Assembly (NCBI RefSeq): GCF_003060885.1
Contig: NZ_QAIG01000013.1
Location: 475,774-539,773 of the forward strand
Length of the DNA stretch: 64,000 bases
DNA from: Pseudomonas sp. HMWF032
Lineage (GTDB): Bacteria; Pseudomonadota; Gammaproteobacteria; Pseudomonadales; Pseudomonadaceae
Reading direction: 5' to 3'
A model generated the notes under the pieces. That model was not told the origin of the DNA and did no database searches. It was given only the letters and a program-made list of their open reading frames with translations. Position numbers and translations under genes: made by a program. Of the stretch, positions 1-64,000 are shown piece by piece (the first letter of the stretch is position 1; each line of letters opens with the position of its first letter).

Positions 1-875
1 CCGGTGGCCTGTATGGCAACCGTCAGGCCTTGGCGGCCCTGCAGCAGCGTGTGGCCAGTGAGCCGGGCGCGCGCCTGGTGTTCAACGGCGATGCCCACTG
101 GTTTGACGCCGATGCTGCGATTTTCCAACAGATTGAGCAGGGCCTTGCGGACCATATGGCGCTGCGTGGCAATGTTGAAACCGAACTGGGTCGTGCCGAT
201 GACAGCGGCGCGGGCTGCGGTTGCGCCTACCCGATGAGCGTGGATGAGGCCGTGGTCGAGCGCTCCAATGCCATCCAGCAGCAGTTGAAGCGCACCGTGC
301 ACGGCATCCCCGGCATGGCGCAATGTTTGGCCACACGGCCCTGCACGGCGGTGGTCAGCGTGGCGGGGCAACGCGTGGCGATCAGCCATGGCGACGAGCA
401 GTCTCTGGCGGGTTGGAGTTGTTCGCGTGAATCGCTGTGCGAGACGGCGCGTCAGCACGAGCTGGACCAATGGTTCGCCGCGCAGAACATTCAGGTGTTG
501 GCCACCAGCCATACGTGCGCGGCGGTGGCGCTTAACCTGACGCACGGCGCGTTGATCAATAACGGCGCGGCCGGCATGAGCAACTTTGCCGGCGGTCGTT
601 ATGGCCTGGTCAGCCGCATCGCCCGTACGCCCCACCCGGCTGCGCTCTACCGTGCCGAGCGCGACGGGGTGTTTATCGAGGCGCTTGCATTGAACTACGA
701 CCACGATGCCTTCCTCGCCGATTTCGACCGCCAGTGGCCAGCCGGCAGCCCGGCGGCACTGTCCTACCGTTCACGTATTTTGGGTGCTGTGGCCGACCAG
801 CCGCAGCATGCCCTACTGGCCGGCTTTAGCCTGTGCCACAGCCTGTGCGCTCTGGAGGCGCTGACTGATGAATAG
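1..875 (+). CDS. Metallophosphoesterase family protein (5' end outside window)
   Basis: About 290 residues are visible, read in the frame that is already open at base 3. The first visible residues, GGLYGN, look like the start of a calcineurin-like phosphoesterase fold, so probably only a short N-terminus is missing. Metal-site-like motifs follow in order: FNGDAH, LRGNVE, ISHGDE, ATSHT and NNGAAG. An unusual CGC cysteine pair lies at about 220 nt. The family hydrolyses phosphate esters; the substrate is unknown. The stop overlaps the next gene's start (start codon at 868), which suggests translational coupling. From memory, a family of this type (TIGR04168-like) occurs with arsenosugar-type radical SAM clusters; this assignment was not tested. 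Confidence 0.75.
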   Translation, partial: GGLYGNRQALAALQQRVASEPGARLVFNGDAHWFDADAAIFQQIEQGLADHMALRGNVETELGRADDSGAGCGCAYPMSVDEAVVERSNAIQQQLKRTVHGIPGMAQCLATRPCTAVVSVAGQRVAISHGDEQSLAGWSCSRESLCETARQHELDQWFAAQNIQVLATSHTCAAVALNLTHGALINNGAAGMSNFAGGRYGLVSRIARTPHPAALYRAERDGVFIEALALNYDHDAFLADFDRQWPAGSPAALSYRSRILGAVADQPQHALLAGFSLCHSLCALEALTDE

Positions 876-3009
876 CCGTAAATTGGCCTTGATGGGCGTG
901 ATTCTCGCCTTGCTGGGCAGCTTCTTTGTGTTCGACGTTGGCCAGTACCTCAATCTGGAGGCGCTTAAAGCACAGCAGGCGGCATTGAATGCCCAGGTAA
1001 CGGCGCAGCCCTGGCTGGCGGCCGGGGTGTTCTTCCTCGCCTATGTGGCGGTCACGGCATTGTCCTTGCCCGGTGCGGCGTTGATGACGCTGCTGGCCGG
1101 TGCGCTGTTCGGCCTGCTCGAAGGTTTTATTCTGGTGTCGTTCGCTTCGACGCTGGGGGCCACGTTGGCCATGCTCAGCAGCCGTTTTCTGCTGCGCGAC
1201 TGGGTGCAGAGCCGCTTTGGGCAGCGCTTGGCGGGTATTGATGCGGGCATTGAGCGTGAAGGCGCGTTTTATCTGTTTGCCCTGCGTCTGGTGCCAGTGT
1301 TCCCGTTCTTTTTGATCAACCTGGCCATGGGTCTGACCCGGCTGCCAGCGCGCACCTACTGGTGGGTGAGCCAACTGGGCATGCTGCCGGGCACGTTGGT
1401 GTTCGTGAACGCCGGGCGTGAACTGGGCAAGCTCGATTCGCTGGCCGGCATTCTTTCACCAGGGCTGCTCGGTGCCTTTGTGCTGCTCGGCGTATTCCCG
1501 CTGATCGCGCGCAAGCTGCTGGGCCTGATTCAGGCGCGGCGGGTGTACGCCGGTTGGGATAAACCCAAGACCTTCGACCGCAACCTGTTGGTGATCGGCG
1601 CGGGTGCCGGTGGCTTGGTCAGCGCGTACATCGCGGCGGCGGTAAAAGCCAAAGTCAGCCTGATCGAAAAACACCAGATGGGCGGCGACTGCCTGAACAC
1701 CGGCTGCGTGCCGTCCAAGGCGCTGCTGCGTTCGGCCAAGCTGGCCAATGAGCTGAAGAAAGCCCCGGCGCTGGGGTTTAGCGGTGTGCACGGCACGGTG
1801 GATTTCCCGGCGGTGATGGAACGGGTGCAGCGGGTGATTGCTGACATCGAGCCGCACGACTCGGTCGAACGCTACACCGGCTTGGGCGTTGAAGTGATTC
1901 AGGGGCAGGCGAAAATCCTCTCGCCCTGGAGCGTGGCGGTCAACGGCCAGACCCTGACCAGCCGCAACCTGATTATCGCCGCTGGCGCACGGCCGCTGGT
2001 GCCGAGCATTCCGGGCCTGGATCAGGTGCGCACGTACACCTCGGACACCATCTGGGGCCTGCGCGAACAACCGCGCTGGCTGCTGGTGCTGGGCGGCGGG
2101 CCAATCGGCTGCGAGCTGGCGCAGGCCTTTCAGCGCCTGGGCAGCCAGGTGATTCAGGTGGAACTGGCCGAGCGCTTATTGCCGCGTGAAGACGCAGACG
2201 CCAGCGCGCTGGTGCTCAACAGTTTGCTGGCCGATGGCGTCGACGTGCGCCTGCAACACCGGGCGGAACGCTTTGAAGTGGTCAACGGCGAGCAGCGCAT
2301 GATTGCCCGCCGTCAGGACACCGGCGAAGAAGTGACCATCGCCTTTGATGGCCTGCTGCTGGCGCTGGGCCGGGTGGCCAATGTCAGCGGTTATGGCGTT
2401 GAAGAGCTGGGCCTGACCCTACGCCCCAACGGCACGCTGGAAACCGACGAGTACCTGGCCACGCGTCTGCCCAATGTCTTCGCCGTGGGCGATGTCACCG
2501 GGCCTTATCAATTCACCCATGTGGCGGCGCACCAAGCCTGGTACGCAGCGGTGAATGCGCTGTTTGGCAGTTTCAAACGCTTCAAGGTGGATTACCGGGT
2601 CATCCCGCATTGCACCTTCACCGACCCGGAAGTGGCCCGGGTCGGCCTCTCGGAGACAGAAGCGCAGGCCAAGGGCATTGCCTATGAAGTGACGCGCTAC
2701 GGCATCGACGACCTCGACCGCGCGATTGCCGACGAAGCCGCCCACGGCTTTGTCAAAGTGCTGACCGTGCCGGGCAAGGATCAGATCCTCGGCGTGACCA
2801 TCGTCGGCGAACATGCCGGCGAATTGCTCACCGAATACGTGCTGGCCATGAAGTACAACCTCGGGCTGAACAAGATTCTCGGCACCATCCACAGCTACCC
2901 GACCATGAGCGAGGCGAATAAATACGCCGCCGGTGAATGGAAGCGCGCGCATGCCCCGCAGGGCCTGTTGCGCCTGGTCCAGCGCTTTCATGCCTGGAGG
3001 CTTAAGTGA
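868..3009 (+). CDS. TVP38/TMEM64 membrane domain fused to a mercuric-reductase-like FAD oxidoreductase
   Basis: This is a 713-residue fusion. Residues 1-225 are a TVP38/TMEM64 (DedA-like) integral membrane domain with several hydrophobic helices and the conserved LRLVPVFPFF segment. Residues 240-713 are a class I pyridine nucleotide-disulfide oxidoreductase: FAD motif GAGAGG (244-249), redox pair in GGDCLNTGCVPSK (Cys275 and Cys280), second nucleotide motif GGGPIGCE, FAD motif VFAVGDVTG, and a C-terminal dimer domain with HSYPTMSE. It lacks the N-terminal metal-binding domain and the C-terminal vicinal cysteines of true MerA, so mercury reduction is unlikely. The reductase probably faces the cytoplasm, tethered to the inner membrane. 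The gene overlaps both neighbours by a few bases, so it is part of a coupled operon. Substrate unknown. Confidence 0.85.
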   Translation: MNSRKLALMGVILALLGSFFVFDVGQYLNLEALKAQQAALNAQVTAQPWLAAGVFFLAYVAVTALSLPGAALMTLLAGALFGLLEGFILVSFASTLGATLAMLSSRFLLRDWVQSRFGQRLAGIDAGIEREGAFYLFALRLVPVFPFFLINLAMGLTRLPARTYWWVSQLGMLPGTLVFVNAGRELGKLDSLAGILSPGLLGAFVLLGVFPLIARKLLGLIQARRVYAGWDKPKTFDRNLLVIGAGAGGLVSAYIAAAVKAKVSLIEKHQMGGDCLNTGCVPSKALLRSAKLANELKKAPALGFSGVHGTVDFPAVMERVQRVIADIEPHDSVERYTGLGVEVIQGQAKILSPWSVAVNGQTLTSRNLIIAAGARPLVPSIPGLDQVRTYTSDTIWGLREQPRWLLVLGGGPIGCELAQAFQRLGSQVIQVELAERLLPREDADASALVLNSLLADGVDVRLQHRAERFEVVNGEQRMIARRQDTGEEVTIAFDGLLLALGRVANVSGYGVEELGLTLRPNGTLETDEYLATRLPNVFAVGDVTGPYQFTHVAAHQAWYAAVNALFGSFKRFKVDYRVIPHCTFTDPEVARVGLSETEAQAKGIAYEVTRYGIDDLDRAIADEAAHGFVKVLTVPGKDQILGVTIVGEHAGELLTEYVLAMKYNLGLNKILGTIHSYPTMSEANKYAAGEWKRAHAPQGLLRLVQRFHAWRLK

Positions 3010-3713
3010 GGCGCATCGGGCTGCTGGCCACGCTGTTGCTGGCGCCGTTGGCGCAGGCGGAAAACGTGCTGAGCCCCTGGACAGCCGGGCCACCAGCGGG
3101 CGAATGGTCAACGCCGTGGAAGCTGGCGGATATCCCCAAGCTGAAACCCTCGGCGCGCACGCTGGTAGAGCTGGACGGTCAGCCCGTGCTGCAAATCAAG
3201 GCCGATGCGGCAGCGGGTGGTTTGCTTCATCCGCTCGATTTGCCCGGCGATCAACCCTGGCAACTGAGCTGGCAATGGCGCACCGAACAGGCCTTGGATC
3301 AGGCCCGTTTTGCCACCCGAGAAGGCGACGACTACTCCGCACGCGTTTATGTACTGCTGGATTACCCGCTGGATTCGCTGAGCTTCGCCACGCGGCAGAA
3401 GCTGCGTCTGGCGCGCACCTTCTTCGATCCCGACCTGCCGGCGGCGACCCTCAGTTATGTCTGGGACAACCGCGCCGCCCCCGGCACCCATGCACGCAGT
3501 GCCTATACCGAGACGGTGGAGATGATTGTGCTGCGCGGCCCGGAAGCAGCGCTGGGCCAGTGGCAGCGCGAATCGCGCGACCTGCGCGCCGATGCCATTG
3601 CCGCTTTTGGCAGCGCACCGCGCAAAATCCTCGGCGTGGTGTTTGCCGCCGACAGCGACAACACCGGGGAATCGGCGCACAGCTATTTTGCTGCGCCGCA
3701 GTTGCAACGCTAA
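3006..3713 (+). CDS. DUF3047 domain-containing exported protein
   Basis: 235 residues from a GTG start that overlaps the previous stop codon. The N-terminus is a typical signal peptide (basic RR, then a Leu/Ala-rich core ending in AQA), so the product is probably periplasmic. The remainder matches the DUF3047 pattern: an LVELDGQPVLQIKADA strand, LSWQWR, and GDDYSARVYVLLDYPL. No catalytic residues are known for this family. Its coupling to the fused flavoprotein suggests it works in the same pathway. The function is not known and I assign none. Confidence 0.75.
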   Translation: MRRIGLLATLLLAPLAQAENVLSPWTAGPPAGEWSTPWKLADIPKLKPSARTLVELDGQPVLQIKADAAAGGLLHPLDLPGDQPWQLSWQWRTEQALDQARFATREGDDYSARVYVLLDYPLDSLSFATRQKLRLARTFFDPDLPAATLSYVWDNRAAPGTHARSAYTETVEMIVLRGPEAALGQWQRESRDLRADAIAAFGSAPRKILGVVFAADSDNTGESAHSYFAAPQLQR

Positions 3714-3770
3714 CGGGGCTGAGCACATCCAGTACCATAAGGGCCCCGTTTTCATGATGGATACGCGCGA

Positions 3771-4844
3771 TTGAGCACTCACTACGACCTGCTGTTGATC
3801 GGCGCCGGCCACGCCCACCTGGGTGTGCTGCGGCGCTGGGCCTTGGTCGAACGGCCACCGGGGCGCATTGCCTTGCTCAGTCCGGGGCCGGAGGCTTGGT
3901 ATTCCGGCATGTTGCCCGGTTTGCTGGCCGGGCGGCATCGGGCGGAGGACTGTCAGGTCGAGTTGCTGGCGCTGTGCCGTGCGGCCAAGGTTGAGTTGAT
4001 CATCGCGCCGGTTGAAAGCCTGTCCGCCGCGCAACAGCTGGTGCAAGTGGCGGACGGCCGTACGTTCAGCGCGCAATGGCTGTCGCTGAATGTCGGCGCG
4101 GGCATCCGCACGCCGGCGCAGCAGGGCAGCGCCATGCAGTTGCTGGCAGTCAAACCTTTCGATGAGTTTCTGCAGGGTTGGCAGCGCTGGCAGGCGCAGC
4201 CTGAACCTGTGGCGATTCTCGGTGGCGGTGCAGCGGCGGTTGAACTGGCGTTGGCCGTGGCCGACAAGGTGCCGCAACTGGCCCTGTTCTGTGCCGGTCA
4301 TCTGCTCGATGGCTTGTCGCCTGGCCTGCGTTTACGCGCCCTCGGCCATCTGCGCCAACGCCGGGTGCAGGTGCGTGAAGACTGTCCCATAAGCCAGATC
4401 AACGGCGACAGCTTGTTGAGTGGCACTGAACCCGTGTGGCGCGGTTTACGCTTGCTGTTGGCCAGCGGCGCGGCGGCGTGGCCGTGGCTGGCGCACAGTG
4501 GTCTGGGGTGTGATGAGCAGGGCTTTGTTTTAGTGGCGCCCACGTTGCAGAGCTACACCCAGCCCAGCCTGTTTGCTGTGGGCGACTGCGCCAGCCTGCC
4601 GGGTGCGCGCAAAAGTGGGGTCTATGCGGTGCGCCAGGGGCCGGTGCTGGCGTTTAACCTGCAAGCGGTCCTGCGTGGCCAGCCACTCAAAGCCTATCGG
4701 CCGCAGCGTCATACCCTCGCCTTGCTGGCCACTGGCGATGGCGGCGCGCTGATGGACTGGTACGGGCACAGTGCCGGCGGCCAATGCCTGGGTCGCTGGA
4801 AAGACCTGCTCGACAAGGGGTTTATCCACCGTCACAGTTTTTGA
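3771..4844 (+). CDS. SelD-associated FAD/NAD(P)-dependent oxidoreductase (TIGR03169-like)
   Basis: 357 residues. The N-terminus LLLIGAGHAHLGVLRRW is the dinucleotide-binding motif of a pyridine nucleotide-disulfide oxidoreductase subgroup. Members of this subgroup are often fused to, or encoded beside, selenophosphate synthetase (SelD). A second nucleotide-binding motif is AILGGGAAAVELAL, and the FAD signature is LFAVGDCAS. No CxxxxC redox pair is seen, so it acts more like an NADH dehydrogenase or ferredoxin reductase. The start is TTG at 3771; no in-frame ATG lies close upstream, so the start is uncertain. It follows the DUF3047 gene by 57 nt on the same strand and probably belongs to the same operon. 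SelD itself is not in the window. Confidence 0.75.
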   Translation: MSTHYDLLLIGAGHAHLGVLRRWALVERPPGRIALLSPGPEAWYSGMLPGLLAGRHRAEDCQVELLALCRAAKVELIIAPVESLSAAQQLVQVADGRTFSAQWLSLNVGAGIRTPAQQGSAMQLLAVKPFDEFLQGWQRWQAQPEPVAILGGGAAAVELALAVADKVPQLALFCAGHLLDGLSPGLRLRALGHLRQRRVQVREDCPISQINGDSLLSGTEPVWRGLRLLLASGAAAWPWLAHSGLGCDEQGFVLVAPTLQSYTQPSLFAVGDCASLPGARKSGVYAVRQGPVLAFNLQAVLRGQPLKAYRPQRHTLALLATGDGGALMDWYGHSAGGQCLGRWKDLLDKGFIHRHSF

Positions 4845-5121
4845 ACGGCCCACTGATCCGGCAGCAGGGCGGCCGTTGTTAATTCAGGTGCGAGCAACGT
4901 GTCCTGGCCCTGGCTGGACTTGGGTGTTCGAATCAGGCTGTTAAGCGAAGTTGGCCGCCAGGAGCGACACCCGCTATGGTCTATAGAATTAACGACGATG
5001 GCCGCTTGCCCGGCCAATTGTCCGCATCATCAGGGCGAGTTACGAGCTTAAATAGTCTGGCGGTGCGCCGCGGGCTGTTTCTGGTGTTAGCCGCGCCAGA
5101 ATAAAAATAACGAGGTTTGTC
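4845..5121. other. Intergenic region, promoter of the chemotaxis receptor gene
   Basis: 277 nt without a supported gene. A ribosome-binding sequence (ACGAGG) lies just before the receptor start at 5122. TAAA at 5049 and GCCG at 5067 faintly resemble a sigma-28 (FliA) promoter, but the spacing is one base off and the extended boxes do not match, so I do not call a promoter. No hairpin with a U-tract was seen after the oxidoreductase gene. Confidence 0.3.
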
Positions 5122-6690
5122 ATGCGCTCTGCGTTTATTACCTACCCCAAGGCCTGCGCGCTGCATGCTCTGGGTCTGGCCGGGTTGATGGTGGCATACC
5201 AGCAGATGCAAGTACCCTGGTTTGTCAGCGTCCCGTCCTTTTTGCTGCTGGCCTTGTGGCCGTGGCTGGGGCCCTGGCAGCGTCAGGATGAAGGGGTGCC
5301 AACGGCGACCCAGGCCGACGATGAGTTTGTTGGTATCAGCCAAAACCTGTCACGGCACACCTGCCATAACGCGCTGGCTTCTGCCGAAGTGGCCCATGCC
5401 GCGCATCAGGTGGCCGGCAAGCTGCAATCGCAATTGGGCGCGACCGAGCAAATCAACCACGCCGCTGAAGCCATTATTCAGACCGAACAGAACACCGCTC
5501 AGCGCGCCGAACACACCCTGCGCGCGGCCCAGAGCGTGCGCGAGAACTGCGCCAGCGGTCAGCACGACCTGCGTGAGGCCATCAGCGCCATGCAGCAACT
5601 CAGTGCGCAAACGGCCACCAGTCGCGAGCTGATTGACGGCCTCAGCAGCCGTACCGAACAGATCGAGAAAGTCACCCTGGTGATTCAGGCCATCGCCAGC
5701 CAGACCAACCTGCTGGCGCTCAATGCGGCCATTGAAGCGGCCCGTGCTGGTGACCTCGGCCGTGGCTTTGCCGTGGTCGCCGATGAGGTGCGCAACCTGG
5801 CGGGCCGCACCAGCAGCGCCACCGAAGAAGTCGGGCAGATTGTCAGCGACATCCGTCAGCAAAGTGCGGCGGTGGTCAGCCACATGCAACAGCAGGCCGA
5901 GCAGTTGACCCGCGCGGCGCAACAGGTTGAGCAAACCGGCGAGCAACTGCAGCGCATCGCCAGCCTGGCCGAAGAGGTGGAGGAGCAGGTCGGGCAGATC
6001 GACACCGGCACCCGCCACAACCACGAACGCCTGGCCGAACTCTCGGTGGCCGTCGGTCAGTTACGCGGCGACGTCAGCGACAGCGCCACCCAGACACAGC
6101 AGCTCAGCCAGGCCGCCGAGCGTTTGGTCGGCGAAGCTGAGTACGTCAGCGAGCAACTCGCCGAAGTCGGGCTGGCGAGTTATCACCAGCGCATCTATGA
6201 CCTGGCGCGGCAAGCCGCCGTGCAGATTGCCGCGCAGTTTGAGGCCGATCTGGAGCGTGGTCGCATCAGTCAGAGTGACCTCTTTGACCGTACCTATCAG
6301 CCCATCGCCAATACCTTTCCGGCCAAGTACAAAACCCGTTTCGACAGTTATGCCGATCAGACCCTGCCGGCCATTCAGGAGCCGCTGCTCAGTCAGCACG
6401 AGGGGCTGGTCTTCGCCATCGCCTGCACCCCGGAAGGTTATGTGCCCACGCACAACAATGCCTTCAACCATCCACCCTGCGGCGACCGTGCGGTGGATAT
6501 CCTCAAAAGCCGCAGCAAGCGCCTGTTCAATGACCGCACCGGCATCCGCTGCGGCAGTCACCAGAAGCCGCTGCTGTTGCAAACCTACATGCGTGACACC
6601 GGCGAGCTGATGCATGACCTGTCCGTACCCATCATGGTTCAGGGTCGGCATTGGGGCGGCATTCGCCTGGGCTACAAGCCAGAGCTCTAA
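5122..6690 (+). CDS. Methyl-accepting chemotaxis protein with C-terminal sensor-like domain
   Basis: 522 residues. Two short hydrophobic segments (about 12-27 and 33-50) form a membrane hairpin with almost no periplasmic loop. The coiled-coil signalling module follows, with its conserved tip at about 190-230, which includes [15 protein letters not shown] and [15 protein letters not shown]. The tip has AGDLGRG instead of the common AGEQGRG. After the coiled coil, residues 355-522 form a separate globular region with [26 protein letters not shown] and HWGGIRLGY. This resembles the C-terminal cytoplasmic sensory region of some soluble or membrane-anchored receptors, so sensing is probably intracellular. 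The ligand is unknown. No other chemotaxis gene is nearby. Confidence 0.88.
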
Positions 6691-6811
6691 TGGCCCGACC
6701 ATGCCTGGCCGTGATAGGCACCATCACGGCTTTTGAATTATCGCCCGCGGCCAACGCACGTAAGCTGCCGCTCTCTTTGATCATCACGGCCTGCGCCCCA
6801 AGGAGTACACC

Positions 6812-7495
6812 ATGAAGATTCTGCTGGTACTGACCTCACACGACCAACTGGGCAACACCGGACACAAAACTGGCTTCTGGCTGGAAGAGTTCGCCTCGCC
6901 TTACTACGTGTTTAAGGATGCTGGCACCCAACTGACTCTCGCCTCGCCCAAGGGTGGCCAGCCACCTTTGGATCCCAAAAGCGACGCCCCTGATGCACAG
7001 ACAGCCGCTACCGAGCGCTTCCGTGCTGATCCGGCAGCGCAACAGGCGCTGGCCAACACCGTGCCGCTGAGCCAGGTGAAGGCAGATGATTTCGACGCCG
7101 TGTTCTATCCAGGCGGCCATGGTCCACTGTGGGATTTGGCCGAAGACCGTACCTCCATCGCACTGATCGAACACTTCCAGGCACAAAACAAACCGGTGGC
7201 GGCGGTCTGCCACGCTCCGGGTGTGCTGCGTCATGTCAAAGCGGCCAACGGTCTGCCGCTGGTCAGCGGCAAGAAAGTCACCGGTTTTAGCAACAGCGAA
7301 GAGGCTGCGGTACAGCTGACCGACGTGGTGCCATTCCTGGTGCAAGATATGCTCATCGCCAACGGTGGCCATTACACCAGCACGAACGATTGGCAGAGCC
7401 ATGTAGCGGTAGATGGCCTACTGATCACCGGGCAAAACCCGGCCTCATCGGATGCCACCGCCGACGCGTTGATCCACCTGCTCAAGCAGGCCTGA
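6812..7495 (+). CDS. DJ-1/PfpI family protein (Hsp31-like glyoxalase/amidotransferase-fold)
   Basis: 227 residues, with a good ribosome-binding site (AAGGAG) before the ATG. The fold is class I glutamine amidotransferase-like: the nucleophile elbow is AAVCHAPG with Cys133 and His134, preceded by YPGGHGPLWDL (residues 100-109) and an N-terminal Glu25/Glu26. This residue set matches the Hsp31/YDR533c branch of DJ-1/PfpI proteins, which includes glutathione-independent glyoxalases and chaperone-like deglycases. It probably acts in the cytoplasm on reactive carbonyls, but the exact activity cannot be read from sequence. It is followed 26 nt later by a cupin gene on the same strand. Confidence 0.85.
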   Translation: MKILLVLTSHDQLGNTGHKTGFWLEEFASPYYVFKDAGTQLTLASPKGGQPPLDPKSDAPDAQTAATERFRADPAAQQALANTVPLSQVKADDFDAVFYPGGHGPLWDLAEDRTSIALIEHFQAQNKPVAAVCHAPGVLRHVKAANGLPLVSGKKVTGFSNSEEAAVQLTDVVPFLVQDMLIANGGHYTSTNDWQSHVAVDGLLITGQNPASSDATADALIHLLKQA

Positions 7496-7521
7496 AGCAG
7501 ACGGAGTGAAGGGGGGCGACC

Positions 7522-8178
7522 ATGCAACTGAATGCCGACTTTAGTCAGCGCGCCCTGATCCGTGCTGCCGACAGCCCCTGGGTGGCCTCACCCATGCCAG
7601 GGGTGGAGCGGCGCATGCTGGACCGTATCGGCGATGAGGTGGCACGTGCCACCAGCATCGTGCGTTACGCCGCAGGATCGCACTTCAGCGCGCATCACCA
7701 CCCCGGCGGCGAGGAGTTTCTTGTGCTCGAGGGGGTGTTCTCCGATGAGCGCGGCGATTACCCGGCCGGCACCTACGTACGTAACCCCATCGGCAGCCAT
7801 CACGCGCCCTTCAGCCGCGAAGGCTGCACCATCTTCGTCAAATTGATGCAGTTCGATGTGGCCGATGACCAGCCTGTGGTGATCGACAGCACCCAGGCGC
7901 AATGGCGGTCCGGCCTGGTGCCGGGCTTGCAGGTGTTGCCGTTGCACCAGCACGGCACCGAGCACGTGGCGCTGGTGCGTTGGGCCCCCGGCACCTACTT
8001 CAATGCCCACCGGCATTGGGGCGGCGAAGAAATCCTGGTGCTTGAAGGCACCTTTCAGGACGAGTTCGGCGACTACCCCGCGGGCAGCTGGCTGCGCAGT
8101 CCGCACCTGTCACAGCACACGCCGTTCAGCGAAGCCGGCTGCCTGATCTGGGTGAAAACCGGGCACTTGCCCGATTAA
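7522..8178 (+). CDS. Double cupin protein (ChrR-like cupin domain)
   Basis: 218 residues with a strong G-rich ribosome-binding site upstream. Two tandem cupin modules are visible. The first has SHFSAHHHPGGEEFLVLEG (residues 53-71) and the second THFNAHRHWGGEEILVLEG-type sequence (about 158-176). Both keep the HxH...E metal-ligand pattern, and each is followed by GDYPAGxxxRxP. The arrangement resembles ChrR-type cupins that bind zinc, but the N-terminal anti-sigma domain of ChrR is absent, so this is a stand-alone cupin. The role is unknown. Its stop codon overlaps the stop of the convergent Old Yellow Enzyme gene. Confidence 0.82.
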   Translation: MQLNADFSQRALIRAADSPWVASPMPGVERRMLDRIGDEVARATSIVRYAAGSHFSAHHHPGGEEFLVLEGVFSDERGDYPAGTYVRNPIGSHHAPFSREGCTIFVKLMQFDVADDQPVVIDSTQAQWRSGLVPGLQVLPLHQHGTEHVALVRWAPGTYFNAHRHWGGEEILVLEGTFQDEFGDYPAGSWLRSPHLSQHTPFSEAGCLIWVKTGHLPD

Positions 8179-9404
8179 CGGCCTGCGGCCATCAAGCGTT
8201 TGTAATGGCGGGTACGTCGCGCACTTTTCAGCTGTTCCAACACCAGCGCGCGTAGCGGCGAGACCCCAGCGTGGGTGTGCTTGCCTAGGCTGAGCTGGCG
8301 CAGTTGAAACTTCACCACGGCCATGTAAGCCAGGGAGGCAAACGCCTTGTTCTTCCAACGGATTGCCGGCAGTTCGGCGTGGCTCGCTTGCCCAGCCTGC
8401 CAGTGTTTGGGCAGCGCTGGCTCAATGGCCAAGGCCGTGGCTATCCCGGCCATGGCCACGCCGCTGGCCAGCACCTGTTCGACCACTGGCAAACGACGAA
8501 TCCCACCGGTGACCATCACCGGCATCGTCGCCGCAGCGGCAATCTCACCGGCGAACTCCAGAAAGTAGGCTTCACGCGCGAGGGTGCGGCCATCACGGGC
8601 ATCGCCCTGCATGGCCGGCGCTTCATAGCTGCCACCGGACAGCTCGACCAGATCAACCGCCAGCTCATTGAGCAGTTGAACCACCTGCTTGGCATCGGCC
8701 GCGTCGAAGCCGCCACGCTGAAAGTCCGCCGAGTTGAGTTTGACCGCCACGCAGAAGCTGGGGGCCACCACAGCCCGTACCGCCTTGACCACTTCCAGCA
8801 GCAGGCGTGCGCGGTTTTCCAAAGGGCCGCCCCAGCGGTCGCTGCGTTTGTTGCTGAGCGGCGACAGGAATTGGCTGAGCAGATAACCGTGCGCCGCGTG
8901 GATCTGTACGCCGGTAAAGCCGGCCTGTTCGGCCAGCTGTGCAGTGCGCGCGTAGCGCTGAATCAGGTCCTGGATTTCTGCTTCATCCAGCGCCTTGGGC
9001 ACGGGGAACATTTTCGACAGGCCACCCAGCTCCAGCGCGACCGCTGACGGTGCTACGGTCTGCTGGCCAAGGTTGGCCTGCATTTGCCGGCCGGGGTGGT
9101 TGATCTGCATCCAGACCTGCGCACCCTGCGCCCGGCTGATGCGCGCCCACTCGCGGAATTTATCCAGCTGGCGCGCATCTTCCAGCACCACGCCGCCGGG
9201 GCCGGTCATGGCGCGGCGGTCGACCATCACATTGCCGGTGATCAACAGCCCGGCACCACCCTCGGCCCAGGCTTGATAGAGGCGCAGCAATTCAGCAGAC
9301 GGGCCTTGGCGGGTATCGGCCAGGTTTTCTTCCATCGCCGCCTTGGCAATGCGATTGGGGATGACAGTACCGTTGGGCAGGTGCAGCGGTTGGAAGGCAG
9401 GCAT
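8175..9404 (-). CDS. NADH:flavin oxidoreductase, Old Yellow Enzyme family
   Basis: 409 residues starting at MPAFQPLHLPNG. An upstream in-frame extension exists, but this ATG has a GGAG ribosome-binding site 7-10 nt before it and matches family N-termini. The TIM-barrel flavoprotein shows NRIAKAAMEE, the active-site strand VQIHAAHGYLLSQFLSP (His pair), SDRWGGPLENR, and a C-terminal GG-containing FMN phosphate site (VMVTGGIRR). Such enzymes reduce activated alkenes or nitro compounds with NAD(P)H and FMN. The gene is divergent from a MerR regulator, and its promoter has the MerR-type 19-bp spacer, so induction by an electrophile or oxidant is likely. Confidence 0.9.
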   Translation of the reverse strand: MPAFQPLHLPNGTVIPNRIAKAAMEENLADTRQGPSAELLRLYQAWAEGGAGLLITGNVMVDRRAMTGPGGVVLEDARQLDKFREWARISRAQGAQVWMQINHPGRQMQANLGQQTVAPSAVALELGGLSKMFPVPKALDEAEIQDLIQRYARTAQLAEQAGFTGVQIHAAHGYLLSQFLSPLSNKRSDRWGGPLENRARLLLEVVKAVRAVVAPSFCVAVKLNSADFQRGGFDAADAKQVVQLLNELAVDLVELSGGSYEAPAMQGDARDGRTLAREAYFLEFAGEIAAAATMPVMVTGGIRRLPVVEQVLASGVAMAGIATALAIEPALPKHWQAGQASHAELPAIRWKNKAFASLAYMAVVKFQLRQLSLGKHTHAGVSPLRALVLEQLKSARRTRHYKRLMAAGR

Positions 9405-9432
9405 GGCGTACTCCGAGGTAGCAGGTGGAGCA

Positions 9433-9463
9433 AGGCTAAGGTTAAAGTCAACTTTAAGGTCAA
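9433..9463 (-). promoter_or_regulatory. MerR-type operator-promoter for the Old Yellow Enzyme gene
   Basis: Read on the minus strand, a -35 box TTGACC (9458-9463) and a -10-like box TAGCCT (9433-9438) are separated by 19 bp. That over-long spacer is characteristic of promoters activated by MerR-family proteins. A perfect dyad, TTAAAGT-CA-ACTTTAA (9442-9457), fills the spacer where the regulator dimer would bind. The divergent gene 18 nt away encodes a MerR-family protein, which is the likely activator. Confidence 0.75.
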
Positions 9464-9480
9464 TAGTGCGGAGTGATGGA

Positions 9481-9885
9481 ATGAAAATCGGTGAACTGGC
9501 CAGCCGCACCGGGCTGGCGGCATCGCGTATTCGTTTCTATGAAGCCAGCGGGCTGATCAGCGCGCAACGTCAGGCCAACGGCTACCGCCGCTACCCGGAA
9601 CAGGCCGTGCAGACCCTGGGCATCATCAGCTGTGCGCAGCAGGCCGGGTTCAGCCTGGAGGAAATCCGCCACCTGCTGCCCGATGCCAACGCCGCAGGCT
9701 GGGCCCACGATCAGTTGCTCGGCAGCCTGCAGCGCAAAGTCAGCGAAATCGAGGCCATGCAACAGCGTTTAGCGCAGAACAAAGCGCAACTGCTGGGCAT
9801 TATTGCCAGCATCGAAAGCAAGCCCGAAGGCATGGCCTGCGCCGAGAACGCCGAACGGGTGATGGCGCAGTTACGCGGTGCTTAA
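9481..9885 (+). CDS. MerR family transcriptional regulator
   Basis: 134 residues from the ATG at 9481 (MKIGELASRTGLAAS). Earlier in-frame starts would overlap the neighbouring promoter and are rejected. Residues 1-70 form the winged helix-turn-helix with the IRFYEASGLI and NGYRRY signatures. Residues 75-120 form the dimerisation coiled coil (LLGSLQRKVSEIEAMQQR). Only two cysteines are present, in IISCAQQ and MACAEN, with no CxxC metal loop, so a metal sensor of the CueR/ZntR type is not supported. It probably activates the divergent flavin oxidoreductase gene through the dyad between them. The inducer is unknown. Confidence 0.88.
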   Translation: MKIGELASRTGLAASRIRFYEASGLISAQRQANGYRRYPEQAVQTLGIISCAQQAGFSLEEIRHLLPDANAAGWAHDQLLGSLQRKVSEIEAMQQRLAQNKAQLLGIIASIESKPEGMACAENAERVMAQLRGA

Positions 9886-10158
9886 GCGGTCGCCAATGTT
9901 TAGCCCAGCAACAACCAAGCATGTAAAAAACCGCATTTAACCAACGCATGGCCCTGTGTGAACCTTGCACCCATGCGCTCTTCTCTTGTGTTTTATCCCG
10001 CCCCTTTGCCCGCAGCAACGCCGCGTGATCAGCTCAAACTGCCGCAAACCTTGGCGTTTTGGGCGTTGTGGCATTGCCGTCACGCGCGTCCGCCGGATGG
10101 CCGATCGGATCGTTTCTGACTGCTCTGCCCACTCCCGTCGTCTACCAGGAAGCTGCTT

Positions 10159-11472
10159 ATGAATGCCGCCCTCAAACCCGTTACTCCGGCCGCTGTGCGT
10201 TGCCCGTCTTACTACAGCGCCACCCTCAATGAAGAAACCGATTACCCGACCCTGCAAGGCGAGGTCAGTGTCGATGTGGTGATCATCGGCGGCGGTTTTA
10301 CCGGCGTGGCGTCTGCCGTGGAATTGGCCGAGCGCGGCCTCAAGGTGGCGATTGTCGAAGCCAACAAGATTGGCTGGGGCGCCACCGGGCGCAACGGCGG
10401 GCAGGTCACCGGCAGCCTGTCCGGTGATGCGGCGATGACCAAGCAGATGCGCAACACCCTTGGCGAGGAAGTCGAAGACTTTATCTGGCACCTGCGCTGG
10501 CGCGGCCACGAGATCATCAAGAACCGTGTGGAGAAGTACGCCATCCCGTGCGACCTCAAGCACGGTCACCTGCACGCGGCCATGAAGCCCACGCATATGC
10601 AGGAGCTCGAAGCCACCTACGCCGAAGCACAGCGTCGCGGCATGGGCGCTGACGTGACCCTGCTCGACCGCGCCGGGGTGCGCAGCCACCTGGCCAGCGA
10701 CCTGTACAGCGGCGCGCTGAAGAACACCCGCAACATGCACCTGCACCCGCTGAACCTGTGCATCGGCGAAGCCAAAGCCGCCGCCAGCCTGGGCGCGCTG
10801 ATTTTCGAGCACTCCGAAGTGCTGGAAATTGTGCATGGCAACACCCCGGCAGTGGTCACCGCCCAAGGCCGGATCAACGCCAAGCAGGTGCTGCTGGCCG
10901 GCGACGTGTACCACAAGCTGGAGCCGAAAAAGCTCAAGGGCATGATCTTCCCGGCCATGGGCGGCATCGTCACCACCGCGCCGCTGGGTGAGCGGGCAAA
11001 GGAAATCAACCCGCAGGATCTGGCGGTGTACGACTGCCGCTTTGTCCTCGACTACTACCGCATGACCGCCGACGGTCGCCTGCTGTTCGGCGGTGGCTGC
11101 AACTACTCCGGCCGTGACTCACGCGACATTGCGGCCGAACTGCGTCCCGGCATCGAGCAGACCTTCCCGCAGCTCAAGGGCGTCGCCATTGATTTTCAGT
11201 GGAGCTGCGCCATGGGCATCGTGATCAACCGCATCCCGCAGCTGGGCAAACTCTCGGACAATGTCTGGTACTGCCAGGGCTACTCCGGCCACGGCATCGC
11301 CACCACCCACATCATGGGCGAGATCATGGCCAACGCCCTGACCGGCACCCTGGGTCACTACGACACCTTCGCCGCCTGCAGACACATCAAAGTGCCGCTG
11401 GGGGATGTGTTCGGCAACCCGATGCTGGCCGCCGGCATGTGGTACTACCAGATGCTGGAAAAACTGCGTTAA
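10159..11472 (+). CDS. FAD-dependent oxidoreductase, DAO/gamma-glutamylputrescine oxidase-like
   Basis: 437 residues with an AGGAAG ribosome-binding site. The N-terminal Rossmann motif VVIIGGGFTGVASAVELAE (residues 35-53) is followed by GWGATGRNGGQV, a hallmark of the D-amino acid oxidase/PuuB group that binds FAD. Later motifs include RMTADGRLLFGGG and the C-terminal FAD contact CQGYSGHGIATTHIMGE. Relatives oxidise amino groups of polyamines or amino acids with O2. In Pseudomonas, PuuB-like enzymes usually sit near glutamylpolyamine genes; none are next to this copy, so the substrate is open. It stands alone, with 272 nt upstream and an iron-regulated cassette downstream. Confidence 0.85.
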   Translation: MNAALKPVTPAAVRCPSYYSATLNEETDYPTLQGEVSVDVVIIGGGFTGVASAVELAERGLKVAIVEANKIGWGATGRNGGQVTGSLSGDAAMTKQMRNTLGEEVEDFIWHLRWRGHEIIKNRVEKYAIPCDLKHGHLHAAMKPTHMQELEATYAEAQRRGMGADVTLLDRAGVRSHLASDLYSGALKNTRNMHLHPLNLCIGEAKAAASLGALIFEHSEVLEIVHGNTPAVVTAQGRINAKQVLLAGDVYHKLEPKKLKGMIFPAMGGIVTTAPLGERAKEINPQDLAVYDCRFVLDYYRMTADGRLLFGGGCNYSGRDSRDIAAELRPGIEQTFPQLKGVAIDFQWSCAMGIVINRIPQLGKLSDNVWYCQGYSGHGIATTHIMGEIMANALTGTLGHYDTFAACRHIKVPLGDVFGNPMLAAGMWYYQMLEKLR

Positions 11473-11550
11473 GAACGGTGCGGCGCTGACGCGCGCGCAG
11501 TCCGCTGATCAGCTGCCGGGGCACGGCGTTACCGGCAGCATTGAGTTTTT

Positions 11551-11569
11551 AATAATAATAATTATCATG
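11551..11569. promoter_or_regulatory. Fur-box-like site upstream of the FecI-type sigma gene
   Basis: The 19 bases here match the consensus iron box (GATAATGATAATCATTATC) at 14 of 19 positions by eye. The site lies 38 nt before the sigma factor start, in an otherwise GC-rich stretch. Repression by Fe-Fur would make the whole uptake cassette iron-regulated. The match was counted manually and binding is not shown. Confidence 0.65.
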
Positions 11570-11606
11570 TGCGCCTGAGTAGCCATCCGGCTGACCGGAG
11601 CTCACT

Positions 11607-12116
11607 GTGCCTGCCTCTGATTTAGACCTCTCCACCGACCTCGACACGCTCTACCGCCAGCACCACGGCTGGCTGGAAGGCTGGCTGCGGCGCAAGCTGA
11701 ACGACACCTTTGCCGCCGCAGACCTGGCCCAGGACACCTTCGTCAGCGTTATTCATTCCGCTCAGGCCAGTGAAATTCGCGAACCCAGGCCCTTTCTGGC
11801 GACCATTGCGCGCCGTCTGATTGCCCATCGCCATCGCCGCCAACGCCTGGAAGACGCCTACCTTGAAGTGCTCGCCAGCCTGCCGGAAGCGGTTTATCCC
11901 TCTCCGGAAGAACAACTGCAGGCACTGGAAACCCTGCGCCAGATCGACAGCGCCCTCGACGGCCTGCCGGCCCAGGTCAAGGAAGCCTTCCTGCTCGCCC
12001 ACCTGGAAGAACTCAGCTATGCCGAAATCGCCCAACGCCTGGGCGTGTCCAGCAGCTCGGTGAAGCAGTACCTGATGCGTGCCAACCGCCAATACCTGTT
12101 CGCGCTGGCCAGCTGA
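11607..12116 (+). CDS. ECF sigma factor, FecI-like
   Basis: 169 residues from a GTG start with a GGAG ribosome-binding site. Region 2 spans about residues 10-75 (LYRQHHGWLEGWLRRKL and DLAQDTFVSV). Region 4 spans about 105-160 (LPAQVKEAFLLAHLEELSY and AEIAQRLGVSSSSVKQYLM). This is the FecI class that drives iron-siderophore receptor genes after a surface signal. It is followed 2 nt later by a fecR-type gene and then the receptor, the standard order for cell-surface signalling. A Fur-box-like site precedes it. Confidence 0.92.
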   Translation: MPASDLDLSTDLDTLYRQHHGWLEGWLRRKLNDTFAAADLAQDTFVSVIHSAQASEIREPRPFLATIARRLIAHRHRRQRLEDAYLEVLASLPEAVYPSPEEQLQALETLRQIDSALDGLPAQVKEAFLLAHLEELSYAEIAQRLGVSSSSVKQYLMRANRQYLFALAS

Positions 12117-12118
12117 AC

Positions 12119-13150
12119 ATGAACGGACAACGCAGCGCGGTTTACCCCAACACACCCGCCAGGCCTTTGGCCGAGGGTCAGCCGATCAGCGCGGCAGTGG
12201 CCGACCAGGCGGTGGAATGGCTGACCCTGCTGATGTCCGGCGCAACCAGCACGCAGGAGCAGCTGGCTTGGCAGGCCTGGCGCGCCGCCAGCCCTGAGCA
12301 CGAACGCGCCTGGCGGCATATCGAGGCCATGACCGGCCGACTCAAGGCATTGCCAGCCAAGAGTGCCTACCAGACGCTCTCACCCTATGCCCGACAAACG
12401 GCTCAGGCCAGCCGCCGCACGCTGCTGCGCTCGCTGTTCTGGGGTGGGTTGCTGGCCGGCTCCGGGCTGCTGGCCAGCCGCACCAGCACCTGGCGGGAAC
12501 AGCTCGCCGAACACCGCACGGGCACGGGTGAGCAACGCCGCGTGACCCTCAGCGATGGCACCCGCGTGACACTCAACACCGCCACGGCGCTCGACCTGCA
12601 GTTCGATGCGCACACCCGCCTGCTGCACCTGCGCGCGGGCGAGATCATGGTCGTCACTGCCGCGGCCCAGGGCCTGCAGCCTGTTGACCCACGGCCGCTG
12701 GAGGTGCAAACCGCACAAGGGCGCATTCGCGCGCTGGGCACGCGTTTCAGCGTGCGCCAGGACGACGGCCATACCCAAGTGGCCGTGCAGGAAAGCGCCG
12801 TACAGCTCCACCCGAGCCGCAGTGACCGCGTGCAGGTGCTGCTGGCTGGGCAACGCACCGGCTTCAGCCGCACCCATATCGACCCGCTGCGCCCGCTGCA
12901 TGAGGCTGATCTGGCCTGGACCCGTGGGCAGATCATTGCTGACGACATGCCCCTGGGCGAATTTATCGCCGAGCTTGATCGTTACCGCCCCTGGGTGCTG
13001 CGCTGCGATCCGCACGTGGCCGGGTTGCGCCTGTCCGGGGTGTTCCCGGTGCACGACAGCGATCGCATTCTCGTCACCCTGTCCAGCGTGCTGCCAGTGC
13101 AGGTGCGCACCCGCAGCCGCTACTGGGTGCTGATCGAACAGGCCGGCTAA
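12119..13150 (+). CDS. FecR family anti-sigma/sigma regulator
   Basis: 343 residues. The N-terminus has a DUF4880-type cytoplasmic region (AVEWLTLLMSGATSTQEQLA, then WRAASPEHERAWRHIE). A single membrane helix follows at about residues 100-118 (LFWGGLLAGSGLLAS). The periplasmic FecR domain contains VTLSDGTRVTLNTATALDL and a C-terminal LIEQ tail. The protein relays receptor occupancy across the inner membrane to the sigma factor encoded immediately upstream. The 122 nt after it hold the receptor gene promoter, where I could not identify a clear FecI-type box. Confidence 0.92.
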   Translation: MNGQRSAVYPNTPARPLAEGQPISAAVADQAVEWLTLLMSGATSTQEQLAWQAWRAASPEHERAWRHIEAMTGRLKALPAKSAYQTLSPYARQTAQASRRTLLRSLFWGGLLAGSGLLASRTSTWREQLAEHRTGTGEQRRVTLSDGTRVTLNTATALDLQFDAHTRLLHLRAGEIMVVTAAAQGLQPVDPRPLEVQTAQGRIRALGTRFSVRQDDGHTQVAVQESAVQLHPSRSDRVQVLLAGQRTGFSRTHIDPLRPLHEADLAWTRGQIIADDMPLGEFIAELDRYRPWVLRCDPHVAGLRLSGVFPVHDSDRILVTLSSVLPVQVRTRSRYWVLIEQAG

Positions 13151-13272
13151 GCCCGCGTCGCAGCAGATAGCCGAGCGCGGCGAAAAATAATTCAGCCACG
13201 CACTGCCCGATTGCCATTCTCGCGGCACCTACACAGCAAGAACCTTATTCGCTTTCTGTGCCAGGAGCCCCC

Positions 13273-15735
13273 ATGCACCGTGCCAATCGCCCCGTGACGC
13301 CGCCGCGTCACACCGCGCACAACCTCCAACAGCGACCGAGTGGCCGCCTGCTCTTGGCCCTGGCCTGCAGCCTGGCCCTCCAGCAACTGCCGGGCGTGGC
13401 CTTGGCCGCAGACACCGCGCCGGCCCAACAGCAGGGGCAGCAAACCTTCGCGATTGCCGCCGGGCCTTTGGCACCGGCGCTGCGCAGCCTGTCGAGCAGC
13501 GCCAACCTGCTGCTCAGCTTTACCGCCGAGCAAACGGCCGACAAGTTAACCGCAGGTCTTCAAGGCCACTACACCGTGCCCGAAGCCCTGGCGGTGCTGC
13601 TGGCCGGCACCGGCTTGCAAGCCGTGCAGGTAGAGGCTGGTGGTTATGTGCTGCGGCCCGCACCCGCGCACACGGACAACGCAGCGGCCCGCACCGAACT
13701 GCCCGCCATGACCATTTCCGGCAAGGCCAGCCGTTACCAGAGCAGCGTGCCGGTGAGCAGCGCCACCCGCTCCGATGCCGACTCGCTGGATGTGCCACAG
13801 ACGGTCGATGCGGTGCCGGCCAGCGTGCTGCGTGATCGCGGCGCGCGCTCGATCAAGGACGCCCTGGCGTACACCCCAGGCGTAACCAGCAGCACCGGCG
13901 AGGGCATTCGCGAGCAGTTCGTCATCCGTGGCTTCTCGGCTATTTCGGATACCTATGTGGACGGCATGCGCGATGGCGGCAACAGCTTCCGCGACACCTT
14001 CAACCTGGAGCAGGTGGAAGTGGTCAAAGGCCCCAGTGGTGTGCTCTACGGCCGGGGCTCGGCCGGGGGCTTGATCAACCTGGTGAGCAAGCGCCCGCAC
14101 TCGCAGGCGCAGACTGACCTGGCCGCCAGCCTGGGGTCGTACGATGCCCGGCGCCTGACACTCGACGTCAACCAGCCGATCAACGAAGCGGTGCAGGTGC
14201 GCATCAATGCCATGGCTGACGAGGGCGACTCGTACCGCGATGAGGTCTGGTACAACAAGCACGGCCTGGCGCTGGCCTCCACCCTGCGTTTCAACGATGA
14301 CGTGACCCTCGACCTGCGCGCCCAGCACCTGGCGGATGAGCGCGTGTTCGATGCCGGCATTCCCGGCATCAACGGCAAGCCGGCGGATGTCTCGCGCTCG
14401 ACCTATTACGGCTCGGCCAACCCGGGCGACAACGACAGCGGCACCAGCGCTGACAGCACCTTCCAGGCCGACCTCAAGGTGGACCTGAGCGACAGCCTGC
14501 AACTGCGCAACACCCTGAGCTATCGCACCCTGGACCTTGAGCGCAACCAAACCACCATCAACCGCCTGTTGCTCAACACCGTAACGCCCACCGTACGCCT
14601 GTCGCGCAGCAACTTCGACAGCCAGCAGACTGACCTGGCCAACAAGCTGGAGCTGAGCAAGCAGGTCGAATGGCTGGGCATCCAGCACGAGCTGATGGTC
14701 GGCGCCGAGTACGCCCTCGAGGAGCGCGACACCCTGTCACGCGGCGGCGACCTGCCGGCTGCCTACAACCTGTCGGTGTACAACCCGGTGCTCAAGACCG
14801 TGCCCTACAGCGCTGCCTCCGTGCGCCGCGATGGCATCTACGAAACCCACACCGCCGGCTACTACATCCAGGACCTGATGCGCTTCAACGAGCACTGGGT
14901 GATGCTGCTGGGCCTGCGTGAAGATCAGCTGGAGCGCGATTTCGACAACCGCGTCGACAGTGATTACAGCCGCGACGATGATTACCGCAGCCCGCGCGCC
15001 GGCCTGGTCTATCAGCCCAATGACTGGTCGTCTTATTACCTGTCCGCCTCACGTTCTTACCAGCCCGGCAGCGCCACCGGGGTGATCGACCCGGGCAACG
15101 CCATCCAGCCGCCGGAGATCACCACCAGCTATGAGCTGGGCAGCAAGCTGCGCCTGAACGACGGTGCTTTGGAGCTGGGCCTGAGCCTGTTCCAGATCAT
15201 CAAGGAAAACGTGCCGACCCGTGACCCCAGCGACCCCAACGGCCCGTCGCTGTATGTCGGTGAAATCACCGCCGAAGGGGTCGAGCTGTCGGCCCTCGGC
15301 GATCTCGGCCACGGCCTGAGCCTGCAGGGCGGGCTCACCTACCTGGATGCACGGGTGACCCAGTCGAACAACACCACGGCACCGGCGATCACCCCGACGC
15401 CGCCGGCCACCCCGCTGGAAGGCAAACGGGCGGCCAACGCCCCACGCTTTAGCGCCACCCTGTGGGGCGTCAAAGAGCTGGGTAACGGCTGGCGCGTCGG
15501 CCTCGGTGTGCGCCATCAGGGCGATTCCTTAGCCTCGACCACCAACGCCGTCACCCTGCCGGCCTACACCGTGCTGGATGCCGGGCTGTTCCATGAGCGC
15601 GGCCCGTGGGCATTTGCCCTCAACGCCCGCAACCTGGGCGACAAGACCTACTACGAGTCGGCCACCAATGACCTCGGCATCCTGCCGGGCGAGCCGCGCT
15701 CGCTGCAATTCAGCACCAGCTACCGCTTTGAGTGA
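13273..15735 (+). CDS. TonB-dependent siderophore receptor with STN signalling domain
   Basis: 820 residues from the ATG at 13273, which has a CAGGAG ribosome-binding site; an upstream GTG is less likely. A signal peptide ends near ALA (residues 40-43). The mature N-terminus carries an STN (secretin/TonB short N-terminal) domain (QTFAIAAGPLAPALRSLS), which contacts FecR. The plug domain contains TPGVTSSTGEGIREQFVIRG and EVVKGPSGVLYGRGSAGGLI. The rest is a 22-strand barrel ending in LQFSTSYRFE. The family is of the ferrichrome/pyoverdine/catecholate type; the ligand cannot be chosen from sequence. The last residue is Glu instead of the usual terminal aromatic. Confidence 0.93.
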   Translation: MHRANRPVTPPRHTAHNLQQRPSGRLLLALACSLALQQLPGVALAADTAPAQQQGQQTFAIAAGPLAPALRSLSSSANLLLSFTAEQTADKLTAGLQGHYTVPEALAVLLAGTGLQAVQVEAGGYVLRPAPAHTDNAAARTELPAMTISGKASRYQSSVPVSSATRSDADSLDVPQTVDAVPASVLRDRGARSIKDALAYTPGVTSSTGEGIREQFVIRGFSAISDTYVDGMRDGGNSFRDTFNLEQVEVVKGPSGVLYGRGSAGGLINLVSKRPHSQAQTDLAASLGSYDARRLTLDVNQPINEAVQVRINAMADEGDSYRDEVWYNKHGLALASTLRFNDDVTLDLRAQHLADERVFDAGIPGINGKPADVSRSTYYGSANPGDNDSGTSADSTFQADLKVDLSDSLQLRNTLSYRTLDLERNQTTINRLLLNTVTPTVRLSRSNFDSQQTDLANKLELSKQVEWLGIQHELMVGAEYALEERDTLSRGGDLPAAYNLSVYNPVLKTVPYSAASVRRDGIYETHTAGYYIQDLMRFNEHWVMLLGLREDQLERDFDNRVDSDYSRDDDYRSPRAGLVYQPNDWSSYYLSASRSYQPGSATGVIDPGNAIQPPEITTSYELGSKLRLNDGALELGLSLFQIIKENVPTRDPSDPNGPSLYVGEITAEGVELSALGDLGHGLSLQGGLTYLDARVTQSNNTTAPAITPTPPATPLEGKRAANAPRFSATLWGVKELGNGWRVGLGVRHQGDSLASTTNAVTLPAYTVLDAGLFHERGPWAFALNARNLGDKTYYESATNDLGILPGEPRSLQFSTSYRFE

Positions 15736-15742
15736 GGCCGCC

Positions 15743-16039
15743 ATGCACCTGCGCGATGTTATCCAACCGGCCGCGACGGCCAGCCATGTTGTCGGCCTGT
15801 GTGCGCTGGCCTATTTCGCCAGCGCACAACTGGTTGGCCTGAGCGGCCTGCTGGCCTGGTGGGCCGGCATGAGTCAGGGCGATGCGGTGATGCTGGCGAT
15901 CATGCTCGGCTTCATTTACCTGCTGGTGTTGCTGCTCTGGGGCTTTTCCCGCGAGCGCCGGCGTAACGCCTGGTTGTTGCTCGGCGGCCTGAGCCTGATC
16001 GCCTGGGGCACGCCCCTGCTGCTGCAGGGGCAAGCATGA
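15743..16039 (+). CDS. DUF3649 small inner-membrane protein
   Basis: 98 residues from the ATG at 15743, seven bases after the receptor stop. Three hydrophobic segments span almost the whole protein (about 12-36, 46-66 and 75-92). The family (DUF3649) is found in iron-uptake operons between the TonB receptor and a PepSY protein, exactly as here. Its role is unknown, perhaps as an accessory subunit of the PepSY-type reductase. It overlaps the next start (ATGA), indicating translational coupling. Confidence 0.75.
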   Translation: MHLRDVIQPAATASHVVGLCALAYFASAQLVGLSGLLAWWAGMSQGDAVMLAIMLGFIYLLVLLLWGFSRERRRNAWLLLGGLSLIAWGTPLLLQGQA

Positions 16040-17631
16040 AAACAGGATTCAGAAGCCGCATGGGCGAGCTGCACACCTGGGCCGGCGTGTTGCTCGGCGT
16101 CTTGCTGTTCGCCGTATTCTGGACCGGCAGCCTGTCGGTGTTCGACAAGGAAATCGACCGCTGGATGATGCCCAGCACCCGCCTGCACTGGGATGACAGC
16201 ATGCAGCGGCCGTCGCTGGACCGTGACATTCGCCCACTGCTGGAACAACGCGCCGCCAACGCGCCCGTCTGGACCATCATCCTGCCCCTGGAGCGCACGC
16301 CGTTCCTGACCCTCACTTACGGCAGCGAAGAGTCGCGCAAGAGCCGCCGCGACCTGTTCCACCCGATCACCCTGGAGCCGCTGGCCAAGCCGTTGACCCT
16401 GGGGGCCAGTGGCTTTATCTACCCCTTCCACCACAACCTGACGCTGCGCTACAAAAACATCGGCGCCTGGTTAGTGGGGATTGCCGGCATGGCCATGCTC
16501 TGCCTGCTGGTATCTGGCGTGGTGATCCACCGCAAGCTGTTTAGCGAGTTTTTCACCCTGCGCCTGCACCGCGCCTTTGGCCGCAGCACCCTGGATGTGC
16601 ATAACGTAGCCGGCGTGGCGCTGCTGCCGTTCCACCTGCTGATCACCCTGTCCGGGCTGATCGTCGCGTTCGCCATTTACTACCCCGATGCGCCGCAACA
16701 CACCTACCGCGAGCAGGTGCAAAGCGGTGTCAGCGCCGAACGCGCTTTCCTCGGCGAAGCACTCGGTCGCATCCGCCTGCGGGCCGCCAAGCAGCCGGGA
16801 GAACTGGCGCCGCTGGAGCCCATGGTGACCAAGGCTGAACAACACTGGGGACCGGGCTCGGTGTACCTGCTGCGGGTTAACAATCCCAAGGATGCCAACG
16901 GCAATGTGCTGCTGCGCCGCACCAGCCACAGCAGCGTGACCAAGGACATCGACAACTTCCGCTTTTCCAGTGTCAGCGGTGAGGTCATAGGTCGCTTTCA
17001 GGCCTCAACCACAGTGAACACCTGGAACTTCATCGCCGGCCTGCACTACATCCAGTTCCGCCACGACGCCCTGCGCTGGCTGTATTTCCTCGGCGGCCTG
17101 GGCGGTTGTGTGGTGATCGCCACCGGGCTGTTCTTCTGGACCCAGGCCCGGCGCAAGAAGCAGCAGCGCCACGGCCATCTCGGCGTCTCGCTGCTGGATG
17201 CCCTGAGTGTTGCCGGCGTGTGCGGGGTGATTCTCGCCACCCTGGCGTTCCTGCTGGCCAACCGCTGGCTGCCGCTGCAGGAGCAGCTGTTTGGCCTGGG
17301 CCGCGCGCGTGTCGAAATCCTGAGTTTCTATGCCCTGTGGCTCGTGGCGAGCGCCCATGCCGTGTGGCGCGTGATGCATGACCCGCGCCTCGGTTACCTG
17401 CACGCCTGGCGCGAGCAGTGCACGGCGATTGCGCTGCTGGCCGTGCTGGCCGTTCTGGCCAACTGGCTGACCACCGGCGACCACCTGCTGGCCACCCTGC
17501 GCAGCGGCAACGGTCCGGTGGCCGGCACCGACTTGTGCCTGCTCGCTGGGGCAGCACTCGCCCTGCTGGCCGCGCACAAGCTGCGCCGCCGCGTGCCGCA
17601 GGCAGAAACGCTGGAGGTCGCCCATGTCTGA
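16036..17631 (+). CDS. PepSY-associated TM helix protein (iron-siderophore reductase-like)
   Basis: 531 residues with four to seven membrane helices. The first is at about residues 12-35 (ELHTWAGVLLGVLLFAVF). PepSY_TM histidines are in the FHHNLTLRYKNIG and RLHRAFGRSTLDVHNVAGV segments, and more helices lie near 355-375, 395-415, 430-450 and 465-515. This family (PiuB/FoxB/FegB-like) is thought to release iron from siderophores at the inner membrane, possibly with heme bound by conserved histidines. Genomic position downstream of a TonB receptor supports that. It overlaps the next gene by 8 nt. Confidence 0.87.
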   Translation: MKTGFRSRMGELHTWAGVLLGVLLFAVFWTGSLSVFDKEIDRWMMPSTRLHWDDSMQRPSLDRDIRPLLEQRAANAPVWTIILPLERTPFLTLTYGSEESRKSRRDLFHPITLEPLAKPLTLGASGFIYPFHHNLTLRYKNIGAWLVGIAGMAMLCLLVSGVVIHRKLFSEFFTLRLHRAFGRSTLDVHNVAGVALLPFHLLITLSGLIVAFAIYYPDAPQHTYREQVQSGVSAERAFLGEALGRIRLRAAKQPGELAPLEPMVTKAEQHWGPGSVYLLRVNNPKDANGNVLLRRTSHSSVTKDIDNFRFSSVSGEVIGRFQASTTVNTWNFIAGLHYIQFRHDALRWLYFLGGLGGCVVIATGLFFWTQARRKKQQRHGHLGVSLLDALSVAGVCGVILATLAFLLANRWLPLQEQLFGLGRARVEILSFYALWLVASAHAVWRVMHDPRLGYLHAWREQCTAIALLAVLAVLANWLTTGDHLLATLRSGNGPVAGTDLCLLAGAALALLAAHKLRRRVPQAETLEVAHV

Positions 17632-17962
17632 CGCCACCCTGTACTCACTGTTGGCCCTGCTGCTGGCGGTGCTGGGCTTTGCCTGGCTCGCCCTGGCCTT
17701 GCCCAACCATTGGCGTCAGGTGCATCACGGCGTGCAACAGACGGCGTCACGGCAAGTCGCCCTGCGCAGCGGCGCCAGTCTGATGCTCGGGCTGTCATTG
17801 CTGTGCAGCCTGGCGGGCGATTCGCCGGCCATGGCCATCCTGCTGTGGCTGATGCTGCTGGGCGTTGCCACGCTGCTCGTCGCCCTGACCTTGAGCTGGC
17901 GCGCGCAATGGCTGGCCCGGCTCTGGCCCGCGCGTCCTCAGGCTGAGCGATCTGCCGACTGA
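17624..17962 (+). CDS. DUF3325 small inner-membrane protein
   Basis: 112 residues with three hydrophobic helices (about 4-25, 44-60 and 65-88). DUF3325 proteins are typically the last gene of receptor-DUF3649-PepSY-DUF3325 operons, as found here. The function is unknown; co-conservation suggests a partner of the PepSY protein. The 3' end overlaps the convergent phosphatase gene by 25 nt. Confidence 0.72.
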   Translation: MSDATLYSLLALLLAVLGFAWLALALPNHWRQVHHGVQQTASRQVALRSGASLMLGLSLLCSLAGDSPAMAILLWLMLLGVATLLVALTLSWRAQWLARLWPARPQAERSAD

Positions 17963-19944
17963 GTTGCTGCGCGGCGGGCAGGCGCGGTGCTCGGTGCGTT
18001 ATCACGGTCATCGACAAACGCTACCGCCGGCGAGCCATCGGCACTCAGCTGGTAGACCGCACAGGGCTGGCCGTTGTCGTTGAACCACACCTGGCCGAGT
18101 CCCGCGCCATTCCACAGGCGTTCGCCGGCCTTGCTGCGCGAGGGGATGCGCGGCTTGACCTGCATACGCCGGCGCGTGGTCAGCCAGTTGAGCGGTGACC
18201 ACGGCGCGTAGAGCCAGCGGTTAAGGCGGTCGAACCAGTCGAGCAGGCGCGGCGGGAATTCGTTTTTCAGGCCGCTGCTGGTGATCTGCCAAAGCTTCGG
18301 CCCGCGCTTGCGCTGGCGGATCAGCACCTCGTAGACAAACGAGTAATGCACGTCGCCGGAGAGAATCACGTAGTTACCTGGCGTGCGCGAGTGGCGGAAG
18401 ATGTTCAGCATCACCTGCGCCGCGCCCCGGTGGGCCATCCAGTTCTCGGCATCGACCATCAGCGGATGGCCGGCCCAGCTGAAGACCTTCTGGATGGTCT
18501 CGATCAGCTTGACGCCGAACATTGGCGCGGGGGAAACAATGATCGCCGACGGCTGGTCGAGCAGCGCCTGCTGCAGTTCGCACAGCGCTTCCCAATCCAG
18601 CAGACCGGACGGCCGCTTGAGGTTGCGCTCGCTGCGCCAGCGCCGGGTGCGGGTGTCCAGCACCACCAGCGCCGGGCTGCTCGGCAGGACGAATTGCCAC
18701 TGGTGAAAGCTCAGCAAGGTGTCGATCAGCGCATCCTGCGGCTGACTGTCCATGTGGTTGGCAGCATCGCGGCCCTCGGTCATCGCACGGATCATCTGCA
18801 GCGGCTCAGCAAACACATCCGGGTTATTGCCCCAGCCCTGGCACAGCAGGTAGGCGATCAGCGCATTGCCGATGATGCGTTTGGAAAACGGGTGGCCGTA
18901 GGCGGTTTCTTCCCACTGTGCGGAGAGGTTCCAGTCATCGGTGATGTCGTGGTCATCGAAGATCATCAGCGTCGGCAAGTGGGCGAGGGCACGGGCGACC
19001 TGGCTCAGCCCGCCGCGAAAGGCTTCGATACGCCCACGCTCGACCTGATAACGCGGCACTTCCTCGGCGCTGAGTGCCGGCATTTCCGCATCCAGCAAGG
19101 TCCAGGGCAGCGGCGACCAGACCAGCAGGTACATGGCCAACACTTCGGCGCAGGTCACCAGGTGGTTGTCGGCGCTGCTGCTGGTGAACACCGGTTTTTC
19201 CACGCCGCCGAAGAAGCGTTCGCGCAGGGTTTCGTTGCTCTTCAGCGCCGGCAGCAGCTCGGCGCGCTGGTAGTAGCTGGCGGGGTGCTGGTACAGCGCC
19301 GTGCTGTCATCGACCACCGCACCTTGCAAATGCTCGCCAAACAAACCCAGGCGCTCAATCACCTGATGAATCGCCCGCAGCAGCGGCCCGCTGACATCAT
19401 CGGCGTAGATCTGGTCGCCACTCATCAGCAGCAAGGCCGGGCGCTGCTCGGCGGCATGCGCTTCGGCCAGCAGACGGTCAGCGCAGAGCAGGCCATCGGC
19501 CGCCGGGTGATGCGGCTTGCGGCAAGAGCCGTGCAGCAGATGATCCAGCTGCACGCGCAGCACAAAATTCGCCTGGGTCGCGCCGTCGTACAGCAGGTGC
19601 GGCGCCCAGTCGGCGATACCCAGCGCGGCCTGATCCGGCTGTTCGATCAGCAGGTCGTAATCAATCTGCATATCGCAGGGCAGCGGCGCTTCCAGCTTGA
19701 GGTCAATCAGGTGGATAAACGCCTGCTCGCCAATCTGGATAACCTGGCAGCTTTCACCGTGCAGCGGCAAGCGCTGTGGCTCGGCTGCATCACCATGACT
19801 CAGCTGCAGGGTAAGGGTCAGCGGCCGGCTGCCAACTAACCAGAGCACCAGGCGCTGCGCTTCCATGCGGCGCAGCAGCGGACCGGCCAACACCGGGGGC
19901 AGGTCAGCGTGGGCGGCAGTGGGGGTAACAGCGGTTATCGGCAT
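17938..19944 (-). CDS. PhoD-like metallophosphatase/alkaline phosphatase family protein
   Basis: 668 residues from the ATG at 19944; a GTG at 20001 would give 687 residues, and neither has a strong ribosome-binding site. Motifs for a PhoD-type metallophosphatase core are GDQIYADDVSGP, FDDHDITDDWNLSAQ and SGDVHYSFVYE, which supply Asp/His metal ligands. No signal peptide or twin-arginine motif is seen, unlike secreted PhoD, so it may be cytoplasmic. The product probably hydrolyses phosphoesters or phosphodiesters. It is convergent with the iron cassette and 93 nt upstream of a co-directional Crp/Fnr gene end. Confidence 0.82.
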   Translation of the reverse strand: MPITAVTPTAAHADLPPVLAGPLLRRMEAQRLVLWLVGSRPLTLTLQLSHGDAAEPQRLPLHGESCQVIQIGEQAFIHLIDLKLEAPLPCDMQIDYDLLIEQPDQAALGIADWAPHLLYDGATQANFVLRVQLDHLLHGSCRKPHHPAADGLLCADRLLAEAHAAEQRPALLLMSGDQIYADDVSGPLLRAIHQVIERLGLFGEHLQGAVVDDSTALYQHPASYYQRAELLPALKSNETLRERFFGGVEKPVFTSSSADNHLVTCAEVLAMYLLVWSPLPWTLLDAEMPALSAEEVPRYQVERGRIEAFRGGLSQVARALAHLPTLMIFDDHDITDDWNLSAQWEETAYGHPFSKRIIGNALIAYLLCQGWGNNPDVFAEPLQMIRAMTEGRDAANHMDSQPQDALIDTLLSFHQWQFVLPSSPALVVLDTRTRRWRSERNLKRPSGLLDWEALCELQQALLDQPSAIIVSPAPMFGVKLIETIQKVFSWAGHPLMVDAENWMAHRGAAQVMLNIFRHSRTPGNYVILSGDVHYSFVYEVLIRQRKRGPKLWQITSSGLKNEFPPRLLDWFDRLNRWLYAPWSPLNWLTTRRRMQVKPRIPSRSKAGERLWNGAGLGQVWFNDNGQPCAVYQLSADGSPAVAFVDDRDNAPSTAPARRAATQSADRSA

Positions 19945-20037
19945 CGGTACATCGGGCTCTGGCGGCAAACAGATCGGCAATAGAGCGCCATTCTGCGCCA
20001 CAGGTTCAGTCTTTGCAGCCTGCCCGGCCGGTTTGGC

Positions 20038-20721
20038 TCACTGCGCCGCCTGACGCAAGCGTGGCAGATCGAGGAGTTCGATCTCGCCATAGGTCAGGCG
20101 CAGAATGCCCTGAGCCTCCAGCTCCTTGAGGATCTGATTGGTGGTCTGCCGGGAGATCGCCAGCATCAGCGCCAGCTGTTCCTGCGGCAGGTGCAGCACG
20201 CGGCGCGGCTCGCCCTCGCCATAGTTTTCCGCGATCAGCAGCAGCCGCCGGGCCAGGCGCGGGGCGGCGGGCAGCAGGCTCATCTCTTCCAGGGCGATAA
20301 ACGCCAGGCGCAGTTTGTGGCTCATCAGCAGGGCGAAATCACGCCAGTACTGCGGCTGCTGTTCAAGCAGCGCCAGCAGCCGCGCCTGCGGCACCAGCAA
20401 CAAAGTGGCGGGGCCTTCGGCAAAGGCATCGTGGGTGCGTGGCTGGCCATCGAACAGGGAAATCTCGCCAAACCAGTAGGGCGGCTCAACCAGGGTCAGC
20501 AGCGCTTCCTTGCCGGTGGCGCTGACCGCACCGATGCGCATGCCACCCTCGACCACGGCATACAAGCCACAGGGTTTGTCGCCCCGGCGAAACAGCACCT
20601 GACCGGGCGCCAGTTGCTGCACCTGAGCAGCCGCCAGCAGCGCCTCCTGCAATGCAGCGGGCAGGGCGCTGAACCAGTGGCCCTGACGCAAACGTGCCTG
20701 ATAGCGGTGCTCGCTGTTCAT
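20038..20721 (-). CDS. Crp/Fnr family transcriptional regulator
   Basis: 227 residues from the ATG at 20721; a TTG 12 nt upstream is a weaker alternative. Residues 15-130 form a cyclic-nucleotide-binding fold with GEISLFDGQPRTHDAFA, which has Thr where CRP has the cAMP-contacting Ser, so cAMP binding is uncertain. Residues 150-220 are the effector helix-turn-helix (LPQEQLALMLAISRQTTNQI). No N-terminal cysteine cluster is present, which excludes an oxygen-sensing Fnr/Anr type. The targets are unknown. It is divergent from the DUF962 gene. Confidence 0.87.
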   Translation of the reverse strand: MNSEHRYQARLRQGHWFSALPAALQEALLAAAQVQQLAPGQVLFRRGDKPCGLYAVVEGGMRIGAVSATGKEALLTLVEPPYWFGEISLFDGQPRTHDAFAEGPATLLLVPQARLLALLEQQPQYWRDFALLMSHKLRLAFIALEEMSLLPAAPRLARRLLLIAENYGEGEPRRVLHLPQEQLALMLAISRQTTNQILKELEAQGILRLTYGEIELLDLPRLRQAAQ

Positions 20722-20813
20722 CGACGGTTCCAAGCGGTTTGTCGGCTAGCTGACAGAGCGCTGCGTGGGCGTGGGTTCATGCTGGCCACCTGTCTTGCAT
20801 GAGGAAAATAATA

Positions 20814-21338
20814 ATGAAAACCCTGGTTGATCATCTGGCTCAATACGCGGCCTATCACCGCGACCAACGCAATATTCTCAGCCACTTTATCGGTATTCCA
20901 CTGATCGTTGTGGCGGTGGCCGTGCTGTTGTCACGCCCCGGCTTCGAGCTGCTCGGCCTGTGGCTGTCTCCAGCCCTGCTGGTGGCTCTGGCGGCAGGGG
21001 TGTTCTACCTGCGCCTGGACCTGCGCTTCGGCCTGCTGATGGCACTGCTGCTGGGGCTCAGCCTGTGGGCGGCGGCGGGCCTGGCGGTGCAATCGACGGC
21101 GGTATGGCTGAGCAGCGGCATCGGTCTGTTCGTGATCGGCTGGATCATCCAGTTTGTCGGCCACTACTACGAAGGGCGCAAACCGGCGTTTGTCGATGAC
21201 GTGATGGGCCTGGTGATCGGCCCCCTGTTCGTCGCCGCTGAAGCGGCCTTCCTGCTGGGCCTGCGCAAAGAGGTCGAACAGGCCATCGTCGAACGCGCCG
21301 GCCCGACCTGTATTCGCGAGAAGAAAGCCACTGCTTGA
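20814..21338 (+). CDS. DUF962/Mpo1-like membrane protein
   Basis: 174 residues from the ATG at 20814, which has GAGGAAA seven bases upstream. A second ATG at 20799 is in frame but has no such site. The N-terminal motif YAAYHRDQRNILSHFIGIP is the signature of Mpo1-like (DUF962) proteins; yeast Mpo1 is an iron-dependent dioxygenase that alpha-oxidises 2-hydroxy fatty acids. Four hydrophobic helices follow, with the second conserved His motif FVGHYYEGRKPAF. The bacterial substrate is unknown. A repeat-rich spacer follows. Confidence 0.85.
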   Translation: MKTLVDHLAQYAAYHRDQRNILSHFIGIPLIVVAVAVLLSRPGFELLGLWLSPALLVALAAGVFYLRLDLRFGLLMALLLGLSLWAAAGLAVQSTAVWLSSGIGLFVIGWIIQFVGHYYEGRKPAFVDDVMGLVIGPLFVAAEAAFLLGLRKEVEQAIVERAGPTCIREKKATA

Positions 21339-21344
21339 AACTGC

Positions 21345-21560
21345 TAGGCCGATCCGGATCTCGCGAGCTAGAGCGAGACAAGGCGCTACGTTAGTAACAG
21401 CCTTCGGCTGGTCAAAATGGCCGAGGGCGCGGAGTTTACGACTGTAAATGAGCAGTACTCGCTTCACTCGCCCTTCGGGTCGCGTTAAAGCGCGTTAGCC
21501 GCAAGGGCTTTCCGAGGCCATTTTTAACGCAGTATCGCCGACGCGCAGCAGATCGAAGAC
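21345..21560. repeat. Dispersed intergenic repeat, copy 1
   Basis: This spacer contains GCGGAGTTTACG-A-CTGTAAATGAGCA (21429-21454), including the dyad TTTAC/GTAAA. It ends with AACGCAG and GCGCAGCAG near 21540. The same order of motifs recurs at 28016-28145. A small stem from AGCCTTCGGCT lies near 21400. No open frame or transposase is present. It looks like a REP/MITE-type intergenic element, longer than copy 2. Confidence 0.6.
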
Positions 21561-21564
21561 GGAC

Positions 21565-22308
21565 TTAGTACATCGCCATCCATTGCGTGGTCAGCGACCG
21601 TGTATGGCGATACACGGTGATCGGCGCAAACGGTCGGCCCGAGGCGCTCTGCAGAGCGCTGCTCTGGCTGTTGAGGTCAACCAACGCAGCCTTGAGATAA
21701 TCCCAGCGGGTTTTCAGCTTGCCGATCTGCGGGTCGGCCTTGCCATCTAGCGCGGCCAGTTGCTCATCCACCGACGGCACAATCTTGCGCTCATCCTGGC
21801 CGAGGTAGGTGTCGGGCTGTTCGCGCGCCGTTTCAAAATTGCCGAAGTACGCACGGCTGAGGTACTGCACCGAGAGGTATTCGAGCTTGGCAGACAGTTC
21901 GCTTTCACCCGGCCCTGCCAGCTTGCGGGTTTCCTCGAGCACGCCGAGCAGGGCCTTGCTGAGGTCCTCGGGGTAGCGCCAGGGCATGTCATCTTCACTC
22001 GGGCCGAAGGCCACACCACGACGAATCTGCACCACCAGTTCCTGATGGGCGCTGCGCAGCGCATCGCTGCTTTGCGGCAGGCTCTGCACCGCAGCGGCCA
22101 GGGCCTGCAGATCAGATTCCAGGGCGTCCTGGTGTTTCTTTTGGAAACCCTCTCCGCGTAACAGCATCAGGCTGCTGGTGACCCGGCTGGCCTGCACCTG
22201 AACCTGTTCATGCGGGGTTATAGCCTGGGCAAAGGCCAACGGCGAGAGGCTGGTCAACAACCCGATAACCGCGAGCAATAGCGAGCGAGACAGCGTTGTA
22301 GAACGCAT
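21565..22308 (-). CDS. Hypothetical exported protein
   Basis: 247 residues with an AAGGAG ribosome-binding site before the ATG. A clear signal peptide (SRSLLLAVIGLLTSLSPLAFAQA) predicts export to the periplasm. The mature part is mainly helical and polar, with repeated Leu/Gln/Ala patterns typical of helical bundles (for example LESDLQALAAAVQSLPQSS), and no cysteines. I do not recognise a family. It lies between a dispersed repeat and an unrelated regulator gene and shows no clear operon partner. Confidence 0.7.
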   Translation of the reverse strand: MRSTTLSRSLLLAVIGLLTSLSPLAFAQAITPHEQVQVQASRVTSSLMLLRGEGFQKKHQDALESDLQALAAAVQSLPQSSDALRSAHQELVVQIRRGVAFGPSEDDMPWRYPEDLSKALLGVLEETRKLAGPGESELSAKLEYLSVQYLSRAYFGNFETAREQPDTYLGQDERKIVPSVDEQLAALDGKADPQIGKLKTRWDYLKAALVDLNSQSSALQSASGRPFAPITVYRHTRSLTTQWMAMY

Positions 22309-22410
22309 ACGAGGTGTGCTCCTTATTATTGTTGTGAGCAGTGCTGAACCAGGTCAGCTTATACAATCGCGTGCCACAGGGTACTGCACTGAATGCTGGA
22401 GAAAAGTAGC

Positions 22411-23229
22411 CTAAAGAGTGATTTCGTCGGAAAGATGCGTCGATTCAGCCAAGTCACGCAGGTACTGCACGCTAAAGGCATCGGCCGGAAAGAAGGTTTC
22501 CAGCGCCAGTTCCGCCAGGGTGATGTCGTTGGCGGTGCCAAATACCGTGGTGGTGCCGATCAGGCTGACCACACCCTGCTCGCTGGCAAACTGCAGCGGC
22601 ATCAGCACCGTGTCGCTGTCAAAGTGCGCGGACGCCACAGGCCCCGGGTAGGCGTTCAGCTCATCCCACAGTGCCTGCAACTGAGCATCGCCGCTGGCCT
22701 GAATATCGCGCTGCAAACGCGCCAGCAGGTAGGCGCGCCACGGCCCCAGGTTGACGATACGCGGGGCCAACCCGCCCGGGTGCAGGCTCAGGCGCATGAC
22801 GTTGATCGGCGGCGTCAGCAGCTCGGGGGCAATGCCTTGTAGAAAGGGCGCGAGGGCGCTGTTGGCCGCCAGCAGATTCCAGTGGCGGTCGATGGTCAGT
22901 GCCGGGTAGGGCTCGTGGGCCTTGAGCAACAGGTCGATGGCGCTGCGCGCGGCCGCCATGGCTGGCTCGGAAAGCTCACGCTGAGTGAACAGCGGCGCAT
23001 AGCCGGCGGCGCTAAGCAGGCGATTGCGTTCGCGCAGCGGAATCTCCAGCTGCTCGGCGAGCAATAGCAGCATCTCGCGGCTGGGCTGGGCGCGCCCGGT
23101 TTCGACGAAACTCAGGTGGCGAGTGGAAATGTCGGCCTCGCAAGCGAGGTCGAGCTGGCTAAGACGACGATGTTGGCGCCACTGGCGCAGCAGAGCGCCG
23201 ACGGGCTGGATTTGGCTGTTCATGGGCAT
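22411..23229 (-). CDS. Helix-turn-helix regulator, MmyB-like C-terminal domain
   Basis: 272 residues from the ATG at 23229; a second ATG at 23223 is equally possible. Residues 10-70 form an XRE-type helix-turn-helix (LLRQWRQHRRLSQLDLA and ISTRHLSFVETGRAQPSREM). The rest resembles the MmyB-like ligand-binding domain (ALTIDRHWNLLAANSALAPF, then a PAS-like fold). In Streptomyces the domain binds a fatty-acid-like ligand; in Proteobacteria its ligands are not known to me. It is divergent from a small membrane protein gene, with a perfect palindrome between them. Confidence 0.88.
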   Translation of the reverse strand: MPMNSQIQPVGALLRQWRQHRRLSQLDLACEADISTRHLSFVETGRAQPSREMLLLLAEQLEIPLRERNRLLSAAGYAPLFTQRELSEPAMAAARSAIDLLLKAHEPYPALTIDRHWNLLAANSALAPFLQGIAPELLTPPINVMRLSLHPGGLAPRIVNLGPWRAYLLARLQRDIQASGDAQLQALWDELNAYPGPVASAHFDSDTVLMPLQFASEQGVVSLIGTTTVFGTANDITLAELALETFFPADAFSVQYLRDLAESTHLSDEITL

Positions 23230-23259
23230 CGACGATAGACCAGCGAGGTCATTGCAGCC

Positions 23260-23276
23260 ATTACCTGCGAGGTAAT
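23260..23276. promoter_or_regulatory. Palindrome in the regulator/membrane-protein intergenic region
   Basis: ATTACCT-GCG-AGGTAAT is a perfect inverted repeat with 7-bp arms. It lies 31 nt before the HTH regulator start and 73 nt before the divergent membrane-protein start. Its position and symmetry fit the operator of the adjacent XRE-type dimer, perhaps controlling both genes. No experimental or comparative support is available here. Confidence 0.5.
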
Positions 23277-23348
23277 CGACACCGCGCGCGGATCGGCGAA
23301 ATCTAAGGGCAAGCCGCCATTTCGACGGTTCTTTACGGAGATTTCGCC

Positions 23349-23780
23349 ATGACTACCTTGCACCCTTCGCTGTTACTGCGCCGTGCCCTGCTCGCCGATG
23401 GTCTGGTCGGCGTGATCACCACGGCGCAACTCCTGCTGCTGGCTGACGGGCTCAGCAGCCTGTTGGCCCTGCCGGGTGAATTCCTCTTCGGCGTCGGCGT
23501 GGTACTGATTCCGCTGGTGGCCTTTCTGCTCTGGCTGTCGCGCCGTGAAAGCATGGCGCGGGCAGCGGTCTACACGGTGATCGGCCTGAATGCGCTATGG
23601 GTGGTGCTCAGCCTGCTGGTGCTGCTCAGCGGCTGGTTCACGCCGAACGTGCTGGGCTACGCCTTCGTGATCGTCCAGGCTGTTGTGGTACTGGTGTTTA
23701 TCGAGTTGGAGTGGCTGGGCCTGAAGCGCTCGCAGGTCATCCCCGGCGCGTTTGCCCAGGCATCAGTGAGTGCTCAGTAA
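23349..23780 (+). CDS. Hypothetical four-helix membrane protein
   Basis: 143 residues with a GGAG ribosome-binding site 9-13 nt before the ATG. Four hydrophobic segments are visible (about 20-37, 45-62, 75-95 and 102-122), with a charged loop LSRRESMAR between the second and third. I do not recognise a family. It is divergent from the MmyB-like regulator and is its probable target. Its 3' end overlaps the end of modC by 18 nt on the opposite strand. Confidence 0.7.
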
Positions 23781-24905
23781 CGACACCGACTTGACCTGCG
23801 CCCATAGCAACTGCTCGCGCTGGATCTGCAGGCGATCGAAGGAGTATCGGGTGATACGGGCGATCAGTTGCTCGCCGCCCACTTGCACGCGCACCAGTAC
23901 ATGGGCTTGTTCGGCGACGTTGATCCAGTCCACTACCCGCGCCGGCAACAGGTTAAGCACGCTGCTGTCCTCGGCCTGTTGCAAGCTCAGGCTGACATCG
24001 CGCGCCTTGACCTTGATGCGCACCGACTGGCCCAGTGGCAACGGCCCGTGAGGCAGACGCAGGTTGATCGGGCTGTCTGGCAATTGCAGGTAGAGCAACC
24101 CGTAGGCCTGATCATGGGCGGTGACCACACTGTCGACCACCGCTTCGGCATCGTCCTCGAAGACAAACGGCAGGTCGGCGCGCAAAAGCGTTTCCTTTAG
24201 CGGGCCACTGGCGCTGACCTGGCCGTCTTCTAGCAGCACCAGGTGATCCGCCAAGCGCGCCACTTCATCCGGCGAATGGCTGACGTAGACAATCGGAATC
24301 TCCAGCTCCTGATGCAGGCGCTCCAGATAGGGCAGCACCTCTTGTTTGCGCTTGAGGTCGAGGGACGCCAGCGGCTCGTCTAGCAGCAGCAGACGCGGGC
24401 TGGTCAGCAGGGCGCGGGCAATGCCGACGCGTTGCTGCTCGCCACCGGACAGCTTGCCCGGCAAGCGTTCCAGCAGATGCTCTATACCGAGCAGTTCCAC
24501 CGCCTGCTCCAGGGCAATCCGCCGCTGCGCAGCGGGGATGCGTTTCAGCCCGTACTGCAGATTACGCCGTACCGTGAGGTGGGCAAACAGGTTGGCATCC
24601 TGAAACACATAACCCACGGCGCGCTGATGTGCCGGGACGAAAATGCCCTGGACGCTGTCCTGCCAGAGTTCGCCGTTGACCTGCAGGTAGCCTGCGCTCG
24701 GCTGATCCAGCCCGGCAAAGCAACGCAGACAACTGGTCTTGCCCGAGCCGGAATGGCCGAACAGGGCGCTAACGCCGCGCCCCGGCAGGTTGAGCTCAAC
24801 ATCCAGGCGAAAGCCCGCATACTCAACCTTGAAGCGCGCCTTGATTGCTCCCGGCTCAGCGACTGAGCGAATCACCGGATTGCGCCGCGCCAAGGGCCAG
24901 ATCAT
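23763..24905 (-). CDS. modC: Molybdate ABC transporter ATP-binding protein ModC
   Basis: 380 residues from the ATG at 24905, overlapping the modB stop by 4 nt. The Walker A motif is GHSGSGKTS (residues 50-58), the ABC signature [16 protein letters not shown], and Walker [14 protein letters not shown]. The C-terminal 120 residues form a molybdate-binding TOBE/Mop domain ([13 protein letters not shown]). ModC energises import of molybdate through ModB from the ModA-bound form. The frame stays open far upstream into modB but that part is not coding. Confidence 0.95.
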
Positions 24906-25594
24906 TGCCACACCCGCGTACTGCTGCGCCCGCTGCTTCGACCAGAATAGAGCGCCAGCAGCACGATAAAGGAGAACAGCACCATGCCAGCCGCCAGCCA
25001 GTGGGCCTGGGCGTACTCCATGGTTTCCACATGGTTGTAGATCTGCACCGACGCCACCTGGGTCTTGCCGGGAATATTGCCGCCAATCATCAGCACCACA
25101 CCGAACTCGCCCACGGTATGGGCAAAACCGAGAATCGCCGCCGTGATAAAACCCGGCTTGGCCAGCGGCAGCACCACTGTAAAAAATGCATCCCATGGGC
25201 CCGCACGCAGCGTCGCTGCGGCCTCCAACGGCCCACGGCCAATGGCCTCGAAGGCGTTCTGCAGCGGCTGCACAACAAAGGGCAGGGAATAGAACACAGA
25301 GCCGATCACCAGCCCCGTGAAGGTAAAGGTCAGGGTGCCGAGGCCGAGGCTCTGAGTCAGCTGCCCGATAAAACCGTGTGGGCCCATGCTCACCAGCAGG
25401 TAGAAACCGATCACCGTCGGCGGCAGCACCAGCGGCAGGGCGACGATGGCACCAATCGGCTGCTTCCAGCGCGATCCCGTGCGCGCCAGCCACCAGGCAA
25501 TCGGTGTACCGATCAGCAGCAACAACAGGGTGGTCAGCGATGCCAGCTCAAGCGTCAGCAGGACCGCAGCGAGATCGGCTTTAGTCAGTGGCAT
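24902..25594 (-). CDS. modB: Molybdate ABC transporter permease ModB
   Basis: 230 residues from the ATG at 25594 (a GTG one codon earlier is possible). Five to six membrane helices are present, starting with [20 protein letters not shown]. The permease motif [25 protein letters not shown] contacts ModC. It lies between modA and modC, with 12 nt after modA and a 4-nt overlap with modC, and forms the inner-membrane channel for molybdate. Confidence 0.95.
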
Positions 25595-25606
25595 CACAAC
25601 CGCCTT

Positions 25607-26401
<795 letters not shown>

Positions 26402-26406
26402 TCAGC

Positions 26407-26432
26407 ATCGCTATATACGAAAAGACATAGCG
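26407..26432. promoter_or_regulatory. ModE-like operator upstream of modA
   Basis: The sequence ATCGCTATATACGAAA then AGACATAGCG has outer arms CGCTAT (26409-26414) and ATAGCG (26427-26432). This resembles the E. coli ModE site in modA (CGTTATAT... ACATAACG). It lies 42 nt upstream of the modA start, where molybdate-bound ModE would block transcription. No modE gene is in the window. Confidence 0.6.
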
Positions 26433-26536
26433 CTTAAGCCGTTCATACGAGCCAGGCAAGTGCACTGCGATCGTCAAGTAGGGGAGATGGGCATCCTTGA
26501 AGAATCAGACCCGTAAGTCAAGTTTTCAAAATCACA

Positions 26537-27166
26537 TTAATTACGACTGCGCCACACGCTGGCCAGCCAGGGCTGCTGGTCACGTGGTAAGCCAGCCGGA
26601 CGGTAGTAGTGCTGCAATTCGCTGAAGCCGGCAGCATTGAGCAATACGCGCCAGTTGGCCAGGTCGTGATAGGCGCCGTAACGCTCGCCATTCCAGCCTT
26701 CCTGATTCTCACCACGGGGGTTGGAGCTGAACAACACACCACCGGGTTTAAGGGTGGCATGCAATTGCTTCAACACCCGTGGCAGCTCCTGGCGGGGGAT
26801 ATGAAACAGCGAGGCATTGGCAAACACGCCGTCGAAGCGTTCAGGCGGCAGGTCGAGGGCAAGAAAATCCTGCTGCCAAGCTTCGCAGCCGCTGTCGGCG
26901 CGGGCCATTTCGACAAAGCGCGCGCAGCCATCCAAACCGACGGCGGTGTGGCCCATGGCGCTAAGGGTGCGCAGATCGCGGCCCGGCCCGCAGCCGAAAT
27001 CGAGAATCTGGTAGGGCGCCGTGGCCTCGATATGCGCGAGCAGAGCGGCGATATTCTGGCTGACATCATGATCGCGGGTGCCCTCGCGAAAGGCTTCGGC
27101 ACAGCCCTGATAATGGCGCAGGGTTAGCGCGCTGATCTGCGCTAATTTGTCAGCGCTCAATCCCAC
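26537..27166 (-). CDS. Class I SAM-dependent methyltransferase
   Basis: 209 residues from a GTG at 27166, 4 nt after the aroE stop; longer in-frame starts would lie inside aroE. SAM-binding motif I is ILDFGCGPGRDLRTL (about residues 51-65). It is followed by GLDGCARFVEMAR and later motifs FDGVFANASLFHI and LKPGGVLFSS, all typical of a Rossmann-fold small-molecule methyltransferase. No substrate-specific domain is visible. It is probably co-transcribed with aroE because of the tight spacing. Confidence 0.8.
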   Translation of the reverse strand: MGLSADKLAQISALTLRHYQGCAEAFREGTRDHDVSQNIAALLAHIEATAPYQILDFGCGPGRDLRTLSAMGHTAVGLDGCARFVEMARADSGCEAWQQDFLALDLPPERFDGVFANASLFHIPRQELPRVLKQLHATLKPGGVLFSSNPRGENQEGWNGERYGAYHDLANWRVLLNAAGFSELQHYYRPAGLPRDQQPWLASVWRSRN

Positions 27167-27170
27167 GTCT

Positions 27171-27995
27171 TCAGCCCTCGGCCAGCAGGCGGCGCAGTTC
27201 GGCCAATACCGGCGCGCTGGCCGGGCGCACGCCGCGCCAGAGGAAGAAGGCTTCGGCGGCCTGCTCGACCAGCATGCCCAGACCATCCAGGGTGCGCACC
27301 GCGCCGTACTCGGCAGCCCAGCGGTTAAAGGCAGTCAGCTGCTTGCCGTACATCATGTCGTAGCACAGGGTATGCCCGGGTTGGATCAGACTGGGGGCAA
27401 TCGGCGGCAGCTCGCCGGCCAGGCTGGCCGAAGTGCCGTTGATGATCAGGTCCACCGGCGCATCAATCCAGTCATAACCGCTGGCAACCACTGGGCCCAG
27501 GTCGGCGAATTCGCGGGCCAGTTGCTCGGCCTTTTCCACCGTGCGGTTGGCAATCACCAGCGCCGCCGGCTGTTCGGCCAGTAACGGTTCCAGCACCCCG
27601 CGCACCGCACCGCCGGCACCGAGCAGGAGGATGCGTTGGCCCTTGAGGGTTACCCCGGCATTTACCGTCAGATCACGCACCAGACCAGCACCGTCGGTGT
27701 TGTCACCCAGCAGGCTGCCGTCAGCCAGCTTCTTCAGGGTATTCACCGCACCAGCGCGTTGAGCACGGGCACTGAGCTGATCAGCGAGAGCAAAGGCCTG
27801 TTCCTTGAACGGCACCGTGACATTCGCCCCCAAACCCTCGGCAAAGAACGTGCGGGCAAATCCGGGGAAGTCGTCCAGCGGCGCAAGCAGGGCTTCATAA
27901 CTCAACTGCTCGCCAGTCTGCTGGGCAAACAGACGATGAATCAGCGGCGATTTGCTGTGGCCAATGGGGTTGCCGAATACGCCGTAGCGGTCCAT
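27171..27995 (-). CDS. aroE: Shikimate dehydrogenase AroE
   Basis: 274 residues from [20 protein letters not shown], with an AGAGGAT ribosome-binding site; an upstream in-frame start is not supported. The shikimate site is GHSKSPLIH, and the NADP-binding motif is [15 protein letters not shown], followed by [11 protein letters not shown]. The catalytic Lys is in [11 protein letters not shown]. It reduces 3-dehydroshikimate to shikimate in aromatic amino acid synthesis. It follows hemF on the same strand with a repeat element between them. Confidence 0.96.
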
Positions 27996-28015
27996 CAAAA
28001 ATCCTCTTTGAAATT

Positions 28016-29204
<1,189 letters not shown>

Positions 29205-29238
29205 TCATCCAGGCATTCAATCGCGGAAGACTCTGAAA

Positions 29239-30216
29239 ATGGCCATGCGTATCCAGTTCAACCATCACGGCGGCCCGGATGTTCTCGACTACACCGACTA
29301 CACCCCCGCAGCCCCTGGTCCGAATGAAGTGCGGGTGAAGAACCAGGCGATCGGCCTGAATTATATCGACACCTATTTCCGCAGCGGCCTGTATGCGCCG
29401 CCGGGCCTGCCATCCAGCCTGGGTACCGAGGGAGCGGGGATCGTCGAGGCGGTGGGCTCTGCAGTGAGCAGCGTTCAGGTGGGTGACCGCGTGGCCTATG
29501 CCACTGGACCGCTGGGCGCTTACAGCGAACTGCACGTACTGCCAGCCGAGAAGCTGGTGAATTTGCCGGATACGATCAGTTTCGAGCAGGCCGCCGCAGT
29601 GATGCTCAAGGGCCTGACGGTGCAGTATCTGCTGCGCCAGACCTACCCGCTGCAGGGCGGCGAAACCATTCTGTTGCATGCCGCTGCCGGTGGGGTGGGC
29701 TCCTTCGCCTGCCAATGGGCCAAGGCGCTTGGGGTCAAACTGATCGGCACCGTCAGCTCGGCGGAAAAAGCGGCGCGGGCCATAGAGCAGGGGGCCTGGG
29801 CGACCATCGACTACAGCCATGAAAACGTTGTCCAACGCGTACTGGAACTGACTGACGGCAAGAAGTGCCCGGTGGTTTACGACGGCGTCGGCAAGGATAC
29901 CTGGGAAACCTCGCTGGACTGCGTAGCGCCACGCGGCCTGCTGGTCAGCTTCGGTAATGCGTCGGGCGCCGTAACCGGCGTCAACCTGGGCATCCTCGCG
30001 CAAAAAGGCTCACTGTTCGTCACCCGCCCAACCCTGGCCGGTTACGCCGATACGCCTTCCCGGCTGCAAAGCATGGCGGACGAACTATTCAGCATGATTG
30101 CCAGCGGCCAGTTGCAGGTGCAGATCAGCAACCGCTATGCACTCAAGGATGCGGCACTGGCGCAAACGGCCTTGAGCGCAAGGCAGACCACCGGGTCGAG
30201 CATTCTGTTGCCGTAA
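29239..30216 (+). CDS. qor: NADPH:quinone reductase Qor
   Basis: 325 residues from the ATG at 29239 (MAMRIQFNHHGGPDVLDY). It is a zinc-free member of the medium-chain reductases: GTEGAGIVEAVG, then the NADPH motif AAAGGVGSFACQWAKALG, and YDGVGKDTWE. It reduces quinones with NADPH in one-electron steps. The position next to hemF and tsaC matches the P. aeruginosa order. Confidence 0.93.
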   Translation: MAMRIQFNHHGGPDVLDYTDYTPAAPGPNEVRVKNQAIGLNYIDTYFRSGLYAPPGLPSSLGTEGAGIVEAVGSAVSSVQVGDRVAYATGPLGAYSELHVLPAEKLVNLPDTISFEQAAAVMLKGLTVQYLLRQTYPLQGGETILLHAAAGGVGSFACQWAKALGVKLIGTVSSAEKAARAIEQGAWATIDYSHENVVQRVLELTDGKKCPVVYDGVGKDTWETSLDCVAPRGLLVSFGNASGAVTGVNLGILAQKGSLFVTRPTLAGYADTPSRLQSMADELFSMIASGQLQVQISNRYALKDAALAQTALSARQTTGSSILLP

Positions 30217-30288
30217 CGCCTCATGCAGCTGAAGCCCTGGTTTTCCTTAGCCACGAGGCTTCAGTCGCACGTATCTGGGATGCTCGGG

Positions 30289-30846
30289 TCAGGACGGCCT
30301 GATTACATCACCGCTGATCAAGTCGCGAATCAGGCTCGGGTTCTTGCGCCCGCCCAAGGCTCCGCCAAGCACCGTATCCAGCTGACCAGGAAAGTACTGC
30401 TCGACCCGCAGGCGCGAACGCGCAGACGGGCGGCCAGCCGGGTTAGCCGAAGTCGACACCAGCGGACCGGTCAGACGACACAACGCCTGCACCTGCGGAT
30501 GATCACTGACGCGCAGGGCCACGCTGTCGTGCTGGCCGCTGATCCAATCAGGCAGACGGTTCTGGTGCGGCACCAGCCAGGTGTTGGGGCCCGGCCAGCT
30601 ACCGGTAAGACGCGCCAGCCAGATTTCCGGCAGGTCTTCGAGAAGAAAATCGAACTGTTCAATCTCGGCGGCGACCAGAATCAGCCCTTTGTGTACGGGA
30701 CGATCCTTTAGCGCCAGCAAGCGCTCCACCGCTTCGTCATTCCACGGATCACAGCCAAGCCCCCACACCGCCTCGGTCGGATAAGCGATCACGCCGCCGT
30801 TGCGCACCACCCGTGCTGCTTGCTGTATCTGCCAATTGCTGACCAT
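30289..30846 (-). CDS. tsaC: Threonylcarbamoyl-AMP synthase TsaC
   Basis: 185 residues with a GGAG ribosome-binding site. The YrdC/Sua5 fold shows [18 protein letters not shown] at residues 17-34, [13 protein letters not shown], and [13 protein letters not shown]. It makes threonylcarbamoyl-AMP from Thr, bicarbonate and ATP for the t6A modification of tRNAs that read ANN codons. The dprA gene lies upstream on the same strand. Confidence 0.95.
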
Positions 30847-30887
30847 TTACTGCTCTCCACTAAGGCCTGGCGGGCAGTGTATCCAAG

Positions 30888-32003
30888 CTAAAGCGCGCAG
30901 CCCACCCAGCGGCCATTTTCACAAACAACGCGACCGTCCAGTTCCAACTCTGTCAACGCAGCCAGCACCTCAGCCAAGGGTAAACCACTGGCCACCGCCA
31001 GCGCTTCGCTGCTATGCGGCGCAGCATGCAGCAAGACCAGTAATGGATGGCTGGGCGGCTCGGGTGTGCAAGCGGTACTAGTGAGTGAGTGCGCCTGCCA
31101 GCCGCGCAGAGCCTGGAGAATATCCTCGACACTTTCCACCAGCGTCGCCCCTTCGCGGATCAACTGATGACAACCACGCGCGCCGGGGTGATGAATCGAA
31201 CCGGGAATCGCATAGACCTCACGCCCCTGTTCGGCGGCCAGGCGCGCAGTAATCAGCGAGCCGCTGGACGGGCTGGCTTCCACCACCAGTACGCCAACGG
31301 AAAGGCCGCTGATGATGCGATTGCGCCGGGGGAAATTGCCCGCCTGCGGCGGGCAATCCAGCGGCAATTCGGACACCAGCGCCCCGCCACGGGCGACGAT
31401 ATCGGCGGCGAGTTGCTTGTGCCGCGGCGGATACAGGCATTGCAAACCGGTGCCAAGCACCGCCACCGTCTTGCCATTGGCATCCAGTGCACCCTGATGG
31501 GCCGCGCCATCAATCCCCAAGGCCAGGCCGCTGGTAATCACAAAACCGCCACCCGCCAGGCTGCGAGCGAAACGCTGCGCAGTATCCAGACCTGGCCGCG
31601 ACGCACGCCGGCTACCGACCATGGCCAGTTGCGGCTGCTCCAGCAAAGTCGGGTCACCGTCAACAAACAGCAACGGCGGTGCATCCGCCAACTCGGCCAG
31701 CAGCCCTGGATAAATCGTGTCATCCCACATCAACAAATGATGCGTAGCGACCTCCAACCAGGCCAGACTCTGCGCCGCACGCTCACGCACCTCAACGCTA
31801 CGCCGCGCCTCACTGCATACCTGCGGCAAGCCCAGGGAACGCCAGGCACTGGCAGGCGCGCTGAGCGCGGCTGAAGCATTGTCGAAGGCACTGAGGAGTT
31901 TGCGAAAGCGTCGAGGCCCCAGCTCCGGCAAGCTGTGCAAACGCAGGCGGGCTTCCAATTCAGCAGGAGAAACCGCAGGGGGAGGAGCGGAAGATTGCGA
32001 CAT
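30888..32003 (-). CDS. dprA: DNA-processing protein DprA
   Basis: 371 residues from the ATG at 32003 (MSQSSAPPP), with AAGGA 8-12 nt upstream; another ATG three codons earlier is possible. The Rossmann-like domain has LAMVGSRRASRPGLDTA, SGLALGIDGAAHQGAL, VLGTGLQCLYPPRH and LSVGVLVVEASPSSGSLITA. A C-terminal winged-helix (DML1-like) region ends the protein. DprA binds single-stranded DNA and loads RecA during natural transformation. It precedes tsaC. Confidence 0.94.
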   Translation of the reverse strand: MSQSSAPPPAVSPAELEARLRLHSLPELGPRRFRKLLSAFDNASAALSAPASAWRSLGLPQVCSEARRSVEVRERAAQSLAWLEVATHHLLMWDDTIYPGLLAELADAPPLLFVDGDPTLLEQPQLAMVGSRRASRPGLDTAQRFARSLAGGGFVITSGLALGIDGAAHQGALDANGKTVAVLGTGLQCLYPPRHKQLAADIVARGGALVSELPLDCPPQAGNFPRRNRIISGLSVGVLVVEASPSSGSLITARLAAEQGREVYAIPGSIHHPGARGCHQLIREGATLVESVEDILQALRGWQAHSLTSTACTPEPPSHPLLVLLHAAPHSSEALAVASGLPLAEVLAALTELELDGRVVCENGRWVGCAL

Positions 32004-32063
32004 CCGGATCATCCTTGATCGGTCGCGCCGTGTAGACGGCTGGAAATTCAAAGAGCAATAAAA

Positions 32064-32083
32064 AGCCCCGCATTTGCGGGGCT
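32064..32083 (-). terminator. Rho-independent terminator of the LysM gene
   Basis: A perfect 9-bp stem AGCCCCGCA/TGCGGGGCT lies just after the LysM gene. On the minus strand it is followed by TTTTATT, giving the U-tract. It separates the LysM gene from dprA. Confidence 0.9.
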
Positions 32084-32091
32084 GCTCGATG

Positions 32092-33117
32092 TTATGGGTT
32101 ACGCACTTTATCCATGATCGCCAGTGAGCGTGACGCCCCCAGCACCAGGCCATAGCTGAGCTTGTCGTAGGTGCGGAAGACCATCAGCAAACCCGAGCGC
32201 TCGTCCGGAATTTTCACCGACTCACCGGTAATGCGGTCACGCACAGTTTCGCCAGTCTTATAAATGGCCAGTACGTTACCCTCCTTCAAGCCATCGCGGA
32301 CCCCCTTGTTGATGGTGACCACATCGAACTGACCGATCTGGGTCACACCGCGTGGAACATCAAGGATCACACCGTTGACCTGACTGGCAGGCTCACTCGG
32401 CACAAAGGTCGAATTGATCGGGCGCTCTTCAGTAGCGAACAGACGGTCGCCCAGACGTACTTCCTGAGTCGAACGGGTCAGCGTCATGGTGCCAACATCA
32501 CCTTCCTCGGCGACAATCTCACCGGAACCGATGTCGTCAGCATTAATTCCAAGGAACTCCTGGGTTTCCGGGTCCATGTACGTCTTGCCCTGACGGAAGA
32601 TGCCGTAAGCCGGTGCACTCTCGTCGAATTTTCCGCGCGCATACACACGATCGCCTGCACCGCTGACAACGCGCTCGGCATTGCCGGCAACGATATAGGG
32701 CGCAGCTAGGAATTGATCAGGTGTATCAACAATGCGGTTGACCAGCAGGAAGCTGTTAATAGCCTCCAGCGGAATCGCCGGTATGGCTTCAGCCACTGGC
32801 GTGCTGCGCACCTGCGGCGACAATTTGATGGTGCCACGCGACTCACCACGGTTGAGCATCAGGCGCGGCTGACCATCAATGTATACCAGGCTGAGCTGGT
32901 CACCCGGGTAGATCAGATGGGGGTTTTCCACTTGGGGGTTGGCGTGCCAGATTTCCGGCCATTTCCAAGGCTGGCTGAGGAATTTTCCAGAGATATCCCA
33001 GAGGGTATCGCCCTTGGCCACGGTGTAACGGTCTGGGTGACCGTCCTTGAGTTGCACGTCGGCCTGGGCCAAGCCGCCTGCGGCAAGCAGCAGCAGGGCG
33101 AGTAGTGATTTCCTCAT
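32092..33117 (-). CDS. LysM domain-containing exported protein
   Basis: 341 residues from the ATG at 33117 with an AAGGGA ribosome-binding site. A signal peptide (RKSLLALLLLAAGGLAQA) is followed at about residues 30-80 by one LysM peptidoglycan-binding module (YTVAKGDTLWDISGKFL and NPHLIYPGDQLSLVY). The long C-terminal region has beta-rich repeats (VDTPDQFLAAPYIVAG, VTINKGVRDGL) and no known catalytic domain. In P. aeruginosa the corresponding gene lies at the same place, between dprA and def. It is probably a periplasmic peptidoglycan-associated protein. Confidence 0.88.
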   Translation of the reverse strand: MRKSLLALLLLAAGGLAQADVQLKDGHPDRYTVAKGDTLWDISGKFLSQPWKWPEIWHANPQVENPHLIYPGDQLSLVYIDGQPRLMLNRGESRGTIKLSPQVRSTPVAEAIPAIPLEAINSFLLVNRIVDTPDQFLAAPYIVAGNAERVVSGAGDRVYARGKFDESAPAYGIFRQGKTYMDPETQEFLGINADDIGSGEIVAEEGDVGTMTLTRSTQEVRLGDRLFATEERPINSTFVPSEPASQVNGVILDVPRGVTQIGQFDVVTINKGVRDGLKEGNVLAIYKTGETVRDRITGESVKIPDERSGLLMVFRTYDKLSYGLVLGASRSLAIMDKVRNP

Positions 33118-33269
33118 GCGGTGAATCCCTTTATTATGTGTCTTCACGTGGAGCGCCCTAGCGCCGCGACGAAACCCAGTCGTGCTGCGGCGTGAAGCCG
33201 TTTTTCAATGCTGCTCATCATCTTAGCAGCGGATTTTGACTTTATTCCACAAGTGCATCACAAACGCAT

Positions 33270-33776
33270 ATGGCGATCCTGAATATCCTCGAATTTCCCG
33301 ATCCGCGCCTGCGCACCATCGCCAAGCCGGTGGACGTGGTCGATGACGCCTTGCGTCAGCTGATCGATGACATGTTTGAAACCATGTACGACGCACCGGG
33401 CATTGGCCTGGCCGCGACGCAGGTCAACGTGCACAAGCGCGTCGTGGTGATGGATCTGTCCGAGGACAAGTCCGAGCCACGGGTGTTTATCAACCCCGAG
33501 TTCGAGCCGCTGACCGACGAAATGGATCAGTACCAGGAAGGTTGCCTCTCGGTACCAGGCTTCTACGAGAACGTCGACCGCCCGCAGAAGGTCAAGATCA
33601 AGGCGCTGGACCGCGATGGCCAGCCCTATGAGCTGATCGCCGAAGGCCTGCTGGCGGTGTGTATCCAGCACGAATGCGACCACCTCAACGGCAAGCTGTT
33701 TGTCGATTACCTGTCTAATCTCAAACGCGACCGCATCAAGAAGAAGCTGGAAAAGCAGCATCGCCAGCAGGCTTGA
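33270..33776 (+). CDS. def: Peptide deformylase Def
   Basis: 168 residues, the usual length. The three family motifs are complete: GIGLAATQ (44-51), EGCLSVP (90-96, metal ligand Cys92) and [12 protein letters not shown] (His134, Glu135 and His138). The enzyme removes the formyl group from nascent N-terminal formylmethionine with Fe2+. It is the first gene of def-fmt-rsmB-trkA and is divergent from the LysM gene. Confidence 0.97.
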
Positions 33777-33788
33777 GCCACACCTTTC

Positions 33789-33818
33789 AAAGGCTTGCTG
33801 CGGCAAGCCTTTTTCTTT
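33789..33818 (+). terminator. Intercistronic terminator/attenuator between def and fmt
   Basis: A perfect 10-bp stem AAAGGCTTGC/GCAAGCCTTT with a TGCG loop is followed by TTCTTT, 12 nt after the def stop and 11 nt before the fmt start. It would partly uncouple def from the downstream genes or stabilise the def mRNA end. Confidence 0.75.
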
Positions 33819-33829
33819 AGCGAGCCCCC

Positions 33830-34774
33830 ATGACTGAAGCACTGCGTATTGTCTTTGCCGGCACCCCGGAATTCGCCGCCGAACACCTCAAGGCCTTGCT
33901 CGACACGCCACACCAGATCATTGCCGTCTACAGCCAGCCGGATCGCCCGGCCGGTCGAGGGCAGAAGCTGACTCCCAGTCCGGTCAAGCAGCTGGCCCTG
34001 CAGCACGACATCCCGGTGTATCAACCGCAGAGTCTGCGCGATCCCGCCGCCCAAACCGAGCTGGCTGCACTCAAGCCTGACTTGATGGTGGTAGTGGCTT
34101 ACGGCCTGATTCTGCCGCAGGTGGTTCTGGATACACCGCGTCTGGGCTGCATCAATAGTCACGCCTCACTGCTACCTCGCTGGCGTGGTGCCGCACCGGT
34201 TCAGCGCGCGGTTGAGGCAGGCGATGCCGAGTCGGGTGTCACCGTGATGCAGATGGAAGCGGGCCTGGATACCGGGCCTATGCTGCTCAAGGTCAGCACA
34301 CCCATTTCTGCCGAAGATACCGGTGGCAGCCTGCACGACCGCCTCGCCAGCCTCGGCCCACATGCCGTGATTCAAGCAATCACCGGCCTGGCTGACGGCA
34401 CGTTCAAGGGCGAAGTTCAGGACGACAGCCTGGCCACCTACGCGCACAAGCTAAACAAAGATGAAGCGCGCCTGGATTGGAGTCGCCCAGCCATTGAGTT
34501 GGAGCGCTTGGTGCGCGCCTTTCACCCCTGGCCGATCTGCCACAGCACGCTGGGCGGCGAGGCCTTGAAAGTCCATGCCGCTACGCTGGGCGAGGGCAGC
34601 GGTACTCCCGGCAAAGTGCTCGCTGCCGACAAATCGGGCCTGACCGTCGCCTGTGGTGAAGGCGCGCTGCGCTTGACCCGCCTGCAACTGCCAGGCGGCA
34701 AGGCGCTGAACTTCAGTGACCTGTACAACAGCCGCCGCGAGCAGTTTGCCGTTGGCTTGGTGTTGGGCGCATGA
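33830..34774 (+). CDS. fmt: Methionyl-tRNA formyltransferase Fmt
   Basis: 314 residues. N-terminal catalytic domain: [37 protein letters not shown], and the [20 protein letters not shown] active-site segment with Asn/His/Asp neighbours. The C-terminal OB-like domain (residues 210-314) binds the initiator tRNA. It formylates Met-tRNAfMet. It overlaps rsmB by the ATGA junction. Confidence 0.96.
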
Positions 34775-36084
34775 ACCCACGTCTCGCCGCCGCCCGTGCC
34801 TTGGCCAGCGTACTGGCCGGCAAAGCCTCGCTGGGCAGCAGCCTGCCGCCGTTGCTGGACAAGGTCGAAGCGCGCGATCGCGGCCTGGCTCAAGACCTGG
34901 CCTTTGGCACTGCGCGCTGGCAACCGCGTCTGGCCCTGATTGCCGAGAAGCTGCTGCAAAAACCCTTCAAAGCCGCCGACCGCGATGTCGAAGCGCTGCT
35001 GCTGATCGGCCTGTACCAGCTGTTCTATACACGCATTCCGGCCCACGCCGCCCTCGGCGAAACAGTCGCCTGCGTCGACAAGTTGAAAAAGCCCTCGCTC
35101 AAGGGCTTGCTCAATGCCGTGCTGCGCAACGCGCAACGCGACGGCGAAAGCATTATTGCCAGCCTCGAGCGTGACCCGGTGCTGCACACCGCCCACCCGC
35201 GCTGGCTGCAGAAAACCCTGAAAGCGCAATGGCCAGAGCACTGGGAAGCCATCTGCGCGGCCAACAATGCCCACCCGCCGCTGATTCTGCGGGTCAACCG
35301 CCGCCTTGGCAGCCGCGATGATTACCTGGCCGAGCTGCGCCGGGTCGGCTTTGAGGCCGAACCCTGCACTTTCAGCCGCGACGGCATTCGTCTGCTGCAC
35401 GCCTGCGATGTCACCACCTTGCCGGGCTTTGCCGAAGGCCGCGTCAGTGTGCAGGATGAAGCCGCGCAACTGGCCGCCGACCTGCTCGACCTGGCACCCG
35501 GTCAACGTGTGCTCGACGCCTGCGCTGCGCCGGGCGGCAAAACCTGTCACCTGCTCGAAGCCGAACCCGGTTTAGCGGGCGTGGTGGCGGTGGATCTGGA
35601 AGAAAAACGCCTGGTGCGCGTGCGCGAGAATCTCACACGTCTGGGCCTTCACGCCGAGCTGTTCGCCGCCGATGGCCGCGATCTGGCGGCCTGGTGGGAT
35701 GGCCAACCGTTCCAGCGCATCCTGCTCGATGCGCCTTGCTCGGCCACCGGGGTGATCCGTCGTCACCCGGATATCAAGCTCACCCGTCAGGCTCAAGACA
35801 TCCCAGCGCTGGCCACGCTGCAAGGCGAACTGCTGGACAGCCTGTGGCAAACCTTGGAGGTCGGCGGCATCCTGCTCTATGCCACCTGCTCGGTGATGCC
35901 GGCCGAAAACAGTGACAACATAGCGGCCTTCCTGGCCCGCACGCCGGGTGCCCGTGAGCTGGATATCGCCGGCACCTTCGGCCATAAAACGGCCCACGGT
36001 CGCCAACTCTTCCCGCAAGTAGACGGCCACGATGGCTTCTACTATGCCAAGCTGATGAAAATCGCCGCCGCCCCGCGCGGCTGA
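34771..36084 (+). CDS. rsmB: 16S rRNA (cytosine-967-C5)-methyltransferase RsmB
   Basis: 437 residues. An N-terminal NusB-like RNA-binding domain (1-150) precedes the Rossmann SAM domain: [15 protein letters not shown] (249-263), then [17 protein letters not shown] with Cys323 and ATCSV with Cys373, the two cysteines of the m5C catalytic cycle. It methylates C967 of 16S rRNA. The gene is coupled to fmt and followed 12 nt later by trkA. Confidence 0.96.
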
Positions 36085-36096
36085 GGACATTACTGC

Positions 36097-37470
36097 ATGA
36101 AGATCATCATTCTCGGCGCAGGCCAAGTCGGCGGCACCTTGGCTGAACACCTGGCCAGCGAAGCCAACGACATCACCGTGGTCGACACCGACGCTGATCG
36201 TTTGCGCGACCTTGGCGACCGCCTGGATATCCGCACCGTACAAGGTCGCGGCTCGTTCCCCACCGTGTTGCGTCAAGCCGGTGCTGACGATGCCGACATG
36301 CTGGTGGCCGTGACCAACAGCGACGAAGTCAACATGATCGCCTGCCAGGTGGCCTACAGCCTGTTCCACACGCCCACCAAGATTGCCCGCGTGCGCGAAG
36401 CGGCTTATCTGACGCGCAGCGGCCTGTTCAGCAACGAATCGATCCCGGTCGATGTGTTGATCAGCCCCGAGCAGGTGGTGACCAATTACATCAAACGCCT
36501 GATCGAATACCCCGGTGCCCTGCAGGTAATCGACTTCGCCGAAGGCAAGGCGCAGCTAGTGGCAGTCAAGGCCTACTACGGCGGCCCGCTGGTCGGTCAG
36601 CAACTGCGTCAGCTACGCGAGCACATGCCCAATGTCGACACCCGCGTAGCCGCGATCTTCCGCCGCAACCGGGCGATCATGCCGCAGGGCGATACGGTGA
36701 TCGAAGCCGATGACGAAGTGTTCTTTATCGCCGCCAAGGCGCATATCCGCGCGGTGATGAGCGAAATGCGGCGCATGGAAGACAGCTACAAGAAGGTGGT
36801 GATCGCCGGTGGCGGGCATATCGGTGAACGCCTGGCCGAAGCCATCGAAAGCCGTTATCAGGTGAAGATCATCGAGATGAATCCGGCGCGTTGCCGCTAC
36901 CTCTCGGAAACCCTCGACAGCACCATTGTGCTGCAGGGCAGCGCCTCCGACCGCGACCTGCTGGTGGAAGAGAACATCAGCGATGCCGACATCTTCCTGG
37001 CCCTGACCAACGACGACGAAGCCAACATCATGTCCTCCTTGTTGGCCAAGCGCCTGGGCGCGCGCAAGGTGATGACCATCATCAACAACCCGGCTTACGT
37101 CGACCTGGTGCAAGGTGGCGAGATCGACATTGCCATCAGCCCGCAACTGGCCACCATCGGCACCCTGCTGACCCACGTACGCCGCGGCGATATCGAAAGT
37201 GTACACAGCCTGCGCCGAGGGGCGGCTGAAGCCATTGAAGCCATCGCCCACGGTGACGCCAAGTCGAGCAAGGTGGTCGGGCGCATGATCGAAGACATCG
37301 CCCTGCCGCCCGGCACCACCATCGGCGCGATCATCCGCGATGAAGAGGTGCTGATTGCCCACGACGACACGGTGATCGAGTCCGGCGACCATGTGATCCT
37401 GTTCCTGGTCGACAAGAAATACATCCGCGACGCTGAGCGACTGTTCCAGGTCGGCCTGACATTCTTTTAA
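36097..37470 (+). CDS. trkA: Trk system potassium transport protein TrkA
   Basis: 457 residues made of two RCK modules. Each starts with a dinucleotide-binding motif: [17 protein letters not shown] (residues 3-19) and [18 protein letters not shown] (about 233-250). Each is followed by an RCK_C domain. TrkA is a peripheral cytoplasmic subunit that binds NAD(H)/ATP and gates the TrkH/TrkG potassium channel. TrkH is not in the window. It is the last gene of the def-fmt-rsmB-trkA group. Confidence 0.96.
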
Positions 37471-37492
37471 CGTTCATTGCTGCGCCCCATTA

Positions 37493-37522
37493 GCGAAACC
37501 CAACGTGTCTGTTGGGCTTCGC
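37493..37522. repeat. REP-like hairpin after trkA
   Basis: GCGAAACCCAAC and GTTGGGCTTCGC form a 12-bp stem with one mismatch and a 6-nt loop, followed by TGCGCTCAACGCC. This belongs to the dispersed 'GGGTTTCGCTGCGCTC' palindrome type common in pseudomonads. There is no U-tract, so it is not a classic terminator. Confidence 0.5.
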
Positions 37523-37598
37523 TGCGCTCAACGCCAACCGACTGCTGCCTTCAGCACCTAACCGCTGGCTGAGGGCTTGCCCCGAGCAAGGAGACTGC

Positions 37599-37916
37599 AT
37601 GAGCACCGACGCGCTGGAAAAGATGCTGGCAAAAGGCATGGACAACGCGCTGTTGCGCTTCGGTTTGGGTAAAGGCTATCTGGATGCAGGCGAATGGACT
37701 CGGGCAGCTGAACATTTTCAGCGCTGTGTGCAGTTTGATCCGCAGTATTCCGCCGCGTGGAAACTGCTCGGCCAGGCCCTGCACAAACAGGGGTTGAACG
37801 ACGAGGCGCGCATGGCCTGGACACAAGGGTTGGCAGTGGCCGAAGACAAGGGCGACAAACAGGCGGGCAAGGAAATCGCGGTGTTTCTCAAACGGCTGGA
37901 CAAGCCCGCGCGTTAG
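37599..37916 (+). CDS. TPR-repeat small protein
   Basis: 105 residues from the ATG at 37599, which has AAGGAG upstream. The sequence is mostly tetratricopeptide-like helices: LRFGLGKGYLDAGEWTRAAE, CVQFDPQYSAAWKLLGQALH and KQGLNDEARMAWTQGLAVA. It has no catalytic motif and probably serves as a protein-binding scaffold. A similar gene lies beside trkA in P. aeruginosa. The 3' end overlaps the convergent PilZ gene by 4 nt. Confidence 0.82.
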   Translation: MSTDALEKMLAKGMDNALLRFGLGKGYLDAGEWTRAAEHFQRCVQFDPQYSAAWKLLGQALHKQGLNDEARMAWTQGLAVAEDKGDKQAGKEIAVFLKRLDKPAR

Positions 37917-38194
37917 TCGTCGGTTTGCTCGCAGGGCACAAAGCGCAGACCGACACCGAGCGGCTCTACACGGACGACCTCCAGCGTCAGAATCGGCGCT
38001 TCCATCGGCAGGCCTTGTACCTGCCCCTGCACCTGCTCACCCATCAGCAGTTTATCGGGCGCATGATCCATCAGCACATAAACGCCACACTCGGAAATGT
38101 CCCGCGTGGTGACCATCAACTCACCGTGTACCGGGTGGTCAATGCGCAAACGCACCTTGAGAGGGGTGCGGACATTCTTTCGACTATTGCTCAT
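37913..38194 (-). CDS. PilZ domain c-di-GMP-binding protein
   Basis: 93 residues, single PilZ domain. Both c-di-GMP contact motifs are intact: R5-KNV-R9 (RxxxR) and D32-I-S34-EC-G37 (D/NxSxxG). It should therefore bind cyclic di-GMP. No effector domain is attached, so it acts by binding a partner. The neighbours do not identify that partner. Confidence 0.88.
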   Translation of the reverse strand: MSNSRKNVRTPLKVRLRIDHPVHGELMVTTRDISECGVYVLMDHAPDKLLMGEQVQGQVQGLPMEAPILTLEVVRVEPLGVGLRFVPCEQTDD

Positions 38195-38275
38195 GCGCCG
38201 TCCATCCGACTGGGTTTAAGCAGCCTAGTCGAGAGCCAACCCCGGCTGCAACTTCATGCCCCTCAGGGGCTTACC

Positions 38276-39163
38276 TCAATACCACTTGGCCTCGCCGGCT
38301 GGGCGCTTCTTGAAGCGCTTCATGCTCCACATGTACTGGCTCGGGTAAGTACGCACATAGCGTTCAATCACCGAACTCATCGCCGCAACGGCCGTTTCCG
38401 TCTGGGTGCTGTACATCTCCTCCGGCGCAGCTTCCAGAATAACCTTGAAGCCCGAGCCATCCGGCAGGCGCAGCGCATGCAGAAACACCCCACAAGCCTT
38501 GCCACCACTTAACATGCCAGCAACAAACTTGCTGGTCAGCGCTTCGGTGGCCAGAAACGGCACAAAGACGCCAGACGACAAACTCGGCTCCGGGTCAGCC
38601 GGAATGCCCACGGCGCCGCCTTTACGCACTTCCTTGATCACGCTAAGGATGCCTTCTTTGGTCGACGGCGCAACACGGTTGCCCAACTGCACACGTTGCT
38701 GACGCAGCAGCTCATCGACGGCCTTCAGCTTCGGTGGGCGGTAGAAGATGATTGGTTTGCACTGCGCGCAGTAGAAGTGGTTCAGCACTTCCCAATTACC
38801 CAGGTGGCTGGTGATGCCAACCACGCCCTTGCCACTGGCCAGGGCGTCCTTGAGCACATCCAGGCCTTCGACCTCACGCACCAGGTCGATGGATTTCTGC
38901 GCCGGCCAGATCCAGGCACAGGCGCTCTCGGTCAGGGTTCTGCCGATATCCTTCAGCGATTGGCCCAGCAGGCGCTGGTGCGCAGCCTCGTCCAGTTCGG
39001 GAAAGCATTTGCGCAGGTTGATGCTGGCCACTTCGCGTGAGCCGTTCGGCAGCTTCCACATCAACCAGCCAATCGCCGCGCCCACGGCCTGAACGGCGCG
39101 CCACGGCAGCAAGGCAAACAAACGCAGAAAGCCCACCACCAGGGCACCTTTGAGCTTTTCCAC
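38276..39163 (-). CDS. Lipid A acyltransferase (LpxL/HtrB family)
   Basis: 295 residues from a GTG at 39163 with GGAG 6 nt upstream; a TTG six bases earlier lacks spacing. An N-terminal membrane anchor (GALVVGFLRLFALLPW) is followed by the acyltransferase motif GITSHLGNWEVLNHF (His and Glu of HX4E), GIPADPEPSLSSGVFVPF, and a C-terminal ERYVRTYPSQYMWSMKRF. It adds a secondary acyl chain to lipid A. The locus corresponds to the P. aeruginosa HtrB-type gene next to tag. The exact chain cannot be given. Confidence 0.88.
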   Translation of the reverse strand: MEKLKGALVVGFLRLFALLPWRAVQAVGAAIGWLMWKLPNGSREVASINLRKCFPELDEAAHQRLLGQSLKDIGRTLTESACAWIWPAQKSIDLVREVEGLDVLKDALASGKGVVGITSHLGNWEVLNHFYCAQCKPIIFYRPPKLKAVDELLRQQRVQLGNRVAPSTKEGILSVIKEVRKGGAVGIPADPEPSLSSGVFVPFLATEALTSKFVAGMLSGGKACGVFLHALRLPDGSGFKVILEAAPEEMYSTQTETAVAAMSSVIERYVRTYPSQYMWSMKRFKKRPAGEAKWY

Positions 39164-39208
39164 AGGCAACTCCAGCCGATCAAAAGGCGCTTATTGTAAC
39201 CACCCGAG

Positions 39209-39766
39209 CTAGCGAGTGGTCAGTTGCGCGTAACGGTCACAATCGCTGGTGTGATCCATGACCATGCCGCTGGCCTGCATGTAGGCATAACAGATGGTCG
39301 GGCCGACAAAGGTGAAACCGGCTTTTTTCAAGGCCTTGCTCATCGCCACAGCCTCAGGCGTAACCGCCGGTACCTGAGCGCGTTCGCTGAAGTGATTGAT
39401 CTTCGGCACGCCCCCGACAAATGACCAGAGCAAGGCCGCCGGTTCTTCCAGCTTGAGCCAGGCCTGGGCGTTCTTACGCACGGCCTTGAGCTTGAGGCGG
39501 TTGCGAATGATGCCGGGATCCTGCATCAGGGTTTCTTCGATGTACTCGTCGCTCAGTGCGGCCAAGCGCTGTACATCAAATCCAAACAGCACCTTGCGGT
39601 AGTGCTCGCGTTTCTTCAGTACGGTGATCCACGACAGACCCGCCTGAAAACCTTCCAGCAGGAGCAATTCAAACAGCACCTGAGGATCACGTTGCGGCAC
39701 ACCCCATTCTTCATCGTGGTACGCCTGATAAAGCGGATCGTCACTGCACCAGAAACAGCGTGGCAT
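39209..39766 (-). CDS. tag: DNA-3-methyladenine glycosylase I Tag
   Basis: 185 residues from the ATG at 39766 with AGGAAAA upstream; the much longer frame extends into the glyQ region and is rejected. Motifs: [21 protein letters not shown] with the zinc-binding Cys/His near the N-terminus, and [20 protein letters not shown]. It excises 3-methyladenine in base excision repair. It is divergent from glyQ across 66 nt. Confidence 0.95.
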
Positions 39767-39832
39767 GCGGGTTTTCCTGAGCTTCGGTATACTCGCGGAC
39801 TTTCTCAAGCCGCCAAAGTACGGGTGAAATTT

Positions 39833-40780
39833 GTGAGCCAGACTACGCCTGCCGTGCGCACCTTCCAAGACTTGATCCTTGCCCTGCAACAGTACTGGGC
39901 CGAGCAGGGCTGTGTGGTGTTGCAGCCCTACGATATGGAAGTTGGCGCGGGCACCTTCCACACCGCCACGTTTCTCCGTGCCATCGGCCCCGAGACCTGG
40001 AACGCCGCCTATGTGCAGCCTTCCCGTCGTCCGGCTGACGGCCGTTATGGCGAAAACCCCAACCGCCTGCAGCACTACTACCAGTTCCAGGTGGTGCTCA
40101 AACCGAACCCGGAAAACTTCCAGGAGCTGTACTTAGGCTCGCTGAAAGCCATCGGCATTGATCCGCTGGTGCACGACATCCGCTTCGTTGAAGACAACTG
40201 GGAATCGCCGACCCTCGGTGCCTGGGGTCTGGGCTGGGAAATCTGGCTGAACGGCATGGAAGTCACCCAGTTCACCTACTTCCAGCAAGTGGGCGGCATT
40301 GAGTGCTACCCGGTAACCGGCGAGATCACCTATGGCCTCGAACGCCTCGCCATGTACTTGCAGGGTGTCGATTCGGTGTACGACCTGATATGGACCGACG
40401 GCCAGTTCGGCAAGGTCACCTATGGCGATGTGTTCCACCAGAACGAAGTGGAGCAGTCGACCTACAACTTCGAACACGCCAACGTCGAGAAACTCTTCGA
40501 GCTGTTCGATTTCTATGAGTCGGAAGCCAACCGCCTGATCGAGTTGGAACTGCCATTGCCGACCTACGAAATGGTGCTCAAAGCCTCGCACACCTTCAAC
40601 CTGCTGGATGCGCGCCGGGCCATCTCGGTGACCGCGCGTCAGCAGTACATCCTGCGTGTGCGTGCGCTGGCTCGTTCGGTGGCGCAGAGCTACCTGCAAG
40701 CGCGGCGCAAACTCGGCTTCCCGCTCGCCACTCCCGACCTGCGTGATGAAGTATTGGCCAAGCTGGAGGCAGCAGAATGA
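39833..40780 (+). CDS. glyQ: Glycyl-tRNA synthetase alpha subunit GlyQ
   Basis: 315 residues from GTG at 39833 ([15 protein letters not shown]), the length of Pseudomonas GlyQ. An upstream in-frame start would overlap the tag gene. Class II synthetase motifs are seen in [20 protein letters not shown] and [20 protein letters not shown]. With GlyS it forms the alpha2beta2 enzyme that charges tRNAGly. It overlaps glyS by 4 nt. Confidence 0.97.
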
Positions 40781-42831
40781 GTACCCGTGATTTCCTGGTT
40801 GAACTGGGCACCGAAGAGCTGCCACCGAAAGCCCTGAAAACCCTCGGCGAAGCTTTCCTCGCCGGCATCGAGAAAGGCCTCAAGGCGGCGGGTCTGGGCT
40901 ACAGCAACGTGCACTATTACGCTGCGCCGCGTCGTCTGGCGGTGCTGGTCGAGCAACTCGCCACCCAGCAGCCTGACCGCACCGTCAACCTCGACGGCCC
41001 GCCCGTACAGGCGGCATTCGATAAAGACGGCAACCCAACGCAAGCCGCGCTGGGCTTCGCCAAGAAGTGCGGCGTTGAGCTGAGCCAAATCGACCAAAGC
41101 GGCCCCAAGCTGAAATTCAGCCAGAGCATTCCCGGCCAAGCGGCGGCTGGCCTGCTGCCGGGTATCGTCGAAACCTCGCTGAACGAGTTGCCAATCCCGA
41201 AACGCATGCGCTGGGGCGCGCGCAAGACCGAATTCGTCCGCCCGAGCCAGTGGCTGGTGATGCTGTTCGGTGACGAAGTGATCGACTGCGAAATCCTCGC
41301 CCAACAAGCCGGCCGGGTTTCCCGTGGTCACCGCTTCCACGCCAACCACGAGGTGCGCATCAGCGCGCCGGCCAATTACGCGGAAGACCTGCGTAGCGCC
41401 TATGTGATTGCCGACTTCGCCGAGCGCCGCGCGCAGATCATCGCCCGCGTGAATGAACTGGCTGCAGCAGAGCAGGGCACGGCCATCGTGCCGCCGGCGC
41501 TACTGGATGAAGTCAGCGCCCTGGTTGAATGGCCGGTGCCGCTGGTGTGTTCCTTCGAGGAACGCTTCCTGGAAGTGCCGCAAGAAGCGCTGATCACCAC
41601 TATGCAGGACAACCAGAAGTACTTCTGCCTGCTGGACGGTAACGGCAAGCTGCTGCCGCGCTTTATCACCGTGGCCAACGTCGAAAGCAAAGACCCGGCG
41701 CAGATCATTTCCGGCAACGAGAAGGTGGTGCGTCCGCGCCTGACCGACGCCGAGTTCTTCTTCAAGCAGGACAAGAAGCAGAAGCTGGAGACCTTCAACC
41801 AGCGCCTGGCCAATGTGGTGTTCCAGGCTCAGCTCGGTTCGGTCTACGACAAAGCACAGCGTGTGTCCGCCCTGGCCGGTTTTATTGCCGAGCGCATCGG
41901 TGGCGATGCCACCCGTGCCGCCCGCGCTGGCATTCTCTGCAAGTGCGACCTGGCCAGTGAAATGGTCGGCGAGTTCCCGGAAATGCAGGGCATCGCTGGT
42001 TACTACTACGCCAAGCACGACGGCGAAGCCGATGATGTGGCCCTGGCGCTGAACGAGCAGTACATGCCGCGCGGTGCCGGTGCCGAACTGCCGAGCACCT
42101 TGACCGGCGCTGCCGTGGCCCTGGCCGACAAGCTGGACACCCTGGTCGGCATCTTCGGTATCGGCATGCTGCCCACCGGCAGCAAAGACCCTTACGCCCT
42201 GCGTCGTGCCGCCCTTGGCGTGCTGCGCATTCTGATCGAGAAACAGCTGGATCTGGATCTGGCGGACGCCATCGCTTTTGCCATCGCCCAGTTCGCTGAC
42301 AAGGTCAAAGCTGACGGCCTGGCACCGCAGGTGCAGGACTTTATCTTCGATCGCCTGCGCGCGCGGTATGAGGATGAAGGCGTCGACGTCGCCGTGTACC
42401 AAGCCGTACGTGCCGTCAGTCCGACCTCGCCGCTGGACTTCGATCAGCGTGTACAAGCCGTGCAGGCCTTCCGCGCACTGCCGCAAGCAGCCGCTCTTGC
42501 AGCAGCCAACAAGCGTGTGTCCAACCTGCTAAGCAAAGCCGAAGGCCAGGTCGCAGCGAGCGTCGAAGCCCATCACTTCGACAACCCCAGCGAGTTCGCC
42601 CTCAACGCCGCCATTCAGCAAGCCGAGCATGCGGTGCAACCGCTCGCTGCAGCGCGTCAGTACAACCTGGCGCTCAGCCAGTTGGCAAATCTGCGTGAGC
42701 CTGTAGACGCCTTCTTCGAGGCCGTACTGGTCAACGCCGAAGACCCTGCAGTGCGGGCCAACCGCTATGCGCTGCTGGCTAAGCTACGCGGCCTGTTCCT
42801 CGGCGTCGCTGATATCTCGGTACTCGGCTAA
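40777..42831 (+). CDS. glyS: Glycyl-tRNA synthetase beta subunit GlyS
   Basis: 684 residues, typical for the family. It begins [20 protein letters not shown] and includes the HD-like core ([19 protein letters not shown]) and a C-terminal anticodon-binding region ([14 protein letters not shown]). It contributes tRNA recognition to the alpha2beta2 synthetase and is translationally coupled to glyQ. Confidence 0.97.
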
Positions 42832-42842
42832 GTCGCCTATAG

Positions 42843-42869
42843 GATGGGTGGAGCACAGCGATACCCATC
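42843..42869. repeat. REP-like inverted repeat after glyS
   Basis: GATGGGT (42843-42849) pairs with ACCCATC (42863-42869) around GGAGCACAGCGAT. This resembles the dispersed 'GATGGGT...ACCCATC' palindromes common in Pseudomonas intergenic regions. It lies between glyS and the hairpin upstream of gmhB. Confidence 0.5.
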
Positions 42870-42878
42870 ATCACCTTT

Positions 42879-42910
42879 ACCGGCTGGCGGCCACACCGCC
42901 GCCAGCCGGT
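42879..42910. promoter_or_regulatory. Strong hairpin just before gmhB
   Basis: ACCGGCTGGCGGC and GCCGCCAGCCGGT form a perfect 13-bp GC-rich stem with a CACACC loop. It ends 13 nt before the gmhB start codon and lacks a U-tract, so it is not a typical terminator. It would sit close to the ribosome-binding region of gmhB mRNA, where no good Shine-Dalgarno is evident. Confidence 0.55.
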
Positions 42911-42923
42911 TACGGATTACCGC

Positions 42924-43457
42924 ATGAAACTGCTGATTCTCGACCGCGACGGCGTAATCAATTACGACTCTGACGCCTATATCAAAAGCCTCGCCGAATG
43001 GATCCCGCTGCCCGGGGCCATCGAGGCCATCGCAAGTCTGTCGCAAGCCGGCTGGACGGTGGCCGTGGCCACCAACCAGTCTGGGGTTGCCCGTGGCTAT
43101 TACGACCTGGCCACGCTGGAAGCCATGCATGCGCGCCTGCGCAAGCTGGTGGCAGCGCAAGGTGGCGAGTTGGGCTTGATCGTGCACTGCATCCACGGCC
43201 CGGATGAAGGCTGCGCCTGCCGCAAACCGAAACCCGGCATGCTTGAGCAGATTGCTGCGTACTATGGCATAGCACTCAAGGGCATCTGGTTTGTCGGTGA
43301 CAGCAGCGGTGACCTGAGCGCTGCATTAACCGTCGATTGTCAGCCAGTTTTGGTAAAGACCGGCAAGGGCGAACGCACCCTGGCGAAAGGATTGCCAGCG
43401 GGCACCCTGGTATTCGATGATCTGGCGGCGGTTGCCGCACAGCTTCTCCACTTATAA
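42924..43457 (+). CDS. gmhB: D-glycero-beta-D-manno-heptose 1,7-bisphosphate 7-phosphatase GmhB
   Basis: 177 residues of the HAD superfamily. Nucleophile motif LDRDGVINYDSD (Asp7 and Asp9), VATNQSGVARGYYD, the zinc-loop CIHGPDEGCACRKPKPGM, and the final motif FVGDSSGDLSAA. It removes the 7-phosphate in ADP-heptose synthesis for the LPS inner core. It is followed 32 nt later by an acyltransferase gene, as in P. aeruginosa. Confidence 0.93.
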   Translation: MKLLILDRDGVINYDSDAYIKSLAEWIPLPGAIEAIASLSQAGWTVAVATNQSGVARGYYDLATLEAMHARLRKLVAAQGGELGLIVHCIHGPDEGCACRKPKPGMLEQIAAYYGIALKGIWFVGDSSGDLSAALTVDCQPVLVKTGKGERTLAKGLPAGTLVFDDLAAVAAQLLHL

Positions 43458-43489
43458 AGCAGGCTCTGCCTGCGACGGTAAAAGCTCCC

Positions 43490-44263
43490 ATGTCGACAGT
43501 GCAGACCCTCAGAACCTTCCTCTTCTATCTGCTGCTGGCTTCCAGCTCCTTCTTCTGGTGCACCCTCAGCGTCTTCGTCGCGCCCTTTCTGCCGTTCCGC
43601 GCACGCTACCGCTTCGTCGTGCAGAACTGGTGCCGCTGCGCCACCTGGCTGGCCAAGGTGGTGGTCGGCATCAACTACGAGATCAAGGGCCTGGACAATA
43701 TCCCCGAGCAGCCCTGCGTGATCCTCGCCAAGCACCAGAGCACCTGGGAAACCTTCTTCCTCTGCGGCTACTTCGAACCGTTGAGCCAGGTGGTCAAGCG
43801 CGAGTTGCTCTATGTGCCATTCTTTGGCTGGGCGATGGCCATGCTCAAACCCATCGCGATTGACCGCAGCAACCCCAAGGCGGCGCTCAAGCAGCTGGCC
43901 AAACTCGGCCATAAGCGTCTGGGGCAGGGCGCCTGGGTGCTGGTATTCCCGGAAGGCACACGTATTCCACCAGGGCAGATCGGCAAATTCAGCCGTGGCG
44001 GCGCCTCCCTCGCGGTGAATGCTAACCTGCCGGTGCTGCCGATTGCCCACAATGCCGGCGAGTTTTGGCCCAAGCAGGGCTGGCGCAAGACGCCCGGAAC
44101 CGTTCAGGTGGTGATCGGCCCGCTGATGTACGCCGAAGGTACAGGCCCGCGCGCTATAGCTGAACTTAATGACCGCGCCTTTGCCTGGGTCAGTCAGGCC
44201 CAACGCGATATCGGTTCACTGGATACACAAAGCCAGCCACTCGAGGCTCGTGAGCCGGCCTAG
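43490..44263 (+). CDS. plsC: 1-acyl-sn-glycerol-3-phosphate acyltransferase (PlsC family)
   Basis: 257 residues. N-terminal membrane anchor (LFYLLLASSSFFWCTLSVFV) followed by the acyltransferase motifs: KHQSTWETFF (H82 and E87, an HX4E variant of the usual HX4D), GWAMAMLKPIAIDR, and VFPEGTRIPPG. It acylates lysophosphatidic acid to phosphatidic acid at the inner membrane. The corresponding P. aeruginosa gene beside gyrB is annotated as such an enzyme. Confidence 0.92.
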   Translation: MSTVQTLRTFLFYLLLASSSFFWCTLSVFVAPFLPFRARYRFVVQNWCRCATWLAKVVVGINYEIKGLDNIPEQPCVILAKHQSTWETFFLCGYFEPLSQVVKRELLYVPFFGWAMAMLKPIAIDRSNPKAALKQLAKLGHKRLGQGAWVLVFPEGTRIPPGQIGKFSRGGASLAVNANLPVLPIAHNAGEFWPKQGWRKTPGTVQVVIGPLMYAEGTGPRAIAELNDRAFAWVSQAQRDIGSLDTQSQPLEAREPA

Positions 44264-44269
44264 AGCCAT

Positions 44270-44278
44270 TGTGGATAA
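44270..44278 (-). other. Exact DnaA box downstream of plsC
   Basis: TGTGGATAA, the reverse complement of the consensus TTATCCACA, lies 7 nt after the plsC stop. It is the leftmost of nine exact boxes in the 44.3-58.5 kb interval. Confidence 0.6.
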
Positions 44279-44394
44279 CCTGTGAGCGAAATACCGGCAG
44301 AGTGCCATTAAGTCTTTCAAGACAATGATTCATAAGCCGTTTTATCAAAGGCACGAGTTACTGCATTCCGTGCATAAGTTTTTCAGTGAAATCC

Positions 44395-44421
44395 AAAGCC
44401 GGCCCTAGTGCCGGCTTTTTT
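44395..44421 (+). terminator. Rho-independent terminator of plsC
   Basis: AAAGCCGGC (44395-44403) pairs with GCCGGCTTT (44410-44418) around CCTAGT and is followed by a run of T. It ends transcription of the gmhB-plsC unit. Confidence 0.88.
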
Positions 44422-44455
44422 ATCGATCAATTCGAGTTACCTGCAATCGGCTGCA

Positions 44456-44471
44456 TGTTCCATGTGGAACA
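44456..44471. other. parS-like site 1 (one mismatch)
   Basis: TGTTCCATGTGGAACA differs at one base (T for C at position 8) from the Pseudomonas parS palindrome TGTTCCACGTGGAACA. It lies between the plsC and gyrB terminators. Confidence 0.7.
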
Positions 44472-44472
44472 A

Positions 44473-44506
44473 AAAAGCCCCTGCTAAGACATCAGCAGGG
44501 GCTTTT
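44473..44506 (-). terminator. Terminator of gyrB (hairpin usable on both strands)
   Basis: A perfect 13-bp stem AAAAGCCCCTGCT/AGCAGGGGCTTTT flanked by A and T runs lies 51 nt after the gyrB stop. It ends the dnaA-dnaN-recF-gyrB operon and could also stop plsC read-through. It directly abuts parS-like site 1. Confidence 0.9.
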
Positions 44507-44556
44507 AAACAGAGGCCGGAATCGGAAGAACGCGTTCTGGCCTCCTGGTAGGGGCT

Positions 44557-48082
<3,526 letters not shown>

Positions 48083-48089
48083 TCAGCGG

Positions 48090-49193
48090 TTACAGGCGCA
48101 TCGGCATAACGACATAGGACGAGTCGTCGTTGTCGGCTTCCTGCACCAGGGCACTGCTGTTGGCATCGGAGAGAATCAGGCGAACCTGGTCGGTGGTCAT
48201 CACACTCAATACGTCGAGCAGGTAGCTGACGTTGAAACCGATTTCCAACGAGCTGCCGTTGTAGTCAACGGCGATCTCTTCTTCCGCTTCTTCCTGTTCC
48301 GGGTTGTTAGCCTGAATTTTCAGCAAGCCAGATTCCAGTTGCAGGCGAATTCCGCGGTACTTCTCGTTGGACAGAATCGCAGTACGGCTGAATGCTTCAC
48401 GCAGGCCTTGGCGGTCGGCGACCACCAGCTTGTCACCACCACGCGGCAGTACACGCTCGTAATCCGGGAATTTTCCATCAACCAGTTTCGAGGTGAAGGT
48501 GAATTCACCGGTAGTCGCGCGGATATGGTGCTGACCGAGAACGATGCTGACGCTGCCGTCCTGTTCGGTGAGCAAACGGGCCAGTTCAAGAATCCCCTTG
48601 CGCGGCACGATGACCTGATGACGTTCGACCTGCTCGATCGCTGCTTCCATGGAGCACATCGCCAGACGATGACCATCAGTGGCCACAGCGCGGAGGATTC
48701 CGGTCTGTACTTCCAGCAACATGCCGTTGAGGTAATAACGTACATCCTGCTGGGCCATGGCAAAGCTGGTGCGTTCGATCAGGCGCCGCAGCCGGCTTTG
48801 TACCAGGCTGAAGGTCAGCGAACCTGGACCCTCTTCAACAGTGGGAAAGTCATTGGCAGGCAGGGTGGACAGACTGAAGCGGCTGCGGCCAGCTTTGACC
48901 AGCAGCTTCTGCTCATCAATACGAATATCGATCAGTGCATCAGACGGCAGGCTTTTACAGATGTCCATCAACTTGCGTGCCGGCACGGTAATCTCACCAG
49001 GTTGCGCAGGTTCTTCCAGTGTGACGCGACCAACCAGTTCGACTTCCAGGTCGGTACCCGTCAGCGACAGCTGCTGGCCTTCGACCACCAGCAGCACGTT
49101 CGAGAGCACCGGCAAGGTCTGACGGCGTTCCACGACGCCGGCGACCAGTTGCAGAGGTTTCAACAAGGCTTCGCGTTGAATGGTGAAATGCAT
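48090..49193 (-). CDS. dnaN: DNA polymerase III beta sliding clamp DnaN
   Basis: 367 residues. It starts MHFTIQREALLKPLQLVAGV and ends with DDSSYVVMPMRL, the family termini. Three clamp domains of about 120 residues each form the ring as a dimer. It tethers Pol III to DNA. The gene sits 32 nt after dnaA and 7 nt before recF in one operon. Confidence 0.98.
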   Translation of the reverse strand: MHFTIQREALLKPLQLVAGVVERRQTLPVLSNVLLVVEGQQLSLTGTDLEVELVGRVTLEEPAQPGEITVPARKLMDICKSLPSDALIDIRIDEQKLLVKAGRSRFSLSTLPANDFPTVEEGPGSLTFSLVQSRLRRLIERTSFAMAQQDVRYYLNGMLLEVQTGILRAVATDGHRLAMCSMEAAIEQVERHQVIVPRKGILELARLLTEQDGSVSIVLGQHHIRATTGEFTFTSKLVDGKFPDYERVLPRGGDKLVVADRQGLREAFSRTAILSNEKYRGIRLQLESGLLKIQANNPEQEEAEEEIAVDYNGSSLEIGFNVSYLLDVLSVMTTDQVRLILSDANSSALVQEADNDDSSYVVMPMRL

Positions 49194-49225
49194 GGTCTAG
49201 TCCCTTGCCTAGTGGAGTTGCGTAT

Positions 49226-50692
49226 TTAGGTAGTCAGCGTACGCAGCAGATTCTTGTAATCCTCGCGGATATCCGCGTCGGATTCCTTAAGTTCAGCAAT
49301 CTTACGGCATGCATGCAATACCGTTGTGTGATCGCGCCCGCCGAAGGCATCACCAATTTCCGGCAGGCTGTGGTTGGTCAGCTCTTTCGATAACGCCATG
49401 GCCACCTGACGCGGCCGCGCAACCGAACGCGAGCGGCGCTTGGACAACAGATCAGAAATTTTGATCTTGTAGTACTCGGCGACCGTGCGCTGGATATTGT
49501 CGATGCTGACCAGCTTGTCCTGCAGGGCCAGCAGATCCTTGAGCGACTCGCGGATCAGTTCGATGGTAATGTCCCGGCCCATGAAGTGCGAGTGGGCAAT
49601 GACGCGCTTCAACGCACCTTCCAACTCACGCACGTTGGAGCGGATACGCTGGGCAATAAAGAAAGCAGCATCATGCGGCAGATCGACTTTGGCCTGATCG
49701 GCCTTCTTCATCAGAATCGCCACGCGGGTTTCCAGTTCAGGCGGCTCGACGGCTACCGTCAGGCCCCAACCGAAACGTGACTTGAGGCGTTCTTCCAGGC
49801 CTTCGATTTCTTTTGGGTAACGGTCGCTGGTGAGAATGACCTGCTGGCCGCCTTCGAGCAAAGCGTTGAAGGTGTGGAAGAACTCTTCCTGTGAACGCTC
49901 TTTCTTGGCGAAGAATTGGATATCGTCGATCAGCAGCGCGTCGACCGAACGGTAAAAACGCTTGAACTCGTTGATCGCGTTCAGCTGCAAGGCCTTGACC
50001 ATATCCGCGACGAACCGCTCGGAATGCAAGTACACCACCTTGGCATTCGGGTTCTTCGCCAGCAGATGGTTACCCACTGCATGCATCAAGTGGGTCTTAC
50101 CCAAGCCCACGCCGCCATAAAGGAACAGCGGGTTGTAACCGTGCTTGGGGTTGTCCGCCACCTGCCAGGCCGCTGCGCGGGCCAGCTGGTTGGATTTACC
50201 TTCGACAAAGTTATCAAAGGTAAAGGTGCGGTTCAGATAACTGGTGTGCTTAAGCCCACCTTCGACCTGCACCGTACGCTCAGTACGCGCCGGCGCCTGC
50301 TGGCTGGCCGCACCGGCCATGGGATCGAAGCTGGCGCGAGAAGGCTCACTACTAACGGCATTCGACGCAGCACTGGCAGGCTGAGCGGGTGTAACCGACG
50401 CGGTTGATACTGGAGCGACAGCAGCACGTGGAGCACTGCTGCGCTTACTTCCTATTAATAAGGAAAGGTCTGGAACCAGACCATTGGTGCGTTCCGTAAG
50501 CAACTCGAGCAGGCGACTGAGGTATTTCTCATTAACCCAATCAAGAACAAAACGATTGGGTGCGTACACGCGAAGCTGATCGCCTTCGGCTTCGACCTGC
50601 AGTGGACGGATCCAGGTGTTGAATTGCTGAGCAGGCAGCTCATCGCGCAAAAGCTCGACGCACTGCTGCCAAAGTTCCACAGACACGGACAT
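49226..50692 (-). CDS. dnaA: Chromosomal replication initiator DnaA
   Basis: 488 residues. Domain I (1-80), a Ser/Ala/Pro-rich linker (85-150), and the AAA+ domain III with Walker A GGVGLGKT (193-200) and Walker [17 protein letters not shown]. Domain IV carries the DNA-binding signature [17 protein letters not shown] near the C-terminus. DnaA-ATP opens oriC. A DnaA box lies 61 nt upstream of its start, consistent with autorepression. Confidence 0.98.
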
Positions 50693-51208
50693 CCCCTAAA
50701 TCGCAAGACGCGAGGCAAAAAACAGCCATCATTGTAGCTGCCGAGACTTGAGTTATCCACATGTAACCATGCTTATCTGCAAGGAAAATCAAAGTCTTAT
50801 TCGTGCCAACCTGTTATCCAGAAAATTTTCAAAAGGCTGTGGATAAGCACCTGTAAGATCATGGGATAAACCCAGGCAAAAGCCAGTGGACAACCCAGCT
50901 GTGGGTAAAGTGGCATTCCATCCTCAGCTTGTACGCGGCTTCCACACAGGTGCAGCACCTCTTTCTGACAGACTTACCCCTAGCCGAAAGCCTTTAAATC
51001 CAAGACCTTGAGTGAGTTATACACAGATCTTAGTTACGCTAATAGCTACTAACTCTACTAAACATCTTTAAATATTCTCTTTTTTATATTTCTTTATTCA
51101 GGAAAAGCCTGGTTGGAAATTGACCTGACCCTCGGGTTTCTCTAGAATTGCCGGTCTCTTAAAACGGGGGCCATTCCGGCCCGTAGTCGACCACCCAGGT
51201 ACCGCACC
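50693..51208. other. oriC: Putative oriC (dnaA-rpmH intergenic region)
   Basis: 516 nt without a gene. Exact DnaA boxes: TTATCCACA at 50753-50761 and TGTGGATAA at 50838-50846. Near-matches: 50814-50822 (TTATCCAGA), 50900-50908 (TGTGGGTAA) and 51017-51025 (TTATACACA). An AT-rich stretch at about 51035-51105 is a candidate unwinding element. The dnaA-rpmH spacer is the known oriC location in Pseudomonas. The promoters of dnaA (minus strand) and of rpmH (plus strand) must also lie here. Confidence 0.85.
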
Positions 51209-51343
51209 ATGAAACGTACTTTCCAACCCAGCACTATCAAACGCGCTCGCACCCACGGTTTCCGTGCTCGTATGGCCACCAAGAACGGTCGTGCTGTCCT
51301 GTCGCGTCGCCGCGCCAAGGGCCGTAAGCGTCTCGCCGTCTAA
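51209..51343 (+). CDS. rpmH: 50S ribosomal protein L34
   Basis: 44 residues: starts [20 protein letters not shown] and ends GRKRLAV, the invariant L34 sequence. It belongs to the large ribosomal subunit. The gene is the first after oriC on the plus strand, 11 nt before rnpA. Confidence 0.97.
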
Positions 51344-51354
51344 ATTTCGGTCTT

Positions 51355-51759
51355 GTGGTGAGTCGAGACTTCAGTCGGGAAAAGCGTCTGCTAACTCCCC
51401 GGCAATTCAAGGCAGTCTTCGACTCCCCTAGCGGCAAAGCTCCGGGCAAAAATGTCCTGCTGCTGGCGCGCAACAATGAGCTGGATCACCCCCGTCTGGG
51501 TCTGGTGATCGGCAAGAAGAGCGTCAAACTCTCCGTTGAGCGCAATCGTCTGAAACGCCAGATCCGCGAGTCGTTCCGTATGAACCAAGACAACTTGGTT
51601 GGATGGGACATCGTGGTTGTTGCGCGTAAGGGCCTTGGTGATCTGGAAAATAGCGAACTGGTTCGCCAGTTTGGCAAACTCTGGAAACGCCTCGAACGCA
51701 GCAAACCAAGCCCGGAAGCTGTCGCGCCATCTGGGGTGAACGACAGTCCCCATGCGTAA
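51355..51759 (+). CDS. rnpA: Ribonuclease P protein component RnpA
   Basis: 134 residues from a GTG ([13 protein letters not shown]). The RNR motif is seen in [16 protein letters not shown]. It binds RNase P RNA (encoded elsewhere) and helps mature tRNA 5' ends. It overlaps yidD by 8 nt. Confidence 0.96.
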
Positions 51760-51997
51760 ACTGGTTTTGCTTCCCATCCAGTTCTACCGCTACGCCATCA
51801 GCCCCTTGATGGCCAGTCACTGTCGTTTCTACCCAAGCTGTTCTTGCTACGCGCTTGACGCCATTGAACATCATGGCGTCATTCGCGGTGGCTGGCTGAC
51901 CTTGCGTCGGCTTGGCCGCTGTCACCCGTGGAATCCCGGTGGCTACGACCCGGTTCCCTGCGTGAAAACCTCCCGTTCCTCTTCGATGGCCGAATAA
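51752..51997 (+). CDS. yidD: Membrane protein insertion efficiency factor YidD
   Basis: 81 residues with a hydrophobic N-terminus ([17 protein letters not shown]) and the conserved [17 protein letters not shown]. It aids YidC-dependent insertion of membrane proteins. It ends 2 nt before the yidC start, and its start overlaps rnpA. Confidence 0.95.
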
Positions 51998-51999
51998 TC

Positions 52000-53748
52000 A
52001 TGGATATTCAACGCTCGATCCTGATCGTCGCCCTGGCAATCGTGTCCTATATGATGGTTCTCCAGTGGAACCAGGACTACGGTCAAGCTGCCCTGCCGAC
52101 AGAAATTGCCGCGACCAGCAGCACTGTACCCGGCCTGCCGGATACCACTGCCACCACTTCAAGCCCTGCGGGTAGCGACGATATTCCGAGCGCCACCCCT
52201 GCTGTTGAACCCAGCGCCATCAGTGCCGCGCCTGCTGCCAGTGATGAGCTGATTCGGGTGAAGACCGATGTGCTGGACCTGGCCATCGACCCGCGCGGTG
52301 GTGATGTGGTGCAACTGCGTTTGCCGCAGTACCCACGTCGTCAGGATCGTCCTGATGTGCCGTTCCAGCTGTTCGATAACGGCGGCGAGCGTACCTACCT
52401 GGCGCAAAGCGGTTTGATCGGCAGCAATGCGCCGGACAAATCCAGCGGTCGTGCCCTTTGGAGCAGCGCGCAGAAGAGCTATGAACTGACCGACGGTCAG
52501 GATCAGCTGCAGGTTGACCTCAAGCTCAGCGAGAACGGTGTTAACTACATCAAACGCTTTACCTTCAAACGCGGTCTGAACGCTGAATGTTCCACAAAGG
52601 AACAGCAGCAAAAGAAACCCGGCTGCGTCGATCCTTCGTCCTATCAGGTAACGGTCAGCTATCTGATAGACAACCAGAGTGGTCAGGCCTGGAGCGGCAA
52701 CATGTTTGCCCAGCTCAAGCGTGATGGTAGCGACGATCCGTCCTCCACCACCGCAACCGGCACTGCGACCTACCTCGGTGGCGCGCTGTGGACCAGTGAA
52801 GAGCCGTACAAAAAAGTGTCGATGAAAGACATCGACAAACAAGCCTTCAAAGAAACCGTTCAAGGAGGCTGGGTTGCCTGGCTACAGCATTACTTCGTCA
52901 CTGCCTGGATCCCAAGCAAAGACAGCACTAACCAAATACAGACCCGCAAAGACAGCCAAGGTAACTACATTGTCGGCTTTACCGGCCCGGCCATTCAGGT
53001 TGCTGCCGGCGCTCAGGGTGAAACCAGTGCAGTTCTGTATGCCGGCCCGAAACTACAAGGCCATCTGAAGACGCTGTCTCCTGGCCTTGAACTGACCGTC
53101 GACTACGGCATTCTGTGGTTCCTGGCTCAGCCGATCTTCTGGTTGCTGGAAGTTATCCACAACCTGCTCGGCAACTGGGGCTGGTCGATCATCATGTTGA
53201 CCGTGATCATCAAGCTGATCTTCTTCCCCCTGTCCGCTGCCAGCTACAAATCCATGGCGCGCATGCGTGCCGTTGCACCGAAACTCGCTCAGTTGAAAGA
53301 GCAGTTCGGTGACGATCGTCAAAAGATGTCGCAGGCGATGATGGAGTTGTACAAGAAAGAGAAGATCAACCCGCTGGGCGGCTGCTTGCCGATCCTGGTG
53401 CAAATGCCGGTATTCCTTGCCCTCTACTGGGTGTTGCTGGAATCCGTGGAAATGCGTCAAGCGCCTTGGCTGCTGTGGATAACAGACCTGGCGATCAAGG
53501 ATCCATACTTCATCCTGCCGATCATCATGGGCGCGACCATGTTTATCCAGCAGCAACTCAACCCGACACCGCCGGACCCGATGCAAGCCAAGGTACTGAA
53601 AATGATGCCAATCATCTTCACCTTCTTCTTCCTCTGGTTCCCGGCTGGTCTGGTGCTGTACTGGGTGGTCAACAACGTCTTGTCGATCGCTCAGCAGTGG
53701 TACATTACCCGCAAAATCGAAGCGGCGACCAAGGCTGCCAACGCCTGA
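52000..53748 (+). CDS. yidC: Membrane protein insertase YidC
   Basis: 582 residues from the ATG at 52000 (MDIQRSILIVALAIVSYMM). The N-terminal helix is followed by a large periplasmic domain (about 60-350). The conserved C-terminal five-helix core contains NWGWSIIMLTVIIKLIFFPL, the SYKSMARMRAVAPK cytoplasmic loop and GCLPILVQMPVFLALYWVLLE. It inserts and folds inner-membrane proteins, including ATP synthase subunit c encoded downstream in this window. Two exact DnaA boxes lie inside the coding sequence at 53153 and 53474. Confidence 0.97.
   Translation: MDIQRSILIVALAIVSYMMVLQWNQDYGQAALPTEIAATSSTVPGLPDTTATTSSPAGSDDIPSATPAVEPSAISAAPAASDELIRVKTDVLDLAIDPRGGDVVQLRLPQYPRRQDRPDVPFQLFDNGGERTYLAQSGLIGSNAPDKSSGRALWSSAQKSYELTDGQDQLQVDLKLSENGVNYIKRFTFKRGLNAECSTKEQQQKKPGCVDPSSYQVTVSYLIDNQSGQAWSGNMFAQLKRDGSDDPSSTTATGTATYLGGALWTSEEPYKKVSMKDIDKQAFKETVQGGWVAWLQHYFVTAWIPSKDSTNQIQTRKDSQGNYIVGFTGPAIQVAAGAQGETSAVLYAGPKLQGHLKTLSPGLELTVDYGILWFLAQPIFWLLEVIHNLLGNWGWSIIMLTVIIKLIFFPLSAASYKSMARMRAVAPKLAQLKEQFGDDRQKMSQAMMELYKKEKINPLGGCLPILVQMPVFLALYWVLLESVEMRQAPWLLWITDLAIKDPYFILPIIMGATMFIQQQLNPTPPDPMQAKVLKMMPIIFTFFFLWFPAGLVLYWVVNNVLSIAQQWYITRKIEAATKAANA
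53153..53161 (+). other. Exact DnaA box inside yidC
   Basis: TTATCCACA within the codons for the VIHNLLG segment. Confidence 0.5.
53474..53482 (-). other. Exact DnaA box inside yidC
   Basis: TGTGGATAA within the codons for the LLWITDLA segment. Confidence 0.5.
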
Positions 53749-53773
53749 GTCCTGCACGCTTCTAAGCTGTAAC

Positions 53774-53798
53774 AAACGCCCCTTTTCAGGGGCGTTTT
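53774..53798 (+). terminator. Rho-independent terminator of yidC
   Basis: AACGCCCC (53775-53782) pairs with GGGGCGTT (53789-53796) around TTTTCA and is followed by TT. It lies 26 nt after yidC and 26 nt before mnmE. Confidence 0.85.
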
Positions 53799-53823
53799 GC
53801 TATGCCCAATTCAGGAGAGCCGC

Positions 53824-55191
53824 ATGCAAACCGTCGTCGAAACCATTGCTGCCGTCGCCACCGCCCAGGGCCGTGGAGGGGTTGGCATCGTGCGGGTGTC
53901 CGGGCCACTGGCCAGACGATTGGCGCAAGCAATCTGTCAGCGCGAACTGCAACCGCGCTATGCGCACTTCGGGCCGTTCTTCGCCGACGCCAAGCAGGTG
54001 CTGGATGAAGGCCTGGCCCTGTACTTCCCCGGCCCCAACTCCTTTACCGGTGAAGATGTGCTGGAATTGCAGGGCCACGGCGGGCCAGTGGTGCTCGATC
54101 TGCTGCTGCGCCGCTGTGTACAACTCGGCGCTCGCCTGGCACGACCCGGGGAATTCAGTGAGCGCGCGTTTCTCAATGACAAACTCGACCTCGCACAAGC
54201 CGAGGCGATTGCCGACCTGATCGAAGCCAGCTCGGAGCAAGCCGCGCGCAATGCCCTGCGCTCGCTGCAGGGCGAGTTTTCCCGCCGCGTGCATGGCCTG
54301 ACTGAGCGACTGATCAGCCTGCGCATCTACGTCGAAGCAGCCATCGATTTTCCCGAAGAGGAAATCGACTTTCTCGCCGATGGCCATGTACTCAACCTGC
54401 TCGATGAGGTACGCACAGACCTCGCCGGTGTGCTGCGTGAGGCCGGCCAAGGTGCGCTGCTGCGCGACGGCATGACGGTGGTGATCGCTGGCCGGCCTAA
54501 CGCGGGTAAGTCCAGCCTACTCAACGCCCTTGCCGGTCGCGAGGCCGCCATCGTCACCGAGATCGCCGGCACCACCCGCGACGTATTGCGCGAACATATC
54601 CACATCGATGGCATGCCGCTGCACGTAGTGGACACCGCCGGTCTACGTGACACCGAGGATCAGGTCGAACGCATCGGAGTCGAGCGTGCGCTGAAAGCCA
54701 TTGGTGAAGCCGACCGCATCCTGCTGGTGGTGGATGCCACAGCCCCCGAGGCCGACGACCCCTTTGCCCTGTGGCCGGAGTTCCTCGACCGGCGCCCTGA
54801 CCCAGCCAAGGTCACCTTGATTCGTAACAAAGCCGACCTGTCAGGCGAATCAGTGGTCCTGGAAGTCTGCAATGACGGCCACGTGACTATCAGTCTGTCG
54901 GCCAAATCCACTGAGGGCCTTGACCTGCTGAGAGAACACCTCAAGGCCTGCATGGGCTATGAACAGACCTCAGAGAGCAGCTTCAGCGCACGCCGGCGTC
55001 ACCTGGAAGCGCTACGTCAGGCGGCCGCTCACCTTGAGCATGGTCATGCCCAGCTAACCCTGGCCGGCGCTGGCGAATTGTTGGCTGAAGACCTGCGTAT
55101 GGCTCAGCAGGCCCTGGGCGAAATCACCGGTGCGTTCAGTTCCGATGACCTGCTGGGGCGAATCTTTTCCAGCTTTTGTATCGGCAAATAG
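53824..55191 (+). CDS. mnmE: tRNA modification GTPase MnmE
   Basis: 455 residues from the ATG at 53824 ([20 protein letters not shown]). The tetrahydrofolate-binding N-domain is followed by the G domain with P-loop GRPNAGKS (223-230), DTAGLR and NKAD. The protein ends in CIGK, where the Cys is essential in the family. With MnmG it builds the cmnm5 modification at wobble U34. A DnaA-box region, not mnmG, follows it. Confidence 0.97.
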
Positions 55192-55812
55192 GCTGGGCGG
55201 CGCACGCCGTCTTACCTGCCAACGCATCGCCTACCCCATCAGCTGCACGATAATTTCTGATGGGTTACGGCGCATCGAATCGTCCACTGAATCTGCAATT
55301 CCTCCCTGCGCCACCCCATCCGACGTCCAGAGATAGCAACAATGCCATTCAGGCAGCCCTACGCCTGGATGCATAAGTACGGCCTACCACTTATTTATCC
55401 ACCTAAGCCCTGTGGAAAAACCGGCCTAAGCCCTGCCTATAACCCGGTGATAAAACTGAGGATGACGGCCCTTGTGGATAAACATAGGTTTAATCCACAG
55501 CTTGCGTACGGCAACTGAACAAGCAGATGGCAGGATCAGCACAGACTTTTTAAACGCTGTAAGCATTGAATCCATTGAGCTGTAGAAATCTATCCACAGA
55601 AAAGCCGTTGCTAAGTAATAAACATATAAACAAGGCTTTATAAAAATTCTCTCTTTTATTTTTTATTAACCGACACACCTGAACAGCACCCAAGCAGCTG
55701 GCTATTTTTTGTGCAAAAGGCTTCTTTCACACTGCCTAAATCCCTATACTTACCGCCTTTCCCGCTTTTCAGACCAAAAGCCCCCCATTTCTCAACAGGC
55801 ACGAGGTGCGTG
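55192..55812. other. Second AT-rich region with DnaA boxes upstream of mnmG
   Basis: 621 nt with no gene I can support. One exact DnaA box lies at 55473-55481 (TGTGGATAA). Near-matches (8 of 9) are at 55395 (TTATCCACC), 55411 (TGTGGAAAA), 55491 (TAATCCACA) and 55590 (CTATCCACA). An AT-rich stretch lies at about 55611-55670. Reports from cloned P. aeruginosa and P. putida DNA describe a second origin-like sequence near the gidA end; I recall this and have not checked it. An inverted repeat CCCATCAG/CTGATGGG lies at 55235-55264. The mnmG promoter is also here. Confidence 0.7.
55235..55264. repeat. Inverted repeat after mnmE
   Basis: CCCATCAG and CTGATGGG form an 8-bp perfect stem with a 14-nt loop and are followed by TTACGG. 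It is similar to the GATGGGT palindrome after glyS. There is no U-tract. Confidence 0.5.
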
Positions 55813-57704
<1,892 letters not shown>

Positions 57705-57705
<1 letters not shown>

Positions 57706-58352
57706 TGTCGTTGGTCACCGCACGTCACGCCGAAGAACTGAGCCAGGGCGCTCTCGAGCTGGGTGTTGAACTCAGCGCACAGCAGCACGAACAGTTGTTG
57801 GCCTATCTGGCCCTGCTGATCAAGTGGAACAAGGCTTACAACCTCACAGCAGTGCGTGACCCGAATGAAATGGTCTCGCGCCATTTGCTCGACAGCCTCT
57901 CCGTGGTGCCTTTCGTCGCTGAGGCTGGGGATAACTGGCTGGACGTCGGCAGCGGCGGCGGCATGCCGGGCATTCCGCTAGCCATCCTGTTTCCCGAGCG
58001 GCAGTTCACCCTGTTGGACTCCAATGGTAAGAAGACCCGCTTCCTGACTCAGGTGAAGCTGGAGTTGAAACTGGCCAACCTGCAAGTTATCCACAGCCGC
58101 GTCGAAGAGTTCACCCCAGCTGTGCCGTTCAGCGGTATCTGCTCGCGGGCCTTCAGTTCGCTGGAAGATTTCAGCAACTGGACTCGCCATCTCGGCGATG
58201 GCCATACCCAGTGGCTGGCGATGAAAGGCGTGCACCCGGACGATGAGCTGCAGGCCCTCCCAGCGGACTTTCGTCTCACTGCCACCCATGTACTCAAGGT
58301 TCCCGGTTGCCAAGGTCAGCGCCATCTGCTGATACTGCGTCGCTCGGTCTAG
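57705..58352 (+). CDS. rsmG: 16S rRNA (guanine-527-N7)-methyltransferase RsmG (GidB)
   Basis: 215 residues. The SAM-binding motif is [16 protein letters not shown] and the family motif is [20 protein letters not shown]. It methylates G527 of 16S rRNA. It is coupled to mnmG and is followed 12 nt later by parA. An exact DnaA box lies at 58087. Confidence 0.96.
58087..58095 (+). other. Exact DnaA box inside rsmG
   Basis: TTATCCACA within the codons for QVIHSRV. Confidence 0.5.
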
Positions 58353-58364
58353 GGGGAACGCAGC

Positions 58365-59153
58365 ATGGCTAAGGTATTCGCAATCGCTAACCAGAAAGGC
58401 GGCGTGGGCAAAACCACCACCTGCATCAATCTGGCTGCCTCGCTGGTGGCAACCAAGCGCCGCGTGCTGCTGATCGACCTCGACCCCCAGGGCAACGCCA
58501 CTATGGGCAGCGGTGTGGATAAGCATGGTCTGGAGCACTCGGTCTACGACGTGCTGATCGGTGAATGCAACCTGGTCGATGCCATGCAGTTCTCTGAGCA
58601 CGGCGGCTACCAGTTGTTGCCGGCCAACCGTGACCTGACCGCTGCGGAAGTTTCCCTACTGGAAATGAAAATGAAGGAAAGCCGCCTGCGTTATGCGCTG
58701 GCGCCGATCCGCGAGAATTACGATTACATCCTCATCGACTGTCCGCCGGCGCTGTCGATGCTCACGGTCAACGCCTTGGTCGCGGCCGATGGGGTGATCA
58801 TCCCCATGCAATGCGAGTACTACGCGCTGGAAGGATTGTCCGATCTGGTCAACAGCATTCAGCGGATTGGGGAGCTGCTCAATCCCAACCTGAAAATCGA
58901 AGGCCTGCTGCGTACCATGTATGACCCGCGCATCAGCCTGACCAACGATGTCAGCGCCCAGCTCAAGCAACACTTTGGCGACAAGCTGTATGACGTGGTC
59001 ATCCCACGCAATGTGCGCCTGGCCGAAGCCCCGAGTTTCGGCATGCCGGCGCTGGTGTATGACAAGCAATCCCGTGGTGCCATTGCCTACCTGGCACTGG
59101 CCGGTGAACTGGTGCGTCGCCAGCGCGCTAGCGCCCACACTGCAACCGCATAA
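58365..59153 (+). CDS. parA: Chromosome partitioning ATPase ParA (Soj)
   Basis: 262 residues. Deviant Walker A KGGVGKTTTCINLAASL (residues 12-28), then LLIDLDPQGNATMGSG and the switch DYILIDCPPALSMLTVNAL. It forms an ATP-dependent gradient on the nucleoid that moves ParB-parS complexes. It is followed 10 nt later by parB. An exact DnaA box lies at 58514. Confidence 0.97.
   Translation: MAKVFAIANQKGGVGKTTTCINLAASLVATKRRVLLIDLDPQGNATMGSGVDKHGLEHSVYDVLIGECNLVDAMQFSEHGGYQLLPANRDLTAAEVSLLEMKMKESRLRYALAPIRENYDYILIDCPPALSMLTVNALVAADGVIIPMQCEYYALEGLSDLVNSIQRIGELLNPNLKIEGLLRTMYDPRISLTNDVSAQLKQHFGDKLYDVVIPRNVRLAEAPSFGMPALVYDKQSRGAIAYLALAGELVRRQRASAHTATA
58514..58522 (-). other. Exact DnaA box inside parA
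   Basis: TGTGGATAA within the codons for GVDKHGL. Confidence 0.5.
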
Positions 59154-59163
59154 GGAAATTCGC

Positions 59164-60036
59164 ATGGCTGTGAAAAAACGAGGACTGGGACGCGGTCTGG
59201 ATGCCCTGCTGGGCGGGACCAGCGTCAGCGCGTTGCAGGAAGAAGCCACCCAGGTCGACAGCCGTGAACTGCACTACGTGCCGCTGGACCTGATCCAGCG
59301 CGGTAAATACCAGCCGCGCCGTGATATGGATGCCACCGCGCTGGAAGAACTCGCTCAGTCGATCAAGAGCCACGGCGTGATGCAGCCCATCGTGATTCGT
59401 CCGATTGGCGAAGGACGTTTCGAGATCGTCGCCGGTGAACGCCGCTGGCGCGCCAGCCAGCAGGCCGGCCTGGACAAGATTCCGGCCATGGTCCGCGAAC
59501 TGCCGGATGAAGCCGCCATCGCCATGGCGCTGATCGAGAACATCCAGCGTGAAGACCTCAACCCCATCGAAGAAGCCATGGCGTTGCAGCGTTTGCAGCA
59601 GGAGTTCCAGCTGACCCAACAGCAGGTCGCCGATGCTGTGGGTAAGTCGCGAGTCACTATCAGCAACCTGTTGCGCCTGATTGCCTTGCCGGAAGAGATC
59701 AAGACCCTGTTGTCCCATGGTGACCTGGAGATGGGGCATGCCCGTGCCTTGCTCGGTTTACCCGCCGAACAGCAGACTGAAGGTGCGCGACACGTTGTCG
59801 CACGCGGCCTCACAGTGCGTCAGACCGAAGCCCTGGTTCGGCAGTGGCTGAACAGCAAAGAGAAGCCTGCAGCAGTGGTCAAAACCGATCCGGACATCAC
59901 CCGCCTTGAACAGCGCCTGGCTGAGCGCCTGGGCTCACCGGTGCAGATCAAGCATGGGCAGAAGGGCAAAGGGCAGCTGGTCATCAGCTACAGCTCGCTG
60001 GATGAGCTGCAGGGTGTGCTGGCCCACATTCGCTGA
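59164..60036 (+). CDS. parB: Chromosome partitioning protein ParB (Spo0J)
   Basis: 290 residues from the ATG at 59164 (MAVKKRGLGRGLDALLGG). The CTPase/ParB box GERRWRASQQAGL (box II) and IENIQREDLNPIEEA precede the helix-turn-helix (TQQQVADAVGKSRVTISNLL) that binds parS, and a C-terminal dimer domain. It should load at the parS sites 12-16 kb away in this window. Confidence 0.97.
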   Translation: MAVKKRGLGRGLDALLGGTSVSALQEEATQVDSRELHYVPLDLIQRGKYQPRRDMDATALEELAQSIKSHGVMQPIVIRPIGEGRFEIVAGERRWRASQQAGLDKIPAMVRELPDEAAIAMALIENIQREDLNPIEEAMALQRLQQEFQLTQQQVADAVGKSRVTISNLLRLIALPEEIKTLLSHGDLEMGHARALLGLPAEQQTEGARHVVARGLTVRQTEALVRQWLNSKEKPAAVVKTDPDITRLEQRLAERLGSPVQIKHGQKGKGQLVISYSSLDELQGVLAHIR

Positions 60037-60087
60037 AACAATTGCGCATGTAGCGACTAGTCGGAAATCACTACCCGGCAGTTGAAT

Positions 60088-60104
60088 GGGGGGGGAAGCC
60101 CCCC
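60088..60104 (+). terminator. Possible terminator after parB
   Basis: A run of eight G, then AAG and CCCCCC can form a six-bp G:C hairpin between parB and atpI. There is no clear U-tract, so this is a weak call. Confidence 0.35.
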
Positions 60105-60193
60105 TATACTCTGCGCGCATTTCGTCGGCACAAAGTATGCCAAGTTATTGATTTCAGGTGCCGACGCCCGAGTTCAGCTTTCAGGAAAACAAG

Positions 60194-61485
<1,292 letters not shown>

Positions 61486-61569
61486 GAGCGCCTTGGCGCT
61501 CACAGTGGACGCCCGCAAGGGCACCAGAAGTACCGATTTGCTTTACTGCTTTACCTTAGAAAACCTTAA

Positions 61570-61857
<288 letters not shown>

Positions 61858-61913
61858 TCCACTCGTTTTTGAGTGAATTGGTTTGATGGACAACGAACGA
61901 GCGAGGTGTTGGC

Positions 61914-62384
61914 GTGAACATTAATGCAACCCTGATTGGCCAGTCCGTTGCCTTCTTCATCTTCGTGCTGTTCTGCATGAAGTACGTGTGGCCTCCGGTC
62001 ATTACGGCTTTGCAAGAACGTCAGAAGAAGATCGCAGATGGCCTGGATGCTGCTAGCCGTGCGGCTCGTGACCTGGAGTTGGCCCAAGAGAAAGTGGGTC
62101 AGCAACTGCGCGAAGCCAAAAGCCAGGCAGCCGAGATCATTGAGCAAGCCAAGAAACGCGGTACCCAGATCGTCGACGAAGCCCGTGAACAGGCCCGTGT
62201 CGAAGCTGACCGTGTGAAGGCTCAGGCTCAGGCCGAGATCGAGCAGGAAATCAACGGTGTCAAAGACGCGCTGCGTGCCCAACTGGGTAGCCTGGCCGTT
62301 AGCGGTGCCGAGAAGATCCTGGGCGCATCTATCGACCAAAACGCGCATGCGGAGCTGGTTTCCAAACTGGCAGCCGAAATTTAA
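61914..62384 (+). CDS. atpF: ATP synthase F0 subunit b AtpF
   Basis: 156 residues from a GTG start ([20 protein letters not shown]). One N-terminal membrane helix is followed by a long charged helical stalk rich in Gln/Glu/Ala. It dimerises as the peripheral stator. Confidence 0.96.
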
Positions 62385-62399
62385 GCGAGGGGCGCGATC

Positions 62400-62936
62400 A
62401 TGGCAGAACTGACCACGCTGGCCCGACCTTACGCTAAGGCTGCTTTCGAGTACGCCCAGGCCCACCAGCAACTGGCCAATTGGTCAGCCATGCTCGGCCT
62501 GGCTGCAGCGGTGTCGCAAGACGACACCATGCAGCGCGTGCTTAAGGCTCCGCGTTTGACGAGTACAGACAAGGCCACCACCTTTGTCGAGGTGTGTGGT
62601 GACAAGTTCGACGCCCAGGTACGCAATTTCATTCATGTCGTCGCTGAAAACGATCGTCTGGCCCTGTTGCCACAGATCGTTGAACTGTTCGAGCTTTACA
62701 AAGCCGAGCAGGAAAAGTCGATTGATGTGGACGTTACCAGTGCCTTCGCATTGAGCGATGAACAGCAAGACAAACTCGCCAAGGTTCTCAGTGCACGGCT
62801 CGGCCGAGAAGTGCGTCTGCACGCCGCGGAAGATGCCACCCTCATCGGTGGTGTTGTGATCCGCGCCGGCGACCTGGTTATCGATGGCTCAGTTCGCGGC
62901 AAAATCGCGAAGCTGGCCGAAGCATTGAAATCTTGA
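62400..62936 (+). CDS. atpH: ATP synthase F1 subunit delta AtpH
   Basis: 178 residues: [19 protein letters not shown] at the N-terminus and the conserved [20 protein letters not shown] near the C-terminus. It links the stator stalk to F1. It lies 15 nt after atpF. Confidence 0.96.
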
Positions 62937-62957
62937 GTTTGAAGGGGCAGCAGAGCT

Positions 62958-64000
62958 ATGCAGCAACTCAATCCTTCCGAAATTAGTGAAATCATCAAGG
63001 GGCGTATCGAGAAACTCGATGTCGCCTCTCAAGCCCGTAACGAAGGCACCATCGTGTCCGTCTCCGACGGTATCGTGCGCATTCACGGTCTCGCCGATGT
63101 GATGTACGGCGAAATGATCGAGTTCCCGGGCAGTGTCTACGGTATGGCGCTGAACCTGGAGCAAGACTCCGTTGGTGCTGTAGTGCTGGGTGCTTACACC
63201 AGCCTGGCCGAAGGCATGAGCGCCAAGTGCACTGGTCGCATCCTGGAAGTTCCGGTTGGTCCGGAACTGCTGGGCCGCGTCGTTGACGCACTGGGCAACC
63301 CAATTGACGGCAAAGGCCCGCTGAACAACGTCGCTACCGACGCTGTTGAAAAGGTTGCGCCGGGCGTGATCTGGCGTAAGTCGGTCGACCAGCCGGTACA
63401 GACCGGCTACAAGTCGGTTGACGCCATGATCCCGGTTGGCCGTGGCCAGCGTGAGCTGATCATCGGTGACCGTCAGATCGGTAAAACCGCTCTGGCCATC
63501 GACGCCATCATCAACCAGAAAAACAGCGGCATTAAGTGCGTTTACGTAGCAATTGGTCAGAAGCAATCGACCATCGCCAACGTGGTGCGCAAGCTGGAAG
63601 AAAACGGCGCGCTGGCTAACACCATCGTCGTTGCCGCTTCCGCTTCCGAATCCGCTGCACTGCAGTTCATTGCACCGTACGCCGGTTGCACCATGGGCGA
63701 ATACTTCCGCGACCGCGGTGAAGACGCGCTGATCGTGTATGACGATCTGTCCAAGCAAGCAGTGGCCTACCGCCAGATTTCCCTGCTGCTGCGCCGTCCG
63801 CCAGGTCGTGAAGCTTACCCTGGCGACGTGTTCTATCTCCACAGCCGTCTGCTGGAGCGCGCTTCCCGCGTATCCGAAGAGTATGTTGAGAAGTTCACCA
63901 ATGGCGCTGTGACTGGCAAAACCGGTTCCCTGACCGCTCTGCCGATCATCGAAACCCAGGCGGGCGACGTTTCCGCGTTCGTTCCGACCAACGTGATTTC
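62958..64000 (+). CDS. atpA: ATP synthase F1 subunit alpha AtpA (3' end outside window)
   Basis: The first 347 residues are visible, from the ATG at 62958 ([20 protein letters not shown]), and the frame is open at the window end. The nucleotide-binding P-loop is GDRQIGKT, followed by [22 protein letters not shown]-like sequence ([14 protein letters not shown]) and [19 protein letters not shown] are typical of alpha. It forms the non-catalytic nucleotide sites of F1. Confidence 0.97.

Follow-up and report, generated by a model that had tools for sequence, protein, structure and literature searches.

The stretch of DNA analysed here (the window, 64,000 nucleotides; C9:475774-539773) comes from the 4.39 Mb genome of Pseudomonas sp. 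HMWF032. Its left edge carries four genes, all present on the + strand as the earlier note had read them: the 3′ part of a gene for a metallophosphoesterase-like protein (MPE; 1..875), and the genes of a VTT-flavin reductase (868..3009), a DUF3047 protein (3006..3713) and a TIGR03169-like FAD oxidoreductase (3771..4844). Reading the 12 kb to the left of the window gave an extended locus, L004, in which each position is the window position plus 12000. The four genes are genes 3 to 6 of an ArsS operon of six genes and make up its 3′ part. The run begins with the ArsS-type radical SAM gene that had been expected on this side (L004:9528-10505; TIGR04167 with 450 bits against a cut-off of 300, and PF12345) and continues with a sodium:solute symporter gene (SSF; L004:10516-11907; PF00474 with 25.5 bits, cut-off 22.8). 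A distance of 1.4 kb separates the end of the ArsS gene from the start of MPE, which lies 94-97 nt outside the window, at the TTG of L004:11904 or the ATG of 11907; the MPE gene ends at 12875 and encodes 322-323 amino acids. It is followed by the genes of the reductase (L004:12868-15009), the DUF3047 protein (L004:15006-15713) and the FAD oxidoreductase (L004:15771-16844).

The stop codon of the SSF gene overlaps the ATG of MPE (TGATG). The overlaps that had been described between the first three genes of the window both exist, and the GTGA junction of the reductase and DUF3047 genes (3006-3009) is correct, but the MPE and reductase genes overlap by 8 nt (ATG at 868, stop at 873-875) and not by ATGA. 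The fourth gene starts 57 nt after the end of the third, as was claimed. Upstream of ArsS, a rough gene call places a gene in the opposite direction, and an MCP-like gene follows the last gene of the operon. Simple scans for a promoter and a terminator (261 and 451 bases) gave no match.

The ArsS protein carries the radical SAM CX3CX2C motif and conserved C-terminal cysteines (C32, C36, C39, C308, C311, C319), and its nearest named relatives belong to two Pseudomonas MAGs (94% and 79%). Within the genus, ArsS was found in 13 of 149 genomes, at 14 loci. All six genes, in the same order and on the same strand, are present in 11 of these 14 loci, sometimes with extra genes intervening; two of the remaining three carry ArsS together with the reductase, one of them also a short TIGR03169 match, while the third stops at a contig edge. 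Since this order is kept and relatives of the genes recur near ArsS elsewhere, a chance grouping of unrelated neighbours was rejected.

The glycosyltransferase pair TIGR04283/TIGR04282, which the earlier note associated with such genes, is encoded in the genome and is common beside ArsS in relatives, but it does not lie beside the operon here. The TIGR04283 gene (C3:508654-509298; 259.6 bits) is on another contig; the adjoining TIGR04282-like gene was scored by likeness and not by model, and is 37% identical to the L071 domain (tblastn). An MTA phosphorylase gene also lies away from the operon, at C3:202675. Of the 149 genus genomes, the 13 with ArsS, and no others, have TIGR04283 above its cut-off. 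In the class, ArsS was found in 138 of 274 genomes, and TIGR04283 (about E<=1e-40) in 135 of these 138 versus 12 of the 136 others, counts that are uncorrected for relatedness. Before counting, 17 genomes with TIGR04283 matches weaker than about E 1e-40 had been removed by hand, and these include the three ArsS genomes counted as lacking TIGR04283.

An ArsM-type match (NF040538, E<=1e-20) was obtained in 94 of the 138 ArsS genomes of the class versus 10 of the 136 others (relatedness again uncorrected), which ties ArsS to arsenic methylation, and therefore to arsenic, at the class level. The stricter set (at least 300 bits) comprises 38 class genomes, 36 of them with ArsS, and misses the ArsM subfamily of L076, a locus from a Pseudomonas MAG. 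The rise from 36 to 94 of 138 with the wider count thus speaks for an arsenic role of the family and leaves the genomes without ArsM in the minority. According to excerpts of the published work, ArsS adenosylates arsenic in oxo-arsenosugar biosynthesis (PMC12159101, citing Cheng 2021) and SsArsS works with SsArsM (PMC8552651). On these precedents the operon almost certainly belongs to an ArsS-type pathway, and its product is probably an organoarsenical.

The gene at the left edge had been related to TIGR04168, an assignment that was lost: no NCBIfam model matched the protein at E<=0.01, and TIGR04168 was absent among 22 homologues at E<=5, a scan in which 6 models matched any of the 22 and most matches with an E above about 0.1 are lost to the HMMER filters. 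Pfam Metallophos_2 remained below its cut-off in the MPE copy of locus L075 (17 versus 27 bits), and the MPE profile gave three weak, unrelated-looking matches among PDB sequences. The metallophosphoesterase fold nevertheless gained support from structure prediction. The AlphaFold2 model of the L075 copy, which is 82% identical to that of the window, has a pLDDT of 91.6 and matches SapH-type Ap4A hydrolase (3qfm/3qfn) and archaeal phosphoesterases (1nnw), with a Foldseek E of 6e-10 and, by VIA-align, a Z of 20.5-20.7 and an rmsd of 2.9-3.2 over 229-237 residues. The predicted structure supports a calcineurin-like metallophosphoesterase fold, shared with these proteins. Unlike them, MPE has the ligands of one metal site replaced and four family-specific invariant cysteines, at 11-16% identity.

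The metal-binding Asp and His of motif I (D-x-H-G-N) are presumably to be expected at Gly35 and Tyr37 (6..14, on the + strand like all codons given here), which are Gly and Tyr in 33/33 homologues. Asp63 of motif II (90..92) and His162-Gly-Asp164 of motif IV (387..395) are kept; in motif III (GNxE), read as Asn90-Val91-Glu92 (171..179), the Asn is kept and the usual His is replaced, mostly by Val. In motif V, His203-Thr-Cys205 (510..518), the second His has become Cys, and both the His and the Cys are found in 33/33 homologues. The full set of ligands for two metals is thus lacking, with D to G35, H to Y37 and H to C205 in all 33. We take the positions of G35, Y37 and C205 to belong to one site and D63, N90, H162 and H203, which are invariant, to form the other, as the motif reading indicates. 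C8, C105, C107 and C205 are likewise invariant in 33/33 homologues, C105 and C107 within an invariant Cys105-Gly-Cys107 (216..224). These substitutions suggest a one-metal site with an adjoining putative thiol site.

The second protein of the window is the TVP38-flavin reductase fusion that had been described, a membrane VTT (TVP38-type) domain (PF09335, 78.8 bits) joined to an NAD(P)H disulfide-reductase-like flavoprotein (PF07992, PF02852). Its redox pair Cys275/Cys280 is found in 54/54 homologues that share 50% identity or more, and no cysteines occur beyond residue 582 in the window's protein, so that a disulfide- or thiol-linked role is likely. Mercuric reductase MerA was rejected as an identity, TIGR02053 giving 373.9 bits, below its cut-off of 454.45. 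The DUF3047 identity was confirmed (PF11249, 185.5 bits). The N-terminus of this protein is signal-like as judged by eye, and the model of its own sequence (pLDDT 89.4) is a jelly-roll sandwich which, by Foldseek and VIA-align, resembles carbohydrate-binding modules among other proteins. Sugar binding is possible from this predicted fold; the jelly-roll is a common fold and says no more. The last protein had been called a SelD-associated FAD oxidoreductase. Its likeness to TIGR03169 holds, just under the cut-off (297.2 versus 310 bits), and the association with SelD does not, as it stands alone without a SelD domain and SelD is encoded on another contig. A remote NDH-2/FSP1 likeness was found, with YjlD and FSP1 as PDB matches.

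The neighbourhood of ArsS was then compared in other genomes. Forty class loci came from the highest-scoring of the 138 ArsS genomes, ten in that range being omitted by hand, mostly near contig ends, and a further 80, out of 593, were those whose ArsS most resembled that of this operon. In 121 loci, gene families were derived from rough gene calls, which missed the ArsS frame in 2/121 and gave wrong frames in other, GC-rich cases. These approximate counts comprise a gene cluster with both TIGR04283 and TIGR04282 in 78/121 loci, an ArsM-like methyltransferase in 33, an ECF sigma factor in 26, MTA phosphorylase in 14, DUF547 and an OlsE-like protein in 12 each, and PhnD and PhnE in 7 each. Addition of 13 genus loci gave 134 loci that were counted by tblastn, and these counts are preferred: VTT-reductase 75, MPE 34, ArsM 34, TIGR03169 27, DUF3047 25, SSF 21, MTA phosphorylase 16 and PhnD 9. 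Many loci end at contig ends, and absences in loci are to be read as lower bounds. The earlier note's statement that relatives of the phosphoesterase, DUF3047 and TVP38 families occur near ArsS-type genes is thereby supported.

The MPE gene was accompanied by SSF in 20 of its 34 loci and by a PhnD-type ABC transporter in 9, never by both. One or the other was present in 29/34 MPE loci versus 1/100 loci without MPE (17/22 versus 1/96 with the 16 Pseudomonas loci left out), and the importer was absent from 5 of the 34. ArsM lay near ArsS in 1/34 MPE loci (L116, an ArsM-like match of 29% identity) versus 33/100 others (1/22 versus 32/96 with the Pseudomonas loci left out). In the genome of the window itself, no ArsM was detected at E<=1e-15 with a protein query or at E<=1e-20 with NF040538; the protein query (the L076 ArsM) recovered 4/4 positive controls and NF040538 at E<=1e-20 3/4. 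The comparison was extended to whole genomes in 50 of 76 cases, picked by hand as 23 with MPE, 4 with ArsM and 23 with neither gene at the locus. The L076 ArsM query found ArsM in 2/23 MPE genomes versus 10/23 of those with neither, and NF040538 in 1/23 versus 7/23, with 3/4 of the ArsM controls. The genome of Denitromonas (L127) holds MPE, SSF and a full-length ArsM, and that of L104, which has MPE, two partial ArsM matches; together with L116, these cases show that MPE and ArsM are not strictly exclusive.

The distribution of these genes was placed on an ArsS tree of 134 rows, built by a quick method; 24 of its 128 inner branches are starred. Counted over the 67 rows that bear labels, the tree requires 6 changes for SSF, of which starred branches force at least 4, as well as 5 for PhnD (at least 3) and 7 for ArsM (at least 2). 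Loci of the PhnD and SSF types are intermingled in small clades that carry no star, namely L077 with L078 and L081 (support 90) and L088 with L098 and L104 (support 93), and the ArsM-type locus L076 falls outside the other Pseudomonas loci. In an independent-pairs analysis, the importer went with MPE in 4.5 pairs and against it in 0 of 6, which is weak at p of about 0.06; for ArsM versus MPE the values were 0 same and 0.7 opposite in 6 pairs, a test without power.

MPE itself was found in 8 of the 274 class genomes, 5 with ArsS, 7 with TIGR04283 and none with a strong ArsM, one of them (G087) having a weak ArsM-type match. It is not enriched with ArsS in this sample (5/8 versus 133/266), and it lies away from ArsS in 7 of the 8 genomes. 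In four of these seven (L170, L173, L174 and L176), an SSF or SSF-like gene adjoins MPE; the L170 copy was missed by the gene call, and a profile search puts it directly after SSF. Among the open-licence papers searched, there was no description of MPE in an ArsS cluster, and nothing that combined "arsenosugar" with "metallophosphoesterase".

The presence of an importer and MPE in place of ArsM suggests that the feedstock is taken from outside the cell. We give even chances to the operon being an ArsS pathway variant whose feedstock is imported and not supplied by ArsM, and slightly poorer ones to the importer and MPE having taken the place of ArsM. More tentatively, there may exist a second route for feeding ArsS, in which a methylated arsenical, or a phosphite- or phosphonate-like analogue, is imported through either of two unrelated transporters and prepared by a new metallophosphoesterase-fold protein, one metal site of which has turned into a thiol site. 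The sequences themselves provide the operon and its families, the co-occurrence in the genus, the failure to detect ArsM, the pairing of MPE with importers and the altered MPE motifs; from these we infer all substrates and the order of the steps. SSF, or in some relatives the PhnD/PhnE-type ABC importer, would import a small oxyanion, for which a methylated arsenical (methylarsonate, for instance) is the likeliest candidate and a phosphorus analogue an alternative. The Cys-rich single-metal MPE would convert or hold it in a trivalent thiol-bound form, with the membrane-anchored VTT-flavin disulfide reductase maintaining its thiols in the reduced state. ArsS would then add the 5′-deoxyadenosyl group of SAM to create the C-As bond, an MTA-phosphorylase-type enzyme would remove adenine, and the unlinked TIGR04282/TIGR04283 pair would transfer the arsenoribosyl unit. 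The DUF3047 and TIGR03169-like proteins may act late, on or near the exported product. In Pseudomonas and Burkholderiales, such a route would connect the scavenging of methylated arsenic from the environment with arsenosugar-type products.

The best surviving alternative, which we consider unlikely, is a plain ArsS pathway: ArsS would act on inorganic arsenite, or on methylated arsenic diffusing in from neighbours, and SSF, MPE and the remaining genes would have accessory roles, such as exporting the product or tailoring it. In Burkholderia gladioli, direct use of inorganic As(III) has been reported for the radical SAM enzyme ArsL (PMC8552651). The 44 of 138 ArsS class genomes without an ArsM-type match at E<=1e-20 also fit this alternative, since the lack of ArsM is thus not peculiar to the MPE branch. 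It accounts poorly, however, for two non-homologous transporters, each of which accompanies MPE and is nearly absent from the loci that lack it, and PhnD-type systems are importers. These 44 genomes are about a third of the class genomes with ArsS; for one branch, the module of MPE and importer would offer a concrete answer to where the ArsS substrate comes from, with a predicted new metalloid-handling protein.

What is imported was approached through the transporters. For SSF, a search of the PDB at E<=0.01 gave no relative. For the L097 protein of PhnD type, the best match was HtxB (177 bits), followed by PtxB (87), AioX (61) and ArrX (54). In all nine ArsS-linked PhnD-type proteins there is an STS motif and a His187, aligned with Phe158 of HtxB, and the residue after Asp204 is Tyr (in 7) or Phe (in 2), an arrangement like that of the cap in phosphite binders. 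Phosphite binders are described, in an excerpt of PMC5700983, with an STS-H motif and a Tyr cap, and HtxB with Phe158 in place of the His, which blocks a third oxygen. This pattern predicts a three-oxygen anion as the ligand: methylarsonate, phosphite or methylphosphonate. Dimethylarsinate, first considered from the HtxB likeness, is weakened by the His of the nine proteins, and an AioX-like binding of arsenite through cysteine was rejected, none being conserved among the nine.

The predicted pocket would accommodate an anion of the phosphite or phosphonate kind just as well, and the window's own operon contains no arsenic-specific gene besides ArsS; both points count against the import-fed arsenic reading. 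The pocket is the main ground for a further reading, that the ArsM-less MPE branch acts on phosphorus, its ArsS-like enzyme adenosylating a phosphite- or phosphonate-like anion taken up from outside, in which case a previously unknown adenosyl-phosphonate pathway would be at hand. The predicted phosphoesterase fold of MPE agrees with it. Against this, ten cysteines of ArsS, those of the CX3CX2C motif included, are conserved alike in ArsM-type and MPE-type loci, the TIGR04283/TIGR04282 partners are kept and MPE has lost the ligands of one metal site. Furthermore, in radical addition trivalent As is poorly mimicked by P(III). We regard a phosphorus substrate as distinctly improbable.

A selenium pathway, suggested by the TIGR03169-like protein (the model is named Nterm_to_SelD), by the ArsS family, some TIGR04167 proteins being selenoproteins according to an excerpt of PMC13188914, by a SelD gene in the genome and by a sub-threshold match of the L097 PhnD-type protein to the putative selenate-binding TIGR04553 (105 versus 250 bits), is scarcely credible, because SelD lies on another contig (C1:20992), the FAD protein is unfused, ArsS has Cys and no in-frame stop, and selenium names among the 10 L004 proteins scanned were limited to TIGR03169/TIGR04369, a weak SQR selenoprotein-subtype match and TIGR04167. 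The "selenium/arsenosugar-type cluster" of the earlier note thus retains its arsenosugar half.

The import-fed variant was compared with known systems. It resembles the Synechocystis SsArsM/SsArsS route to oxo-arsenosugars in the ArsS-type enzyme, at family level, and in the TIGR04282/TIGR04283 pair of the genome; it differs by the undetected ArsM, the SSF and Cys-rich MPE of the operon, the membrane VTT-flavin reductase and the unlinked position of the pair. As the search did not find ArsM in the genome, the operon was not classed with that pathway, which it parallels in the ArsS step. With the ArsM-type ArsS clusters of Proteobacteria, exemplified by L076, it shares ArsS, the VTT-flavin reductase and the TIGR03169-like protein. 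Unlike the operon here, L076 lacks SSF and MPE, and has ArsM, DUF547, the glycosyltransferase pair, a Cys/Met PLP enzyme and a low-molecular-weight phosphatase-type protein (PF01451) that we read as a putative ArsC. The arsinothricin operon arsQML of Burkholderia gladioli is likewise short and combines a C-As-bond-making radical SAM enzyme with a transporter, but there ArsL transfers an aminocarboxypropyl group, and ArsM and an efflux permease, ArsQ, are present, as far as described in the excerpt of PMC8552651. The same excerpt gives BgArsM four cysteines, at 30, 54, 181 and 233. Among the ArsM-like proteins encoded near ArsS, C24, C25, C52, C145 and C195 are conserved in 30/30, and C345 and C346 in 93%.

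TIGR04167, the family of the radical SAM protein ArsS, was present in 138 of the 274 genomes of the class sample. No match of the arsenite methyltransferase (ArsM) type at E<=1e-20 was obtained in 44 of these 138 genomes, so that in those 44 the name "arsenosugar biosynthesis" given by the database may or may not apply. An ECF sigma factor was encoded near ArsS in 26 of the 121 loci around ArsS (for instance at L089:5222-5833), and the single copy scanned matched TIGR02943; this protein may be a regulator or a mere neighbour.

The six-gene order of the ArsS operon was interrupted in some relatives. In the genus locus L158, a frame at 11603-12316, peroxiredoxin/thioredoxin-like as judged from its sequence only, lies between the SSF symporter and the metallophosphoesterase-like (MPE) genes. 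In both L158 and L075, DUF3047 is separated from the TIGR03169-like gene by two insertions, a regulator that looks AraC-type and a fatty acid desaturase. The ArsS cluster of L078 is followed by genes for a Rieske-type ring-hydroxylating oxygenase and a rhodanese (L078:18650-20739), these assignments coming from a scan that covered L078 alone among L077, L078, L081 and L111. The gene families of the pair (clusters 42 and 38) recur in L077 and L081, and cluster 42 additionally in L111.

In genome G202, where ArsS was not detected at E<=1e-30, the SSF, MPE and VTT-flavin reductase genes and a weak DUF3047-like match were found close to one another (locus L174); TIGR04283 is encoded away from this group. 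Genome G333 contains two ArsS loci (L160 and L161), one of the six-gene type and the other with the VTT-flavin reductase, DUF547 and divergent TIGR04283/04282-like genes.
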